Assembly: GCA_019456145.1 (NCBI GenBank)
Contig: VRUL01000001.1
Location: 248,001 to 312,000 of the forward strand
Reading direction: 5' to 3'
Length of the DNA stretch: 64,000 nucleotides
Source: Planctomycetota bacterium
GTDB taxonomy: Bacteria > Planctomycetota > Phycisphaerae > Sedimentisphaerales > Anaerobacaceae
How positions within the stretch are numbered: the stretch's first letter is position 1; each line of letters opens with the position of its first letter. Under the pieces are notes generated by a model. That model was not told where the DNA came from. It saw only the letters and a list, made by a program, of their open reading frames with translations, and made no database searches. Made by a program: the position numbers and the translations under genes. Below, piece after piece: positions 1 through 64,000 of the stretch.

Positions 1-38
1 ATTATTGATCATTTATTCACAAATACTTACAAAACTCC

Positions 39-88
39 AAGGCGGACTGAAAATCCGTGTCTCGGCGGTTAAAGTCCGCCCCTGCCCA
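39..88 (+). tRNA. 3' fragment of a tRNA-Phe gene (remnant)
   Basis: From about position 40 the sequence forms an anticodon arm (GCGGA, loop CTGAAAA, TCCGT) with anticodon GAA for Phe. A T arm follows (GGCGG, loop TTAAAGT, CCGCC) and then a 3' acceptor-like strand CCTGCCCAC. The 38 bases upstream do not form an acceptor 5' strand or D arm, so only the 3' half is present. The T loop has A where C56 is expected, which suggests decay. A 3' tRNA fragment of this kind is what integrases leave at one end of an integrated element. That reading is inference. Confidence 0.6.
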
Positions 89-537
89 CTTTTATATCTT
101 CTTTCTCTCTATAATTTATATAAATCTCAACTTCTAAAATTCTCCTGTTTTCCCTTTCAAAATGGCTCAATGCGTCCAGAATGCGTCCACTTTGATTCAC
201 TACTCAGTCAGAGGTGAATAGCATGTGAGTTGGGATTTGGAAAGATTTGGGTCGTTGAACGAAGAACTGTTTCCAAACTCGTCAGTCGCGACGAAGTCTC
301 TGGCCATCGGATTATCGTATCAAGAATGTTTTTTATAGGAACTGTTCACCGGGTTCCAGCTGCAAAAATTGGTTTTTAGAGCATATCTATTTCGGATTCT
401 ACGTGATTTTTCTGAATACGAAATCACTTGTTTCTGACCCCTTAATATCTGCCGATACTTTGATTGTGCAGGAAGTATGTAAAAGGTAGACCAAAGGGCT
501 AAATTGCAGGCATAAAACTCGAACAAGGGAAGATGAA
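89..537. other. Intergenic region upstream of the HAMP sensor gene, containing repeat copy A
   Basis: No convincing gene is seen. Roughly 171-290 resembles segments at 5222-5412 and 7624-7805. Shared pieces include AATGCGTCCACTTTG, TTCACTACTCAGTC, GTGAGTTG and a tail like TTTGGAAAGATTTGGG. The remainder is AT-rich and probably holds the promoter of the gene at 538, but no box stands out. Confidence 0.4.
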
Positions 538-1569
538 ATGAAAATAAGTCAAAAGTTGACTTTTGGATTCTTGGCGATTGTGTCATTGGTTGCAGTGGTA
601 GGGTCTATTTGTTTATACCAACTGCATGAAATTGCTGAGCCCCTGGAGCAGGATATACCTGAAACCATAAGGACAATAAGTGAATCATCATACCTGGATG
701 GATTAGCTCAGTTCATACGTTATTATGACGAGGTGTTGACTCAATCTGCCAGGAACTACGCTTTTACACAGGATAAAAAATGGGAACAACGTTATAGGGA
801 TGTTGAGCCGAAATTGGGCAGAATAATAAAGAAGGCCATTGAGGGGGGAGATGAAAAGGACAAGGAATATTTCTCAAGTGTTGATAAGGCAAATCTTGCT
901 CTTGTGGACATGGAATACGAAGCCATTGAGCTTGTTAATAACCGACAAACAGAAAAAGCAGTTAAAATATTGGAAGACAATGAATATTGGAATCAAAAGA
1001 AGGTTTATGAACAAGGTCTTCGAGACTATGTTCAGAGGAAAGGTGTTCGATACGATGAGGCGCTCGCGACCTCTACAGAAGAAGTGGAATTAGTAAACAA
1101 CCATACTCGAAATCTAATTAAAACGAGCACACGTTTAGTTTTTGTCTTTGTTGCTGTTGCTTTGATACTATCAATAGGGATAGGTTACCTCATTTTCCAT
1201 TCCATCTCAAATCCCATCGCAAAATTAAAAGCTGCCATAGCCCAAATAGGAGCAGGTGATTTGGACACTCGGATAGAGGTTAACTCAAATGATGAGATTG
1301 GTGACCTGGCCAGCTCTTTCAATAAGATGGCTCGTGATTTAAAAAGTACCACTGCATCGATTGAAAAGCTTAAGCAGGCTGAAGAAAAGTCGCATAAAAC
1401 GTTGAAAGAGTTAGAGCGATTTAACAACCTGGCAGTGGGTCGAGAATTGCGGATGATTGGGTTGAAAAAAGAGGTTGACGGTCTCCTGTGCGAGTTTGGC
1501 AGGGAAGAAAAATACAAAAGCGATTATCAGAAGATAGAAAGTAAATCTTTAAGTGGAAATACTGATTAA
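538..1569 (+). CDS. Membrane sensor protein with HAMP domain, no output domain
   Basis: A 343-residue inner-membrane protein. The first transmembrane segment is at about 7-27, then a mostly helical extracytoplasmic domain at 28-197, a second membrane segment at 199-221, a HAMP domain at about 222-271 and a coiled coil to about 318. It then simply ends. No kinase, cyclase or methyl-accepting region follows, so it cannot signal by itself. The next gene, a hybrid kinase, starts 3 nt after the stop, so the two are co-transcribed and probably act together. The segment at 296-314 (FNNLAVGRELRMIGLKKEV) resembles the linker that commonly precedes a HisKA domain, so this may be a kinase that lost its C-terminus. 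Start ATG is preceded by AAGGGAAG. Confidence 0.85.
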   Translation: MKISQKLTFGFLAIVSLVAVVGSICLYQLHEIAEPLEQDIPETIRTISESSYLDGLAQFIRYYDEVLTQSARNYAFTQDKKWEQRYRDVEPKLGRIIKKAIEGGDEKDKEYFSSVDKANLALVDMEYEAIELVNNRQTEKAVKILEDNEYWNQKKVYEQGLRDYVQRKGVRYDEALATSTEEVELVNNHTRNLIKTSTRLVFVFVAVALILSIGIGYLIFHSISNPIAKLKAAIAQIGAGDLDTRIEVNSNDEIGDLASSFNKMARDLKSTTASIEKLKQAEEKSHKTLKELERFNNLAVGRELRMIGLKKEVDGLLCEFGREEKYKSDYQKIESKSLSGNTD

Positions 1570-1572
1570 GAA

Positions 1573-4500
1573 ATGGGCACAAAGCAACGACATAAGAGAA
1601 CTTGGATTTCGACTGTAATGATAGCTGTTTTTGCAGTTCTTGTCGTAGGAATTGTCGGTGTGATATTCTTGCTGACCGGCGCTCAGAGGCAGGATGCCAG
1701 GATAATAAATTTAGCCGGCCGCCAGCGAATGCTGACGCAGAAATTAGCAAAAGCTATCTTAGGTTACGCAACAGAACTCAACGAAAAAAACAAAGCACAT
1801 AATATAGTGGATCTGATAATACATACCAGAGGACACTTGGCAGAGTCTATTGCAAAAGCAAAGCAGGAAGGTGTATTTGAGGTGACGTCGGAAACACTTG
1901 GTTTTTTACCTGCTGCAGCTGTCAGTAGGATAGCAGAAAAATTTTCTGTGAATAAAGAAATTACGCTTCGTCAGGTAAGCAATAAGTATCGCAATCCGGC
2001 AAACAAGCCGGATGCTTATGAGGCCAGGATTTTGATTCGGATGGAGGGCAATCCCACACATTGGCAGGATAAAGATTGGACCGAGAAAGTTATCGAAAAT
2101 GATAAAGCCACGATGCGGTATATCAAACCTTTGTTTGTGTCCCAGGCTTGTTTAGGTTGTCACAGTGACCCGGAAAAGGTGCCTGCGTTTATTCGCAAAA
2201 AATATCCGGATGATCTTGCCACGGGATATAGGGTAGGAGATGTTTGTGGTGCTATATCCGTCTCGTGGCCAACGCGCATTATGAGTATTGAAGAGTTTAG
2301 GTCGGATGTGTTGGCAACAGAAATGGCGTTTGACGAAATGCTTACGGCATTATTAGATGGTGGTAGCGTTACTGTTGGTCAACATACAATGGTATTACCG
2401 AAGTGCAAATACAGCGACATTCGCGCCCAACTGTCTAAAATTGGCCGGATGTGGCAGGAATTCAAGACTAATATCGAGATAATTGTAAACACTCGGGACA
2501 ATATCGATAAGAAATTTACCTCAGCCGTGAGTTATGTTTTATCGGAAAATCAGGATTTACTAAGTGAAATGAATGAGGCCGTAAAACTATTCGAAGTCAA
2601 AGCGCAGAACCGCATCGGATTACTAAAAAGTATCCTTTATGTTTTGATCGTTGTGGCTATTGTGGTTTTTTTTGCAGCAGGTGGTTGGTATGATAAAATT
2701 CAGAAAGAAAAATCAAAGTTGACAACCGAGGCACAATCGGCAGAGAAACTGAGATCATTAAATGAGCGGCTGGAAAAGGAGACATCTGTCCTCAGGAAGA
2801 CTGAAAGCCGGCTCCAAAAGAAAATGGCTGAAGAAGAACTGAGCAGACAGGCGGCGATGAACATGATGGCAGATTCCGAATGCGCCAGAAAAGAGGCAGA
2901 GCAGCTTAACCAACAATTGATGGAAGCCACCGCAAGAGCTAATGACTTGGCTGCCCAGGCAGAGTGGGCAAATGCAGCCAAGGGTCAATTCCTGGCAACG
3001 ATGAGTCATGAGATACGAACGCCGATGAATGCTGTTGTGGGTTTCAGCGACCTTTTGGCTGATGAAGAACTTACAGACCAGCAGAGATATTATATTAAAA
3101 TAATTTGTAACAGCAGTAAACACCTGCTCAAGGTCATAGATAACATTCTGGACTTCTCCAGGATTGAGGCCGAGAAACTGGATATTGAAATGGACCAGTG
3201 CTCTCTTAGGGACCTGTTGGATGCGATTGAATCTATGATGCGTCCTTTGGTAGCTGAAAAAGACCTGAAATTTGAGGTTCGAGAAGACAAAGGCCTGCCC
3301 GCTAACATCTACACTGACCGTGCTCGTTTGCAGCAATGTTTAATCAACCTTGTAAATAATGCCATTAAATTCACTGAAAAAGGTCATGTGTATATAAATG
3401 TTTCTTTGGAAGACAAAGAAAATCAATCGTATATCCGCTTTGATGTTGAAGACACGGGTATTGGTATCTCTCCCGGAAAGCAGAAAAAGGTATTCGAAGT
3501 ATTCACTCAGGCAGATGAAGGCACTTCTCGCAAGTATGGTGGAACAGGGTTGGGATTGACTATCACCAAAAAGTTGGCAGAACTCCTTGGCGGAGAGTTA
3601 ACATTAGCCAGTGAAGTTGGAAAAGGTTCGGTGTTATCACTTGTAATACCGGCTGGTCTTGATGTAACTAAGCAGTCTTTCCTGGATAGAAACAACATCG
3701 CCAGTCACACAAATACCGCTAAGGAGCAAGTGGAACAACACGAATTTTCCGGCCATGTACTTGTTGCTGAGGATGTAGAAACTAATCAAATGCTGGCAAG
3801 GATACTATTGAACAGGATTGGTTTGGAGGTGACAATCGCAACAGACGGAGTTGAAACCGTACAAAAGGCCCTAACACAGGAATATGACCTGATATTTATG
3901 GATATTCAGATGCCTAATATGGATGGTTATGAGGCTACAAAAGCACTTAGGAAAAAAGGAGTCAAAACGCCGATAATCGCACTGACCGCTTCCGTAAAGA
4001 GTGGAGATGAAAAAAAATGTCTCGATGCTGGCTGCGATGACTATTTAACAAAGCCAATCGAACGTAAGCAGCTGCTGGAAAAAATTCGTAAATTCTTACC
4101 TGCGCAGAACAGCCCTCCGGGTGAGAAAATCAACTCAGTCAAATCGCAGGCTGATGAGTCTTCAAAGCTTCACTACGACAGAACTTGCAATGAATCCGGC
4201 TCTGAGGAAAAGGCCCATACCAATGTCACTGAAGAAATTATCAACTGGAGTCAGCTTATTGACAGACTGGGGGATGAAGAATTGGTCAGGGAAATTATGC
4301 CCGTATTCCTGAAAGACAACAAAGAACGGTTCGATAAGCTTTCTGAGGCTGTAAACTCTGGAGACAGCAAGGATATCAAATTCTATGCTCATGCGATAAA
4401 GGGAGCAGGTAGAAATATCGGAGCAAAAAGACTATCGGATATAGCTTGTCAGCTGGAATGTGCAGCCAGAGAAAATGATTTAGACGCGGCGACTTCGACG

Positions 4501-4602
4501 TTTGATGAATTGAAAAAGGAATTTGAGAAAGTGATGTCGTTCCTGTCACAGCCTGACTGGATCGAGAAAACAAAGCAAATAATGTTAGTAAAGAGTCAGT
4601 AG
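1573..4602 (+). CDS. Haem-binding hybrid sensor histidine kinase (PilJ/DUF3365-HisKA-HATPase-REC-Hpt)
   Basis: A 1009-residue membrane phosphorelay kinase. Membrane segment at about 11-35. A PilJ/NarX-type helix follows with the motif [15 protein letters not shown] near residue 45. A DUF3365 (Tll0287-like) sensor region carries a c-type haem motif, CLGCH, at 193-197. A second membrane segment is at about 352-371, followed by a coiled coil. The HisKA phospho-acceptor is His479 ([10 protein letters not shown]). A HATPase region follows, then REC with acidic pair E733/D734, phospho-acceptor D777 and Lys827, and a C-terminal Hpt with His940 ([10 protein letters not shown]). All phosphotransfer residues are present. 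The haem site suggests a redox or small-gas signal, which is known for related domains but only inferred here. The upstream HAMP protein is its likely partner. Confidence 0.92.
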
Positions 4603-4715
4603 AATTATAGGTTTCTGCGCTTGCCAGATTTTTCAGTTGGCAGCTAAAAGGTGATTGGTGAATTGACTCGGTGGGAATATCCGGGCTTCGTCAGACATAG
4701 ATTGGGGGATAACAC

Positions 4716-5153
4716 ATGTTCAGTTCGATTCCAATAATGCTTATCGAAGATGACTGCATCGATGCAATATCAGTTAAACGTGTACTGAAGGATTTGGAAG
4801 TCACAAATCCTCTTGTTCATTCAACCAATTGCAGGGAAGCATTAGAATATCTAAGAGACCCCAACAACGAGAAACCGTGCTTTATCCTTACAGATTTGAA
4901 TACAGCGGAAATGGGTGCGTTAGAATTTCTCAGGGTTATACAGGAAGATGATGTTCTCAGTCAGATTCCTGTTATTATATTATCAGGCTCTGTTTCCCAG
5001 GAAGAGGTGATTGGTAGTTTCAAACTCGGCGTATCCGGTTATATGGTTAAACCCGACGGTTATAAAGACCTGGTAGAAACGATCAGAACAATCCATACAT
5101 ACTGGACTCTAAGCAAATCACCTATCGGGAATTTAGCATCTTCATCGGCTTGA
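4716..5153 (+). CDS. Single-domain response regulator (Rcp1-like receiver)
   Basis: A 145-residue stand-alone receiver, with no DNA-binding or enzymatic output. Acidic residues E11/D12/D13, predicted phospho-acceptor D60 (FILTD), a Ser at the Thr/Ser switch position (ILSGS) and K112 (MVKPDGY) are all present. The usual Asp-Leu-Asn-Met-Pro after the phospho-site reads DLNTAEMGA, so the MP is lost. It lies 113 nt downstream of the haem-binding hybrid kinase on the same strand and could shuttle phosphate from that kinase's Hpt to another target. The family (phytochrome-partner Rcp1 type) is typically a phosphate relay or sink. Confidence 0.85.
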   Translation: MFSSIPIMLIEDDCIDAISVKRVLKDLEVTNPLVHSTNCREALEYLRDPNNEKPCFILTDLNTAEMGALEFLRVIQEDDVLSQIPVIILSGSVSQEEVIGSFKLGVSGYMVKPDGYKDLVETIRTIHTYWTLSKSPIGNLASSSA

Positions 5154-5221
5154 TCAACAGCGCAAGAGCTTGAAACGATGTCTATTACCACACTACTCCC
5201 CCATCAATCCCTCCAGCCCCT

Positions 5222-5412
5222 AATGCGTCCACTTTGTTTCACCAGTGAGTCATATGTGAGTGACTTGTGAGTTGATTTTTGGAAGAATTTAAAGAATTCT
5301 AAAATTCTTGAGAGGGAGAATGGACTGGGAGAACATGTGTGTGGGATTTGGGGAAAGGTTGGCCGAATCTTTTGTTCTTGTAGGGAGGGGGAAATCTTGG
5401 TATTCTATTGCA
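5222..5412. repeat. Intergenic repeat, copy B
   Basis: This segment resembles 7624-7805. Both contain TGGACTGGGAGAACATGTG within a longer GA-rich block and end with TGGTATTCTAT. Its 5' part (AATGCGTCCACTTTG, then TTCACC, GTGAGTTG, TTTTTGGAAGA) resembles 171-290. It lies 88 nt before the PAS kinase gene. The flanking 5154-5221 and 5413-5499 hold no gene that I can support. Confidence 0.6.
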
Positions 5413-5499
5413 TTAGCGTGCTACTCACACCTGAGGATACATTTTTGCCAGAGCTTAGATAGGCATAGCCGGGCCAGTTAAATCCAGGAGATAGGTTTA

Positions 5500-7557
5500 A
5501 TGGAAGATTCTGAAGAAACCCAACAAAAACTCAGGGGGGAAGTAGAAGACCTCCGCCGGATGGTCGGGAGTCTCAGGGAGCAGTTGGACAAGGAAATCGC
5601 AGGCCGTGATAATCTGGGTTGGGCCTCTCCCAACTCGGGAGAGCGTTATCGTATTCTTGTCGAAAGAAATCCTCATGGAATCCAGGAAATAGATGTTTGT
5701 GGGACCATAATCTATGCCAATAAGGCTCACCACCAGATGTACGGTTATCAGGACGGGGATCTCATAGGACGGTCAATTACAGATTTCTTAGCCCTTGACT
5801 CACAGCCTGATGAGTTGTCGGATTACCTGAAAGTCTTGGTAGAAGATCAGCTCCCACCCACCATGTATTATCAGAAAATATTGACCGCACATGGAGAAGA
5901 AAGAGATATTGAAGTAGCCTGGAATTATCTGCGAGATACGAAGGGATGTGTTACAGGATTTATATCGGTTCTGACCGACATCACTGACCGCGAAAGGTCA
6001 AAACGAGAATTACATGGCACCAAGGAGAGACTCGAAACCATATTGTCCTTATCTCCTGCTGGAATCTACATGACAGATGCTGATGGAAAGTGCATCTTTG
6101 TAAACCGTTCATGGTGTGAAATGACAGGGCTGCCGGAAAAAGACGTTCTGGGTGACGGGTGGGCTAAGGCTTTGCACCCGGATGACCGTGATCGGGTCTT
6201 TTCTGATTGGCATGAAAATATCAAATCAGGTGGAGTTTGGGAGAATGAGTATAGATACATAACATCTGACGACAAGGTTATATGGGTGTATGGCAGGGCA
6301 ACGAGCATTATAGATGAGGCAGGTAATATCAAAGGCTATGTGGGTGCTACGATAGACATTACCGACCGTAAGCAAGCCGAGGAGCAACTTACAGAAGCCA
6401 AGAAACAGGCGGAGGCAGCAACCATAGCCAAGAGTCAGTTTCTTGCCAATATGAGCCATGAGATACGCACACCAATGAGTGTAATTATGGGTCTTACTGA
6501 TCTTCTGTGCATGGACGAATTAACTGATGCACAGAAGTCGCAGATTGGGCTTATTCAGGAAGCTGGTAGGTCACTGCTGCAAATAACTGAGGACATACTG
6601 GATGTTTCCAGGATAGAGGCGGACAAACTTGAACTTAATCTGGCGAAGCATTCCCTGAAAAGACTACTCGATTCCGTGGAATCCATGATGCGGCCCCTTA
6701 CCGAGAACAAAGACTTACAGCTTACAGTCATTTGCAGTAACACATTACCATCAAGGATTTACACCGATTATGACCGTGTTCACCAGTGCTTACTGAATAT
6801 TGTCATGAATGCTGTCAAATTCACCGAGAAGGGGCATGTCCGCCTAAAGGTTGCGTTGGAGGACAAGAAGGAACACGCTCTTATCCGTTTTGATGTTGAA
6901 GATACTGGTGTTGGCATTCCGCCGGATAAGCTGGAGAGTATTTTCGAAACATTTACACAGATTGACGTGGGCAAAACTCGTAAATATAGTGGCACTGGTC
7001 TTGGCTTGGCAATAACAAAGAAACTGGCAGAATTTCTTGGAGGATCTCTTACTGTAACAAGCGAAATTGGTGAAGGGTCAGTTTTTTCTCTGGTGATTCC
7101 GGCAGGCCTTGATTCTTTGGATAAGCAGGAGCCTGGAGATGAATTAGTCTCTGAATCAAAGATTTGGGAGTTCCCTCGATTCTCTGGCAAAGTTCTGGTT
7201 GCTGAAGATTACTGGGGTCTCCGGAAAACGTTCAGGAAACTGCTTGAACGTCTTGGGCTTGAGGTAGCTGTGGCAGAAAATGGGAAAGAGGCAGTGGAGA
7301 TTGTCCTTCAGCAGTCCTTTGACCTGATATTCATGGATATGCAAATGCCTGTTTTGAACGGCTATACGGCTATAAAAGAGTTGCGGGGAAAAGGAATAAC
7401 AACGCCGATAGTCGCCCTTACCGCCTATGTCATGGAGACTGATAGAAAAGAATGCCTTGAGGCTGGAAGTGACGATTACCTGTCAAAACCTATTGATCAG
7501 GAAGAACTGAAAAGAATTCTGAACAAGTATGTTCCTGTTGAGAATGATTCTGCTTGA
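5500..7557 (+). CDS. PAS-PAS hybrid sensor histidine kinase with C-terminal receiver
   Basis: A 685-residue soluble kinase with no membrane segment. A short coiled coil at about 1-35 is followed by two PAS/PAC units (about 48-165 and 175-290; the second contains the ITDRKQAEE linker). HisKA carries phospho-acceptor His320 ([10 protein letters not shown]). A HATPase region follows with the DTGVGI and GTGLGLAITKK boxes. The REC domain has phospho-acceptor D613 (LIFMDMQMP) and the KPID lysine region. Unlike the kinase at 1573 it has no Hpt, so it needs a separate phosphotransfer partner for onward relay. The signal is unknown; PAS domains often bind haem, flavin or small ligands. It sits between two copies of the local intergenic repeat. 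Confidence 0.92.
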   Translation: MEDSEETQQKLRGEVEDLRRMVGSLREQLDKEIAGRDNLGWASPNSGERYRILVERNPHGIQEIDVCGTIIYANKAHHQMYGYQDGDLIGRSITDFLALDSQPDELSDYLKVLVEDQLPPTMYYQKILTAHGEERDIEVAWNYLRDTKGCVTGFISVLTDITDRERSKRELHGTKERLETILSLSPAGIYMTDADGKCIFVNRSWCEMTGLPEKDVLGDGWAKALHPDDRDRVFSDWHENIKSGGVWENEYRYITSDDKVIWVYGRATSIIDEAGNIKGYVGATIDITDRKQAEEQLTEAKKQAEAATIAKSQFLANMSHEIRTPMSVIMGLTDLLCMDELTDAQKSQIGLIQEAGRSLLQITEDILDVSRIEADKLELNLAKHSLKRLLDSVESMMRPLTENKDLQLTVICSNTLPSRIYTDYDRVHQCLLNIVMNAVKFTEKGHVRLKVALEDKKEHALIRFDVEDTGVGIPPDKLESIFETFTQIDVGKTRKYSGTGLGLAITKKLAEFLGGSLTVTSEIGEGSVFSLVIPAGLDSLDKQEPGDELVSESKIWEFPRFSGKVLVAEDYWGLRKTFRKLLERLGLEVAVAENGKEAVEIVLQQSFDLIFMDMQMPVLNGYTAIKELRGKGITTPIVALTAYVMETDRKECLEAGSDDYLSKPIDQEELKRILNKYVPVENDSA

Positions 7558-7623
7558 AGGGAACCTCTTGTCATCAATATCTATTTCTCCCCAGCTTCAT
7601 TGTGAATTTGCCGGTAGTTTTCC

Positions 7624-7805
7624 CTACTTAATCCACACCTATTCACTACTCAGTCGTATGGCAGCCCTACCACAGTCATATTTTGGAAGAGTTTGAAGAA
7701 TTTTGAGAGGGAGGGATGGACTGGGAGAACATGTGTGTGGATTGGTGGAAAGGTTGGTTGAATCCGTTGTTCTTGCCTTAAGGAGAAAAAGGTGGTATTC
7801 TATGG
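7624..7805. repeat. Intergenic repeat, copy C
   Basis: It matches copy B over a GA-rich core (TTTTGAGAGGGAGG, TGGACTGGGAGAACATGTG, GGAAAGGTTGG, TGTTCTTG, TGGTATTCTATG). It also shares TTCACTACTCAGTC with copy A near position 190. It is 131 nt upstream of the polyferredoxin gene. Three related copies stand ahead of three genes of the signalling block. No open frame or terminal inverted repeat is evident. Confidence 0.6.
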
Positions 7806-7935
7806 GAAGATCTGAAGTATGTATACTTTTAGAATATTGAGATGTTTAGTGTATCTCTCAAAAAGGTTTTGACCATGAGTTTTTGGCAAGCATCGCATCC
7901 GACAGCCCAAAGTCGGTTCTGACCGGAGATCAGAT

Positions 7936-9309
7936 ATGAATCTATTCAAGATAAGTTGGCTCAAGAGAATAGCTCAATCAAAGTGGTTCCCTCTGTTGCC
8001 GCAGGTTGCTATGTTGGCTGTCTTTTGCCTTCTGATTTGGGGAGGTCTGGGCGTAAGCACAAAGGATAATGCTTTTGCTAAGATTCTGCGTAACACCAAT
8101 CTTGCGAACCTTATCGTCTGGTCTTACTGGTGGCCATTGATTATCATCACCACTATCGTCATAGGGCGAATGTGGTGTACTGTGTGCCCGATGGAACTGC
8201 TCACGGCAATCGCATCCAGAATTGGACTGAAGCGGCAAGCACCCTCATGGTTTCGTAGCGGGTGGATCATCACCTCTTTCTATGTTCTGATCGTACTGGT
8301 AGGACTTCACACGATAGCTATTCATCGCCAACCCCATCGGATGAGTCTCTATTTGCTGCTGCTACTTGTGACATCAATCATTGTATCGTTTATCTTTGAG
8401 AAAAGAGCTTTCTGTTCATACGTTTGCCCGGTAGGACATCTGTTGGGGCTGTATTCACTGCTGTCTCCATTTGAATGGCGTGCTGATGATTTGGGTATGT
8501 GCCAGGCTTGTAAGACCAAGGATTGCATCGCCAAAAAGAACCACTATCGCATGGTCGGTAGGTCCTGTACAAGCAACCTTTATCCTGCCAACATCAAGGA
8601 CAACCGGGATTGCCTGCTTTGTACACAGTGTCTCAAGGCATGTCCGTACAAGAACTTGCGATTCTCGCTGCGAAAGCCTGGCATGGATCTCTATAGACAT
8701 GTAGAGTTTACTCCAGCCCAAATGGCTTTCCTGTTTGTGGTAGCGGGTTTTGTCAGCTATGAGATTCTCTCCGAGTGGTCTTCATCCAAAGCGGTTTTGA
8801 CTTGGGTGCCGGTTAAGCTGGGAGAAATCCTTGGGATGCATGGGGCGATAGGTTCATTTATGTCGGCCTCCGTGATGTTTGTTCTCTACCCTGCTGTTTT
8901 TCTACTGGGGCTTTATTTGTTGAGCCTACTGCTCTGCAAGACTTCCTTTCGGCAAATGAGCATGCGGTTGTCTGTGTTGCTGATCCCGACCATGGCTGCT
9001 GCCCATGTGTTAAAGGCCCTATTGAAGATGGTCTCACGTATTCCCTATTGGCAATACGTCTTTTCAGATCCTCGTGGAATCTCAACGGCCACGAAACTTA
9101 CAAACATGAATCTGTCGACTCCGAAAGCTCTGTACCTGGTTCATAGCTACATTTCTATCTTCTTGATATTGTCTGCCTTTGTAACCATGGGGCTTCTTCT
9201 GCGAAAGTCTATGTTGTTCCGATCGTACAATAGAAAAGGAAAGGTGGTGCTGTTCTGTGGAGCGATGGCCTACTGGGGGGTTTTTGCTGTCACGATCTTT
9301 CTATGGTGA
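7936..9309 (+). CDS. Membrane-bound 4Fe-4S polyferredoxin (NapH/NosR/CcoG-like)
   Basis: A 457-residue integral membrane iron-sulfur protein. Membrane helices near 20-40 and 60-78 lead to a CxxCP motif at 81-84 (CTVCP). Further helices at 112-130 and 137-155 are followed by CxxxCP at C160/C164. A cytoplasmic ferredoxin region follows, with C189, C192, C197 and C211 and a standard cluster C226-x2-C229-x2-C232-x3-C236-Pro. The C-terminal half adds about four more helices, near 260-280, 300-330, 340-370 and 395-450. This arrangement is shared by NapH, NosR C-termini and CcoG-type proteins that pass electrons across or along the membrane. The electron acceptor cannot be named from the sequence. 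It starts at ATG after GGAG. Neighbouring redox-type sensors suggest a shared theme, by inference. Confidence 0.85.
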   Translation: MNLFKISWLKRIAQSKWFPLLPQVAMLAVFCLLIWGGLGVSTKDNAFAKILRNTNLANLIVWSYWWPLIIITTIVIGRMWCTVCPMELLTAIASRIGLKRQAPSWFRSGWIITSFYVLIVLVGLHTIAIHRQPHRMSLYLLLLLVTSIIVSFIFEKRAFCSYVCPVGHLLGLYSLLSPFEWRADDLGMCQACKTKDCIAKKNHYRMVGRSCTSNLYPANIKDNRDCLLCTQCLKACPYKNLRFSLRKPGMDLYRHVEFTPAQMAFLFVVAGFVSYEILSEWSSSKAVLTWVPVKLGEILGMHGAIGSFMSASVMFVLYPAVFLLGLYLLSLLLCKTSFRQMSMRLSVLLIPTMAAAHVLKALLKMVSRIPYWQYVFSDPRGISTATKLTNMNLSTPKALYLVHSYISIFLILSAFVTMGLLLRKSMLFRSYNRKGKVVLFCGAMAYWGVFAVTIFLW

Positions 9310-9599
9310 TTCTAAAGGGTTAGGTTTTTCAGCATAGTCATTGAGATTAGTCCGCTGATCACAAAAAGGCCATTCCCTCCTGCTGCTATGATTGTGGTTT
9401 CCGGTGCCAAGTAGCGGTAGCTCTGTCAGCCGTGTAATCATAAAATTATAAGTCTTGAGTTTTTTTCAGTGTAAAACATCATCCGAGTGTTATCAGAGTA
9501 TTTCACATGTTTTCCCTATGTCTTGATTAAGGCAGAGAGCACCGGAGCTTTGCCGCCCGGATGTTGAACAGTAAGTTACGTTTGCCTTTCCGCAGGATT
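9310..9599. other. Convergent intergenic region
   Basis: This lies between the polyferredoxin and CotH genes, which face each other. On the minus strand a short open stretch ending near 9314 reads as a hydrophobic tail (APETTIIAAGGNGLFVISGL and a few residues more). It has no start and is too short to call. No clear bidirectional terminator with a T-run was found. Confidence 0.3.
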
Positions 9600-12500
9600 C
9601 TATGGGTTGACAGCGCCGGGTGAAGGCGTGGCCGCTTCCCAGTTGGCTACGTCATTGCCATAATCAGTCGACACCTTACGCGAAAGCGATTTGCCAAGAC
9701 CATCTGCTTCAGTAGGCCACAGGTCAACGCCGCCGGGAACGTCTTCAGGATGCAAGCCGTCACTGTAAGTCACCCTGTCAATGCGGATATACTGACGAGC
9801 GCCAAACCCATCAATATCGCCGGGCATGCCAATCTGCAATCTCTCGCCGGCGTTGCTTAACCTGCCGTTATAATAACCGAGAACCTGAACGCCAGGCGCC
9901 ATACTGCCATATCTCGCTATAAAGGCCGCCAGGTCTTTCACTACCATCAGATAACCATTAGCAGGTATCGTAATAGGAGGACTGTCCGAGAAGGTATAAT
10001 CAATACCGTCGGTGAACTTCCACGGTGTAAATTTATCGACGCGGTATAATGTCACCGGCGCCCCGGTGATGTTGTGCAGCTCGATATATTCCTCATTCTG
10101 ATTGCCGGTTGGCGGATTGTACATAATCTCGTTGATAACAACCGGGCCGACCTTGGGATAAGGATTATTGGCATCCGGGGTATTGTAGTCCATCGCCACA
10201 AAGTTGAAATTATCGGTGCTGCTCTTATAATATCGGCCGAATGATACGTTGGTCTGTGCAGCACCAAAATCCTCCACATCGCGGTAGCCAGTCAGCATGC
10301 CGTTCGGATCCTGATGTGAGGAAAGGCAAGCTTCCTCGCCATTCTCACTAAAAGCAAAATGTACGAGACTACCGGGGTCGCCCGGATTATTGAAATCCGT
10401 GTCCTGATAGAAAACCAAATAACTATTCGCGGCAATCATTGTACCATTGGCAATCCTGTATTTCATCAGGTTTGGCTCATCTCTGTCATTGTCACTGAGG
10501 AACCAGCCGCCGATGTTGATGGGCGCCCCGGTGGTGTTGTACAGCTCAATCCAGTCAGGCCCTGCGTTCGAATGCGACATCACTTCATTGATTACCACGG
10601 CGCCGGGGTCCGGGAGAATCCCGCTGTCATCCCAGCCGGGCGTGCCGTTGCGATATACACTCGCACGCCAGGAGCTTTTCTGGCTCCAGCGTCCTGAAGG
10701 ATCGGCTATATTCTGAAATTCACTTTCGCTCACTGCCCGATTGTAGATGCGAACATCGTCGATTAGGCCGGTGTAATAGAGCGGAGTAACAGGTTCGCTG
10801 CCAATATAAGCATTGTAGTTGGCCCCTAAGAAACCAGTTGAAGAAGCACTGTCTTTCAACTGGCCGTCAATATACAACTTCAGGTTGGAACCATCATTTG
10901 TCCCGGCAACATGGTACCATTGGTTTGTGTTAATCGCTTCATTTGAAATCACTTGAACAAAAGCCACGCCTCCAACAATGTAAAATGCAGGTGTGCCGCT
11001 GGAAACATAGAAATAGTAACCATTGTTACTCGGATCATGCTGCGTCAGTATAGGATTCCATATCCCTGCAAACTCGTCCACGCGTATCCATGCTTGCGCA
11101 GTTAAATTCACTCCTGCTAAAGGAGCAACGGGGGCAACAACAACGTAATCGCCGTTACCATCAAGGCTTAAAGCTCCGTTAATTCGGCCGGCTGTCCAGG
11201 TGGGGTCTCCGACCAGGGCTCCGTTGTTCGTGCCAGCGCTGTCTGTCGCGGTGCCGCCGGAACCGTCGTCGAACTTCCAGTGCGCGACCAGGCCTTCCGA
11301 ACCATAAATGGCGCTGTCGCCGGGATCTATCACTGTCAGAGAAAAACCGTCCCCGTTGGTCATTGGACGCCAGCCGTCCTTGAACTCGAAGTCCAGAATC
11401 GTCAGGCCGATAGCGTCTACCAGTTTAATCCTTTCACCATTATTGGCCAGGCTGCCGATATATGGGCCCGCGGTATTGACTGATGTGCCGTATTTAGCTT
11501 CGAATGCGCTCTGGTCTTTCACGACTACGATATGTTCGTTGGATCCAAGTTCAATATCCGGGAAGGTGAAATCGATTCCTTCAGTGAATCTTACCAGATT
11601 CAGATTTAGTGTACTTGTTCCGATATTTTTCAGTTCGATATATTCGGTGTTTGGATCATTTGGGTCGCTGGTGTTCTGTGGATTGTACATAATCTCGGTG
11701 ATACGCAGGTTCGTAGCCGCCGGGCCGATGGCAAATATCGCCTCGTTCAATGCGCTCCACGTGATGCCGTCCCGCGCGCGTGCCTTAACGTGTGTGCTCT
11801 TGTTCAACGTCACCGGAGCGTATGGAGTTCCGACGGGATTGCCGGTCAAAGGCTCTCGGGGGTCGCTGCCGTCTATGGTGTAATAGATGGTGCCGGACGA
11901 TGCGGTCATCGTCAGATTAAAACCCGGATTAACCTGACCACCCTGCTGGTTGAAGACTGGCGGAGCAGCAGCAAATTCAGTACCGATCTGAGAGTCCATC
12001 CACGTCAACCGATCCGAAAGCCAACCTTTCATCCAGTTAATTTCCTGCTGGTAAGTCGAAGCAATATACCAGTTCGGCCAGACATAGGTACCAAGGATAG
12101 ACCAGCGATTAAAGTTTCGGGCCTGCGCCTCATTCAATAATGCTGCGGTGTTGTCGACGGTCCCAAGTAACTGATCCGTAGTAAATAGTTTTTTGCGGAG
12201 CCCAAACCATCGATCGGCATAACGTAACCGGAACTCGGGATCTTCGAACAGGCGCCGCCACCAGGGGTAAGCACCGTTGCCAAGCTGGCTGTAGTACCAC
12301 CCCTGAGGTATCCACCCCTGAAGGTAATCGGCGTTACCGAGCGACAAGTTATAATCCCAGGCAGGCCCCATGTTTAGTTTGCCGCCTCGATCCTTAAACA
12401 TGTAGGTGCTGAGGCGAAAACCGTCGATATTCTTGGTCAACTCAACAAGGATGTGGATATCGAGAAACGAATCAACCTCGATATACTTAGCGTATCCATT

Positions 12501-15350
12501 GACGGGATCGGTGAAATTCAGTCCGTAAAGGACGGTCTCGAACTCGTCAAGATAGCCCTTGATCCAGTCCTTCTGCGCCTGTGTGATTTCAGTCCATTTC
12601 GGCTCAAAGTAGAGCAATTGCTGACCAGTGCTGGTGTAGAATGATGGCTCGCCCGAGTCAATTTTATCTTTCTTGATAATGTAGCCACCGGTGATTTCAG
12701 GTTCTGTGTTATTATTCGAATCGAGCTTGGCGATGTCCACGCGGTTCTTGTTCAGTTTGATCCTTTCCATCAAAACGTATACTCCCACGTAATCGCTCAG
12801 CAAGATTCCCCCGCCGTTTGTGTTGAGGAACAGCTCGATAAACCGCGAGCGAACAGCATAACGCCCCATATCATTGCTCCACTTGTACGACAGGAAGTTA
12901 CGCATCAGCGACTTGTCCGAATAGGGTCCTTGCAGGATCCAGTCTGATTCGGCGGGAAAACCCAGGATAGAAACATCTTTATCCTGGTCATATTCGTCCC
13001 AGGTCTCGAGGTGGTACTGCTTTTTGGGGAAACCTGTTGAGCTTTTACCACGAATATTGATGCCGGCCCTGCCAATGAACTCGGGCAAGTCGGTAATCCT
13101 GGCCCTGCCGCCTGTTGTGGTATCGATGAAGCCGACAAAGTTAAACCTATGTGTAGTTTGTCCGATACTTCCACCAAACGTATCAACGATAGCGATAGGA
13201 AGGTTAGAACTAAAATCCCGGACGTCCGGCTCAAGGAAGATATAAGCTTGTGTTTCGACCGGAGAATCCAGCCAGCCCGGCTTGACCGCAACGGCACGGA
13301 GATTGGTAGTCCCACTGATGGTCAGCGGCGTGCTGTAAATAGTTCCATTCGTTATCGTTGGCAACGAGCCATCAAGGGTGTAACGGATCTCAGCATCGTT
13401 CATCGCGGTAGACAATATCAACTGGAATGAAGCGGCAAAGTTACGACTCTTATGGCTGAACCAGACTTCGCTGGCAATACCAATCGCACCGGCAATGTTG
13501 AACGTCCCCGGTGTCGGAGTGGTAAAGTATTGTGGGACTGCCTGATTCCTGGCGGCGGTCAGCTCGGGCAGAATCAGGAACTCACCGTCGTTCTTGTTGT
13601 CGTTGAGTCCGTGAATCGCCAGCACGTTCTTTTCGGGCTTGGGTTGCAGTAAGCCCAAATGAGACATGATATTGATACTCTTGGAGACCATGGATTCCCC
13701 AATGGGGCGGTTGGAGTTGGCAGTCGAGTCCCACTGCACGGGACTCGGCGCATTGTAGTTGGCAACCTCCACGCCGTTGAGATATGCTACAAATCCGTCC
13801 TCGTACTTCATTTGCAACTTCAGCGTGTCAAAGGCACCAATATCCTCCTCTTCAAGGAAAAAGTCGATGCGTGCCCATAGCGAGGAATTAACACCAAGCA
13901 TATCCCCCTCAACATCGGTGCCGCTGAAACCTCCCTCAAGCTTGAAGACATCAAATGAATACGCCTTGCGACCTTCGGGGCTGCTCGCGTCGGCCTCGGC
14001 TCGGATGGCAAAGCTTCCGTCGGCTGCCGTAATATCAGTCCAGCGAGCAACATAACCTGCGTCATAATTGTAACCAGTGTTAAACCTCACTTTGTTTTCA
14101 GCAAGGACATCAACGCCAATTGTACTCGCATTGGTAAATGTGTCGGCACCGATAAGGGTATAAATCCCCAATCGGTCTGTATAGCTGGGATTTCCCCGAT
14201 TAGAAGACGTTGCAAAGGTGTACTGTGTGGTCGGATCCAGACCTGTGAACACCAGGTCGACCCACCAACCGGCACTGCCATATGTAAGTACGCCGGTCAT
14301 ATCCGCGAATCCCCCAAAAGTATTGTAGGCATCAGTGCCCACGGCGCAGTCACTTCCGCCGGTAGAAGAACTCGACGTCCAACCTACGCCGCCAAACTGT
14401 GACAGCGCTGCCGTGATACCCATATTATTACCTGTGGCCTGGTCCAGCAACGGCCCGTAAGTCGGACCAGGATTCCCACTGCCAACACCATACTGTGTGA
14501 CGTTACTGGCGATGTACTGACCACTGCTATAGATAACGTCGTTGTAGGCGACTTTTGATGCGCCCCCAACACCGAAACCAAGTCCGGTCTTTCCGGTATC
14601 CCACGCGGAGTCGTTGAAAATAACATCGGTCCAATCCGTGCCCAGAGCCGCATCGCCTATGGTAGGCACGTGATAGTTGGCCGTCGCGCCGGTTGGCACG
14701 AGCGTCGCGCCGTACTGCGCCAGACCATACGAGATATCTGCTAACTGTGTGGGAAACTCTGTCGTGTATTCGTGAACAATAATATTACCGTCATTTGCCA
14801 CAAGCGCCAGATAATCTCCTTCCTTGTTGAGTTCGAAATTGGTGTGCAGCTCGTTCGGGTCCAATATGTTCTTTTCTGATGCGAATATGACCAGGAACTG
14901 ACCAGGATCAAGATCGACGGCTGGGAATTGCCACATGGTCAGATTAGACTTATTATCAGTCAGAGACCAGCCATCCAGATTGACTGCTGTGTCCGTCGGA
15001 TTGTAAATCTCGATCCAGTCGGAAGAATCGCCGTCTTTATCCAGCAGGATGTTATTGTTGGAGGCCATAAATTCGCTGATGATTATGTGAGGTTCCACTA
15101 TCTGCCAGTTATTTGCCAACAGGGCAAAGTCGGACCAATTTACCCCATCGACTCCATCCAGGTCGCCTTTGCAAACAGAGTACAGACAGACTTGATTCAA
15201 CCACTGCAGGGCAAGAGTACGCAGGTCTATGGAATTAACCCTATAGTTCCCATCCACATCCCCTACGAGTTGAGACTGGGCAGAAATCGAACCAGCCGAA
15301 AATGCTATCAATATCAGTGATAGTAAAGAGGTTTTCGCGTATTTGAGCAT
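9600..15350 (-). CDS. Secreted giant protein: dockerin, lamin-tail, CotH kinase-like, LamG
   Basis: A 1916-residue exported protein. Signal peptide at about 1-24 (cut after SISAQ). A dockerin-like pair of calcium loops at about 28-85 starts GDVDGNYRVNSIDL. Lamin-tail domain 1 is at about 88-215 and a chitobiase-C-like domain at about 633-715. The CotH kinase-like domain spans about 740-1120. A second chitobiase-C-like domain (about 1133-1215), lamin-tail 2 (about 1217-1333), LamG (about 1353-1553), lamin-tail 3 (about 1583-1697) and lamin-tail 4 (about 1735-1850) follow. CotH proteins of Bacillus phosphorylate spore-coat proteins; whether this exported version is an active kinase is unknown. 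LamG and lamin-tail domains suggest binding to surfaces or polysaccharide. It is transcribed alone and could be a cell-envelope or matrix protein. Confidence 0.9.
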   Translation of the reverse strand: MLKYAKTSLLSLILIAFSAGSISAQSQLVGDVDGNYRVNSIDLRTLALQWLNQVCLYSVCKGDLDGVDGVNWSDFALLANNWQIVEPHIIISEFMASNNNILLDKDGDSSDWIEIYNPTDTAVNLDGWSLTDNKSNLTMWQFPAVDLDPGQFLVIFASEKNILDPNELHTNFELNKEGDYLALVANDGNIIVHEYTTEFPTQLADISYGLAQYGATLVPTGATANYHVPTIGDAALGTDWTDVIFNDSAWDTGKTGLGFGVGGASKVAYNDVIYSSGQYIASNVTQYGVGSGNPGPTYGPLLDQATGNNMGITAALSQFGGVGWTSSSSTGGSDCAVGTDAYNTFGGFADMTGVLTYGSAGWWVDLVFTGLDPTTQYTFATSSNRGNPSYTDRLGIYTLIGADTFTNASTIGVDVLAENKVRFNTGYNYDAGYVARWTDITAADGSFAIRAEADASSPEGRKAYSFDVFKLEGGFSGTDVEGDMLGVNSSLWARIDFFLEEEDIGAFDTLKLQMKYEDGFVAYLNGVEVANYNAPSPVQWDSTANSNRPIGESMVSKSINIMSHLGLLQPKPEKNVLAIHGLNDNKNDGEFLILPELTAARNQAVPQYFTTPTPGTFNIAGAIGIASEVWFSHKSRNFAASFQLILSTAMNDAEIRYTLDGSLPTITNGTIYSTPLTISGTTNLRAVAVKPGWLDSPVETQAYIFLEPDVRDFSSNLPIAIVDTFGGSIGQTTHRFNFVGFIDTTTGGRARITDLPEFIGRAGINIRGKSSTGFPKKQYHLETWDEYDQDKDVSILGFPAESDWILQGPYSDKSLMRNFLSYKWSNDMGRYAVRSRFIELFLNTNGGGILLSDYVGVYVLMERIKLNKNRVDIAKLDSNNNTEPEITGGYIIKKDKIDSGEPSFYTSTGQQLLYFEPKWTEITQAQKDWIKGYLDEFETVLYGLNFTDPVNGYAKYIEVDSFLDIHILVELTKNIDGFRLSTYMFKDRGGKLNMGPAWDYNLSLGNADYLQGWIPQGWYYSQLGNGAYPWWRRLFEDPEFRLRYADRWFGLRKKLFTTDQLLGTVDNTAALLNEAQARNFNRWSILGTYVWPNWYIASTYQQEINWMKGWLSDRLTWMDSQIGTEFAAAPPVFNQQGGQVNPGFNLTMTASSGTIYYTIDGSDPREPLTGNPVGTPYAPVTLNKSTHVKARARDGITWSALNEAIFAIGPAATNLRITEIMYNPQNTSDPNDPNTEYIELKNIGTSTLNLNLVRFTEGIDFTFPDIELGSNEHIVVVKDQSAFEAKYGTSVNTAGPYIGSLANNGERIKLVDAIGLTILDFEFKDGWRPMTNGDGFSLTVIDPGDSAIYGSEGLVAHWKFDDGSGGTATDSAGTNNGALVGDPTWTAGRINGALSLDGNGDYVVVAPVAPLAGVNLTAQAWIRVDEFAGIWNPILTQHDPSNNGYYFYVSSGTPAFYIVGGVAFVQVISNEAINTNQWYHVAGTNDGSNLKLYIDGQLKDSASSTGFLGANYNAYIGSEPVTPLYYTGLIDDVRIYNRAVSESEFQNIADPSGRWSQKSSWRASVYRNGTPGWDDSGILPDPGAVVINEVMSHSNAGPDWIELYNTTGAPINIGGWFLSDNDRDEPNLMKYRIANGTMIAANSYLVFYQDTDFNNPGDPGSLVHFAFSENGEEACLSSHQDPNGMLTGYRDVEDFGAAQTNVSFGRYYKSSTDNFNFVAMDYNTPDANNPYPKVGPVVINEIMYNPPTGNQNEEYIELHNITGAPVTLYRVDKFTPWKFTDGIDYTFSDSPPITIPANGYLMVVKDLAAFIARYGSMAPGVQVLGYYNGRLSNAGERLQIGMPGDIDGFGARQYIRIDRVTYSDGLHPEDVPGGVDLWPTEADGLGKSLSRKVSTDYGNDVANWEAATPSPGAVNP

Positions 15351-15557
15351 CCCTAATGTCCTTCCTCACTGGTGTTTTAGGCCGTTAATCGCGGTTTTCC
15401 CTTTTTTGTAGCTTATGGGCCTTATACAACCAAAATAAATGATTTTTCTCATTATAACATATATAGGGCCGTTAAGTCAATGGCTTCTGGGGAACATAAT
15501 CGTCCCAACGATTGTGGGAGAATTTTTGAGTTGAAATGGTTTTGTAGTGTTTTTGGC

Positions 15558-15725
15558 TTAGACGACCTTGCTGAAGTCGCAGATGCCCTCGGTTCCGCCG
15601 ATAAACTGTCGGAATTCAGACTTCGGGGCCTGGGCACTTAATTCCTCAGATGCACTGGCAGATTCCTCGGCGTTGCCGGTATTTTGCTGTGTAACCTTAC
15701 GATCAATCACTGGTATTGTTTTGTA
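15558..15725 (-). pseudogene. C-terminal remnant of a methyl-accepting chemotaxis protein
   Basis: On the minus strand 55 sense codons are open between a stop at 15726-15728 and a stop at 15558-15560, with no ATG. The translation contains VTQQNTGNAEESASASEEL, the near-invariant end of the MCP signalling domain, followed by SAQAPKSEFRQFIGG. Everything upstream, including membrane segments and the hairpin tip, is missing. It lies just after cheB on the same strand, so an intact MCP probably once closed the operon. The rest of 15351-15740 shows no gene. Confidence 0.75.
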
Positions 15726-15740
15726 CTAAACATCCATTCT

Positions 15741-16823
<1,083 letters not shown>

Positions 16824-16837
16824 TTAGAGTCACCTCG

Positions 16838-17533
16838 TCATAATTTATTACCTGTTGCTTTATATGATCTTTCTATTAAGTTGAATAATGATTCCTTGTG
16901 TGCATCAGATATGACGCATTGCTCGACATTTTGAATATCTCTGAGGAAATCTATTGCCTTTTCTGCAAAAGTCTTGACTTCCACGTTGCTTATCTGAGTA
17001 GCTAATTTTCTGATTTCGCCCATTTTGTATAATAAAGATTTAACAGCTTGAGCATCTGATGTGCCGTAACCTAAGTCAAATAAATCTATCCGGGCCGAAT
17101 CAAGAATATTCCTCGATTGAGTACTGAATATATGCTCTGATAATTCAGGGCAGATTTTCGCAAGATACTGAATTGCTCGGGCGAGCCAATCTTTGATCGA
17201 AAATAGTGTATCCACCGGTATGGTTTTTGAGTTTTCATGCAGCAATGATTCGGCATGGTGGCAAACATCCGATATTTCAGCAAAATTCATAATACCGGAT
17301 TCACCTTTCATGTTGTGAAGAATCCTTTGGGCGGTGGTTACAAAATCATCGCATGTTATTTGGCCTGAATCAAAGGAAAGGATTGCCCCCTCAAGTTTTT
17401 CCAGGCCTGACATTGTTGAATCGATAAAGTCCGTGAGAATTTCCTGGTCAGCATCTGGGGGTATATTGATTTTTTCAGGTGAGTTAGCTAAACACCTGTC
17501 AAGCGCAACTTTCGTGTTTGTATTAGTACCCAT
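16838..17533 (-). CDS. Hpt-domain phosphotransfer protein of the chemotaxis operon
   Basis: A 231-residue cytoplasmic, mostly helical protein. Residues about 28-125 form an Hpt domain with the phospho-accepting His73 in ILHNMKGESG, resembling the P1 domain of CheA. The C-terminal 100 residues are helical with no motif I recognise. It starts with GGAGC six bases before the ATG and sits between the CheD-REC fusion and CheB with 14 and 47 nt gaps. Because it holds an Hpt but no kinase, it probably receives phosphate from CheA or a receiver and acts as an intermediate or sink. That role is inferred. Confidence 0.8.
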   Translation of the reverse strand: MGTNTNTKVALDRCLANSPEKINIPPDADQEILTDFIDSTMSGLEKLEGAILSFDSGQITCDDFVTTAQRILHNMKGESGIMNFAEISDVCHHAESLLHENSKTIPVDTLFSIKDWLARAIQYLAKICPELSEHIFSTQSRNILDSARIDLFDLGYGTSDAQAVKSLLYKMGEIRKLATQISNVEVKTFAEKAIDFLRDIQNVEQCVISDAHKESLFNLIERSYKATGNKL

Positions 17534-17547
17534 TTTTTGCTCCTTTG

Positions 17548-18513
17548 CTATCTATTAATCAGACATTTTTTATATCTCGCGGATATAACTGTATCTGTGG
17601 CAGCGGCTTTGAGCCTCGGTAGCAGGATATTTTTTGCCTTTTCAAATCCACCGTAAATATTCAAAGACTCTTTATCTATCACGTCACAGGCACCTGTACG
17701 AAGGGCACTATTTCGTGTTTTGCTGCCGACCTTGGCGATAGTGCTTATTACCACAACGGGTTTAGGGCGATATTTCATCAGCTTGCGTAAAAAGTCCAAG
17801 CCGTTTATCTTCGGCATGATGATATCCAAAGTTATTACGTCAGGGTCGTGGGAAACTATAAGGTCCCTGGCTTCGTAAGCATCGTGGGCCTGGCCCACCA
17901 GCTTAAATTGTGGGTCCAACTCGATAATCTTCTTATAGATTGCCAATACAGTAGGTGAATCATCAACCGTAAGTACTCGGATTTGACGCTTGCTCAACTC
18001 TTTTGTTTTAGTACTGCGATACTGTGTGTCAGAAGACATCACGATCATTTTAACTGTAACTTCACCTGTGGTGCTATCAAAGTATATTTTTCTGCCATGA
18101 TCTCCTCCTCCAATATCCTGATGCGCAATTCTTATCCTGTGTTCACGCAGCCGTGAGTGTGCTAATTTGATGTTCTTTTTACCTATATCGCTACCGACAG
18201 AGGTTAGATGCTCAACGACAGCACCGCCGCCAAATATTTGTGCTCGCAGAGTTTGGGGTTTTGAACCAAGTTGTGCCATTGATTTTATAAGTACATCAAT
18301 CGCAACATCACCATATCGAGTATTTGAACTATTACCTTGTGGCCCGGTTGGCAACAAAAAGTGGTTCATCCCGGCGACTTTTTTCCATCTGTCCCACAGA
18401 CAAACAGCTACACACGAACCAAGTAGTGTAGCGATGCGTGTTGGTTCGCTGACTACACAATATTCACCGGGTAGCAGAAATATTCGTTTAAGATTTTTTT
18501 CGGTATTATTCAA
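17548..18513 (-). CDS. CheD-receiver fusion protein
   Basis: A 321-residue fusion. Residues about 10-160 are CheD, a receptor glutamine deamidase with catalytic Cys34 (LLGSCVAV) and His51 (GMNHFLLP). Residues about 177-300 are a CheY/CheB-like receiver with D184/D185, phospho-acceptor D230 (ITLDIIMP) and a Lys region near 281 (IDKES). Separate CheD and CheY/CheB proteins are usual; here phosphorylation could directly gate deamidation. It starts at TTG (18513) overlapping the cheA stop. The ribosome site GGAGGAGGAG for this TTG is the stretch encoding the Gly-Gly-Gly near the CheA C-terminus, so translation is probably coupled. Confidence 0.88.
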   Translation of the reverse strand: MNNTEKNLKRIFLLPGEYCVVSEPTRIATLLGSCVAVCLWDRWKKVAGMNHFLLPTGPQGNSSNTRYGDVAIDVLIKSMAQLGSKPQTLRAQIFGGGAVVEHLTSVGSDIGKKNIKLAHSRLREHRIRIAHQDIGGGDHGRKIYFDSTTGEVTVKMIVMSSDTQYRSTKTKELSKRQIRVLTVDDSPTVLAIYKKIIELDPQFKLVGQAHDAYEARDLIVSHDPDVITLDIIMPKINGLDFLRKLMKYRPKPVVVISTIAKVGSKTRNSALRTGACDVIDKESLNIYGGFEKAKNILLPRLKAAATDTVISARYKKCLINR

Positions 18514-20290
18514 TTACTCCTCCTCCCAGGGATTCAGCCAATATGCCCGGAATGTCAAGAACCAGACCGACTCTTGTATTTGCCAGAATCGCCGTCCCGG
18601 CAATCGTATTTATGTCCGAAAACTGTTTGTCCAATTCTTTTACAACCGCCCGCTGCTGGCCTAATATCTTATCAATCAGTATTGCTCCACGATTATCTTT
18701 GTCTTTTGCCAAAATTACCATCGCCTCCGCGGGGTTGGTAATTTCAGTTTCGACTCCAAATAACTTGTGTAATCTGATAAGTGGATATATTTGTCCATGG
18801 ACATGCAGACACTCTGCATAGCCTTGGACTGTTATTATATCTTCAGTCTTTGGGCGGATCGCTTCGTAGATGTCTTCCACTTTAATGATATATTGCTGGT
18901 CACCCACGCTGACAAGCATGCCGTTAACAACCAATACGGTAAGACTTGACGGTAGTTGCAAGGTAACAGTTGAGCCCCGGCCGGGGGTACTCTGCAAATC
19001 TATCGTACCTTTCAGAGATTCAACATTCGTTTTGACAACATCCATCCCAACCCCTCTTCCGGAAACATCGCTGACTTCTTTGGCTGTGGAGAAACCGGAT
19101 GATAAGATAAACTGCAAGATTTCACGATCACTGAGCTCTCCTGCCTGTTCTGCGCTTACCAGCCCCATCTGTACAGCTTTTTTGCGAATCTTTTCCGGCT
19201 CAATACCTGCCCCGTCATCTTCGATTTTTATTATTACATCTTCACCTTGCTCAGCAATGTCAATCCTGATCATACCGGTTTCGTTCTTGCCCGCCTTTTT
19301 CCTTTCTTCAGGACCTTCTATGCCGTGGTCAACACAGTTACGAACCAGATGGTTAATCGGACTTTCCAGTGCTTCGATCATGCTTTTATCAATCTGGACG
19401 TTCTGGCCTGTAACTTCCACGTTTACTTTCTTGCCGAGCGTATTTGCCAGGTCGCGAACCATCCTGGGAACCTTTTGAATCAGAGTCCTGGCTGGTACCT
19501 TGCGGATTGCCAAAAGGGATTTCTGTAGTTTGTCGCTTAGCTGATTAAAGCCTGAATTGACGTCTTTGAATTCCCTGGCAAGCTGCGTATCTAAATTACT
19601 ATCAATACGAGTTTGCAGCAGATTAAACGATTCGGATATCTCTATCAGGTCGCCGACATAATGCATAAAGACATCAATTTTTTCTTCAGAGACCCGCATT
19701 GTTCGCCCTGTTGTCACAGCTGCGACGTCCTTGGCCTTATCCTTTTCTGCCCCCACCACTTCTTCAAGGATTTCATCCTGCAGGCCATCTAACTCTTCAA
19801 CCTGTTGCGAGATTTCTTCGACTCTGCCGGAGACATCATCGAGTACCGCTGAAGTATCCCGTTTGTCCCCGTGAATATTTGAATCTGATAATTGCTTAAT
19901 CCTGGCGAGTAATTCCTGCAGTTTATTTTCATCTTCCACCTGGCTTTTACCAGCACGGACACGAACCAGCATATTTGATAGTTCATCGAAACCCGTCAAC
20001 ATGCAATCAATTATTGTAGAATTAACGCAAAGTTTATCATCGCGTAAACTGTCAAGGACGTTTTCCAAATTGTGGGTTAAATCTTTGATTGCTTTGAGAT
20101 TCATAAATGCTGCAAGGCCCTTGATAGAGTGTGCGATGCGGAAAATGCTTCCGATGATTTCTTTGTCCTTCGGTTGCTGCTCAAGTTCAACAAAAAGACT
20201 GTCAAGAGTTGCGATAGACTCTTCCGACTCATCCAGAAAATTGGTCAGCAGTTCCAGATCAACGTCATATTGTACCATGTCTTTTTCCAT
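18506..20290 (-). CDS. cheA: Chemotaxis histidine kinase CheA
   Basis: A 594-residue kinase. The P1/Hpt domain at about 8-115 has phospho-acceptor His54 (IAHSIKG). A Glu-rich linker at about 120-190 stands where a P2 domain would be, and no P2 fold is apparent. Dimerisation helices are at about 197-265. The ATPase domain has an N box at 313-323 (NHLVRNCVDHG), G1 DDGAGI at 358-363 and G2 GRGVGMDVV at 411-419. The CheW-like P5 domain is at about 450-590. It phosphorylates CheB and the receiver of the neighbouring CheD fusion. It is shorter than E. coli CheA (654 residues), consistent with loss of P2. Neither cheW nor cheY is in the window, so the set is incomplete here. Confidence 0.94.
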   Translation of the reverse strand: MEKDMVQYDVDLELLTNFLDESEESIATLDSLFVELEQQPKDKEIIGSIFRIAHSIKGLAAFMNLKAIKDLTHNLENVLDSLRDDKLCVNSTIIDCMLTGFDELSNMLVRVRAGKSQVEDENKLQELLARIKQLSDSNIHGDKRDTSAVLDDVSGRVEEISQQVEELDGLQDEILEEVVGAEKDKAKDVAAVTTGRTMRVSEEKIDVFMHYVGDLIEISESFNLLQTRIDSNLDTQLAREFKDVNSGFNQLSDKLQKSLLAIRKVPARTLIQKVPRMVRDLANTLGKKVNVEVTGQNVQIDKSMIEALESPINHLVRNCVDHGIEGPEERKKAGKNETGMIRIDIAEQGEDVIIKIEDDGAGIEPEKIRKKAVQMGLVSAEQAGELSDREILQFILSSGFSTAKEVSDVSGRGVGMDVVKTNVESLKGTIDLQSTPGRGSTVTLQLPSSLTVLVVNGMLVSVGDQQYIIKVEDIYEAIRPKTEDIITVQGYAECLHVHGQIYPLIRLHKLFGVETEITNPAEAMVILAKDKDNRGAILIDKILGQQRAVVKELDKQFSDINTIAGTAILANTRVGLVLDIPGILAESLGGGVIE

Positions 20291-20302
20291 CGGTGATTTT
20301 CT

Positions 20303-20695
20303 TTAGCTGCATGTTACTTCAACACCATTGTTTTTTAGTACCTCTGCCAATTCTGGGTTCTGTTCCGTTCTGAATTGAGTTCGATATTCACAAATCTTAT
20401 CGAATATCTCAGCTAAGTCTGCTTGTACTTCTTCTTCATTGCATAAAAGAAATGGAATATCCAACGCAAAGTCACTTAGCCTGGCAATTAAATCATCGCT
20501 GATATCGCTCAGAATTTCCGGCTCGATGATTACCAGGGGTACAGTTGCATCACAGGTTGAAAAGATTTCCATTTCTTCAATGATTTGCTCTGCTGACTTG
20601 CAGGGAATTGAATTGTAACCTTTTTCCCTTAAACAGTGCCTTAGCCAGCAAACGTCACCTTTGGTTTTTCCTGCTACTATGATTATTTCTTTCAT
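20303..20695 (-). CDS. Degenerate receiver-like protein heading the chemotaxis operon
   Basis: About 130 residues from ATG 20695, which has AAGGA just upstream; the frame also runs further upstream to 20758. The predicted pattern of alternating strands and helices (KEIIIVAGK, then a helix, then VPLVIIEPEIL) looks like a CheY-type fold. The position expected to hold the phospho-acceptor Asp reads Glu/Pro/Glu, and the N-terminal acidic pair is also absent. It ends 12 nt before cheA, so it is co-transcribed. It could be a phosphorylation-independent docking protein. Homology is by fold impression only. Confidence 0.6.
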   Translation of the reverse strand: MKEIIIVAGKTKGDVCWLRHCLREKGYNSIPCKSAEQIIEEMEIFSTCDATVPLVIIEPEILSDISDDLIARLSDFALDIPFLLCNEEEVQADLAEIFDKICEYRTQFRTEQNPELAEVLKNNGVEVTCS

Positions 20696-20739
20696 TTTCC
20701 TTACACCTTCAAAGATGCCATTAAATTTAGCCACTAATA

Positions 20740-21150
20740 AAAAAGAGCGTTGAACCAAGTGTATTCACGTGCGCCCACACCAGTGGGCATTCACAGAATA
20801 GCACAAGGCCAACGCTCCGCTTGTGCTATTACTGCTTCCGTAGAAAGAGAGCCCCGAAGGGCTCACTGGCGTTTCGCCCACGAAACAGTAAATCGCACTC
20901 ACTTTTTATAGAAAGCTTCGGTTTATCATTTGCTGATTAAACCGCTTTCTTTCTGAACTTGTTTTCTCCTGAAAAAGTTGTATCGTCCCTACAAAAAAAA
21001 AGAGTGCCGAGTCTCTCTCGCTCGTGAACGCCCACGCCAGTAGGGTCTACGGAACGAGTTTGACCGACACTCTTCTATCTTATTATCATCGGTTGTGTCG
21101 GTTTTGGCAACTTGCTCCGTATGAATTTGAACTGGCGTTTCGTTCACGAA
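20740..21150. other. Hairpin-rich region upstream of the chemotaxis operon
   Basis: At least five strong inverted repeats lie here. GAGCGTTG 20745-20752 pairs with 20810-20817 and encloses GCCCAC/GTGGGC (20773-20778/20783-20788). GAGCCC/GGGCTC has a CGAA loop at 20849-20864. GTTTCG/CGAAAC is at 20871-20886. AGAAAGC plus GGTTTA pair with TAAACC plus GCTTTCT at 20910-20950. AAGAGTG 21000-21006 pairs with CACTCTT 21068-21074. A motif like ACTGGCGT...CACGA recurs four times in alternating orientation, near 20765, 20867, 21020 and 21130. There is no open frame. It may be a structured leader or a nested repeat family. Confidence 0.55.
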
Positions 21151-22085
21151 CTATTGCTCAAAACTTTGCACTTATTCAATTGTCTACTGCTTAATCGACT
21201 TGTCCCTTTATTTGGAGACTTCAAACTTATAATAACTGTTTCAAAGGGCTTTTCGTCAAATTCGCACAGACTGTTCATTTCGGAAACTACCTGATTTTAC
21301 GACAATGTCTTTTTAATATACAAACAATTCCTGTAGAACAAACAGTAATTAACACCCTTATGATATATGACGATATGAAAGATGCCGGCCGGGGTAGTCT
21401 TCACAAGTGCCTCTGGCCAAGAGGACTTCTTACTATCACTTAACCACACTTCCTGGGACGATTACGCTCGAGCCATATATTGAAGTCCACGTGTTCAGGC
21501 GGCTTGGCTTGCGGGGAAGAACGTCTTGTCAGTGATCATAAGGCCGATGTTTAAAAAAGGCTGTCTGACTACCCTTAAGACAAGTTCGGGCATTCTATCG
21601 GGCATTTATTTTGTTACCATGCATCGATTCGCTGCCTTTTAGAGGTAGAGAAAACTGTGAAAAAGATTGTTGGAGGAATACTGAACAACCGGCTACAAAA
21701 CCGGCATCAAAGAAAGAGGCTTCTGACATGAGGGCATTAAGATCTATAAGGAAATGGTTGCGTAAATCGCGGGATTCGAGCATGAGTTTTGCAACCGGGA
21801 TTGATTCCCACAAATGGGCAAATCAAATGGAAATACGGCACCTTATTTCAAGTAAGGCTGACGTAGAAGTAACGGCAACACTACGCAGGAATCGTACCTG
21901 CATTTCCTGATTTACGTTTCACCCACTATATGCAAACCGGATTGTGCAAGACAACATTCACAAACAGATCCTTTCAAAGCTGAGAACAGCCATTTTGTTC
22001 GATTTGGAATCCTTGGAATTCCCTCTGCCTGCCATGTTTTCCCGTAAACTCGTTCTCCATCTGTCAGAGCCTGTCCCCAAGTCAC
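21151..22085. other. Long intergenic region without a supported gene
   Basis: Open frames exist, the longest being 99 codons at 21611-21910 on the plus strand, but none has recognisable motifs or a good ribosome site. A small palindrome CCTCTGGCCAAGAGG lies near 21410. I see nothing else that I can name. Confidence 0.4.
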
Positions 22086-23603
22086 CTACTCTTTCAGCTT
22101 AACCGCCAACCGCGCCGCCCGTTCTCCAAGGCGCCTGGCGCTGTCGAGTTCTTTGGGGCCGACCCCGGGATCGATTGGTCCGGTCATTGCCCCTGCGCCC
22201 GATTCGGCCCAAATGTCTTGACCCTCTTGGTCTTGATACAGCGGGCCTGCCACGATCATCCGATTGTTGATCATAAAAAGAAGAAGCGATATGACCGTAT
22301 GTTCCTTGCCTCCCATCTGGCCACCACCCGTGGCGAACGCCCCCCCTACCTTGTCCGTAAAATCAACTTTCATCTTCCACGACCAATCATCGATAACGGT
22401 CTTCATTCTGCCGGGTATATTGGCGTAATAGGCCGGGCATCCCAGAACAATCGCCTCTGCCGCTTCAAGGTCTCCTTTGCTCACTTCACTGACCTTCCTG
22501 ACAGTCGCCACCGCACCGGCCACTCGCCTGACCCCTTTCGCTACTGCCTCTGCCATCCGTTCGGTGTTCCCGGTCATGGAGTCGTAAGCAACTAAAACCC
22601 CGGCCGTTTTCTTATCAATAGGTGTTACATCCTCCAGTGAAATGCTTTCTTTTTTAGCCTTGCTGTATTTAGTCAGCACCAGCTCTTCATCCTGGATAAG
22701 ACCAACACCCGGCGCATAAGTTTTATAGTATTTTTCTTCGGCGTCTATTCCGGAGGTCTCTTCCACTTTTATGCAGTTTCTAAATGTCCCCGCAGGCGTC
22801 TTCATCGTCACGTCATCGCTTATTATTTCAGCCCTGTCCATGGCGTTCGGAGCCATCTCCTGGTAATGCCTGGCCCCTAAGAGAATCGTCCCGGGCATTA
22901 TGATACCCGCCCTCGAATTTTTTTCGTCTGCTCTCCACGCCCCCGGGTGGTCGACTATCTTACCGTCATGGTAATCGTCTACCTCCTCCCCGAAATAGAA
23001 TACGTCCCCGTGCTCTCTGCAAATAGCGAAAAAGTTACGCGAGACCTCTTTGAGTTTTCCGTTCTCTTCTTCCCGTTCTTCCACAACTCTCGTTTCTACG
23101 CTGCCGATCTTCTTTGTTTTATCAAGGACGGTAATTACTACTTTCTCCGCGCCGCTTTCCAGCACTAATTGATGACCGGGCTCCAGAATAAAGAAACGGT
23201 TCCTGCCGACCGAAGAGAAAGTGCACTTTTCCTGGCCGAAAGATTCCGTCCACTTCTTGCCTCCTTTGGCCTCTACCGCTTTTTCTGTAGGCCCCCTCTC
23301 TTTGCTCTCGAGGACCTTCCCTCCCGGCGAGATTTCAACTTCGTATACTTTTGCCCCCGAACGCACTTCCACGTCATATTGCCCCGGGTCCTCCCCTTCA
23401 ACCTCCTTTTCAATTCCTATGATTCGCCCCTTTGGAAAGGCCTCCTCAATGGCTTTTCTTATCACAGCCGGCAGCTCCGACGGCACGACGGTGACTTTCC
23501 TCTCTTGCGGCACAGCCTCAGACGCACAACCTGCGACCACCAACATCGCCGACCATATGACAGCAACTAAAATTGTGCCAAGCCAACCTGACTTCACTTT
23601 CAT
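22086..23603 (-). CDS. Lipoprotein with PepSY-like, unknown and flavodoxin (WrbA-like) domains
   Basis: About 505 residues from ATG 23603, which has AAGGAG upstream and begins a lipoprotein signal peptide ending VVAGC (Cys26). The frame is open further upstream only because it reads through a hairpin repeat. Residues about 40-102 look like a PepSY-type domain (VYEVEISPGGKVLE). Residues 118-315 are an uncharacterised beta-rich domain. Residues 335-505 are a flavodoxin with the FMN phosphate loop DSMTGNTERM (341-350), GCPAYYANIPGRMK and GGQMGG, as in WrbA-type quinone reductases. Flavodoxins are normally cytoplasmic; an exported membrane-anchored one is unusual and may act in periplasmic electron transfer, by inference. 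It is transcribed alone. Confidence 0.82.
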   Translation of the reverse strand: MKVKSGWLGTILVAVIWSAMLVVAGCASEAVPQERKVTVVPSELPAVIRKAIEEAFPKGRIIGIEKEVEGEDPGQYDVEVRSGAKVYEVEISPGGKVLESKERGPTEKAVEAKGGKKWTESFGQEKCTFSSVGRNRFFILEPGHQLVLESGAEKVVITVLDKTKKIGSVETRVVEEREEENGKLKEVSRNFFAICREHGDVFYFGEEVDDYHDGKIVDHPGAWRADEKNSRAGIIMPGTILLGARHYQEMAPNAMDRAEIISDDVTMKTPAGTFRNCIKVEETSGIDAEEKYYKTYAPGVGLIQDEELVLTKYSKAKKESISLEDVTPIDKKTAGVLVAYDSMTGNTERMAEAVAKGVRRVAGAVATVRKVSEVSKGDLEAAEAIVLGCPAYYANIPGRMKTVIDDWSWKMKVDFTDKVGGAFATGGGQMGGKEHTVISLLLFMINNRMIVAGPLYQDQEGQDIWAESGAGAMTGPIDPGVGPKELDSARRLGERAARLAVKLKE

Positions 23604-23669
23604 GATGGATCTCCTTAACTCTTTGGGTTTTTCCAATTTACCATAAATTCGAATGGTTCTTTCATATTT

Positions 23670-23830
23670 AGAGTCTCTAACAAAATGAATCGTTGTACCC
23701 AAAGCGAGCGTTTTTTCGTCCTGCAAGGAAGGTGAAACAGGCAATGCCGAAGCATTGTCGATGCAGCCTGACGCCGTCAGGACGAAAAACAAACCGCTTG
23801 AATACAGAGTCATTTTGTTATAGGCTCTTA
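23670..23830. repeat. Long imperfect inverted-repeat element
   Basis: Two arms of about 55 nt are complementary. The outer parts are TAACAAAATGA near 23678-23689 and TCATTTTGTTATA near 23810-23822. The inner parts are TTTTTCGTCCTG (23711-23722) and CAGGACGAAAAA (23778-23789). Between them is a smaller hairpin, CAATGC-CGAA-GCATTG, at 23742-23757. It has no coding potential of its own but extends the apparent frame of the gene at 22086. It looks like a dispersed hairpin element or MITE rather than a terminator. Confidence 0.65.
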
Positions 23831-24370
23831 GTATCTCATAATGCCATACTTTCCCAAAGAACACAAGCTCCCCGCCCATTTGTTTGCCGGCCGTACCGCC
23901 TTTCCCCGTCATTGCGAACAAATATTTACGTGCCTATAAGGCAACGAAGTAATCTCAACCCTTGTCATTCTGAGCGCAACGAAGAATCTCCAAAATAATC
24001 AATCATCAATCAATGTCATTTCGACTGAAGCAATGCGGCGCATTGCGGAGTGGAGAAATCTGGCCATCGAATATAATACATGCCTCAATCTCCTCCATTA
24101 GTAAATCGTCAATAGTAAATAGTCAATTACAAAGCCTGCCTCGCATTAACCATTTACCCATTAACCCATTTGCGCATTTACTCAACCCATTTTTTCTTTC
24201 CCTTTTACATTCTTTTGTATTATTTTATCGTTTGACAAATCTGCCGGATTATGGTAAAGTAGTTTTTAGCAAATCTGAGAGGTTTTCTTTGCTGTTTTGT
24301 GAGAGTTTGGGTCGTGTTTTTTGGAGAAATTCGGCTTAAAATGGGATATGGTGGCTGGAGTACGGTAGGA
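23831..24370. other. Intergenic region with dispersed CATTCTGAGCG-type repeat
   Basis: The segment about 23965-24060 contains GTCATTCTGAGCGCAACGAAGAATCTCC and, in the other direction, GTCATTTCGACTGAAGCAATGCGGCGC. This is a common type of bacterial intergenic repeat, and a degenerate copy occurs near 63421-63450. The section 24120-24200 is low-complexity (CCATTTACCCATTAACCC). No gene is supported before 24371. Confidence 0.4.
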
Positions 24371-26317
24371 ATGAGTGAGACGAGAAATTCAAGCCTTTTG
24401 GGGAAGATTACTGTATTGGTTGTTATCTGCTGTTGTTGTCTTTCAGTTCAGGCCAAATACGGCGGTGGTACTGGAGAGCCGAATGACCCATATCAGATAC
24501 GTGATGCTAATCATATGCAGGCTATAGGGGCTGATGCTAATGATTGGGACAAGCACTTCAAGCTGATGGCGGATATTGATTTGGGGCAGTTTGATGGGAA
24601 AGAGGGTAGGGAGGAGTTTAATGTTATTGGGTATTACATCTACAATCCTCATGACTTAAATCCTTTTGTAGGAGTTTTTGATGGGAATGGTCATACTATT
24701 TTGAACTTTACATATGACTCCAATGATAGGGATTCGATAGGACTTTTCGGATGCGTTGATGATCCTAATGCTGAAATAAGGAATCTGGGATTAATTGACC
24801 CTAATATTGACGCGGGAACAGGAAATAACGTTGGTTCGCTGGTTGGTTATTTTGGATACGGAACTATCAACGAGTGTTATGTTGATGGCGGCAGTGTTTC
24901 GGGAACCAATTTGGTTGGCGGACTTGTGGGAGGCAATGGTGGAACAATCACCAACTGTTATGCTACAGGGATGGTTACTGGTTATTATACTCTCGGCGGT
25001 CTGGTGGGAAACAACCGTGGCAGCATCATCAACTGCAATTCGACAGGCTCGGTTACTGGTTATTATTCTATCGGCGGTCTTGTGGGGAAAAACTGGGGTA
25101 ACATCAGTGACTGCTATGCGACGATACTGGTTACTGGAATTGAAGATCTCGGTGGATTAGTGGGACACAACCGTGTCAGCATCGACACCTGCTATGCAGT
25201 AGGTGTTGTAAGCGGAACGGATAACTCCAGATATCTCGGAGGGCTGGTTGGGGGGAATTCCGGCATCATCAATAACTGCCATGCAACGGGGTCAGTTATC
25301 GGAGACCAGTATCTTGGCGGTCTGTTAGGGATTAATGGCGTTTATGGAAGGAGCAGCAGCATCAGCGACTGCTATGCGACAGGGACGGTTACCGGTACTG
25401 ATTATCTCGGAGGGCTTGTGGGATTAAATTTAGAGAGTATAAGCAATTCCTGTGCGACAGGAGAGGTCACCGGAATTGATTTTTCACGGTACATCGGAGG
25501 ACTGGTTGGATATAACGCATTTGGCGCCCCTATCATCAGCAGCTCTGCGACGGGATTGATTTCCGGAAAAATGTATCTCGGCGGATTAGTGGGATTTAAC
25601 GAAGAAGGAATCATTAACAAATGCAATGCGGCAGGGGCTGTCTCCGGTGGTGATAACTCGTATTGGCTCGGCGGTCTGGTAGGATATAATAAAGACAGCA
25701 TCCGCAACTGTTATGCGACGGGGGCTGTTACTGGAGGCAATGTTGCATGGAATCTTGGTGGTTTGGTGGGGATGAACAATGAAGGAATCATCAGCGACTG
25801 CTATGCGTCGGGATTAGTTAACGGAAATAAATATCTCGGCGGGCTTGTGGGAATAAGTTACAACGGCAGCATCGGCAACTGCTATGCTACCGGAGTTGTT
25901 TCTGGCCTGATTGATGTTGGTGGATTATTGGGAATTGATGAAGAAAACGAAAGCACATTAACGAGTTGCTATTTTCTTGATCCTAATGATGGCAGCGTGC
26001 AGGACAATGGATATGGTGAGCAACTAACGGATGCCGAAATGAAACAGCAAGCAAGTTTCATCGCCTGGGATTTTGTCAATGTGTGGGAAGTATGTGAGGG
26101 AACGAATTATCCCAGATTGGTATGGCAGATACCGCCTGGTGATTTTGTATGCCCCGATGGTGTCAATTTCTTCGATTATTCGTTTTTCGCAGGGCATTGG
26201 GCCGAAGATAACTGCGGAGCGTCGAATGATTGCAACGGCAGAGACTTTGACCTGCTCGGCTCTGTAGATATCAAGGACCTGAGAATCTTTATTGATAATT
26301 GGATGAGTGGCTTTTGA
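24371..26317 (+). CDS. Secreted GLUG-repeat protein with C-terminal dockerin-like tail
   Basis: About 648 residues from ATG 24371, which has GGAG ten bases upstream; in-frame ATG 24341 is an alternative. A signal peptide (VLVVICCCCLSVQA) is followed by a domain beginning GGGTGEPNDPYQI. Then come at least 13 tandem units of 25-35 residues with the core GGLVGxN...NCYATGxVxG, the GLUG motif. The C-terminus carries paired dockerin-like segments (FVCPDGVNFFDYSFFAGHW and DFDLLGSVDIKDL). GLUG repeats form right-handed beta-helix-like adhesins or peptidase accessory regions. The dockerin would attach it to a cohesin-bearing partner, none of which is in the window. Repeats are diverged rather than identical, so they are old. 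Confidence 0.88.
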   Translation: MSETRNSSLLGKITVLVVICCCCLSVQAKYGGGTGEPNDPYQIRDANHMQAIGADANDWDKHFKLMADIDLGQFDGKEGREEFNVIGYYIYNPHDLNPFVGVFDGNGHTILNFTYDSNDRDSIGLFGCVDDPNAEIRNLGLIDPNIDAGTGNNVGSLVGYFGYGTINECYVDGGSVSGTNLVGGLVGGNGGTITNCYATGMVTGYYTLGGLVGNNRGSIINCNSTGSVTGYYSIGGLVGKNWGNISDCYATILVTGIEDLGGLVGHNRVSIDTCYAVGVVSGTDNSRYLGGLVGGNSGIINNCHATGSVIGDQYLGGLLGINGVYGRSSSISDCYATGTVTGTDYLGGLVGLNLESISNSCATGEVTGIDFSRYIGGLVGYNAFGAPIISSSATGLISGKMYLGGLVGFNEEGIINKCNAAGAVSGGDNSYWLGGLVGYNKDSIRNCYATGAVTGGNVAWNLGGLVGMNNEGIISDCYASGLVNGNKYLGGLVGISYNGSIGNCYATGVVSGLIDVGGLLGIDEENESTLTSCYFLDPNDGSVQDNGYGEQLTDAEMKQQASFIAWDFVNVWEVCEGTNYPRLVWQIPPGDFVCPDGVNFFDYSFFAGHWAEDNCGASNDCNGRDFDLLGSVDIKDLRIFIDNWMSGF

Positions 26318-26429
26318 CAATTGATTATGGTATATTAACTATCGAGCATCAAGAATCCAGCATCCTTCCTCTTGAGTCTTGCATCCTCTATCCTCTGTCT
26401 TCCGCCGCCTGTAAGGCGGCGTTATTTAT

Positions 26430-26453
26430 GTGCTTATAAAGCACTTTTTTTTG
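26430..26453 (+). terminator. Rho-independent terminator
   Basis: GTGCTT-ATA-AAGCAC is followed by a run of eight T. A second hairpin, CCGCCT-GTA-AGGCGG, lies just upstream at about 26405-26419. Both lie about 90-130 nt after the GLUG protein gene and probably end its transcript. Confidence 0.75.
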
Positions 26454-26490
26454 TTTACTTTTGTTTGGAAATCTGTTAAAATACCTGTAT

Positions 26491-26592
26491 GTTTGCTATC
26501 AGGCAAACGTAAACCGCCAGGTAGCTTGCCCCTTTCCCTGTGGGGGCACCGAATATAGCGGAGAACCGCAAGTCTTTGTATCAGCAGATACA
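26491..26592 (+). other. Four consecutive hairpins, possible structured RNA or repeat end
   Basis: The hairpins, in order, are GTTTGC/GCAAAC (26491-26508), TGCCCC/GGGGCA (26527-26548), GCGG/CCGC (26558-26569) and TGTATC/GATACA (26577-26592). Each stem is perfect. I could not match the conserved cores of the riboswitch classes I know. The strand is not certain. Confidence 0.5.
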
Positions 26593-26905
26593 CGAAAAAA
26601 TAAGTTCAAAGTCAACCGAAACCACGAACTATGAACAACGAACTAACAATGAACTACGAACTATCATCTACAAACTGCCCAAACCGCCGTAACGCCCCAA
26701 ATTTAGCCGCCACCACGAACAAACCGCCTGTTTTGCCCAGATTACCAAACAATTATAACCTTATTATGCAAAACGAACCCAATTTCTCGGACGACCAAAT
26801 GAACGTAAATAAAGTATTAACAAATGGATATGGAAATAAATCCAATTGGACACTTGGCCAAAACGAACCCAATACAAAGCCAATCAAAGCCAATTTCAGA
26901 GGCAA
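26593..26905. repeat. Degenerate AT-rich repeat tract (pseudo-coding)
   Basis: The tract opens with diverged repeats of CGAACTATGAACAACGAACT type. A similar run occurs near 30050-30080. CAAAACGAACCCAAT then appears twice, at 26768-26782 and 26859-26873. A 147-codon frame spans 26631-27074 but reads as repeated QNEPN-like peptide with no family resemblance and overlaps the next gene. I treat it as repeat DNA, not a gene. Confidence 0.5.
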
Positions 26906-27070
26906 AAAATGCTGCTCCGTATGCTCTGTTATGATACCAATCGTACCAGTAATGCTTGAATCTTCAGGGATTGAAAGTATAATTCAATATGCTCATTCGC
27001 CCGGTACGAGTTTATCTATGGCACGAATATCAGGGCTCTCTACTTTCATCCATTGGAATAGGAGGTCATT

Positions 27071-28840
27071 ATGAAGAATTCATTACTCATTATCCTTACC
27101 CTTATGATCCTGCCCGGGGCGTGCATAGGTGAAGAAAGCCCAACCAACAAAAAGGACGCAAGGGCAGGAGTTGTTACTGCGCATTCCCGTGGTCTGCACG
27201 GTTATATAAGCTACAGTGCAACCCGTCCGCCGGACCGGGCTGCTTACAGTGCGGGCATGGGTTTTTATGCCGCGGTCTGGCCGCTGATTGACAAGCCGAT
27301 TGCCCGCTTTCAGATCGGCCTGCCCAGTGCCTGGATATCACCGGACAATTCCGACAACAAGGATAAACCGCTCGCTCCAATCGGTACGCATGCTAGGGAC
27401 AACTGGCCCGAGCGGGGGCCTACTTGGAGTAGTGTTTTTCAGACCGTGGAAGGAGGCCTGGGTTATTGGGCTCGCAATCACTTCCGCTATGGACCGCCTA
27501 AATTCAGCCTGAACGCCACCCCGCAATGTTACGATTACGAGATCGGATCACCCGGTTGGTCGTTCTTTTACAGCAACAAAGCCCTGCCTGATAATCGATT
27601 GGGAATTGCTCAATTGAGCAATCGTCTGCTCATTCCACCGGATGCACTGCCTTTCGAGGGCAATCCCAACGGCAAATTCCTGGGGATTACCTACATGGCC
27701 TTACCCTTTACCGAGCCTACCACCGGGGACCCTCCCACCGGCGATCAGGCCTGGACCTGTTTTCTCAGTGCGGCCAACTTCAAAGGGCCGATGGCCTATT
27801 ATATCCCGGAGACTTGGAGTAAGATCGGCAAGTTATTCAATTATCCCTTTATCTATGGACGCGGACTCGACGCCCGGCCGGGCAGGATGGGCGGAGGCGC
27901 CATGGAGATCAACACCGTGCCGTGTTTCCGGTCCCAGGATTCCAAAGGTGTCGTTTATTCAAAGCTGCCGAGGTTGCAGTTCCCGGTAGATGATAAAGGA
28001 AGAACCCTGCTGGTGCAGGACGTGACGTATTACTCCAAAGCAACCTTGTATGACGCCTTCAAAGCATGGCGGGACGACGGCCCGGCCTGCTCCGGAAAGT
28101 TCGACGAGAACGGTGCCTTCAGGTCCAAGTTAAGTACGCGTACACCGCGTTTCGATCAAGGCGGCAAGAGAATCACCGGTGTTGACAAAATCTTTGACAC
28201 CAAGATATTCGAATCCAATGTGTGGGGCCTGGAGTGGCGCGATGGCACTACCAACGCCAATGGCTATTTTCCACAGTATATCAAACATGTCGGGGATCAG
28301 CGTGTGGCCGTGTCCACTGCGGATGTTCCCACGGAAACGCAGCTCCTGACCAGGGAGTTCAGAATAGCGAGCCGGGGCGCTCCCTACACCTCACCGACCG
28401 GCGGCGCCTGGGGCAATCCTGGCCCGAAGAGCGAATCCTACAAGGTCGATCTTGCGGACGGCTCGACCGTCACCTACTTCTGGTATCGATTTATCGATCA
28501 GCCGTCTTTCCAGCAGTATCATTGGAGTGACCAAAAGAAGGCGAAACTACAGTCTTTTATCGAAAAAATACACGCCAACTGGCCGATCGACAGGGATTAC
28601 ATGGCACCGCCCAGCAGTGGAACCCTGGCGACACTCGATCCGGCCCTGCTCGTAACACCGCCCGAGGGGCTGGAGGTTGGTTACGTGCCGATAGTGACCC
28701 ATCAGGAAGACGCCAGGTCCTCCAGACGCTTAGGAGTGACCGGAAGAGCGGATCGGTTTCGATTTGACCGCACATGCACGACGCTACGTGGGAAGACGGC
28801 TCGAGCGGAAAAAATCCACCGAACTCAGCCGGGCAGCTAA
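27071..28840 (+). CDS. Secreted protein of unknown function
   Basis: 589 residues, preceded by a strong site (AGGAGG at 27061-27066). N-terminal signal peptide (LLIILTLMILPGACIG). The mature part is rich in Trp, Tyr, Gly and Pro and shows no membrane segment. I do not recognise a family. Motifs such as PRLQFPVDDKGRTLLVQD and GAWGNPGPKSESY suggest a compact beta-rich extracytoplasmic domain. The last 50 residues, after GYVPIVTHQEDARSS, change to Arg/Thr-rich composition, which may reflect a frameshift at the C-terminal end. A secreted LamG-like gene follows after a degenerate region, so both may concern extracellular polymer handling. Confidence 0.75.
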   Translation: MKNSLLIILTLMILPGACIGEESPTNKKDARAGVVTAHSRGLHGYISYSATRPPDRAAYSAGMGFYAAVWPLIDKPIARFQIGLPSAWISPDNSDNKDKPLAPIGTHARDNWPERGPTWSSVFQTVEGGLGYWARNHFRYGPPKFSLNATPQCYDYEIGSPGWSFFYSNKALPDNRLGIAQLSNRLLIPPDALPFEGNPNGKFLGITYMALPFTEPTTGDPPTGDQAWTCFLSAANFKGPMAYYIPETWSKIGKLFNYPFIYGRGLDARPGRMGGGAMEINTVPCFRSQDSKGVVYSKLPRLQFPVDDKGRTLLVQDVTYYSKATLYDAFKAWRDDGPACSGKFDENGAFRSKLSTRTPRFDQGGKRITGVDKIFDTKIFESNVWGLEWRDGTTNANGYFPQYIKHVGDQRVAVSTADVPTETQLLTREFRIASRGAPYTSPTGGAWGNPGPKSESYKVDLADGSTVTYFWYRFIDQPSFQQYHWSDQKKAKLQSFIEKIHANWPIDRDYMAPPSSGTLATLDPALLVTPPEGLEVGYVPIVTHQEDARSSRRLGVTGRADRFRFDRTCTTLRGKTARAEKIHRTQPGS

Positions 28841-28879
28841 GAAATATCGAGGTGAGTATGCTTTTTAAAATTTTCCGAA

Positions 28880-29011
28880 GAAATCGGCGAAACCGGCTAC
28901 CACTATTACTGTCGAGATGATTTGCATAATGTCATGGCCGTTACAAATGCTGTTGGTGCTGTCCTCGAACGCTGCAAATATCAGGGCTCTCCGGATATGG
29001 AAAGGAATTGA
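28880..29011 (+). pseudogene. RHS/YD-repeat protein remnant
   Basis: In one frame the DNA translates to EIGETGYHYYCRDDLHNVMA followed by VTNAVGAVLERCKYQ, then stops after GSPDMERN. This matches the RHS core repeat (YYHxDxLGNVxALTDxxGxVVERYxYD). There is no start codon, and a stop lies in frame 27 nt upstream of 28880. Only a single repeat unit survives, wedged between two secreted-protein genes. A full RHS gene was probably lost from here. Confidence 0.7.
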
Positions 29012-29014
29012 AAA

Positions 29015-29896
29015 ATGATAATATCAAAATACAAGGCGTTTCTATCGGTTGTCTTTGTAATGGCATTGGCCGGCACCCCCAAGGGTAGCGCAGAATCGCG
29101 TCTGAAACCAAAGACTGATCTTGTGCGCAAAGGCCTCATCCTGGACCTCGACGCGGACCGAGGGATCAAAGTGGTTAAGGGCAGGGTCGCGTCCTGGAAA
29201 AATCAGGTGGATTGGAAGGTCAAAAACTTCGTAGCCACCAGAGACGCTAATCACAAAAAGGGTACCGGACATCCTGTACTGAAAGACAAAATAGCAGCAA
29301 TTGGCGGCCATAGCGCCGTTGTGTTTAGACGCCACGAACTGATCAATAGCGATGAAGACGCCTTTGACCATCTTATTACCGGCAGCGGTTACACGTGGTT
29401 TGCGGTGATGTCGGTTCACTCTCAGGTATCCGGCCTAAAGGACGTCAATTCCTTCTTCGGGAACTTGAGAAATGGAGGAAAATACGAAGGATTCTGGGCC
29501 GGACTAAAGGACGACAACACGCTTTGGACCGGTTCTCGAAATGGCATTACATTTGGCCGGTGGGATCAGAACAATCCTCAAGTTATTGGCCCCAAATTAG
29601 AAAAGAATCGCTACTACGTAATCGCCGGCCGCATGGGTGCCGGCACCGGCAAAGTCATCATCGAACTCTTTGTCAATGGGACCAAACCGGTGGCGTCCAA
29701 ACCTTTCCCCGTTAATCCGGAGGCGAACTCGTCCAAAATGGCGATTGGACAGGAACGTGATGCAACCAACCATCCCGGCCAAGAGTCCTTTGATGGTGAG
29801 CTGGCACGCTTACTTATGTGGGATCGTCCGCTGAGCAACCAGGAGTTTGAGAAAACACTGTCTCTGTTGAAAAAAACTTATGCGTTGTCCCCATAA
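29015..29896 (+). CDS. Secreted LamG-like (concanavalin-type) protein
   Basis: 293 residues. Signal peptide at about 1-26 (VVFVMALAGTPKGSA). The rest is one LamG/concanavalin-like jelly-roll domain: GLILDLDADRGIKV at the start, then WKNQVDW, FGRWDQNNPQ, ELFVNGTKP and a C-terminal FDGELARLLMWDRPLSNQEFEKT, the standard closing strand of this family. No catalytic residues are evident, so a sugar or surface-binding role is more likely than hydrolysis. AAGG precedes the ATG. Confidence 0.8.
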   Translation: MIISKYKAFLSVVFVMALAGTPKGSAESRLKPKTDLVRKGLILDLDADRGIKVVKGRVASWKNQVDWKVKNFVATRDANHKKGTGHPVLKDKIAAIGGHSAVVFRRHELINSDEDAFDHLITGSGYTWFAVMSVHSQVSGLKDVNSFFGNLRNGGKYEGFWAGLKDDNTLWTGSRNGITFGRWDQNNPQVIGPKLEKNRYYVIAGRMGAGTGKVIIELFVNGTKPVASKPFPVNPEANSSKMAIGQERDATNHPGQESFDGELARLLMWDRPLSNQEFEKTLSLLKKTYALSP

Positions 29897-30152
29897 AAAG
29901 TCTTATCCAGCGGTTTGCCGAGACCTTGACAAATAGTACGGGTTATTTGGATAGGTTCTTAGGGCCGGCAGGCCCGAATCCCTGCATGCCTTAGGCAGGG
30001 AACCATTTTGAAAAATTAGTCTTTAGTCAATGGTGCTTCGTGAATGGCTACCAACTAACAACTACGAGCTATGAACTAATTAACAATTAAAACAATCATG
30101 AGAATCGGGTATCGGTGGTTAATAAAAAATCCCTTTTTTGCCGGCCTGCATA
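29897..30152. other. Convergent intergenic region
   Basis: It contains a hairpin CCCTGC-ATGCCTTA-GGCAGGG near 29981-30001, a second copy of the TGAACTA-type AT-rich repeat (30050-30090), and a stem-like AAAAAATCCC/TTTTTT stretch near 30124. No gene is seen. Confidence 0.35.
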
Positions 30153-31220
30153 TTATGTGAAAGCATCGGCGGCACCGGCACCATCAAACTTTAGATTGAT
30201 GGGGTATTTGCCGTAAGTTCTTATCGTGTTTATCATAGCCAGATAGTTTCCCGGTTTTACAGCCGAATGTATACTGTTGCTTGAAGAGATTATGATACCG
30301 CCGCCCGGCCCGGCTTTTTTTATTACTTCAAGGGTTTCTTTTACAACATCTTCGACGGAACCGAAAGTCAGAGTATGAGCGCAATCTACATTCCCTTTTA
30401 CCGCGATCCTATCACCATATTTATTCTTAATATCAGCAATATCCAGACCTGCCAATGGGTCTATGGGGTCGAGGCAGTCGATACCCGAGTCGATAATCAT
30501 ATCCAGCAGCGGCATGATATTGCCATCGGAATGCTTTATGACCGGCAGCCCCTGTTCGTGGAAGCCGGCGATAACTTTTTTAAGGCCGGGATACAGATAC
30601 TCTCTGAACATTTTCGGCGAGATGAACGGTGCTTCGGTAGAAGCATAATCGTCGCCCGTGAAAACAAAGTCCGCTCCCAGTTTTGCCACTTCTTTGACCA
30701 GCACGAGGTTATGATTGACGGACAAGTCAACGAGCCCCTTGATAAGTTCCGGCTCGGAAAAGGCCATCATCAGATTCTGAAAGCCCATAAGGTTACGAGG
30801 TATCGAAAGAACATCGTTGAGATGGACACCAATGGCGTACTTGCCTTTGTATTGCCCGACGACTTTTTTGAGGCTATCAAATCTATTAGGAGCAAGTGGA
30901 TCGGGCGGTTCGTAATTGCTCAAATCGTCCAACGTCTTGATGGGTCCATCCACAACGATTGAGTATTCTTCCCTGCCCTTTTCCAGTATTGAGCCCCATT
31001 CGTTTCTGAACCGGGCCGGCCCTATCTGTTCTTTTGTATAATCAGGGGACGTGAGCATGGCATCGAGTCCCATTCGAACGGTGAATTCCTCGGTCGAGCT
31101 GCCGGGACAGATTGCATGTCGGACCCTGTGGTCAATTATCCATTCGAAATGAGGAATGCGGTCAGGCTCCTGCCTTCGAAGCGTCCTCATAACTCTTTCA
31201 GCGGATGTCAACTCGGCCAT
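30153..31220 (-). CDS. Uroporphyrinogen decarboxylase-family protein
   Basis: A 355-residue TIM-barrel protein of the URO-D superfamily, which includes haem-pathway HemE and the methyltransferases MtaA/MtbA/CmuA. The N-terminus ELTSAERVMRTLRRQEPDRIP and the C-terminal GNVDC, GPGGGIIISSSNSIH and NYLAMINTIRTYG are typical of the non-HemE branch. A HxDG motif (HSDGN near 240-245) matches the zinc-site region of methyl-transferring members, though its partner Cys is not obvious. It is the last gene of a carbohydrate operon. In such planctomycete contexts the family is usually of unknown function, and the haem pathway is unlikely. TGAGGA lies before the start. Confidence 0.8.
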   Translation of the reverse strand: MAELTSAERVMRTLRRQEPDRIPHFEWIIDHRVRHAICPGSSTEEFTVRMGLDAMLTSPDYTKEQIGPARFRNEWGSILEKGREEYSIVVDGPIKTLDDLSNYEPPDPLAPNRFDSLKKVVGQYKGKYAIGVHLNDVLSIPRNLMGFQNLMMAFSEPELIKGLVDLSVNHNLVLVKEVAKLGADFVFTGDDYASTEAPFISPKMFREYLYPGLKKVIAGFHEQGLPVIKHSDGNIMPLLDMIIDSGIDCLDPIDPLAGLDIADIKNKYGDRIAVKGNVDCAHTLTFGSVEDVVKETLEVIKKAGPGGGIIISSSNSIHSAVKPGNYLAMINTIRTYGKYPINLKFDGAGAADAFT

Positions 31221-31286
31221 GTCAGGATCCTCAGCATTTCACAATGTGTGTTATATTGGTGCAAGGTCATTTCATTCTTTCCTATG

Positions 31287-32336
31287 TTAGCCAACATTAA
31301 GCGAAGGCCGGATGTTATTAATAACAGGAATATCGGCGCTGTTGCTTAGACAACTTTTTATTTGGACGGCCATCAGTTTTGGATTGTTTCTGAAAGAATC
31401 TATCGTGCTGCCTGCCAAGTGGGGTGTTATGGTTACATTTTCGAGCTTAATAAACGGATGGTTCGCAGGCAGCGGTTCTTCGTCAAAAACATCCAGCGCT
31501 GCGCCGGTGATACTTTTGGCCTGGAGGGCCTTTATCAGGGCCTTTTCATCCACCAGGCCGCTGCGGGCGGTATTAACTAAAATGGCGGTCGGCTTCATCA
31601 TAGAGATCTCCGGTTCGCCAATCATGTGGTGGTTTTGGTCCGTGAGCCTTGCGTGTATCGATATAACATCAGAGGTTTTCATCAACGTCTCAAGCGGGAC
31701 TAATTGCGCAGGGGCGGGATCACCTTTGTAGTATGGGTCGTAGGCAATGATATTGCTTCCAAAGGCGTCTAAGTAACCTGCCATCAGATGGCCGACAGCG
31801 CCGTAGCCAACCAGGCCTACGGTCTTTCCGCAGAGTTCAGGGATGGCATTGCTGTTCGGAAAAGACCGCCGCCACTTTTTGTTTTTCAGGCTCGCGTGGG
31901 AACGGGCGATATTTCTTATCTCAGAGAGGATCAGCCCCATTGTGCATTCGGCCACTGCCCGCGCGTTTCTTCCGGGAGTATTTATGACGGATATATTTCT
32001 TTGAGTTGCAAAATCGACATCGATATTTTCCGCCCCTGACCGCAGCGTGCCGATTAGCTTGAGGTTCTTTGTTTTTTCAATGAATGACTTACTTATTGGC
32101 GCAAACTGTACGACAACGATATCGTACGGCTCGAGGTTACGCGTGATTTCGTCGGGGAGCTGGACTGCATCGGGCCCGCCGGTTTCTATGGCGAGGTTGT
32201 CTTGCTGCAGATTAATCAGGCTTTTATGCTCCCAGTGCCTGACCTCGACATCAATGCCGATATTCTGCAATTCGGCCAGGCCCTCGCTCATAAAGTCGGG
32301 CGGAATATATGTATCACTGATTGCCAGTAGTTTCAT
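31287..32336 (-). CDS. D-2-hydroxyacid dehydrogenase (NAD-dependent)
   Basis: 349 residues from ATG 32336, chosen because the family fold begins at MKLLAISDTY; the frame extends 59 codons further and overlaps the aldolase gene. Substrate domain 1-125, then a Rossmann domain with GxGxxG at G177-G179-G182 (VGYGAVG). Active-site residues are R258 (NTARSG), a Glu in DVFDEEP (E286/E287) and His306 (TPHLAGS). It probably oxidises or reduces a sugar-derived 2-hydroxy or 2-keto acid, in the manner of SerA/glycerate dehydrogenase. It follows the aldolase gene with a 20 nt gap, so they are co-expressed. Confidence 0.87.
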   Translation of the reverse strand: MKLLAISDTYIPPDFMSEGLAELQNIGIDVEVRHWEHKSLINLQQDNLAIETGGPDAVQLPDEITRNLEPYDIVVVQFAPISKSFIEKTKNLKLIGTLRSGAENIDVDFATQRNISVINTPGRNARAVAECTMGLILSEIRNIARSHASLKNKKWRRSFPNSNAIPELCGKTVGLVGYGAVGHLMAGYLDAFGSNIIAYDPYYKGDPAPAQLVPLETLMKTSDVISIHARLTDQNHHMIGEPEISMMKPTAILVNTARSGLVDEKALIKALQAKSITGAALDVFDEEPLPANHPFIKLENVTITPHLAGSTIDSFRNNPKLMAVQIKSCLSNSADIPVINNIRPSLNVG

Positions 32337-32356
32337 TCGGGGGTGTCCCTGGAATC

Positions 32357-33211
32357 CTATACTCTGTTGTCGGCAGATAACAACCTGATTTTCTCCTGGA
32401 CTACTTTTGCTAATTCCTCTTTGACTGGTCCGAACATCTCGTTTGCCATCGGGTCCTGCCTTGTTTGAGAGTTGACCGAGTTTTTCAGACCTTTGGCCAT
32501 GGCGATTCTGCAATCGGCGTAGATATTCAGCTTGCAGATGCCGTTGCTGACGGCGTTTTGAATCTGGTCGTCCGGCGTGCCTGAACCGCCGTGCAGAACT
32601 AAAGGCACCGAGCTTGCCTCGTTCAGCTCTTTGAGCCTTTCGATATTTAGATTTGGAAGAGACTGATAGACGCCATGTGAAGTTCCAATCGAAACAGCAA
32701 GGGCATCGGCGCCGGTCATTGTAACGAATCTTTCGACCTCTGCCGGCTCGGTTAGAGTGGAATCGGCGCGGACCGTCGCCTGCAAATCCATGCCGCCCAC
32801 ACGTCCCAGCTCACCTTCTACACTTATGCCTTTTGGATGGGCCATATCTACAGTTGTTTTGGTAATCTCAATGTTTTGCTCAAAAGGCAGGTTCGAGCCG
32901 TCAATCATCACAGAGGTAAAACCAATTTCAATGGCCTTTTTGATTGATTCCAAATCAGTTGCGTGGTCAAGGTGCAGGACCACGGGGATATCATGAAAAT
33001 CTGCAACCGCTTTTATTAGACCCGGAATATATGTCCAGCCGTTACCGTCAAGGTCCGGCCCAACAAGGCACATAAGAACAACAGGTGAGCGCATCTTCTG
33101 GCAAGTCTCCAGGATTGCTCTTACCATCACATCTTCGACACAGTCAAAGGCTGGTACCGCGTATCTGTTTTTCTTAGCGTCAGTGAGGACATCTTTGAGG
33201 GTTATGAGCAT
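32357..33211 (-). CDS. Class II fructose/tagatose-bisphosphate-type aldolase
   Basis: A 284-residue zinc aldolase in the KbaY/GatY/FbaA size range. Catalytic D82 and Zn ligand H83 lie in HLDHA, E134 in VEGELG, and the other Zn ligands are H179 (GTSHG) and H207 (LHGGSG). Asn229 in CKLNI contacts substrate in homologues. It cleaves a keto-sugar phosphate to dihydroxyacetone phosphate and an aldehyde; the exact sugar cannot be read off. It sits between the SDR (17 nt) and the hydroxyacid dehydrogenase (20 nt), implying one pathway. Confidence 0.9.
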   Translation of the reverse strand: MLITLKDVLTDAKKNRYAVPAFDCVEDVMVRAILETCQKMRSPVVLMCLVGPDLDGNGWTYIPGLIKAVADFHDIPVVLHLDHATDLESIKKAIEIGFTSVMIDGSNLPFEQNIEITKTTVDMAHPKGISVEGELGRVGGMDLQATVRADSTLTEPAEVERFVTMTGADALAVSIGTSHGVYQSLPNLNIERLKELNEASSVPLVLHGGSGTPDDQIQNAVSNGICKLNIYADCRIAMAKGLKNSVNSQTRQDPMANEMFGPVKEELAKVVQEKIRLLSADNRV

Positions 33212-33228
33212 TCGATTCCTTTCGTTGA

Positions 33229-33990
33229 CTATCTCATCAACATTCCGCCGTTTACATCCATCGTGGCGCCGGTAATATAGCCGGCCCGGTCCGAGGCCAA
33301 AAAAACGACCATGTTGGCAATTTCCTCAGGCTCTGCAATTCTGCCCAGAGGAATTCTCTTTAAGTATTGTTCCTTGTTGTTCCGGATCTCGTCCCTGGCC
33401 ATATCGGTTGCCATGAATCCGGGAGAGACCGCGTTTACGTAAATGCCGTTTTCTGCAACTTCTCTGGCAAGTGATTTTGTGAATGTTACAAGGCCGGCTT
33501 TTGAGGCTGCATAGTCAGCGTGGCCCGTAGTCGAGCCATAGAAAGCAGCCTGCGAGCTGATATTTACAATTTTTCCTGTTCTTCCGGTTTCCAGCCACTT
33601 TTGAACGGCCCGGCGGCAAGTCAGAAACGGTCCCTTCATGTTTATATCAATCGTCGAATCCCATTGTTCTTCGGGCATATCTGTTACATAGGCTGTGGGC
33701 CATATCCCGGCATTATTCACCAGTATGTCAAGCGGGCCAAGGGTTTCGGCGGTCTGTTCAAACATTTTCTGTACTTGTGCGGACTTTGAGACGTCCGCCT
33801 GAACAGCAATCACATCTGTTTTGTATTTGCTCTTGATTTCTTCAACGACCTGTTGGGCTTTGGCAGCGCTGCTGTGGTAATTGACGGCCACTTTTACACC
33901 TTCGGCAGCCAGGCCTATACATATAGCTCTACCAAGGCCCCGCGAACCACCTGTGATTAGGGCGACCTTGTCTTTTATGTGTAAGTCCAT
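33229..33990 (-). CDS. SDR-family oxidoreductase (FabG-like)
   Basis: A 253-residue classical short-chain dehydrogenase: TGGSRGLG at 13-20 (NADP/NAD loop), NNAG at 92-95, Ser145/146, Tyr160 and Lys164 (YAASK). The C-terminus GYITGATMDVNGGM is the standard closing strand. It resembles 3-oxoacyl-ACP reductase and also sugar dehydrogenases such as gluconate 5-dehydrogenase. Its place at the head of the aldolase operon favours the sugar role. The 357 nt upstream should hold the operon's promoter. Confidence 0.87.
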   Translation of the reverse strand: MDLHIKDKVALITGGSRGLGRAICIGLAAEGVKVAVNYHSSAAKAQQVVEEIKSKYKTDVIAVQADVSKSAQVQKMFEQTAETLGPLDILVNNAGIWPTAYVTDMPEEQWDSTIDINMKGPFLTCRRAVQKWLETGRTGKIVNISSQAAFYGSTTGHADYAASKAGLVTFTKSLAREVAENGIYVNAVSPGFMATDMARDEIRNNKEQYLKRIPLGRIAEPEEIANMVVFLASDRAGYITGATMDVNGGMLMR

Positions 33991-34347
33991 GCGTCAGTCA
34001 CTAATGAAATAAAAGAACTATCAAAATCCACAAGGATGACAATCCGACACTAATTCCAAAACGTACTGTAGCTGTTCGGCGACCCGCCGAATATTATTTA
34101 GGCTGGCAGGGCACGTTCTGATATTACCAGAACTAACACGTCCGGGCAAGCCCAAGCCGGGTAACAAACGCAGGGCTGACTATAGGCCTGCCTGAGATTC
34201 ACAGGTCGATTTTCGCAGGAATAGCGTTGAAAGGCCTAATTCGGTGTAATTGAAACAATTTTCGGAAAAAATCCGCATAGCCATATAGATGATGGTTACA
34301 TTTTAGGCATTAATATGGTATGTTAGCCGAGGAAAGGCTCGACAGGT
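33991..34347. other. Divergent promoter region
   Basis: It separates the aldolase operon (-) from the haem protein (+). Inverted repeats present include CGTTCTG-ATATTA-CCAGAAC near 34111-34129 and CGGCGACCCGCCG near 34078-34090. TTGAAACAATTTTC near 34248 is promoter-like, but no -10 box matches well. No gene is seen. Confidence 0.35.
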
Positions 34348-37284
34348 ATGTTTATGAGATTATTGGATAAGAATCTGTTTCGTAAAGACATGCGTTGGCG
34401 CGTTCAAATAATCCTGTCCCTTAGCCTGGTAATGCTTTGCAATACTTGTTGGGCCAAAGCACTTCCTGAAAACCTCTCCTTAACGGCCAGGATATCTGCG
34501 AATTCGGAGTACAGCAAAGACTACAAGGCGCAATTTGTCGCCGATGGGTATATCCCGGTTGCGGGCGGTAAGAATGACCCGGGTCATGCATGGTGTGTAC
34601 AGGGGACAACTCACAAAAACGGGGCGGACCTGACGTTTGAATGGGACAAGCCCGTCGAAGTTGCCGAAATTATCTATTACGGCCGGACGGGGTGGTTTCT
34701 TAACGAATGCTGGAAAGATTATGAGATATACCTGGATGCTGAGACGAAACCGCTGGCCAAAGGGCGTTTGGAAATGAGCCACGGGCCGCAGCGCATCGGC
34801 CTGCCCGAGCTTGGAAGAGTTCGGAAAATATCGCTTAGATTTACCAGCTCTTACGGCGGATTCAATCCCGGCGCATCGGAGATACAGATATTTTCAGCAA
34901 GCCCTACGGCTGAAGATTTGAAGAGAATAAATAAAATTGCACGTTTAAGAGGGGACCCTTTTTACAAAACTGACTTCGAGATGGAGGCGAGGCCCCAATC
35001 CCAGCGGCTTGCGGAGGATTTCGGCAACGGCAAGCTTGGATTCCGGTCACTTGTGGTTGTTCAACGTCATGCGATTAAGCCCTCCCATGTTTATACATAT
35101 CATAACGAGGGATTTGAGCCGGGCGGTGGCCTGTATGTGTTTACGCCGGACCAGGAGGAAGGGAAACTCAGAGAGCTTATCGCGGCGCCGGAAGGTCAGA
35201 TTCTTGACTGCGATGTTTCGCATGACGGAACTGAAATACTGTTTAGCTGGCGAAAGAGCAAAGACGAATTCTATCAGTTATACCGCATCAATGTTGATGG
35301 AACAGGCTTAAGACAAATAACGGATGGCGGCAGCTACAATTTTAACGGCTGCTGGCTGCCTGACGGGGACATAGCATTTCTGTCGACTCGCAAGCCGGCG
35401 TTCGCATACTGCTGGACCTCACCTGTAGGTGTGCTTTATCGTATGGCTCGAAACGGAAAGAACGTCCGGCGAATCTCAGCCAACTATCTGAACGATTTCA
35501 CGCCGAGCCTGATGAACGACGGCCGGATTATTTACGGGCGCTGGGAATACGTGGACAGGCCCGCGATTCCGATACAGAGCCTGTGGACAATCTGTCCGGA
35601 TGGTACGAACCTGGGCGTATATTATGGTAACCGCGTATTAAGCCCGGCGACCTTCATAGAGCCGCGTGCTATTCCGGGTGATACGCGGGTGCTGTGTACA
35701 ATGACGGCGCACAATGGGCCGTGCCGGGGGGCAATCGGTATCATCGATCCTTCATTGGGAGTGAACGCACAGGAAGCGATCCTGAACCTGACGCCCGAAG
35801 TGGACATCGGACACGTGGACCGCGGAAGCGGGAACAATGTTCGCGGCCCTTACGAAAGCCCGTATCCGCTCGATCAAAAACATTTCCTGGTCTCCCGCAA
35901 CGGCACCATTCTGCTTCGTGATTACGAGGGTACAAAGCAAGTGGTCGTGCTGCGTGAAAAAGATGGTATGGGTTTTTACAATGTCCAGCCCATCCGGCCC
36001 AGACCCAGGCCCAGGCCGACGGTTCTTCCGTCGCTGCTGCCCGAGAAAGCAGAGAACTGGGCCACTGTGATATTGCAGGATGTTTATAATGGGTTGGAGC
36101 CGCATGTCAAGCGTGGCGACGTCAAGCAAATCTGCGTCGTACAGGAAATCGAGAAAAGCAAAATGGCAGAGACACAATACCGGGCATTTGGTTTTCAGTT
36201 TCCGGTTGTTTCATGCGGGGCAACCTATGCGCCCAAGAAGGTTTGGGGTTATGTGCCGGTGGCCGAGGACGGGTCGGCTTATTTCAAGGTCCCTGCGGGT
36301 CTGCCGCTTTACTTTATCGCAATAGATCAGCACGGACAGGCAGTGCAGCGGATGCGGAGTTTCACCCACTTCATGCCGGGTGAGGTGCGGGGTTGCATCG
36401 GTTGTCATGAACCACGGAATAAGAGCCCGCGCCGGCAGAATCGTTTGATGGCTTTCCAACAGTCAGACGGCGGGCCGCAGCCTCCGACCATCCCTGAATG
36501 GGGATTGCGGGGATTCAGTTATTCACATATTGTTCAGCCGGTGCTTGACCGTCATTGTGTGAGCTGCCACGGCGGCACCACGCCCCCGAATGGAATTGAC
36601 CTGAGCGGTGATGAAACGGACTTCTTTAACATCTCGTACGAGATTCTTGCACGCCAGGGGCGGCCCGGCGAAAATCCTTATACCAAGTGGATACCAACAT
36701 TCAACGGAATGGAAGAAAATATCCTGGAAGTAACGCCAAAGAGCTGGGGTTCTCCGGCGAGCAAACTGGCTGAAGTTGTACTTTCAGGCCATCCGGACAA
36801 ATATGGCAAGCCAAGGGTAAATGTGGATGAAGCCGGGCGTCGGCGAATCCTGGCGTGGATCGATTTAAATGTTCCTTATTACGGCACGTCCCTTTCAAAT
36901 TACTACGAGCACAAAGGCTGTCGGCAAATGGTCCCTCCGGATTTCGACAAGGTTTTGCAGAGGGTCGCCAAGGCGCGGTGTGCATCCTGTCATGGCAGGG
37001 ATGATAAAGGTATTGTTAAGATACCGCGCAAGGTCTGGCTGAGGATTACTAATCCGGAGTTGAATGCCTTTTTATTGGCGCCGCTGGCCCAAAGTGCCGG
37101 GGGAACACAGACTTGTGGGGAGGCTGTCTTCGCATCCAAAGAGGACCCGGATTACCAGGCCATTCTGAAAACCTTCGAACCTCTCCGAGAGATGTTGATG
37201 GAAAGGCCGCGTATGGATATGATTGGCCGGGAACAGGCAGATGGGGCACAGCCAATACGGAAACCGATAGCAATGAGGCCATAG
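34348..37284 (+). CDS. Secreted HzsA-related haem protein with discoidin-like domain
   Basis: 978 residues. Signal peptide region at about 15-36 (VQIILSLSLVMLCNTCWA); an in-frame ATG at 34390 is possible. Residues 38-190 form a discoidin (F5/8-C-like) sandwich. Residues about 215-560 form a beta-propeller matching the middle part of the hydrazine synthase alpha-like family (HzsA-related). Three c-type haem motifs follow: CIGCH 683-687, CVSCH 737-741 and CASCH 878-882. True HzsA of anammox bacteria makes hydrazine. This family is much broader in planctomycetes and most members are not hydrazine synthases, so a polysaccharide-linked redox or electron role is more likely. There are no partner HzsB/C genes. 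Confidence 0.85.
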   Translation: MFMRLLDKNLFRKDMRWRVQIILSLSLVMLCNTCWAKALPENLSLTARISANSEYSKDYKAQFVADGYIPVAGGKNDPGHAWCVQGTTHKNGADLTFEWDKPVEVAEIIYYGRTGWFLNECWKDYEIYLDAETKPLAKGRLEMSHGPQRIGLPELGRVRKISLRFTSSYGGFNPGASEIQIFSASPTAEDLKRINKIARLRGDPFYKTDFEMEARPQSQRLAEDFGNGKLGFRSLVVVQRHAIKPSHVYTYHNEGFEPGGGLYVFTPDQEEGKLRELIAAPEGQILDCDVSHDGTEILFSWRKSKDEFYQLYRINVDGTGLRQITDGGSYNFNGCWLPDGDIAFLSTRKPAFAYCWTSPVGVLYRMARNGKNVRRISANYLNDFTPSLMNDGRIIYGRWEYVDRPAIPIQSLWTICPDGTNLGVYYGNRVLSPATFIEPRAIPGDTRVLCTMTAHNGPCRGAIGIIDPSLGVNAQEAILNLTPEVDIGHVDRGSGNNVRGPYESPYPLDQKHFLVSRNGTILLRDYEGTKQVVVLREKDGMGFYNVQPIRPRPRPRPTVLPSLLPEKAENWATVILQDVYNGLEPHVKRGDVKQICVVQEIEKSKMAETQYRAFGFQFPVVSCGATYAPKKVWGYVPVAEDGSAYFKVPAGLPLYFIAIDQHGQAVQRMRSFTHFMPGEVRGCIGCHEPRNKSPRRQNRLMAFQQSDGGPQPPTIPEWGLRGFSYSHIVQPVLDRHCVSCHGGTTPPNGIDLSGDETDFFNISYEILARQGRPGENPYTKWIPTFNGMEENILEVTPKSWGSPASKLAEVVLSGHPDKYGKPRVNVDEAGRRRILAWIDLNVPYYGTSLSNYYEHKGCRQMVPPDFDKVLQRVAKARCASCHGRDDKGIVKIPRKVWLRITNPELNAFLLAPLAQSAGGTQTCGEAVFASKEDPDYQAILKTFEPLREMLMERPRMDMIGREQADGAQPIRKPIAMRP

Positions 37285-37599
37285 ACAATTTTGAAGTTTC
37301 CTCAGTTTTCTCCTCCTCACTATCAATCGGGATATAGCCTGGGCGCGCGCTTTAGGGTCCCGTCGTAAATCCACAGCTTTGGCCTCGGCCCGGTTCCTAT
37401 ATACTCTCGGATCCATTACTGATTTCTTTTTATTTTCACTCCAATATATGAATATTGAACTTTATCTTGCCGGTGATATTGCTGTGCCACTTTTACTGAT
37501 GGAAAACAATCTTGACTAAGCATGGACCGAAGATACAATATGGCCCGCTTGAAGTCCGAACAATAAGCGGTTACGTGGCGTATATTCGGGGAAGTGAAT
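37285..37599. other. Intergenic region before the formate dehydrogenase operon
   Basis: No gene is supported. A Pro/Arg-rich minus-strand frame at 37072-37416 overlaps the previous gene and has no resemblance to known proteins. The stretch 37420-37600 should contain the promoter for the operon; only AT-rich segments near 37430-37470 are visible. Confidence 0.3.
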
Positions 37600-38076
37600 A
37601 TGGACTTAAAAGAGGGTTCTTTGAGCCTGGAACCATTGGATAATATTTTGGCGTCGATACCGGACGCCGGCGATTGTGACCTTATTCCAATTCTGCAGAA
37701 AATTCAGGAAGCCTACGGCTACCTGCCGCCAAGCGTTTTGGCGGCTACGAGTGACCGCACCGGCATCGCTGCCAGCCGAATTTACGGAGTGGCAACTTTC
37801 TACGAGCAGTTTTATCTTGAGCCTCACGGCCGACATACGATTAAGTGCTGCAGGGGAACAGCCTGCCATGTGAAAAGCGGGCGGGATATAATCCGGGCCA
37901 TCTCTCGAGCCCTTGGTGTACAGGAAGGTGAAACGACTGACGACATGCGGTTTACATTTGAAACCGTTGCTTGTCTTGGAACGTGTTTTCTTGCTCCTGT
38001 GATGATGGTCAATGACGATTACTACGGGCACCTGGCACCGAATAAAGTCAAGGACATACTCGAAAGGTACGATTGA
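37600..38076 (+). CDS. NuoE-like [2Fe-2S] subunit of formate dehydrogenase/NADH oxidoreductase
   Basis: 158 residues from ATG 37600, which has GGGGAAG seven bases upstream; a GTG at 37594 also lies in frame. It is a thioredoxin-fold 2Fe-2S protein with C84-x4-C89 and C125-x3-C129 (CRGTAC, CLGTC), as in NuoE, HoxE and HydC. It carries one electron to or from the flavin of the NuoF-like partner whose gene follows immediately. Together with the FdhA-like gene the three form a soluble, NAD(P)-linked formate dehydrogenase, by analogy with electron-bifurcating complexes. Confidence 0.9.
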   Translation: MDLKEGSLSLEPLDNILASIPDAGDCDLIPILQKIQEAYGYLPPSVLAATSDRTGIAASRIYGVATFYEQFYLEPHGRHTIKCCRGTACHVKSGRDIIRAISRALGVQEGETTDDMRFTFETVACLGTCFLAPVMMVNDDYYGHLAPNKVKDILERYD

Positions 38077-38081
38077 GATTG

Positions 38082-39926
38082 ATGGCCGCGCAAAAGATAA
38101 AATCAATGAATGACCTTGAACAGTTCCAGCAGGACTTGTTAAGCAGACGCCAGGAGTATAAGGCCCGAGTTCTAATCTGTGCGACAGGGTGCCGGGCGTT
38201 GGGAGCCCAGGGTGTTGCGGGGAAATTCAGAGAAAGGTTGCAGAGTCTTTCTCTTGAAAAGCAAGTCCCCGTTGTCGAGACCGGCTGTATCGGGATTTGC
38301 GCCCTGGCACCGGTAATGCTGATTGAGCCTTATGAATACCTCTATGGTGGTGTCAGCATCGAAGATATTGATGAGATTATCTCGACAACAATACAAAATG
38401 GTAAAGCAATCGAGCGTCTGACGGTAACTCAGGATGGCAAATCTGTTCCGGGAATAAAGAACGTTGGTTTTTACAAAAAGCAAACCAGACTTGTGCTGGA
38501 GAACTGCGGGCGAATAGATCCAAGGAAAATTGAAGATGCGCTCGAACGCGGAGCATATCTTTCGGCGGTCCGGGCCATAACCGAGAAAAAACCGCAGCAG
38601 ATAATAGACGAGGTTACAGAGTCAGGCCTGAGAGGTCGTGGCGGGGCCGGTTTTCCAACCGGCGTGAAGTGGAATTTCTGTCGAAAGTCAGAGGGCCAGG
38701 AAAAATATCTTATCTGTAACGCCGACGAAGGGGACCCCGGTGCGTTTATGGACAGGGCCCTGTTGGAAGGTGACCCACATAGAGTTATCGAGGGTATGAT
38801 TGTGGCCGCTTATGCCATAGGCGCCGGCCAGGGTTTCATATATGTTCGGGCCGAGTACCCCATCGCGGTTGAGCATATTAATATCGCCCTTGAGCAGGCA
38901 CGTGCCCTTGGCCTGTTGGGCGATGATATAGCGGGTACGGGCTTTGGCTTTGACATAGAGGTCCGTATGGGCGCCGGGGCGTTTGTCTGCGGAGAAGAGA
39001 CCGCTCTTATAGCATCACTTGAAGGCAGGCGTGGAATGCCAAACGCCCGACCGCCGTTCCCGGCGCAAAGCGGGTACATGGAAAAACCGACAACTATCAA
39101 TAATGTCGAGACGCTGGCCAACATTCCGCTTATCGTAAAACACGGAGCCCAATGGTATAACCAGATAGGCACCGCCAAGAGCAAGGGGACCAAAATATTT
39201 GCTCTTGCCGGCCAGGTCAATAATACCGGGCTGGTTGAAGTGCCGATGGGAGCTACCCTGCGTGAAATCGTTTTCGACATTGGCGGCGGGATTCCGGAGG
39301 GGCGTAAGTTCAAGGCAGCTCAAATGGGCGGGCCGTCCGGTGGCTGCATACCCGCGCAATATCTCGATAGTGAGATTGACTATGACAGTGTTCAGCAGTT
39401 GGGCGCGATAATGGGCTCCGGGGGTCTTATCGTTATGGATGAAAATACCTGTATGGTTGATGTCGCAAGGTATTTTCTGGAATTTGTTCAGTCTGAGTCC
39501 TGCGGGAAGTGTACGCTCTGTCGTGTCGGCACGAAAAAGATGCTCGATATTCTCAGCTCAATATGCGAGGGTACAGCAGAGTTAAAAAATCTTGAGAGCC
39601 TTGAAACACTTGGGCAGAATATAAAGAATGGCTCTCTTTGTGGACTTGGACAGACTGCTCCAAATCCTGTGTTAAGCACAATCAGCAACTTTAGAGATGA
39701 ATACATAGAGCATATAAAGGACAAAAAATGTTTGGCAGGAGTATGCCAGGCATTACTGCGGTATGAGATAATAGCTGAATGTACCGGCTGTGGAGCGTGC
39801 CTTAGGGTATGCCCGGTTGAAGCGATAACCGGAGAAAAAAAGGAAACGCACATCATCGACCAGGAAAAGTGCATCAAATGCGGCCAGTGCTTTAAGGTCT
39901 GCAAATTTGAGGCTGTTACAAGATAA
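38082..39926 (+). CDS. NuoF-like flavin/iron-sulfur subunit with N-terminal thioredoxin-like and C-terminal ferredoxin domains
   Basis: About 614 residues. A TTG at 38073 overlaps the upstream stop; ATG 38082 is used. The N-terminal ~110 residues are a 2Fe-2S thioredoxin-like domain (CATGCRALG, CIGICAL). The FMN/NADH domain follows with GRGGAGFPTG and the NADH-binding AGAFVCGEETAL. A [4Fe-4S] site is in SCGKCTLCRVG. The C-terminus holds two ferredoxin clusters (CTGCGACLRVCP, CIKCGQCFKVC). This composite layout equals HydB/HndC of bifurcating hydrogenases, so it may pair NAD(P)H and ferredoxin with formate. It overlaps its neighbours as an operon. Confidence 0.9.
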   Translation: MAAQKIKSMNDLEQFQQDLLSRRQEYKARVLICATGCRALGAQGVAGKFRERLQSLSLEKQVPVVETGCIGICALAPVMLIEPYEYLYGGVSIEDIDEIISTTIQNGKAIERLTVTQDGKSVPGIKNVGFYKKQTRLVLENCGRIDPRKIEDALERGAYLSAVRAITEKKPQQIIDEVTESGLRGRGGAGFPTGVKWNFCRKSEGQEKYLICNADEGDPGAFMDRALLEGDPHRVIEGMIVAAYAIGAGQGFIYVRAEYPIAVEHINIALEQARALGLLGDDIAGTGFGFDIEVRMGAGAFVCGEETALIASLEGRRGMPNARPPFPAQSGYMEKPTTINNVETLANIPLIVKHGAQWYNQIGTAKSKGTKIFALAGQVNNTGLVEVPMGATLREIVFDIGGGIPEGRKFKAAQMGGPSGGCIPAQYLDSEIDYDSVQQLGAIMGSGGLIVMDENTCMVDVARYFLEFVQSESCGKCTLCRVGTKKMLDILSSICEGTAELKNLESLETLGQNIKNGSLCGLGQTAPNPVLSTISNFRDEYIEHIKDKKCLAGVCQALLRYEIIAECTGCGACLRVCPVEAITGEKKETHIIDQEKCIKCGQCFKVCKFEAVTR

Positions 39927-39943
39927 CAATAACGGTAAGGATA

Positions 39944-42658
39944 ATGTCCGAAATTAAAGTTACGATAAATGGGAAAGAATACACCGGCAAAAGCGGGCAG
40001 AGTATTTTAGAGTTTGCTGGTGTCAATGGTATTGAGATACCGAATCTCTGCCACGATCCCAGACTGATCCCGAGCGGCTCGTGCCGGCTTTGCCTGGTGG
40101 AAGTTGAAGGCCAGAAGGGGCCGGTTTGCGCGTGCACTTTCCAGATAAACCCTGGAATGGTTGTGAAAACCGAAACCGAAGAAATCCGGGCGATAAGGAA
40201 AACTGTTCTGGAGCTTTTATTTTACGAGCATCGCGGCGTATGCACCACGTGCGATGAGAACGGCGACTGCAAGCTGCAAAGATATGCGTACGAATACCAG
40301 CTTAGTGATGATATCTTTCAGCAGCCTACCGGCGGAGAACGGAGTGAAAATTACACTACCGGCAACAAGGCGCTCGAATATGATGTGGATAAATGTATCC
40401 GCTGCGGCAGGTGTATAAGAATCTGTGAGGAGGTCCAGGCCGACAGCGCCCTTACCTTCAAGTCAAGGGCGGCGAGCGTGGAGGTTACTACTTCCTTCGA
40501 TATACCTTTGAACGATTCGACCTGCGAACTGTGCGGTCAGTGCATCTCGAGCTGTCCCACGGGGGCTTTATATGAACGGGCCGCAAAGGGCAAAGGTCAG
40601 TGCAAAGACCTTAGCCGGACAAGAACGACCTGTCCGTATTGTGGAGTTGGTTGTCAAATCGACCTGAATATAAATCCAAAGACAGAGGGAATCGTCCGTG
40701 TAACAAGTGAGGTAGGGTGTATTCCCAACGACGGCAACTTGTGCGTCAAGGGACGATTCGGCTTGGATTTCATCGACAGTGATAAAAGACTGACCGACCC
40801 GCTCATAAAGAGAGACGGAAAGTTTGAAAAAGTGACGTGGGAAGAGGCAATCAAATTTGTTGCTGAACGCCTGAATCGCATACGTTCCGAATTCGGTGCC
40901 GATAGTATCGCCGGTCTTTCATCGGCAAAATGCACGAACGAAGATAACTACGTGTTCCAAAAATTCATACGAGCGTGCATAGGTACCAATAACGTTGACC
41001 ACTGTGCAAGGCTGTGTCACGCATCGACGGTTGCCGGTCTGGCGCGGGCATTCGGCAGCGGGGCTATGACAAATTCGATAGATGAACTCAAGAATGCGGG
41101 CTGCATTTTTGTCATTGGCTCAAACACCACCGAGGCCCATCCGGTGATTGGCCTGTACGTAAAAGAGGCGGTGATGAAAAATGGGGCCGAATTAGTAGTG
41201 GCCGATCCTCGCAAGATTGACCTGGTACGATTTGCCAAACTTTATATTGCCCAAAAGCCCGGCACGGACGTAGCGCTTATTAACGCAATGATGAACGTAA
41301 TTATAGATGAAGATTTGCACGACAAAGCCTTTATCGAGGAGCGGACAGAGGATTTTGAAAAGCTCAAGCCTATATTGAAAGACTTTACCCCCGAAAAAGC
41401 CGAGGCCATTACGACAGTTCCTGCCGAGAAAATTCGCGCCGCAGCGAGGATGTACGCCAAAGCTGAAACCGCCAGTATCATTTACAGTATGGGCATTACC
41501 CAGCATACGACAGGTACTGAAAACGTACTGTCACTGGCCAATCTGGCAATGCTTACGGGCAATATCGGAAAAGCATCGGCGGGCGTAAATCCTTTGCGTG
41601 GACAGAACAATGTGCAGGGCGCCTGCGATCTTGGAGCGCTGCCGAATGTATACCCGGGGTATCAATCCGTAGAAGACGCTGAGTTACAGGCCAAATTCGA
41701 GTCGGCGTGGGGGCAAAAGCTTTCGGCCCAAAAGGGGCTGACAGTTATCGAGATTATGCACGCGATAGAAGAAGATAAAATCAAAGCGTTGTACATAATG
41801 GGAGAGAATCCCGCCCTTTCGGACCCGAACCTCAACAGAACCAGAAAGGCCCTGGAGAAAGTGGATTTTCTGGTGTCGCAGGAGATTTTCCTTTCAGAGA
41901 CGGCTGAGTATGCCGACGTTGTATTGCCCACTGTCTGCTTTGCAGAAAAGGACGGCACATTCACTAATACTGAACGCCGGGTCCAGCGGGTGCGAAAGGC
42001 CGTTGCTCCGCCGGGACAGGCCCGAAGTGACTGGGAAATCATCTGCGAGGTTGCTACTAAGATGGGGTATCCGATGAGCTATGAGGACGCCGAGGAAATA
42101 ATGGATGAAATCGCAACGGTCACTCCCATCTATGGCGGCATGTCGTTCGAGAGGATAGATTCGGTTGGGCTGCAGTGGCCGTGCCCGGACAAGGAACATC
42201 CTGGCACAAGGTTCCTTCACGAGGGAACATTCAAGAGGGGTAAGGGCAAATTCCACCCGGTCGAATTTACGGCCGCTGACGAACTTCCCGATAAAAAATA
42301 TCCGTTTGTGCTATCGACCGGAAGACAGCTATACCAATTCCATACAGGTACGATGACGAGGAAGTCAGCGGTCATCAATCAGGTTTCACCGACAGGGTAC
42401 GTAGAGATACATACCGATGATGCGGCCGGGCTTAAAATCAGAGACGGTGAGAACGTCGAAGTAATCACTCGGCGCGGAAAAGTGACCACACCGGCAAAGG
42501 TGACCGACAACATTGAAAAAGGCTGGCTGTTTATGCCGTTCCATTTCCGGGAAGCCCCTGCCAATATGCTGACTAACGATGCGTTAGATCCGACGGCCAA
42601 GATACCGGAATACAAGGTTTGTGCGGCGGCCGTTAGCAAAACCAGGCAGCCGGATTAG
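39944..42658 (+). CDS. Formate dehydrogenase catalytic subunit (FdhA/FdhF-like, cysteine type)
   Basis: A 904-residue molybdo- or tungsto-enzyme. The N-terminal NuoG-like part has a [2Fe-2S] site (C36, C47, C50, C62 or C64) and a His-ligated [4Fe-4S] site (H96, C100, C103, C109). Two ferredoxin clusters follow (CIRCGRCIRIC, CELCGQCISSC). The bis-MGD domain begins with CPYCGVGC. The metal ligand lies at C358 in HCARLCHAS, where selenocysteine stands in E. coli FdhF. It therefore needs no Sec machinery. It interconverts CO2 and formate, using electrons from the NuoE/F pair. The formate produced would feed the fhs gene of the facing cluster. The C-terminal MopB-4 fold domain is intact. Confidence 0.9.
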   Translation: MSEIKVTINGKEYTGKSGQSILEFAGVNGIEIPNLCHDPRLIPSGSCRLCLVEVEGQKGPVCACTFQINPGMVVKTETEEIRAIRKTVLELLFYEHRGVCTTCDENGDCKLQRYAYEYQLSDDIFQQPTGGERSENYTTGNKALEYDVDKCIRCGRCIRICEEVQADSALTFKSRAASVEVTTSFDIPLNDSTCELCGQCISSCPTGALYERAAKGKGQCKDLSRTRTTCPYCGVGCQIDLNINPKTEGIVRVTSEVGCIPNDGNLCVKGRFGLDFIDSDKRLTDPLIKRDGKFEKVTWEEAIKFVAERLNRIRSEFGADSIAGLSSAKCTNEDNYVFQKFIRACIGTNNVDHCARLCHASTVAGLARAFGSGAMTNSIDELKNAGCIFVIGSNTTEAHPVIGLYVKEAVMKNGAELVVADPRKIDLVRFAKLYIAQKPGTDVALINAMMNVIIDEDLHDKAFIEERTEDFEKLKPILKDFTPEKAEAITTVPAEKIRAAARMYAKAETASIIYSMGITQHTTGTENVLSLANLAMLTGNIGKASAGVNPLRGQNNVQGACDLGALPNVYPGYQSVEDAELQAKFESAWGQKLSAQKGLTVIEIMHAIEEDKIKALYIMGENPALSDPNLNRTRKALEKVDFLVSQEIFLSETAEYADVVLPTVCFAEKDGTFTNTERRVQRVRKAVAPPGQARSDWEIICEVATKMGYPMSYEDAEEIMDEIATVTPIYGGMSFERIDSVGLQWPCPDKEHPGTRFLHEGTFKRGKGKFHPVEFTAADELPDKKYPFVLSTGRQLYQFHTGTMTRKSAVINQVSPTGYVEIHTDDAAGLKIRDGENVEVITRRGKVTTPAKVTDNIEKGWLFMPFHFREAPANMLTNDALDPTAKIPEYKVCAAAVSKTRQPD

Positions 42659-42699
42659 CTGGCGGCTTGATACCCTCTTTCGTTCCCTCCCGGCAGATG

Positions 42700-43602
42700 T
42701 CATTTCGCAGATGCAAGACCGGCAGCTCTTTTGGCTGATTCTACTGTATTATAAAGCAGCATAGTTATTGTCATTGGGCCTACTCCGCCCGGTACGGGAG
42801 TAATAAGGGATGCTTTTTCTTTCACCGCTTCGAAATCCACGTCGCCCACAAGACGATAACCTCTCTTTTTTGTCGCATCTTCGACACGGTTGACGCCCAC
42901 GTCAATCACTACCACGCCTTCTTTTACCATATCTGCCGTAATCGTATTGGGCCGACCGGCGGCGGCAATGACGATATCAGCTTGCTTTGTTTGGTGTGCA
43001 AGGTCTTTGGTGCGCGTATGGCAGACCGTGACGGTTGCATTGCCGGTTGCATTTTTTTGAATGAGCATATTAGCCAGGGGCTTGCCCACAATATTGCTTC
43101 GACCCACGATTACTACATTGGCTCCCTCAATGGTTACACCGCTGCGTATCAGCAGTTGAATGACCCCGTGAGGCGTGCAGGGCAGAAACGCCTTTTCACC
43201 AACCACCATCTTGCCCACGTTCATTGGATGAAATCCGTCGACGTCCTTATCAGGGTCAATCGCAAGAAGGACTTCGGCTTCGTTGAGATGTTTGGGTAAA
43301 GGCAGTTGTACTAAAATGCCGTTGATTTTGGGGTCTTTATTCATCTTCTCGACCAGTGCTATCAAATCTTCCTGAGTAGTCTCTTCGGGCAGGCGGTTAT
43401 CATCGGAATAAATCCCTATCTCCTCGCATGTACGCTCTTTTGCCGTAACATAGGATTTCGAAGCGGGGTCCTCGCCGATCAGGATAACTCCCAGTCCGGG
43501 TACAATCCCCTTTTCTTTTAGTTTGGCTACTTCCTCTTTAAGTTCCGCCCGCATATCCGCGGCCACCTGCTTACCATCTATAATTTTTGCCGTCATCAGC
43601 AT
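42700..43602 (-). CDS. folD: Bifunctional methylene-THF dehydrogenase/cyclohydrolase FolD
   Basis: About 300 residues. Motifs include [23 protein letters not shown], a Rossmann loop [10 protein letters not shown] and [14 protein letters not shown]. It reversibly converts methylene-THF to methenyl-THF and then 10-formyl-THF, producing NADPH in the forward direction. The start is ATG 43602 or 43596, both served by GGGAG. It lies 31 nt downstream of fhs. The facing formate dehydrogenase operon completes the CO2-to-methylene-THF chain. Confidence 0.93.
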
Positions 43603-43633
43603 GTACTCCCTTTAAATTACATATTCGGAACTA

Positions 43634-45397
43634 TCAAAACAGGCCTTGCACCTTTCCGGTGGTTACGTCCACGTCTATGCGGCGGAAAGCCGGATTCGAC
43701 GCCGTGCCGGGCATCAGTTTTATAGCTCCGGCCACCGGCACAATAAAGCCTGCACCTTTGTAAACAAGAATGTCGTTTATTGGAAGCTCCCAACCGGTGG
43801 GTCTGCCCTTTAAGTTCGGGTCGTGCGACAAGCTGAGGTGCGTCTTGACCATACAAGTTCCCAGACTTTTAGAGACAGGGTCGGCTTCCATGGCCTTGGC
43901 TTTTTCCAGGGCCTCGTCAGAATAGGTTACGCCGCTGGCTCCGTAGACTTCCCTGGCAATCAGTTCAATGCGTTGCCTAAGCGGAGTCTCCAGTTCATAA
44001 AGCAGCTTAAAATCGTTCTTTTCCTTGCAGGCATCGATTACGGCTTCTGCAAACTCGATTGAGCCGTCGCCGCCCTTGAGCCAGTGTTCGGAAACCGCCG
44101 CTAAGGCGCCGTTTTGTTCAGCTACTTTGCGCACCAGTTCGATTTCAGCTTTGGTGTCGGTATAGAAGCTGTTGACACAAACTACAGGCCGGACCCCACT
44201 TTTCTTAACAGTCTCGATATGGGCAATGAGATTCTCACAGCCCTTCTCGATCAATCCGAGATTTTCCTTCGTGTATTCTTCGGCAAGCGGTATACCCGGT
44301 TTTACGGCAGGTCCTCCGCCGTGCATTTTCAGGGCGCGAATAGTGGCGACGATAACGATGGCGTTTGGAGTCAGGCCGGACATCCGGCATTTTAAGTTCC
44401 AGAACTTCTCGAAGCCGATATCAGCCCCGAAACCGCTTTCAGTAACGTGGTAATCGCCTAATTTTGTCCCGATCATATCAGCGATAATGGAGCTTTGACC
44501 GATAGCGATATTCGCAAAGGGGCCGGCGTGCACAAATACAGGCTGGCCTTCGATGGTTTGCAGCAAATTCGGATTGATAGCATCGACCATCCAGGCGGTC
44601 ATGGCCCCGTCAACTTCAAGGTCGGCGGTAGTAACTTCATTGCCTTTTTTATCGTAAGCTACCACGATTTTGGCCATACGCTCTCGCATGTCCTTCAAAT
44701 CTGTGGCAACCGCGAGTATCGCCATAATCTCACTTGAGACGGTGATGGCGAATCCCGATTCCATTTCGTAGCCGTCCATCTTCCCGCCTTTGCCGATGGT
44801 GATATTGCGAAGCGACTGGGCGCAGAAGTCCATGACCCATTTCATTTGCACACTTTCGGGGTCAATATCTATTCGCTTCAGGTTGCTTTTTGCCAGCCGG
44901 GCGTCGTCATAGTTGTTTTCATGCTGCATCCGCGCGGTCAGCGCAACCATAGCTAAATTGTGGGCGTTTGTAATGCAGTCAATATCACCGGTGAGTCGGA
45001 TGGAAAACGGCGTCAGCGGAATGCACTGCGCCAGGCCGCCGCCTGCCGCCGAGCCTTTAATATTGAATGTGGGCCCGCCGCTCGGCTGACGAATTGCACC
45101 GACAACATTCTTATTGAGTTTGCCAAGACCTTCGATCAATCCGATGGCGGTTGTTGTCTTTCCTTCGCCTAACGGCGTCGGCGTAATGGCCGTAACATCA
45201 ATATAGTTTGCCTCTGGAGCATCTTTCAGGCGCGCAAGGGCTTTGGTATAATCGACTTTGGCCAACTTTTGGCCCATGGGAATCAATTCATCTTCCTGTA
45301 ATCCCATTTCCTCGGCCAGTTGGCGAACAGGTTTCATGGTCTCCTCGGCAGCTTCTGCGACCTGCCAATCCTTCATTTTCGTTGGGTCAAGCTTCAT
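43634..45397 (-). CDS. fhs: Formate-tetrahydrofolate ligase
   Basis: 587 residues, slightly longer than the usual 556. P-loop at 73-82 ([10 protein letters not shown]). Downstream motifs of the family are visible: [24 protein letters not shown] and [11 protein letters not shown] context. It makes 10-formyl-THF from formate, ATP and THF, the second step of the methyl branch of the Wood-Ljungdahl pathway, or runs in reverse during oxidation. It shares the transcript with folD and converges on the formate dehydrogenase operon. Confidence 0.94.
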
Positions 45398-45926
45398 AGT
45401 TTTTTCCTCTACTTCCAGTAACTTTTTTGCATTCCCACACGCACTTTTGTTGTGTTTAGGGCTCCATTTCCAGAAACCAACAATCGTTTCCGAAAACCGA
45501 CGAGATAGATATAATCATAGAGCTTTTTTCTTGCACTATTTTGCTGTTTGGGCCGATGCCTAACCGTCAAACGGCTATTCGGAGTTCTTGAAACATAACA
45601 CATTTGGCCTTTGACTGTCAAATCTTATCTCAAGCGGCAACATCGGCCGATCTCCATCTGATACGATGATAGTGGATGTGGTTTGACGTGGTTGAGTTGA
45701 TAATCCCGGAAACTGCGGAAATCTGCCGTGTTCACATTAAAAGGCTTTTAAGAAAGTTTTTGCGGTAGGAATTGACAAGCAGCCGCAAGGTGTGTTATGC
45801 TACAGCTCATGCGAATCGGTGTTTTGCCGGTGGGCGTGTAGCTCGGCCTACTTTGGTGGAATAACTGGGTTCGCAAAGGCTGGAGCAGCCATAAAGCCAT
45901 AAAATCCACACGTAAGGAGTTCGATA
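45398..45926. other. Divergent intergenic region
   Basis: It lies between fhs (-) and the ThuA gene (+). It holds the promoter at 45772-45801 and probably a promoter for fhs on the minus strand. No gene or strong hairpin other than short local repeats was seen. Confidence 0.35.
45772..45801 (+). promoter_or_regulatory. Sigma-70-like promoter for the ThuA operon
   Basis: TTGACA at 45772-45777, an 18 nt spacer and TATGCT at 45796-45801, about 125 nt before the first gene. The -35 box is a perfect consensus and the -10 box is TATGCT against TATAAT. Confidence 0.5.
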
Positions 45927-46781
45927 ATGACACTATCTTCTTCCTCCGGTAACGGTGTCAAACTTTCCAGCGCAGGCCGTTTAACCCGTCGTCAATTCCT
46001 GGCTGGCACCGCAGTTGTACTGGCAGTGAGTTGTTTTGTTTTGCTCTGGTGTAATGGGCAGGATACGGCCGCCGCTGCCGGCAAACAGACGGCCAATGTC
46101 CTGATAATAACAGGTATCGACCACCCTGCTCACAACTGGCGCCAGACCGCCCCTGTTTTGGCCGAGATGCTCCGCAAAGATACGCGCTTGAAGGTGCGCG
46201 TGGCCGAAGATCCGCACTTTCTTGATTCATCGGCGCTGCATCGCTACGATGTCGTTGTTTTACATTATATGCCGTGGGAGTTTCCTGTCCCCGGACCAAA
46301 GGCTCGGGCCAATCTTCGCAAGTTTGTGGCCGATGGCAAAGGTTTGTTTGTAATTCATTTCGGTTGTGGCGCATTTCAGGACTGGCCGGAGTTTCGCAAT
46401 CTCGCCGGTCGGGTCTGGGACCCAAAGGCAAGGGCGCACGATCCAAGAGGCCCCTTCCGCGTCAATATTACCGAAGTGCCGCACCCCATCACGCAGGGCA
46501 TGCAATCCTTCGAGACCGAAGATGAGTTGTATACCTGCTTAACCGGTGACCGCCCTGTCAATATGCTGGCCACAGCTCGCTCGAAAGTAGACGGCAAGAT
46601 TTACCCGATGGCCTTTAACTTCAATTACGGCAAAGGCCGGGTATTTCACAGCCCGCTGGGCCACGACGTAAAGGCCATTCGCAACCAGGGTGCCGCCGAG
46701 CTTTTCAGGCGGGGTTGTGCATGGGCAGGCGGTTTGCCGCCGGTTCCAAAGAACCAAAAGAAAAAACCGGGTGGTAAGTAA
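45927..46781 (+). CDS. Tat-exported ThuA-domain protein
   Basis: 284 residues. Tat signal TRRQFLAG followed by a hydrophobic stretch (VVLAVSCFVLLWC). The remaining part (about 52-270) is a ThuA-like class I glutamine amidotransferase-fold domain: NVLIITGIDHPAHNW, YDVVVLHYMPW, GLFVIHFGCGAF and GKGRVFHSPLGHDV. ThuA is linked to keto-disaccharide metabolism. It starts an operon with a sugar isomerase-like gene (30 nt gap) and a DUF1080-ThuA gene. Confidence 0.87.
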   Translation: MTLSSSSGNGVKLSSAGRLTRRQFLAGTAVVLAVSCFVLLWCNGQDTAAAAGKQTANVLIITGIDHPAHNWRQTAPVLAEMLRKDTRLKVRVAEDPHFLDSSALHRYDVVVLHYMPWEFPVPGPKARANLRKFVADGKGLFVIHFGCGAFQDWPEFRNLAGRVWDPKARAHDPRGPFRVNITEVPHPITQGMQSFETEDELYTCLTGDRPVNMLATARSKVDGKIYPMAFNFNYGKGRVFHSPLGHDVKAIRNQGAAELFRRGCAWAGGLPPVPKNQKKKPGGK

Positions 46782-46811
46782 GAATTCTCAAATTGCAAAG
46801 GAGAAACGCAA

Positions 46812-47663
46812 ATGAAAGTCGGATTTAACATGTTGTTATGGACCACGCACGTCACTGAGGAGCATTTGCCCCTTCTTCAAACACTTAAGAAAATCGGCTA
46901 CGATGGTGTCGAGGTCCCCATATTCGAGGGAGATACAGCGCACTTTGAAAAGATCGGTAAGGCGATCAAAGACAACGGCCTGGGCTGCACTTCCGTGACT
47001 GTCATCCCGGATGAGGAGCACAACCCAATCAGTGCTGATGCCGCTAACCGCAAGGCAGCAGTGGAATATCTCAAGTGGGCGATAGATTGCTCGACGGCAG
47101 TGGGCAGTAAGATGCTGTGTGGGCCTTTCTATCAGCCGTTGGGCGTTTTCACAGGTCAGGGCCCTACGGAAGACGAAAAACAGCGTGCCGCCGAAACGCA
47201 CCGTCAGGCTGCCGGGTTTGCTGCCGAAGCCGGCCTGACTATGGCTGTGGAATACCTCAACCGCTTCGAATGCTATTTCCTCAACACGATGGCCGACGCA
47301 GCGGACTACATCAAACGAGTTGACCATCCGAACGTTGGCGTTATGTACGACACTTTCCATGCCAATATCGAAGAAAAGGACCCTGTCGGCTGCATCACCG
47401 CCGGCATTGATATTATAAAGCACGTTCACATCAGTGAGAACGACCGCGGTACGCCGGGCAAAGGTCATATCGATTGGCCCGGTACGTTCAAAGCGCTGCG
47501 GTCGGGCGGATATGACCAGTGGATGGTCGTCGAGGCATTCGGGCGGGCCCTGCCGGATCTGGCCGCCGCTACACGTGTCTGGCGCGATTTCTTTCCCAGC
47601 AACGAAGAGGTCTACACCGAAGCGCTGAAGCTGATCAGAGAACAGTGGGAGGCTGCAGCATAA
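46812..47663 (+). CDS. Sugar phosphate isomerase/epimerase (xylose isomerase-like TIM barrel)
   Basis: A 283-residue AP-endonuclease-2-type TIM barrel, as in D-tagatose 3-epimerase and hydroxypyruvate isomerase. Likely metal ligands lie in the conserved positions MAVEYLNRFE (Glu near 151), GVMYDTFHAN (Asp and His near 181-184), HVHISENDRG (His near 209) and MVVEAFG (Glu near 244). No signal peptide, so it is cytoplasmic. In these operons it is thought to act on 3-keto sugars. AAGGAG lies before the ATG. Confidence 0.86.
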   Translation: MKVGFNMLLWTTHVTEEHLPLLQTLKKIGYDGVEVPIFEGDTAHFEKIGKAIKDNGLGCTSVTVIPDEEHNPISADAANRKAAVEYLKWAIDCSTAVGSKMLCGPFYQPLGVFTGQGPTEDEKQRAAETHRQAAGFAAEAGLTMAVEYLNRFECYFLNTMADAADYIKRVDHPNVGVMYDTFHANIEEKDPVGCITAGIDIIKHVHISENDRGTPGKGHIDWPGTFKALRSGGYDQWMVVEAFGRALPDLAAATRVWRDFFPSNEEVYTEALKLIREQWEAAA

Positions 47664-47752
47664 CCAAAATGAAATAAAAACATTGTTTTATGGGTTTGCA
47701 TTTTGCAAATACGCGGCAAAATGGGGCCCGGTCATTTACAGGAGGAATTATT

Positions 47753-49324
47753 ATGCGTACAAACTATTTACTGCTCGTTTGTGTTGTGTTGTTCTCATTG
47801 GTGGCCTTTATTACAAGCGCCGCCATTGCCGAAGAGGATGGCTTTAAACCCATCTTTGACGGCAAGACCCTCAACGGCTGGAAGGCGCTCGACATGAGCC
47901 ACTGGTCGGTTGATGACGGGGCGATTACCGGTCGGTCTACACAGCAGCATCCGCTTAAGTCGAATCAGTTCCTCGTTTGGCAATTTGGCGAGCTGGACGA
48001 CTTTGAATTGAAGCTCAAGTATCGAATCATGGGTACTCCGGGAGCTAACTCCGGCGTCCAGGTCCGTAGCCGTGTTGGCAAAGACGGTCATGTAGCTGGT
48101 TATCAGGCGGACATCGATAAGGCTGGTCAATGGGCCGGCGCACTCTATGACGAGCGAGGCCGCGGAATGCTTGCGAAGCGCGCTCAAAAGACTGTCATCG
48201 ACGTGGACGGCAAAAAGACCAGCACATCGATTGGGGACTCGGCCGCCCTGATGGCCAATATTAACAAAGACGGCTGGAACGAGTACCACATTAAAGCTTT
48301 AGGCAACGCGATTACTCTTTCGATTAACGGTAAGGTTACAGCGCAGGTAGTCGACCAAGACGTGAAGAACAAGGACCGGTCGGGCGTACTGGCGCTGCAG
48401 TTGCACGCCGGGCCGCCAATGGCGGTCCAGTTCAAAGACATTCAACTTAAGAGGTTGAAGATGGCTGAAAGGAAAAAGATAGTTCTCGTCGCCGGCCCAC
48501 GCAGTCACGGCTACGGGGCTCACGAGCATAACGCCGGCTGGCTGATGTTGGCAAAAATGCTCAATGAAAATATGCCTACTATCCAGGCCGTGCTGTACAC
48601 TAACGGCTGGCCAAAGGACCCAACCGCCTTCGACAACGCCGACGCGGTAGCGATGTACTGCGACGGCGGCGGTGGACACGTCGTCATGCGGCATCTTGAG
48701 CAGATGGATAAACTGGCGAAAAAGGGTGTGGGCATAGCCTGTTATCACTATGGCGTTGAGATACCAAAGGGCAGGCCCGGCAACTACTTGCTTGACTGGA
48801 TAGGCGGGTACTTCGAGACCCACTGGTCGGTCAACCCGCACTGGAAGGCCGATTTCAAAAAGCTGCCGAAGCACCAAATAACCCGCGGTGTAAAGCCCTT
48901 CTCGATAGATGACGAGTGGTACTACCACATGCGTTTTGTCAAGAACATGAAGAACGTAACGCCCATACTTACTGCGGTTCCGCCGGAGAACACGCGCAAG
49001 AGAGGCGATGGCCCTCACAGCGGAAATCCCACAGTCCGCGCGCGGGTGGGTATGCCGGAACACGTGGCATGGGCGTACGAGCGACCTGACGGCGGTCGCG
49101 GCTTTGGCTTCACAGGAGGACACTGGCACTGGTCCTGGTCAAACAACGTTTTTCGCAAGCTTGTGCTAAATTCCTTAGTATGGATTACAGGAGCCGAGGT
49201 GCCGCCGAATGGTGTGCCGTCGAAAGCGCCGTCCATCGAGGAGTTGGAAGCGAACCAGGACTATGATCAGCCGGGCAATTGGAACCGAAAAAAGACTCAG
49301 CAGATGATCGACAAGTTCAAATAG
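47753..49324 (+). CDS. Exported DUF1080 (3-keto-glycoside hydrolase-like) plus ThuA fusion
   Basis: 523 residues from ATG 47753, placed by a perfect AGGAGG site; the frame also reads 21 codons further upstream. Signal peptide at about 1-26. A DUF1080 lectin-like domain follows at about 28-235 (FKPIFDGKTLNGWKAL, NSGVQVRSRVG, VQFKDIQLKRL), the fold of recently described 3-keto-disaccharide hydrolases. A ThuA-like domain lies at about 240-520 (KIVLVAGPRSHGYGAHEH, GVGIACYHYGVEI). Each domain is usually a separate protein; fusion suggests sequential action on the same keto sugar. Confidence 0.87.
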   Translation: MRTNYLLLVCVVLFSLVAFITSAAIAEEDGFKPIFDGKTLNGWKALDMSHWSVDDGAITGRSTQQHPLKSNQFLVWQFGELDDFELKLKYRIMGTPGANSGVQVRSRVGKDGHVAGYQADIDKAGQWAGALYDERGRGMLAKRAQKTVIDVDGKKTSTSIGDSAALMANINKDGWNEYHIKALGNAITLSINGKVTAQVVDQDVKNKDRSGVLALQLHAGPPMAVQFKDIQLKRLKMAERKKIVLVAGPRSHGYGAHEHNAGWLMLAKMLNENMPTIQAVLYTNGWPKDPTAFDNADAVAMYCDGGGGHVVMRHLEQMDKLAKKGVGIACYHYGVEIPKGRPGNYLLDWIGGYFETHWSVNPHWKADFKKLPKHQITRGVKPFSIDDEWYYHMRFVKNMKNVTPILTAVPPENTRKRGDGPHSGNPTVRARVGMPEHVAWAYERPDGGRGFGFTGGHWHWSWSNNVFRKLVLNSLVWITGAEVPPNGVPSKAPSIEELEANQDYDQPGNWNRKKTQQMIDKFK

Positions 49325-49660
49325 ATCTCATCTATTCTAACTCGCTGAGCATCACAGATAAGTGTTCGTTTGGGGATCGAGTCTCTGATGGGCTCGACCC
49401 GCTGCTGGGGCGTATTTGCAACTCGTATGAGGTAACCACCACAAGGTAGACAGCCCAAAGTGGTATATTTACAGACAATCCCTACCAAAAAAATCGTTTG
49501 ATTTACGAAAATATTGGTTTGCGCATAGTTTTTTCTATTGCCCAAAGACTTTAATCATCCCCTGGAAATACCATAAGTCCTGCTTGTACAAGAACGTGTC
49601 TCAATGGGGTTTGAAATATAGTAAACTTTTAAATATTTTTGTAAAAAATACAAAAAAGAC

Positions 49661-49691
49661 TTGATATTGTTAGGGGTTATGTTAATATAAT
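49661..49691 (+). promoter_or_regulatory. Possible sigma-70-like promoter for the terminase-type operon
   Basis: TTGATA at 49661-49666 and TATAAT (perfect -10) at 49686-49691, with a spacer of 19 nt, which is longer than ideal. It is about 257 nt before the first gene, leaving a long leader. Confidence 0.35.
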
Positions 49692-49762
49692 AGGTATGTT
49701 TGTTATATATATACACAACTTTAGCATTAAGGCAAGAGAAAGCAGCCAGAGAAGCCCAAAAA

Positions 49763-49805
49763 CGGCTATCGCTGATTGTAATCGTCAGCGGCAAGGAAAT
49801 AGCCG
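49763..49805 (+). other. Nested hairpins in the leader
   Basis: An outer stem CGGCTAT (49763-49769) pairs with ATAGCCG (49799-49805), enclosing CGCTGA/TCAGCG (49770-49775/49785-49790). The stems stack directly on the 5' side. It is placed within the putative leader of the downstream operon. Confidence 0.45.
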
Positions 49806-49947
49806 GCTCGTAATTGACCGCTTCTGTTGAAAGAACATGAGAACTGAAATAAGTAATAAAACAATAAACTGCTTATCGGGGCAAAAACCTCACAGGGGAT
49901 GGCAATTAAAGCAATCCCGGACGAAGGAAAAGTAGCGGGATATATAG

Positions 49948-50397
49948 ATGAAAAAAATTCAGGAAGACACATTGAAAACACCCCTGGAGGTAAAGGACAA
50001 ATATCGCGACAGCGTAGATTTGCTCCGAACCAGGTTAAGTATGCTAACAGGACAAGACAAGCTGTTGATGAAAATGTATTGGGAGAATGGCAATACCTTT
50101 GGGCAAATCAGCAGGTTGGCAGGTATCAATCGATCAAGTATCACACGGAGAATCAATAAACTTACGAAAAGACTCATGGAAGGACAATACATAGATTGTC
50201 TGCGAAACCGTGACAGATTTACCGAACAAGAAATGGACATCGCAGAGGATTACTTTCTTCGCGGGGTATCGATGAAAAATATCACGGTCAAACGTCACTT
50301 GAGCTACTATCAGGTGCGCCGAAGCCTTGAAAGAATCCAACGGATTCTTGCGGCAATAAGGAGTGGGTCCTCGGTATCAAAGAATAACCGGTTATGA
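49948..50397 (+). CDS. Helix-turn-helix (sigma-region-4-like) protein
   Basis: 149 residues, basic. A helix-turn-helix at about 50-76 (TFGQISRLAGINRSSITRRI) resembles sigma region 4 or a phage-type regulator. The C-terminal half (95-140) may hold a second helical bundle. It opens a tight operon (24 nt to the next gene). It is likely a regulator of the operon or a DNA-binding packaging factor. The ribosome site is weak (GGGATATATAG). Confidence 0.7.
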   Translation: MKKIQEDTLKTPLEVKDKYRDSVDLLRTRLSMLTGQDKLLMKMYWENGNTFGQISRLAGINRSSITRRINKLTKRLMEGQYIDCLRNRDRFTEQEMDIAEDYFLRGVSMKNITVKRHLSYYQVRRSLERIQRILAAIRSGSSVSKNNRL

Positions 50398-50421
50398 TTA
50401 TTAAGAATCGAGACACAATTT

Positions 50422-51066
50422 ATGTCGACATACAATATTTCAAAAAGTTTTCGCTGGCACGGGCATCTAACTGATAAGGTTGTGCAGGTGTGCAGGATGT
50501 TCGGCCTGACGGCTGACAGACTCACCGAAAGATGTGTCATTGACAACTGCAGGTTGGAAATAAATGATGGTGACATCTTATATATCACAGGACCGTCAGG
50601 GGCCGGCAAAAGCGTTCTGTTAAGAGAATTGGAAAAAGCGACCCCGGCCCCGGACAGGATGAACCTTAATGAAATAAAACTGCCGGGCGATAAAACATTA
50701 ATCGACTGCATTGACGCCGATTGCCTGACCAGCCTTAGAATCCTCAGCACCGCAGGGCTAAACGATGTTTTCTGTGTTCTCAATCAGCCGGCCAATCTTA
50801 GCCAGGGCCAAAAATACAGGTTCCGTCTGGCAATGGCAATGGCAGCGGGAAAGAAATTCGTTTTCGCCGATGAATTTTGCTCTGAGTTGGATAGAATTAC
50901 CGCTGCAGTAATTTCATATAACATACGTAAGTTCGCAAAGAAAACCGGAACGACGTTTATTTTGGCTTCAAGCCACGATGACATACTGCTCGATTTGGCT
51001 CCGGACGTTCTGGTCATAAAAGAATTGTCCGCCCAAACACAGGTTATCTATAAAAAAAGAATCTAA
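50422..51066 (+). CDS. ABC-type ATPase (COG2401-like, no membrane partner)
   Basis: 214 residues. Walker A GPSGAGKS at 57-64 (Lys63), signature LSQGQ at 126-130, Walker B FVFADE with D150/E151, and a switch His at 185 (SSHDD). There is no transmembrane partner, so it is not a transporter. The next gene is a GNAT-like protein 2 nt downstream. In COG2401 these two parts form one protein (ABC-type ATPase fused to a predicted acetyltransferase), so this is probably the split form. Its biochemical role is undescribed. Confidence 0.8.
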   Translation: MSTYNISKSFRWHGHLTDKVVQVCRMFGLTADRLTERCVIDNCRLEINDGDILYITGPSGAGKSVLLRELEKATPAPDRMNLNEIKLPGDKTLIDCIDADCLTSLRILSTAGLNDVFCVLNQPANLSQGQKYRFRLAMAMAAGKKFVFADEFCSELDRITAAVISYNIRKFAKKTGTTFILASSHDDILLDLAPDVLVIKELSAQTQVIYKKRI

Positions 51067-51068
51067 AA

Positions 51069-51806
51069 ATGCGAAGATGTTCTGTATGTAAAAAAATGCG
51101 AATTGTCCCCGGCAATCGTGATGACTACGAAAAGCTGGCACATTATCACTACCGTGACAGTAAACTGGGAGCATTCGTGAGGATTTTTGCCTTAAAAGGT
51201 ATTCCTACTTTGGGTATGCGCCGGCAAACCGTGGGAGTTATCGTCTATAAAATGCCGACTCCGGGAGCAGAGCTTCGAAATGTCGCCACAGGTGGTTTAT
51301 TTACCGGCTTCGATAAGTCCACGCAATTAGTGCTTCTTAATAAAAACGTCCGCTGCATCAACCGGCTCATTATCGATCCGAGATTTCGCTCTCTTGGCCT
51401 GGCGAGCCGATTAGTGCGCGAGACGATGCCAAAAATCAATGTTCACATCATCGAGGCGATGGCCGTGATGGGATTAGTTAATCCGTTCTTTGAAAAAGCG
51501 GGGATGAAGGCTTTTACGGCAAAGATACAGGCGCGGTGTGTCCGACTTGTCGAGGCCCTTAGTATGGTCGGGATAGAAAGGCAAGAGCTAATTGACCCAC
51601 AGAAAGTGCAAAGAGAACTCGACCGGCTGCCAGCGGCGAGTGCCGATTTTATTGAGCTTGAGATTTATCGGTTCCTGCAAAGCTATGGCTCCCACCGCTA
51701 TAGCCAGGCGGGCCTGGAGCGAACGAGATACGTATTGAGCAAGCTTACTGCAAGGCCGGTCTATTACATCTGGTTTAATCCGAAATTGAAGTTACGGACA
51801 AGTTAA
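51069..51806 (+). CDS. GNAT-like acetyltransferase-type partner of the ATPase
   Basis: 245 residues. An N-terminal CxxC (C4/C7) leads into a GNAT-like region: RLIIDPRFRSLGLASRLV at about 99-116 (the acetyl-CoA loop R-x-x-G-x-A), then NPFFEKAGMKAF. The C-terminal 80 residues are helical. It starts 2 nt after the ATPase stop. Together they correspond to the two halves of a COG2401 protein. Substrate unknown. Confidence 0.7.
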   Translation: MRRCSVCKKMRIVPGNRDDYEKLAHYHYRDSKLGAFVRIFALKGIPTLGMRRQTVGVIVYKMPTPGAELRNVATGGLFTGFDKSTQLVLLNKNVRCINRLIIDPRFRSLGLASRLVRETMPKINVHIIEAMAVMGLVNPFFEKAGMKAFTAKIQARCVRLVEALSMVGIERQELIDPQKVQRELDRLPAASADFIELEIYRFLQSYGSHRYSQAGLERTRYVLSKLTARPVYYIWFNPKLKLRTS

Positions 51807-51820
51807 AGGGTAAGACGAAC

Positions 51821-52462
51821 ATGACAAATTCAATTCAGTCAATCGCATTGAATAAACTCGAATTTCACCCTGATAATCCCAACAAGCAGAGCAAAGTAAA
51901 TTTTGCAAAGCTGGTTCGCAATATAGAGCGGACCGGCAGATACGAGCCATTGATAGTCCGGCCTTGTTTGAAGAAGGCAGGCTGTTTTCAGATAATCAAC
52001 GGCCATCACCGCTGTCAAGCCATGGCCAGGCTCGGCTACGAAACCGCTGATTGCATTATATGGGACATCAATGACGAGGAGACGGACATATTGCTCACAA
52101 CGCTCAATCGCCTTGGCGGCTCAGACCAATTAGACAAAAAGCTAAAGCTGCTGAAACGGCTGAACAAAAAGTATGAGTCACGTGAGCTTGCAAAACTCTT
52201 GCCGCAAACGGCGAAGCAGATTGAACGGCTCACCAATCTAAAAAGACCAGGCACACCGGCAAAGATGAACCCAAAGTGCTTTGCGAATCCGCTGGTGTTC
52301 TTCGTGAACGATACACAGCAACAACAAATAGACAAAGCGCTGTCGCTGGTCGAAGAGCCAAAAGCCAAAATGACAAAGGCCGAAAAACGAGCGGCAGCGC
52401 TGACACGTATAGCTGGATATTTTTTTAACCATTCAAAAATCAAATTGGAGACTTACAAATAA
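51821..52462 (+). CDS. ParB N-terminal domain (ParB/Srx-like) protein
   Basis: 213 residues. Residues 5-82 form a ParB/sulfiredoxin-type domain: LNKLEFHPDNPNKQS, then RTGRYEPLIVRP, then INGHHR at 59-64, then a strand TADCIIWD. The usual GxRR or GERR motif reads GHHR, as in some phage ParB-like ATPases or CTPases. The remaining helices 100-200 show no classic ParB HTH. It stands in an operon with terminase-type genes, where ParB-like proteins commonly occur in phages. Confidence 0.78.
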   Translation: MTNSIQSIALNKLEFHPDNPNKQSKVNFAKLVRNIERTGRYEPLIVRPCLKKAGCFQIINGHHRCQAMARLGYETADCIIWDINDEETDILLTTLNRLGGSDQLDKKLKLLKRLNKKYESRELAKLLPQTAKQIERLTNLKRPGTPAKMNPKCFANPLVFFVNDTQQQQIDKALSLVEEPKAKMTKAEKRAAALTRIAGYFFNHSKIKLETYK

Positions 52463-52890
52463 TGGCGCAGAGAAAGAAACTCAGCAAAAAGCAGCTTTCC
52501 GTGATGGACAATATGTTCACCGGTGAGCTTGACGAGCAGGCGGTTCTGGACAGGCACAAGGTAAGCAGAAACGTCTATAGCAGATGGCTGGCTGACGGGC
52601 TTTTTGTTACCGAGTTTGACCGCAGAATAATGTCAGCTCATCGTCAAAGTGCCGCTTTAATCGCAAGATACGCTCCGCTGGCGGCGGCCAAGCTCGTGCA
52701 TCTCACCGAATCCGAAAAGGAGGAGACCGCCCGTAAGGCCTGCCTGGATATTATTTCTTTGCAGGCACTTTTAGATAAAAGGATAGCCCAGCCGAGCCAA
52801 TCCCAGACCACTGAAACACAGCCGCAACAGCAGTTAACAGAACAGGCCGCAAGCAGATTGTTGGCTGCTTTGGCCCAGGAAGAGCAATAG
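52462..52890 (+). CDS. Terminase small subunit-like protein
   Basis: 142 residues. It starts with an ATG overlapping the parB-like stop (TAATG). The N-terminus LSKKQLSVMDNMFTGELDEQ and the HTH-like AVLDRHKVSRNVYSRWLADG resemble phage small-terminase DNA-recognition domains. A helical middle leads to a Gln-rich tail (QSQTTETQPQQQ). The large subunit is 5 kb further downstream, after two unrelated genes. The assignment rests on the HTH and the context. Confidence 0.6.
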   Translation: MAQRKKLSKKQLSVMDNMFTGELDEQAVLDRHKVSRNVYSRWLADGLFVTEFDRRIMSAHRQSAALIARYAPLAAAKLVHLTESEKEETARKACLDIISLQALLDKRIAQPSQSQTTETQPQQQLTEQAASRLLAALAQEEQ

Positions 52891-52992
52891 ACTCTAAATA
52901 AATGTTTGAATTTAGCAGGTTAATCAATATAATTACAGCGGATGAGGACTTATGAAAACAAACATATTTAGCATTAACAGGGAGGAAAAAAT

Positions 52993-54387
52993 ATGAGGTC
53001 CCTTGGTAGTACACGACGCAATTTGCTGAAGGCGGCAGGCCTGGGAGCGGCTGCGATGGCAATGCCGAAATGGCTGTCAGCCGGCGAAAAAAAACAGGCC
53101 CGTAAGCCGAATATCGTCCTGATTCTGGCCGACGACCTTGGTTATGGCGACCTGTCGAGCTATGGGGCAAAAGACCTGAAAACTCCGCACATCGACAACC
53201 TGGTTGCAAAGGGTATGCGGTTTGATAACTTCTACGCCAACTGCCCCGTCTGCTCGCCGACCCGGGCGTCGCTGCTGACCGGCAGATACCCTGACCTGGT
53301 CGGTGTGCCGGGAGTGATCCGAACGCATCTAAGAAATAACTGGGGCTATCTTGCACCGCAAGCCGTTTTGCTGCCAAAGCTGCTCAATCGGGCCGGCTAT
53401 CATACCGCCATCGTAGGCAAATGGCACCTCGGATTGGAGTCACCAAATGTCCCCAACGAGCGGGGCTTCGACCATTTCCACGGCTACCTCGGTGACATGA
53501 TGGACGACTATTATAACCATCGTCGTCACGGCATCAATTACATGCGGCTACACGGCAAAGAAATCAACCCCAAAGGCCACGCAACCGATCTATTCTCGCA
53601 ATGGGCGATAGACTATATCAAAGACCGTTTCAGGTTGGAGCAGCCGTTCTTTCTGTACCTTGCTTATAATGCGCCGCACACGCCGATCCAGCCACCAAAG
53701 GATTGGTTCAATAAGGTAAAAAAACGTGAAAAGAATATCAGTGACAAACGAGCTAAACTCACAGCCCTGATTGAGCACATGGATGATGGCATTGGCAAGG
53801 TGATTGCATTGCTCAAAGACAATGGTTTGGACAAAAATACGCTTATAATCTTTACATCTGATAACGGCGGGCAGTTGAACGTGGGAGCAAATAATGGCCC
53901 GCTGCGAGCCGGCAAGCAGGATATGTATGAAGGCGGTATCCGGGTGCCGATGTGTGCGGTCTGGCCGGGGAAGATAAAAGCCGGCTCACGCAGCGACCGC
54001 GTCGCCTTGACTATGGACCTGTTCCCGACGATTTGTGAGGCGGTCGGTGCTTCTCTGGATTATGAAATTGACGGCCGTAGCATCCTGTGGGCATTGCTCG
54101 GTAAAAGCCAGCCCGCTGAAGAACGTTATCTATTCTGGGTGCGCCGCGAAGGCGGCGGTTACGGTGGGCGAGCTTATTATGCCGCGCGCTACGGCGACTT
54201 TAAACTCGTGCAGAACAGCCCGTTCGAACCGCTGCAGCTTTACAACCTAAAAGACGACCCGAAGGAACAAAATCCGCTGGAAAGAAGAAATCCAATGTAT
54301 AATAAACTTTTCACCGCACTGCGCAACCACATCATCGAGGCCGGCGCCGTGCCCTGGGAGAAATACCCCGTAAAACTGAGTAGCTAA
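52993..54387 (+). CDS. Tat-exported sulfatase
   Basis: 464 residues. Tat signal STRRNLLKAAG. Metal ligands D47/D48 (LADDLGYGD). The formylglycine site is CSPTR with Cys87, so it belongs to the Cys-type sulfatases that need FGE or anSME. Later motifs include VGKWHLG, HTPIQPP and FTSDNGGQLN. It removes sulfate esters from a polysaccharide. AGGGAGGAAAAAAT lies before the start. It lies between the small- and large-terminase-like genes, and its partner is the next gene. Confidence 0.92.
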   Translation: MRSLGSTRRNLLKAAGLGAAAMAMPKWLSAGEKKQARKPNIVLILADDLGYGDLSSYGAKDLKTPHIDNLVAKGMRFDNFYANCPVCSPTRASLLTGRYPDLVGVPGVIRTHLRNNWGYLAPQAVLLPKLLNRAGYHTAIVGKWHLGLESPNVPNERGFDHFHGYLGDMMDDYYNHRRHGINYMRLHGKEINPKGHATDLFSQWAIDYIKDRFRLEQPFFLYLAYNAPHTPIQPPKDWFNKVKKREKNISDKRAKLTALIEHMDDGIGKVIALLKDNGLDKNTLIIFTSDNGGQLNVGANNGPLRAGKQDMYEGGIRVPMCAVWPGKIKAGSRSDRVALTMDLFPTICEAVGASLDYEIDGRSILWALLGKSQPAEERYLFWVRREGGGYGGRAYYAARYGDFKLVQNSPFEPLQLYNLKDDPKEQNPLERRNPMYNKLFTALRNHIIEAGAVPWEKYPVKLSS

Positions 54388-54405
54388 TCCGGAATTCAAG
54401 AGGTA

Positions 54406-57400
54406 ATGATAAAAATGAAGAAAAGAAAACACATATTGAATAGCTTGTTGTTTGTGGTTCTGTTGTACTCGATTGTTTCAACTGCTTCGGCGGACACCGT
54501 CCTGCTCGAAGCCGAGAGCTTTGAGGACCTTGGCGGTTGGGTTATTGACCAGCAGTTCATGGACCAGATGGGCTCACCTTATCTATTGGCCCACGGTTTA
54601 GGGGAGCAGGTAAATGACGCTGTCACAAAAGTTCGGTTTCCTGCGACCGGCAAATATCGCGTCTGGGTCCGCTCTCGCGACTGGGTCGCTCCATGGAAAG
54701 CTCCCGGCGCACCGGGCAGGTTCCAGTTGCTCATCGAAGGCAGACCGCTCGAAACTGTCTTTGGCGCCGAGGGAGCCGACTGGCATTGGCAGGACGGCGG
54801 AACGGTCGAGATAACGAAAAAGCAAGCTAAAATCAAACTGCACGACTTGACCGGTTTCGAGGGTCGATGCGACGCCATCGTGTTCACAACCGATACGAAC
54901 TTCAAACCACCAAATCAAGGGCAAGGCCTAAACAGGTTTCGACGAAAATTGCTTGGCTTGCCCGATGCACCAGAAGATGCGGGCCGATATGATCTGGTTG
55001 TGGTCGGTGGCGGCATAGCGGGTACCTGTACAGCCGTATCAGCAGCCAGACTCGGGCTGCAAGTAGCGCTGATACAGAATCGGCCTGTACTCGGCGGCAA
55101 CAATAGTTCGGAGGTTCGCGTCCATCTAAACGGAAAGATTAACCTTCCGCCGTATCCTGCGCTGGGCAACGTAGTCAAAGAACTCGATTCCGGAAAGCGC
55201 GGCAATGCTCAGCCTGCTTCGAACTACGATGACCAAAAGAAGCTGCGAGTTGTACAGGCAGAGAAAAACATTCGCCTCTTTCTAAATACACACGCCTATA
55301 AGGTTGAGAAAAAAGGCAGCCGCATCACCGCCATCTTTGCCAAAAATTTAATAACAGGTAAGGAGCTGCGATTTGCTGCTCCGTTGTTTGCCGACTGCAC
55401 CGGCGATGGTACTATCGGCTTCCTTGCCGGCGCCGATTATCGCTATGGGCGTGAAGGCCGTGCCCAGACCGCAGAGTCACTGGCGCCTAAAGAGCCTGAC
55501 AAAATGACAATGGGCGCCTCGGTGCAATGGTACACTGAAAAAACCGACGAATCCTCCACTTTTCCGGATTGTCCCTGGGCGCTGCAATTCAACGAAGAAA
55601 GCTGCCAGCGTTTAACCCGGGGAGATTGGGATTGGGAAACCGGTCTCAACCGCGACCAGATAACCGAATTTGAGTCCATTCGTGACCATGCCCTTCGCGC
55701 CGTCTATGGCAACTGGGCGTTTCTAAAGAACTCCAGCGGCGATAAGGTCAAATACGAAAAACTCAAACTTTCCTGGGTCGCCTATATTGCCGGCAAGCGC
55801 GAATCCCGCCGATTGCTCGGCGATGTCATATTGCAGCAGCAGGACATCCAGCAGAAAAAAGAGTTTCCCGATGCCTTTGTCACGACTACCTGGACAATCG
55901 ACCTTCACTATCCCGCCCCGGAGAACACTAAACACTTCCCCGGTCAGGAGTTCAGAACAATCGCCAAGTTTACTCGCATCGACCCGTATCCGATTCCTTA
56001 TCGCTGCCTATATTCACGCAATGTCAACAACCTGATGATGGCGGGGCGCTGCATCAGCGTTACCCACGTCGCGTTGGGCACAGTCCGTGTGATGCGGACG
56101 TGTGGCATGATGGGCGAGGTCATTGGTATGGCCGCTTCGCTTTGTAACAAGCACAATACTGATCCTCGTGGCGTCTATCAGCGTTACTTGACCGAACTCA
56201 AAGAATTGGCTAAACGCGGCGTTGGCAAATCAGACATGGCAAGCGACGATGCTTTCAGGCAAGCGATGGAGAATGGGCAGCTTGCCAACGAGGGATTTAT
56301 ACGCTGTCGAAATTTCGTCAAAGGCTGGCTTAAGCATGCCGACCCTGCGACAGGCTTGATTCCCAGAAACCTCAACAGGAACAAGGACATCTGGAACGCA
56401 CAGGACAGCGCCGCGGATAACTACCCCTTTATGGTGCTTACCGCAGCGGTCACAGACCGTCCCATGTTCGATGGGCGAATGCTCGATATGCTTGGCACCG
56501 AGATAAAGCTTACCTCCCGCATCGGGAACCTGCCGGACACATACTCATTTTCCAAAAAGAATTTTCAGTCCGCACAACCCGATATAGGCCGCATCATCTT
56601 CGGCTCGTCGGAATATATCAAAGACGGCCTGCTGCCGCTTACCGAATGGCTCGGCCCAAGCCCCTGGTGCGACCGTATGATCGGCATCCTTGATGATATA
56701 TGGAAGCACGCCCCAGTTGATACCAGGTACGGCAAAATCCCGTCCACCAGCCAGGAAATAAACGGCGAGATGCTCCAGGTGCTTTCCCGTATCTACTGGA
56801 TGACCGGTGACAGGAAATATCTCGAATATGCTATTCGCCTCGGCGACTACTACCTCCTGGACGAACACCATCCCACTAAAAACGCGCAGAGACTTTCGCT
56901 TGACGACCACGGCTGCGAGATAATCTCAGGGCTCTGTGAACTCTATGCCATGGTCAACTTTGCCCGCCCGGAGAAAAAGCGCGCCTATCAGGAACCCATC
57001 CACGAAATGCTCGACCGTATTCTGGAGATTGGCCGACATGAGCATGGTCTGTTCTATAACCGGATTAATCCCCAGACCGGTGAGCACGCCGGCGACCTCA
57101 CCGACAATTGGGGCTACGACCTAAACGGTTTCTACACTGTCTATCTGATTGACAAGACCGAATCCTATCGCCAGGCCGTACGATATGCCCTCGGCAACCT
57201 CACTCAATATTATAGCGACTACAAATGGGAAGGTGGCGGTGCCGACGGCTACGCCGATTCCATCGAAGGCGCCATCAATCTCTACAACCGCGAACCAATA
57301 CGCTCAGCCGAAAAATGGCTGGACTATTCAACAAAGCTGATGTGGAAAATTCAAAAACCGGATGGCATCGTCGAGGGATGGCACGGCGACGGCAACTTCG

Positions 57401-57765
57401 CAAGAACTACCATAATGTATTGCCTGTGGAAAACCAAGGGCCTTACTATCAGGCCCTGGCGCCAGGATGTTATCTTCGGGGCGGTGCAGGATGGTGACAC
57501 GCTCAAAATCACCATGCGGGCAGAGAAGGATTGGCAGGGCAAACTTATTTTTGATACGCCGCGTCATAAGACGGTTATGAAGATGCCCATTGACTGGCCG
57601 CGCATCAACCAGTTCCCCGAATGGTTTACCGTCGAAGCAGGCAAATCCTATATCGGTCACGACCTGGCATCCAATTCCGGGGTAACTCTTACAGGCAAAC
57701 AATTGCATGAAGGTATAACTATACACTTGAAGGCCGGCACCGAACGGCGCTGGCTTGTAAAGTAA
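54406..57765 (+). CDS. Secreted FAD-dependent oxidoreductase with CBM-like and six-hairpin domains
   Basis: 1119 residues. Signal peptide at about 1-30 (LFVVLLYSIVSTASA). Residues 33-165 form a CBM-like beta sandwich (VLLEAESFEDLGGW). The FAD domain begins at about 195 with the dinucleotide motif VVVGGGIAGT and runs through NNSSEVRVHLNG, in the FAD-oxidoreductase family with PF12831-like members. Residues about 630-1010 form a helical six-hairpin-like (alpha/alpha toroid) domain and the last 100 residues a beta-domain. It would oxidise a polysaccharide-derived sugar. It starts 18 nt after the sulfatase. Confidence 0.82.
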   Translation: MIKMKKRKHILNSLLFVVLLYSIVSTASADTVLLEAESFEDLGGWVIDQQFMDQMGSPYLLAHGLGEQVNDAVTKVRFPATGKYRVWVRSRDWVAPWKAPGAPGRFQLLIEGRPLETVFGAEGADWHWQDGGTVEITKKQAKIKLHDLTGFEGRCDAIVFTTDTNFKPPNQGQGLNRFRRKLLGLPDAPEDAGRYDLVVVGGGIAGTCTAVSAARLGLQVALIQNRPVLGGNNSSEVRVHLNGKINLPPYPALGNVVKELDSGKRGNAQPASNYDDQKKLRVVQAEKNIRLFLNTHAYKVEKKGSRITAIFAKNLITGKELRFAAPLFADCTGDGTIGFLAGADYRYGREGRAQTAESLAPKEPDKMTMGASVQWYTEKTDESSTFPDCPWALQFNEESCQRLTRGDWDWETGLNRDQITEFESIRDHALRAVYGNWAFLKNSSGDKVKYEKLKLSWVAYIAGKRESRRLLGDVILQQQDIQQKKEFPDAFVTTTWTIDLHYPAPENTKHFPGQEFRTIAKFTRIDPYPIPYRCLYSRNVNNLMMAGRCISVTHVALGTVRVMRTCGMMGEVIGMAASLCNKHNTDPRGVYQRYLTELKELAKRGVGKSDMASDDAFRQAMENGQLANEGFIRCRNFVKGWLKHADPATGLIPRNLNRNKDIWNAQDSAADNYPFMVLTAAVTDRPMFDGRMLDMLGTEIKLTSRIGNLPDTYSFSKKNFQSAQPDIGRIIFGSSEYIKDGLLPLTEWLGPSPWCDRMIGILDDIWKHAPVDTRYGKIPSTSQEINGEMLQVLSRIYWMTGDRKYLEYAIRLGDYYLLDEHHPTKNAQRLSLDDHGCEIISGLCELYAMVNFARPEKKRAYQEPIHEMLDRILEIGRHEHGLFYNRINPQTGEHAGDLTDNWGYDLNGFYTVYLIDKTESYRQAVRYALGNLTQYYSDYKWEGGGADGYADSIEGAINLYNREPIRSAEKWLDYSTKLMWKIQKPDGIVEGWHGDGNFARTTIMYCLWKTKGLTIRPWRQDVIFGAVQDGDTLKITMRAEKDWQGKLIFDTPRHKTVMKMPIDWPRINQFPEWFTVEAGKSYIGHDLASNSGVTLTGKQLHEGITIHLKAGTERRWLVK

Positions 57766-57845
57766 CCGCGAGAAATCACGCAAAAGCGTATTTGCGTACT
57801 TGTCTACTTGCTCCGGATAACATTCAAAAAAAGGGGGTTTTAATA

Positions 57846-59342
57846 ATGACAAAATCAACTATGGGCAATTCAGCAGGAACCTGCAATATCGAAAAAGCAG
57901 CTAACATTTATGAGAGTTTACGCCGTACTCGACCGGCGGCAAAGCAGGACCTTAAAAATTACGTCAAAGTCTTTCTGGGTATTGATGTCCCGGACAAAAA
58001 AATCTGCCCCGAACATAATAGGCCGATGGATTATCTCTGGCATGCTTTCTCGGCTGACTTTGCTGTCGAAGGAAAAGCAAACGCTGACGCGATTGTCTGG
58101 GCCAACCGTGCCGGCGGCAAGACTGAATTGGCTGCGGTCGCGACGCTTTTGGATTGTGTCTTTAAGCCGAACTGCCGGGTCAGGATACTGGGCGGCTCAG
58201 GTGAGCAATCCGGCAGGTTGTACCAATACCTCACCACCTTTTTATGGAACGGCTTCGAAGAGTTTCTGGCAGGCCCGGCCCTGAAAGCAAAATGCAGCTT
58301 TGTTAACGGCTCTTCCGTCGAGGTCCTGACCCAATCGGCGACAAGTGTTCGCGGCCAGCACATTCACAAACTTCGCTGTGATGAGGTCGAGCTTTTCGAC
58401 CAGGATGTTTTTGCAGCCGCAAAGTTCACCACGCAGAGCACCGAAAATCTTCTCGCCGCTATGGAGATTATCAGCACTATGCATCGTCCTTATGGCTTGA
58501 TGCAAAAAGTTGTTTCCGATGCAGTTTGCTTCGGCACGCCGGTCTTTAAATGGTGCATGTGGGAAGTGATTGAAAAGTGCGCCGATAGAAGCTGCTCTCA
58601 GTGTCCCTTATTGGAAGACTGCCGGGGAAAGGCAAGGATTGCTGACGGTTATCTGAAAATTGACGATTGTATAACGCAGATGCGCCGGGCCAGCAGGGCA
58701 GGCTTCGAGGCTGAGATGCTCTGCAAAAGGCCTTCTCTGGAGAATGTGGTCTTTGACGAGTTCGACCCGGCCAGGCATGTCCGGCCTGTCGATTATGATC
58801 CGAATCTGCCGCTATACCGCGCGCTTGATTTTGGCTTTGTAAATCCCTTTGTGTGTTTGTGGATTCAGGTCGATAGTGCCGGCGTTGTGCGCATAATAGA
58901 TGAGTATGTTCGAAGCCGCGCGACGATTGACGTGCACGTTGGCGAGATTAAGAGCCACACACCCGGCGGTGAAAGTAAAGTGGCTGCGACCTTTTGTGAT
59001 CCCGCCGGTGCAGGCGTAAATGATATCACTGGCACAAGTGTCGTTCGTGAACTGCGGACGATGGGGATAAGGGCCCGGTATCGGCGAAGCGGCATCCTGG
59101 AGGGTATTGAGCTTGTCCGAAGGGCCATTCGGGCCGGCGATGGCAAAGGCCGGCTTGTGATCTCACCGAAGTGTCAGCGGCTGATTGAGGCGATGCGGTG
59201 TTATCATTACCCTGAGCCCGGCAGTGCCGCCGCAGGCGAGCTGCCGCTAAAAGACGGCGTCTACGACCATCCAATCGACGCATTGCGCTATTTCTTCGTC
59301 AACCACACCCGCTCCGCAAAAACCACCACCAGACGCTATTAG
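57846..59342 (+). CDS. Terminase large subunit-like ATPase/nuclease
   Basis: 498 residues from ATG 57846 with GGGGG upstream; the frame reads back to a TTG. A Walker A-like loop is NRAGGKT at 87-93 (K92) and Walker B is CDEVELF with D179/E180. The C-terminal nuclease fold has D328 (LDFGF), D385 (CDPAGAG) and D478 (DHPIDAL), so both activities look intact. It also carries an unusual four-cysteine motif, C245/C250/C253/C259 (CSQCPLLEDC), that could hold zinc or Fe-S. Large terminases pump and cut phage DNA, but there are no portal or capsid genes here. It lies 80 nt after the oxidoreductase. Confidence 0.85.
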   Translation: MTKSTMGNSAGTCNIEKAANIYESLRRTRPAAKQDLKNYVKVFLGIDVPDKKICPEHNRPMDYLWHAFSADFAVEGKANADAIVWANRAGGKTELAAVATLLDCVFKPNCRVRILGGSGEQSGRLYQYLTTFLWNGFEEFLAGPALKAKCSFVNGSSVEVLTQSATSVRGQHIHKLRCDEVELFDQDVFAAAKFTTQSTENLLAAMEIISTMHRPYGLMQKVVSDAVCFGTPVFKWCMWEVIEKCADRSCSQCPLLEDCRGKARIADGYLKIDDCITQMRRASRAGFEAEMLCKRPSLENVVFDEFDPARHVRPVDYDPNLPLYRALDFGFVNPFVCLWIQVDSAGVVRIIDEYVRSRATIDVHVGEIKSHTPGGESKVAATFCDPAGAGVNDITGTSVVRELRTMGIRARYRRSGILEGIELVRRAIRAGDGKGRLVISPKCQRLIEAMRCYHYPEPGSAAAGELPLKDGVYDHPIDALRYFFVNHTRSAKTTTRRY

Positions 59343-59453
59343 TGTGCTAAGATAAATCTGCTGCCGGTTAACAATCATACGGCTTTTCTTTGACTTCTCA
59401 CAGCCGCTGTTATAAACTATATAAGATCAAAGAATTTTCGGGCGGCAAAAACG

Positions 59454-60200
59454 ATGAATTACCAGTTCGACAAAGAGCATATAAACCAGCACGTGGTTAA
59501 ATACGGCGTGGACGTCCGGCCGGCCATCGTACTTAAACAGGATAAAACCAAGCTCCAGGACTATTGCAACACACTTATAGAAAAGTTTCCACAGGTATTT
59601 GAGACCCTCATAGCGGGCCCCAGGCAGTTGCGGGTGCAAAAGACATTCTTGCTCTCCAACAATAAACGGGCCGAGATACCCACATTCGTATTAACCGCCA
59701 GAGGTCCCCTTTTTACTTTTCCGCAGCGCTTGTATATCGACGGCGTACAGGATTTAGATGTCCCTCAGAGGGATAAAATATTTCGCAAAGCTCTGGATGA
59801 ACTCAGAGCCAAATTTGTAGACCGGGCCGTACCCCGCATAGGCGTGATTCATGAATTTGTCTTTGACACTGGCACGATAGACTCAGTCCGGATTTTAGCC
59901 AGCAGCTTGAAAAATGACGTGTGGAAGCGAAAGGCTAAAAATTTGCGTTTCTGGCTCGATACTTCGATAGAAGGCAAAAACATCAATATACAGATAAAGC
60001 CGACTCAGTTAAGACAGTTCGCCGGAGGTGCCGGTAATGTTCCTAATCCGGATGTGGCGTTCGGCATAATTGTAAACGTAGATATTTATAACCAGAAAAT
60101 CAAGGGTGATTTGACCGGCAGTGAGGTCCGCGATATTGTTACCTTTGCTAACGACTATGTACCGGAAGAGCTGATTAAATTTTTGAACAATGAGGATTAG
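59454..60200 (+). CDS. Conserved-looking protein of unknown function
   Basis: 248 residues with no signal peptide, no membrane segment and no motif that I recognise. Alternating hydrophobic strands (PTFVLTARGPLFTFP, IGVIHEFVFDTG, NPDVAFGIIVNVDI) suggest an alpha/beta domain. It is separated from the terminase-like gene by 111 nt and could be part of that unit. No start other than ATG 59454 is favoured. Confidence 0.55.
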   Translation: MNYQFDKEHINQHVVKYGVDVRPAIVLKQDKTKLQDYCNTLIEKFPQVFETLIAGPRQLRVQKTFLLSNNKRAEIPTFVLTARGPLFTFPQRLYIDGVQDLDVPQRDKIFRKALDELRAKFVDRAVPRIGVIHEFVFDTGTIDSVRILASSLKNDVWKRKAKNLRFWLDTSIEGKNINIQIKPTQLRQFAGGAGNVPNPDVAFGIIVNVDIYNQKIKGDLTGSEVRDIVTFANDYVPEELIKFLNNED

Positions 60201-60360
60201 AGGGCTTTCCGGGGGCATGTAGCCGCCTTTGTTGCCGGCCGATAAAAACCTAACCCACACCTTGCTATACCCCTTCATCAATTACAAACACAGAAGCAAA
60301 ACCTGCTTTTAACTGTCTGTGAAATTTGAGGTGATTGACCATCCTCGGCGCATAAAAAAA

Positions 60361-60411
60361 ACAGGGCTGGGAGCGGAGGGAGAGGAGAAAGCGAGATAAT
60401 CCCAGCCCTGT
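60361..60411 (+). ncRNA. Hairpin with purine-rich GGA loop, copy 1
   Basis: ACAGGGCTGGGA (60361-60372) pairs perfectly, 12 bp, with TCCCAGCCCTGT (60400-60411). The 27-nt loop (GCGGAGGGAGAGGAGAAAGC and on) is nearly all purine and has three GGA triplets. There is no T-run, so it is not a standard terminator. It is related in layout to the three at 61970-62279. Confidence 0.55.
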
Positions 60412-60870
60412 AAAAATGCTTTATCTTTATATATATTGTCTTACATATACAGTCTTACTCCAAAAGTAAATACTTTTTTTAAAAAAAAATGTTCATCTCT
60501 ATGAAAAAATAATATCCGAAGGAAATTTCCTGGCAAAACTCGTTAAAAATAAGTGCCGGCGTTAAGACAAAAGTGGCCATTTTTAATATTTCACTGGGAT
60601 TTTAATGAAATTCTTATATATGAGATAAGTATAAATACTTATATAATTAAGATAAATATAATTCGATGATAATTTTTTTGGTTCAATTATGCTGACAAAA
60701 ACCGTCGTAGGAGATTCCATTCTGAAATACCTGGCAAAACGTGAACCGCCGCTATATCACAACCGTCCTGCCGGAATCAGAAAAGCCCTGTTTACAGCAC
60801 AGCTCTTACGGGACCGATATATACTGTTCTCATCACAATAGAAGACTCATTCTCAAATAGGAAACAATAA
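60412..60870. other. AT-rich intergenic region
   Basis: Contains TATA-like repeats (AAGTATaaATACTT near 60628-60641), a repeated CCTGGCAAAAC (near 60529 and 60730) and a possible 50-codon frame (60689-60841) with no ribosome site. I do not call a gene. Confidence 0.35.
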
Positions 60871-61920
60871 ATGTACCGGATTAGAATACATACGTTAATC
60901 AGTACACTGGCAATTATCTTCAGCGGATGTTTTGTGATGCAGGTCTCCGGGAGCGATTCTGTGGACAGGCCTGTATTGAGGCCTGAAATTCAGGGGCAGT
61001 GGTGGCAGGTTGCAGGCAATCCCGACCTTGGCCGGTTCACAAACCCCGGACAACAGCCGGTCGATTTCGCTATCTGGCAGGCTAAGGATGGTACCTGGCA
61101 GCTCTGGTCATGTATCAGGAATACCAAATGCGGCGGGAACACCAGGTTGTTTTATCGCTGGGAAGCCAAAAAGCTCACAGACCGAAACTGGAAGCCAATG
61201 GGCATTGCTATGCAGGCAGATGTTAAACTTGGCGAGCAGAAAGGAGGATTGCAGGCACCGCATGTCATCAAGGTCGCTAACGTCTATTATATGTTCTATG
61301 GCGACTGGATTCGTATCTGCCTTGCAAAAAGCGATGATGGCAAAATATTCACGCGACTCTTGAATGAAAACCGGCAGCCCGACCTGTTTTCAGGACCTTA
61401 CAATAACACGCGTGATGCGATGGTCCTAATTGCAGATAAGAAATACTATTGTTACTACACAGGCCATTCAACTGAAGAAAACATTGGTGCGGACTTTTGC
61501 CGAACATCAAAGGATTTGCGCAGGTGGAGCAAGCCGGTTAAGGTGGCCGCCGGCGGACGGGCCGGAGGCACGAAGTATTCGGCAGAGTGTCCTCACGTGG
61601 TCTACATCCCGGGCACAAAACCAAACAAAAGACGTTTGGGAACCCGGGAAAATACCGGGCTGTATTATCTCTTTCGCACGCAGAGGTATGGCAAAAATAA
61701 TGTAAGCTCCATATATGCTTCTCCTGACCCACTGAATTTCGGGGTTGATGATGACCGTTATTTCATTGGCACGTTGGCCGTAGCGGCACCTGAGATCCTC
61801 AAGTACAATAATCAGTATTACATCGCTGCTCTTTTACCGGGCCTTAACGGCATTAGGGTCGCAAAGTTGAAATGGGTTCCCATAGAAGCAAAAGACGGAG
61901 CTTCTCATATATTAGACTGA
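60871..61920 (+). CDS. Secreted glycoside hydrolase-like five-bladed propeller (GH43/GH32-like)
   Basis: 349 residues. Signal peptide at about 1-27 (LAIIFSGCFVMQVSG). The rest has propeller blades typical of GH43/GH117-like proteins: PVDFAIWQAKDGTWQLWSC, QAPHVIKVANVYYMFYGDW, YKKIFTR-type strands and RDAMVLIADKKYYCYYTGH. Candidate acidic residues are present in blades 1, 3 and 4, but the family is not fixed by motif. A sugar-degrading role fits the sulfatase and oxidoreductase nearby. AGGAAAC lies before the ATG. Confidence 0.75.
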   Translation: MYRIRIHTLISTLAIIFSGCFVMQVSGSDSVDRPVLRPEIQGQWWQVAGNPDLGRFTNPGQQPVDFAIWQAKDGTWQLWSCIRNTKCGGNTRLFYRWEAKKLTDRNWKPMGIAMQADVKLGEQKGGLQAPHVIKVANVYYMFYGDWIRICLAKSDDGKIFTRLLNENRQPDLFSGPYNNTRDAMVLIADKKYYCYYTGHSTEENIGADFCRTSKDLRRWSKPVKVAAGGRAGGTKYSAECPHVVYIPGTKPNKRRLGTRENTGLYYLFRTQRYGKNNVSSIYASPDPLNFGVDDDRYFIGTLAVAAPEILKYNNQYYIAALLPGLNGIRVAKLKWVPIEAKDGASHILD

Positions 61921-61969
61921 TAAGACGGCCTTGTTCAACGGCAGGGGGCATACTTTGTTTTCTCTAAGA

Positions 61970-62365
61970 ATGGGCTGAAGTCAGAGAGGAAGAAGAAAAA
62001 TAGAAAATTCCCGCCCGTGGTCTTTAAAGTACGTCATCCTTTCAACCGATAAAAAAATAGGGCTGAGGTCAAGAGGGAGGAGGGAGGAAAGAGAAGAAAG
62101 ATGACCTCAGCCCATTATATCTGCAGTTAATTATCCCTTCGGCTTATAAAAAGTCTGTCCGCTCCGTTATCCAGGATCTTAATTTACAATTTATCAGCAC
62201 CAATGCCGGATTAAATTAACGATAAAATGGGCTGAGGCCAGGAGGTGATGAAAAAGAGGAGCTTAAAACCTCAGCCCGTGGTTGAGCATAAAATATATCT
62301 CTTACAGAAAAAACTAATAACATGTTAAGCCACCCTCCTTATTAGGTGGACGGGAAAATCCCCGT
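61970..62365 (+). ncRNA. Candidate structured RNA: GGA-loop hairpins 2-4 plus CTCCTTA-loop hairpin
   Basis: Hairpin 2: ATGGGC/GCCCGT (61970-61975/62013-62018), imperfect. Hairpin 3: GGGCTGAGGTCA/TGACCTCAGCCC (62060-62071/62102-62113), 12 bp perfect, with a 30-nt all-purine loop holding four GGA. Hairpin 4: ATGGGCTGAGG/CCTCAGCCCGT (62227-62237/62269-62279) with a loop containing AGGAGGTGAT, the exact complement of the 16S rRNA 3' tail. Then CCACC/GGTGG (62330-62349) with loop CTCCTTATTA, which looks like the 16S tail itself, and ACGGG/CCCGT (62350-62365). No large open frame. The pattern recalls CsrA-titrating or ribosome-mimic RNAs, an inference. Strand is assumed from the neighbouring genes. 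Confidence 0.5.
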
Positions 62366-62707
62366 ATAAAAACAATATAACAGAAAAATCGCAGATTGCA
62401 ATAAAAAAATCGATGTAGAGCAAACATTTTCTGGTTTTGACTAACTCAGAAATCGCCGGAAAAACCTTTATCAGGCAAAATCCTCAGTGCTAACATAGCC
62501 GAATGTGCCTTTGTTTCTGTGAAAAGGTATTCACAATATTTGCTGTCTCGCCGGATTTTCTTTTAATTTTTGGTTGAAACCGGTCATAATTGAGTAAGGA
62601 AATCCATTTCGGCAGGTGTCCATATTAGAAGGCGTGTTAACAATATTGGAATGGCCGGCCTTTGGTAGAGCTGATAAATTGAAACAGTTCAATGAAAGGG
62701 CAAAAAA
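62366..62707. other. Intergenic region before the redoxin gene
   Basis: AT-rich. No gene or strong inverted repeat seen. The promoter of the redoxin gene presumably lies here, but no box pair is clear. Confidence 0.3.
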
Positions 62708-63361
62708 ATGAAGAACAAAAGTTTTGCGATACTGGCAGTTCTGGCTCTATCAGTTGTAGTACTCACCGGCTGTGAGAGAAAAGAGCCTCTGGAGGAGCCT
62801 TCGAGAGAGCCTTCAAAAGAGCCTTCAAAGGAGATCGAGCCCGAAGTTGCCAGGAAAGCGCCTGGCTTTACAATAAAAGCCTTCGACGGCAAAACTATTA
62901 GTCTTTCCGACTTCAAGGGAAAAATTGTTGTTCTCGAGTGGTTCAATTACGAATGTCCCTTTGTCCTGCGGCACTACGGAAAAACAACTACGATGATTGA
63001 CCTTGCAAATAAGTATACGGACAAGAATGTCGTCTGGCTTGCGATAAACAGTACAAGCAATGCAACACCGGAAGCCAACATGGAATTTGCGCAAAATCGC
63101 AAACTCCCATATCCGATACTCGATGACACCTCCGGTACGGTGGCACGGGCCTACGGTGCGCAGACGACCCCGCATATGTTTGTTATAGACACAAAGGGAA
63201 GTATCGCCTACCAGGGCGCAATTGATAATGACGAAAGGGGCAGAAAGAGAAAAGGCGTAATTAACTATGTTGATAAGGCCTTGGCGGAGCTGACCGGCGG
63301 AAAAGAGGTAAGCACTACAGACACCATGCCGTATGGCTGTATTGTAAAGTTCACTAAATAA
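62708..63361 (+). CDS. Redoxin (AhpC/TSA-like) lipoprotein
   Basis: 217 residues. Lipoprotein signal peptide ending VLTGC (Cys22), then a charged Glu-Pro-Ser tether (EPSREPSKEPSKE). The thioredoxin-fold domain at about 50-195 (APGFTIKAFDGKTISLSDFKGK, then NYECPFVLRHYG) has one Cys in the ECPF motif, the position of a peroxidatic Cys, and no CxxC. A last Cys lies in MPYGCIVKF near the C-terminus. It may reduce peroxides or disulfides at the membrane surface. There is a GAAAGGGC ribosome site before ATG 62708. Confidence 0.83.
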   Translation: MKNKSFAILAVLALSVVVLTGCERKEPLEEPSREPSKEPSKEIEPEVARKAPGFTIKAFDGKTISLSDFKGKIVVLEWFNYECPFVLRHYGKTTTMIDLANKYTDKNVVWLAINSTSNATPEANMEFAQNRKLPYPILDDTSGTVARAYGAQTTPHMFVIDTKGSIAYQGAIDNDERGRKRKGVINYVDKALAELTGGKEVSTTDTMPYGCIVKFTK

Positions 63362-63776
63362 AACTGCCTAAGTTAATTAAATTTAGAGGCTTTTACGTCC
63401 TGTTGAAAACCTGAAAAAAAGGTCATTCTAAGCTATGCGAAGAATCTCATTTTGGATTTTACCCGGCGGCTTTGCTCGCTAAGCGATACATTTTTCGACC
63501 CCACAGAGATACGCATCGAAATAAAAAAATATAAAGTCTTTTGAATAAATTAAGTCTTCGCTGTGTATATTAATAAGGAAATATAAAATATTGAAATTAG
63601 GCGTAATTTGACGATGAAAGCTTGTTTTCTCGAGTTTTCATTATAACAAACGGGAGAATCCAAAGATGTAATTGTATTTTACAACCGGATTTGGTATTCT
63701 GTTACAATGGTTGCTCAATAGCATAGTTGAGCTAATAAGTATGGGAAATATCATTTTAATTTAAGAAGGAGGCACC
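63362..63776. other. Intergenic region with degenerate dispersed repeat
   Basis: Near 63421-63450 the sequence GGTCATTCTAAGCTATGCGAAGAATCTC is a diverged copy of the CATTCTGAGCG-type repeat at 23965-24060. The rest is AT-rich with no gene. Confidence 0.35.
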
Positions 63777-64000
63777 GTGATTAAATCAAGAGGTTTCAGA
63801 AACGCTTTGTTTGCGGGGATAGTGGTTTTGCTGCTGACTCTCGGCAGTGTATGGGCTGGAAGTTCCAACAGGGCCCCCCGTGACAGAATATTGCGGACAG
63901 TGCCGGCAAAGAGCCTGTTTTGTGTGCGCATAAACAACCTTGATGGCACTTTGGACGCTGCCGATTTATTTTTGAAGGGCATTGCGCCTGAATCTTTCGA
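63777..64000 (+). CDS. Start of an exported protein (runs off the window edge)
   Basis: A GTG at 63777, seven bases after GAAGGAGG, opens a frame that reads to the window end: 74 full codons. It begins with a clear signal peptide (FRNALFAGIVVLLLTLGSVWA) and continues with VPAKSLFCVRINNLDGTLDA. Function unknown; more of the gene is needed. Confidence 0.7.
   Translation, partial: MIKSRGFRNALFAGIVVLLLTLGSVWAGSSNRAPRDRILRTVPAKSLFCVRINNLDGTLDAADLFLKGIAPESF

Follow-up and report, generated by a model that had tools for sequence, protein, structure and literature searches.

A phage-type DNA-packaging module without recognisable portal or capsid genes in Sedimentisphaerales and other Phycisphaerae

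Terminases are packaging motors that work together with a portal and a shell. In gene-transfer agents of the RcGTA type, packaging genes are inherited vertically, without a mobile element. The packaging regions of SSU5/Nickie-type phages and phage-plasmids (Salmonella SSU5, Pseudomonas Nican01/nickie and Rhizobium RHph_N1_10) contain, in one direction, genes for ParB, an ABC ATPase, a GNAT protein, one or more small proteins and the large terminase subunit (TerL); ParB-ABC-GNAT come ahead of TerL, portal and capsid, and the gene immediately before TerL presumably encodes the small subunit (TerS), judging by its position. A jumbo phage review, citing earlier work, gives the prediction that ABC plus GNAT proteins form a DNA base acyl-modification system (PMC7824862).

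Gene content and relation to phage packaging regions

The window (the whole 64,000-nucleotide stretch analysed) contains a six-gene set encoding HTH, ABC-ATPase, GNAT, ParB-like, TerS-like and TerL proteins within positions 49948-59342, with open reading frame positions checked in the window. We found no description of such a module in the openly licensed literature searched. The features are:

49661..49691, + strand: predicted promoter, -35 TTGATA (49661-49666) and -10 TATAAT (49686-49691); consensus match only
49701..49720, no strand assigned: degenerate S24 operator copy TGTTATATATATACACAACT, 14/18 positions of TGTTARRTANNTAYYTAACA, 9 bases past the -10
49948..50397, + strand: HTH protein (sigma-70 region-4 / antitermination-Q-like), operon gene 1; sub-cut-off matches
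50422..51066, + strand: ABC-type ATPase, COG2401-like half; ABC_tran 6e-12, phrog_293 1e-31
51069..51806, + strand: GNAT acyltransferase, COG2401-like half; phrog_886 6e-13, weak GNAT family match
51821..52462, + strand: ParB-like protein; ParB_N PF02195 8.5e-8, phrog_723 1.9e-18, motif NGHHRCQA
52462..52890, + strand: terminase small subunit-like protein; phrog_2538 2.4e-7
52993..54387, + strand: sulfatase, host-type gene between TerS and TerL; PF00884 3e-66
54406..57765, + strand: FAD-dependent oxidoreductase, host-type gene between TerS and TerL; PF12831 4e-75
57846..59342, + strand: terminase large subunit (ATPase and RNase H-like nuclease); Terminase_6C 5e-6, phrog_2 1e-17
59454..60200, + strand: conserved protein 3' of TerL, no family match at curated cut-offs; 8 distinct sequences in fetched loci

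The first five genes form the compact run described in an earlier note on this DNA, with gaps of 24, 2 and 14 bases followed by a 1-base overlap, all on the plus strand. The same note had TerL following this run; it does lie on the same strand, but the sulfatase and oxidoreductase genes are in between. The slot occupied by the sulfatase contains other genes or none in relatives. The HTH gene is conserved in first position among the compared loci, and wherever a TerS-like gene was found in a linked module, it is 5' of TerL. It is doubtful that the protein encoded at 59454..60200 is part of the system. The inserted host genes, like the S24 repressor with its operator and the likely SSU5/Nickie-type source discussed below, were absent from the earlier note.

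TerL combines a Walker A/B ATPase with an RNase H-like nuclease that has a triad of acidic residues. Lys92, Asp179, Glu180, Asp328, Asp385 and Asp478 (numbered from the ATG at 57846) are invariant in 16 relatives, in agreement with the earlier note, which had described these residues as complete-looking. In the predicted model (mean pLDDT 72), the fold is that of a terminase, the first 30 PDB fold matches all being viral terminases (D6E, T4 gp17, HK97, Sf6, P22, G20c, T7 and others). The PF03354 TerL_ATPase model does not match the TerL of the window; one absent family match is therefore no proof of absence, a point that also holds for the capsid searches below.

The ABC protein contains the Walker A motif GPSGAGKS, the signature LSQGQ and the Walker B motif FADE, and is 34-40% identical to ABC proteins of Nickie, SSU5 and Rhizobium phages. 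Both phrog_293 and phrog_886 are phage families, of ABC and GNAT proteins, respectively, and the window's ABC ATPase has a GNAT partner. The putative likeness to COG2401 is based on these families, on the annotation of a phage homologue ('MK0520 protein, ABC-type ATPase fused to a predicted ...') and on fused ABC-GNAT homologues, which adjoin TerL in another planctomycete family. In the GNAT protein, His27, Arg107 and Gly110 are invariant in 16 sequences; its AlphaFold2 model (pLDDT 88) has fold matches that include TmcA/NAT10 and phage Mom. Neither an HMM (-2.1 bits) nor hhalign (probability 0.1%) gave a sequence signal linking it to Mu Mom, and the resemblance to Mom is confined to the modelled fold. 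The reviewed system, putatively of the same family, likewise couples an ABC ATPase with a GNAT protein (PMC7824862), whereas the window's pair is associated, in cellular genomes, with a full terminase and, class-wide, with an S24 repressor.

Because these genes also precede portal and capsid in SSU5/Nickie-type phages, the origin of the module, as read from sequence, is phage packaging, and these phages are its likely source. The resemblance has its limits: phage TerL is only about 21-23% identical to that of the window over around 80% of the protein, and the phages carry one more ParB and, in the regions read, lack an HTH/S24 pair in this position. After TerL come portal and major capsid genes in the Rhizobium phage, but host genes in the window.

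Repressor and candidate operator

In most other Phycisphaerae, a gene for a CI/LexA-like S24 repressor is divergent from and adjacent to the module; in the family of the window it is unlinked. The protein combines an XRE HTH with a Peptidase_S24 domain (2.7e-17), and Ala146-Gly147, Ser185 and Lys223 are invariant. It thus shares with CI/LexA-type S24 repressors both domains and the Ala-Gly site, serine and lysine, but its neighbour is a packaging operon, not the early genes of a prophage. In the sample of the order, every good genome (31/31) contains S24 at E<=1e-10. Across the class, 112 genomes have both TerL and S24, 17 TerL only, 24 S24 only and 94 neither (raw counts, uncorrected for ancestry); 13 of the 24 with S24 and no strong TerL belong to one family. 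From these sequence comparisons, the S24 repressor is likely the switch of the module, which in many of these bacteria appears to be wired to a virus-type repressor of the sort usually triggered by DNA damage.

One palindromic operator is common to module and repressor promoters in several genomes. At up to two mismatches, TGTTARRTANNTAYYTAACA occurs in 12 genomes, at six S24 and six module promoters among 23 distinct sites (hand tally); on checking, the remaining matches were an intergenic repeat or chance sites, and about half of the scanned promoters have no clear site. An unsupervised exact-dyad count gave no clear winner and the pattern was then composed by eye from the scanned promoters, making its matches at S24 and module promoters partly circular. 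In the other orders, the counts for two half-site patterns were 9/15 and 8/15.

The degenerate copy in the window agrees in position with the strong operators of relatives, and several family relatives have a layout upstream of the HTH gene, TTGACT-N16-TAAAAT-N8-operator, similar to the window's promoter. By itself, the copy is weak, a second 14/18 match being present at -321. A pattern search allowing up to three mismatches gave no site at 49701..49720, and a scored scan over 220 bases upstream missed it; it was found after widening the scan to 500 bases.

Distribution, inheritance and shell genes

The module is mostly single-copy, and is found in nearly the whole order Sedimentisphaerales and in many other Phycisphaerae. 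Within the order, GNAT is present in 50/61 and TerL in 54/61 genomes; two of the latter (G015 and G055) contain short TerL fragments only, leaving about 52/61. In the class, TerL was detected at E<=1e-3 in 149/247 genomes, 129 of them at E<1e-40 (hand count). The order HTH-ABC-GNAT-ParB-TerS-TerL, compared across GC-rich loci by six-frame HMM search, is common to several taxonomic orders, which contradicts the random arrangement envisaged in the earlier note. Host families cohere in the trees, with 8 label changes for TerL (minimum 7) and 6 for GNAT (minimum 6). For every gene and pair tested, dN/dS lies within 0.09-0.39, and for TerL within 0.089-0.156 (uncorrected for ancestry). The module genes are under purifying selection and are inherited with the host lineages. 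Some genomes retaining the remaining genes, such as G015, have no TerL, and stops, splits or a lost TerL occur in a few.

Searches for shell genes were made with four models: HK97 portal, HK97 capsid, GP7 capsid and one viral portal. The earlier note had reported no portal or capsid genes in the window; this now extends to the whole genome, where PF04860 (portal), PF05065 and PF20911 (capsid) are unmatched. Among relatives, matches are sporadic (HK97 portal 5/38, HK97 capsid 7/38, GP7 capsid 1/38) and located away from the TerL locus; the portal model built from the nearest viral relatives gave a single weak match (1/42, E 1e-4). The TerL neighbours in fetched loci, as far as examined, include no portal or capsid genes.

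Interpretation

With no portal or capsid match in its genome, an ordinary prophage is contradicted for the window. That the locus is instead a decaying prophage remnant passed on by descent would fit the phage origin of its parts and the few genomes with stops, splits or lost TerL, but is very improbable and largely refuted by purifying selection on all genes, invariant catalytic residues and retention over families and orders. A satellite is unlikely given the single-copy, vertical pattern. The same pattern, which does not point to mobility, weighs against the module being a capsid pirate, in which the host terminase would load host DNA into the heads of an infecting phage, cutting its burst or moving host genes. 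TerS and TerL without a capsid, next to a derepressible repressor, do resemble the logic of phage-inducible islands, and some of these genomes contain capsid genes, presumably of prophages; however, infecting phages would have to provide a compatible portal, and we consider this improbable. Hardly more probable is a defence system in which self DNA would carry a mark set by ABC-GNAT, and TerL would translocate along DNA without this mark and cut it. The locus does combine modification-like with translocase-nuclease parts, and the published prediction for ABC plus GNAT is DNA base modification (PMC7824862). Nevertheless, near-universal single-copy inheritance is unlike that of patchy defence loci, and PADLOC gave only partial matches (the ATPase to mad3/mad8, the ParB domain and the HTH domain) and no system-specific protein, leaving the defence role proposed earlier without positive support.

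The main rival, which we regard as less likely, at odds of perhaps one to four, is a gene-transfer agent with head and tail genes elsewhere, too divergent to be recognised. The module resembles known agents in the broad, vertical retention of its packaging genes and in its phage-type repressor, and the operon has kept a complete terminase. Against this, the portal comes after TerL in phages and in the nearest viral contigs, and the four models gave no conserved portal or capsid match, near the module's TerL or elsewhere, in which the module differs from RcGTA-type agents despite sharing their vertically inherited packaging genes and lack of a mobile element. The operator sites in 12 genomes, apart from the repeat and chance sites, mark only S24 and the module, although an activator could run a third operon.

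Of the options in the earlier note, the strongest support is for a domesticated packaging machine, since the set recurs in many genomes without structural genes, is vertically inherited and is under purifying selection. We therefore favour, with a probability of just under one half, a domesticated, capsid-free, repressor-controlled DNA-processing machine that arose from the packaging genes of a tailed, SSU5/Nickie-like phage and is encoded by core chromosomal genes. In this domesticated machine, the CI/LexA-like S24 repressor would occupy operators at its own and the module promoters, as the common sequence in several relatives, and in the window's own genus the weak operator copy, suggest. 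Upon DNA damage, self-cleavage of the repressor, for which the conserved Ala-Gly, Ser and Lys argue, would release the operon. The HTH protein may then aid transcription, and the ParB-like and TerS proteins, going by their families, may select and load DNA. The ABC-GNAT pair might add an acyl group to a DNA base, in line with the published prediction for such pairs and with weak fold support, and TerL, with its ATPase and nuclease intact, would cut and translocate the chosen DNA. Since portal and head are lacking, such a machine would yield DNA that has been processed or moved, not a filled particle. Candidate benefits to the cell are repair, DNA export and damage-triggered chromosome cutting.

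Somewhat more tentatively, we propose that Sedimentisphaerales and many other Phycisphaerae possess, as a core trait, a cellular, damage-inducible DNA machine in which a motor of viral packaging origin works without portal or capsid. Through the shared operator, the control circuit can be tested directly, and the ABC-GNAT pair gains a fixed cellular context. If true, a lineage that retains an intact terminase for its own purposes, with neither portal nor shell, would represent a new use of this motor.

The module genes and their neighbourhood

ORF and family checks upheld both the existence and the placement of the five-gene run (HTH, ABC-ATPase, GNAT, ParB-like and TerS-like genes) and the TerL gene at window positions 49948-59342, forward strand. 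The earlier note had TerL follow this run in the same direction; it does, but not directly, as TerS and TerL are separated by two host-type genes in the module's orientation, encoding a sulfatase and a FAD-dependent oxidoreductase. The TerL catalytic set proposed there is present: its Walker residues and the three acidic residues of the nuclease are invariant in an alignment with 16 relatives, as are four further cysteines (C245, C250, C253 and C259), also found in a viral relative. The predicted TerL model is of moderate confidence only (mean pLDDT 72), its best fold matches being phage large terminases.

The neighbourhood comparison suggested in the same note found the module gene order maintained across orders. 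The content of the TerS-TerL interval is variable: several genera have the sulfatase and oxidoreductase genes there, and compact loci have nothing. In eight loci rpiB (ribose-5-phosphate isomerase B) is near TerL, usually in this interval. In the maps examined by eye, inserted genes are mostly oriented like the operon. In some genomes, XRE and ImmA/IrrE-type genes lie directly 3' of TerL.

Genes near TerL in fetched loci
rpiB: L069, L071, L073, L075, L078, L081, L082, L083
XRE and ImmA/IrrE-type genes after TerL: L246, 1468-4237
The same: L067, 16404-18009
The same: L069, 15518-17120
The same: L245, 8649-9860

In L246, these genes separate TerL from a duplicate of its final 34 residues (85% identity to the window's TerL), and the 3' end of terL is a possible insertion site. 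The single-contig genome G015 (L243, G015:C1:1722000-1737999, and L244) retains ABC-GNAT-ParB-TerS, with TerL reduced to a 30-residue tail 0.5 Mb from the rest, beside a thioredoxin-like gene resembling that at window 62708-63361. A 248-residue protein of no assigned family (window 59454-60200) is conserved 3' of TerL in a few genera.

Distribution, inheritance and selection

Of the 61 genomes sampled from the order, 50 contain GNAT and 54 contain TerL, the latter count including two short fragments. In the class sample (247 genomes, completeness ≥90%), TerL is matched at E≤1e-3 in 149 and strongly (E<1e-40, hand count) in 129; by these counts the module is near-universal in the order, not in the class. 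In a few genomes TerL and GNAT are tens of kilobases apart or on separate contigs. Outside the class, in family f32, a fused ABC-GNAT protein adjoins a TerL in which, by alignment, the Walker B glutamate is conserved and the aspartate is missing. Three loci outside the class (L209, L210 and L211) have fused ABC-GNAT beside a TerL whose aligned sequence lacks the Walker B aspartate, and a PAS/cyclase-like gene downstream.

The TerL and GNAT trees track host families closely, while the ABC tree agrees less well and has long branches; the family labels are the genome collection's own groups, not a host marker tree. Across the tested pairs, dN/dS lies between 0.089 and 0.390 (0.089-0.156 for TerL; the maximum, 0.39, is for the HTH gene of G000 versus G004). 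By this simple pairwise method, which is unreliable when dS is high, the module genes are under purifying selection.

The S24 repressor and its candidate operator

Most of the loci fetched from other orders, and one family within the window's order, have a divergent gene for a CI/LexA-like repressor (XRE HTH plus Peptidase_S24; S24) adjacent to the module; in the window's own family this gene is away from the module (G000:C1:35779-36555). The S24 residues presumed to act in cleavage and catalysis do not vary among the 11 sequences compared. Within the class, 112 genomes have both S24 and TerL, 17 TerL only, 24 S24 only and 94 neither (odds ratio 26), a table hand-compiled from two others, with E-value cut-offs set after inspection and shared ancestry ignored. 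Outside the order, we counted TerL and S24 within about 7 kb in 45 of 61 both-positive genomes, on opposite strands in 44.

A palindrome common to some module and some S24 promoters, spotted by eye in upstream sequences, gave the search pattern TGTTARRTANNTAYYTAACA, which exceeds 300 shuffles per promoter in about half of each promoter set. At ≤2 mismatches, we count 23 distinct sites in 12 whole genomes: six S24 promoters, six module promoters, five copies of an intergenic repeat and six others. Because the pattern was taken from the same promoters, the twelve promoter sites are partly circular; the informative part is the genome-wide scarcity of other sites. The half-site ACCAAACA occurs in 8 of 15 S24-HTH gaps of other orders, some of them from close relatives, against 0.15 expected from single-base shuffles. 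The window has a promoter-like stretch and, downstream of it, a 14/18 operator copy at 49701-49720, where the pattern search at ≤3 mismatches returns no site. Judging from sequence, several relatives give good support for repressor control of the module, and the window's genus gives weak support.

A repeated intergenic palindrome of three genera, TGTTCAATAAAAATCTAACA, is near the operator in sequence yet distinct.

Occurrences of the TGTTCAATAAAAATCTAACA palindrome
L283, 2529
L285, 468
L286, 2430

Probable phage source, shell genes and possible function

In SSU5/Nickie-type phages, ParB, ABC, GNAT and TerL all run in one direction, and in a Rhizobium phage the portal and major capsid genes come next. 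The nearest viral contigs have TerLs of 30-38% identity; in three of them (L229, L231 and L234) a portal-like gene, matching PF04860 in L229, follows TerL. The main rival explanation is a gene-transfer agent with an unrecognised shell. Among 38 good genomes, HK97 capsid is found in seven, HK97 portal in five (four over the cut-off) and GP7 capsid in one, while a portal model built from the three viral contigs matches weakly in one of 42 genomes; none of the four has a match in the window's genome. The analysis shows retention of the module, selection on it and a lack of the shell genes covered by these four models.

The GNAT model (pLDDT 88) has predicted fold similarity to GNAT proteins including two RNA base acetylases, TmcA and NAT10, and phage Mom ranks second among its viral-library fold matches; these fold matches score moderately (TM about 0.4). 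Sequence comparison with Mu Mom detected no relation. According to a review (PMC7824862), acylation of a DNA base has been predicted for an ABC-coupled GNAT. As a capsid-free DNA-processing machine, the module would be induced by DNA damage, and would choose DNA, acylate its bases and cut it.
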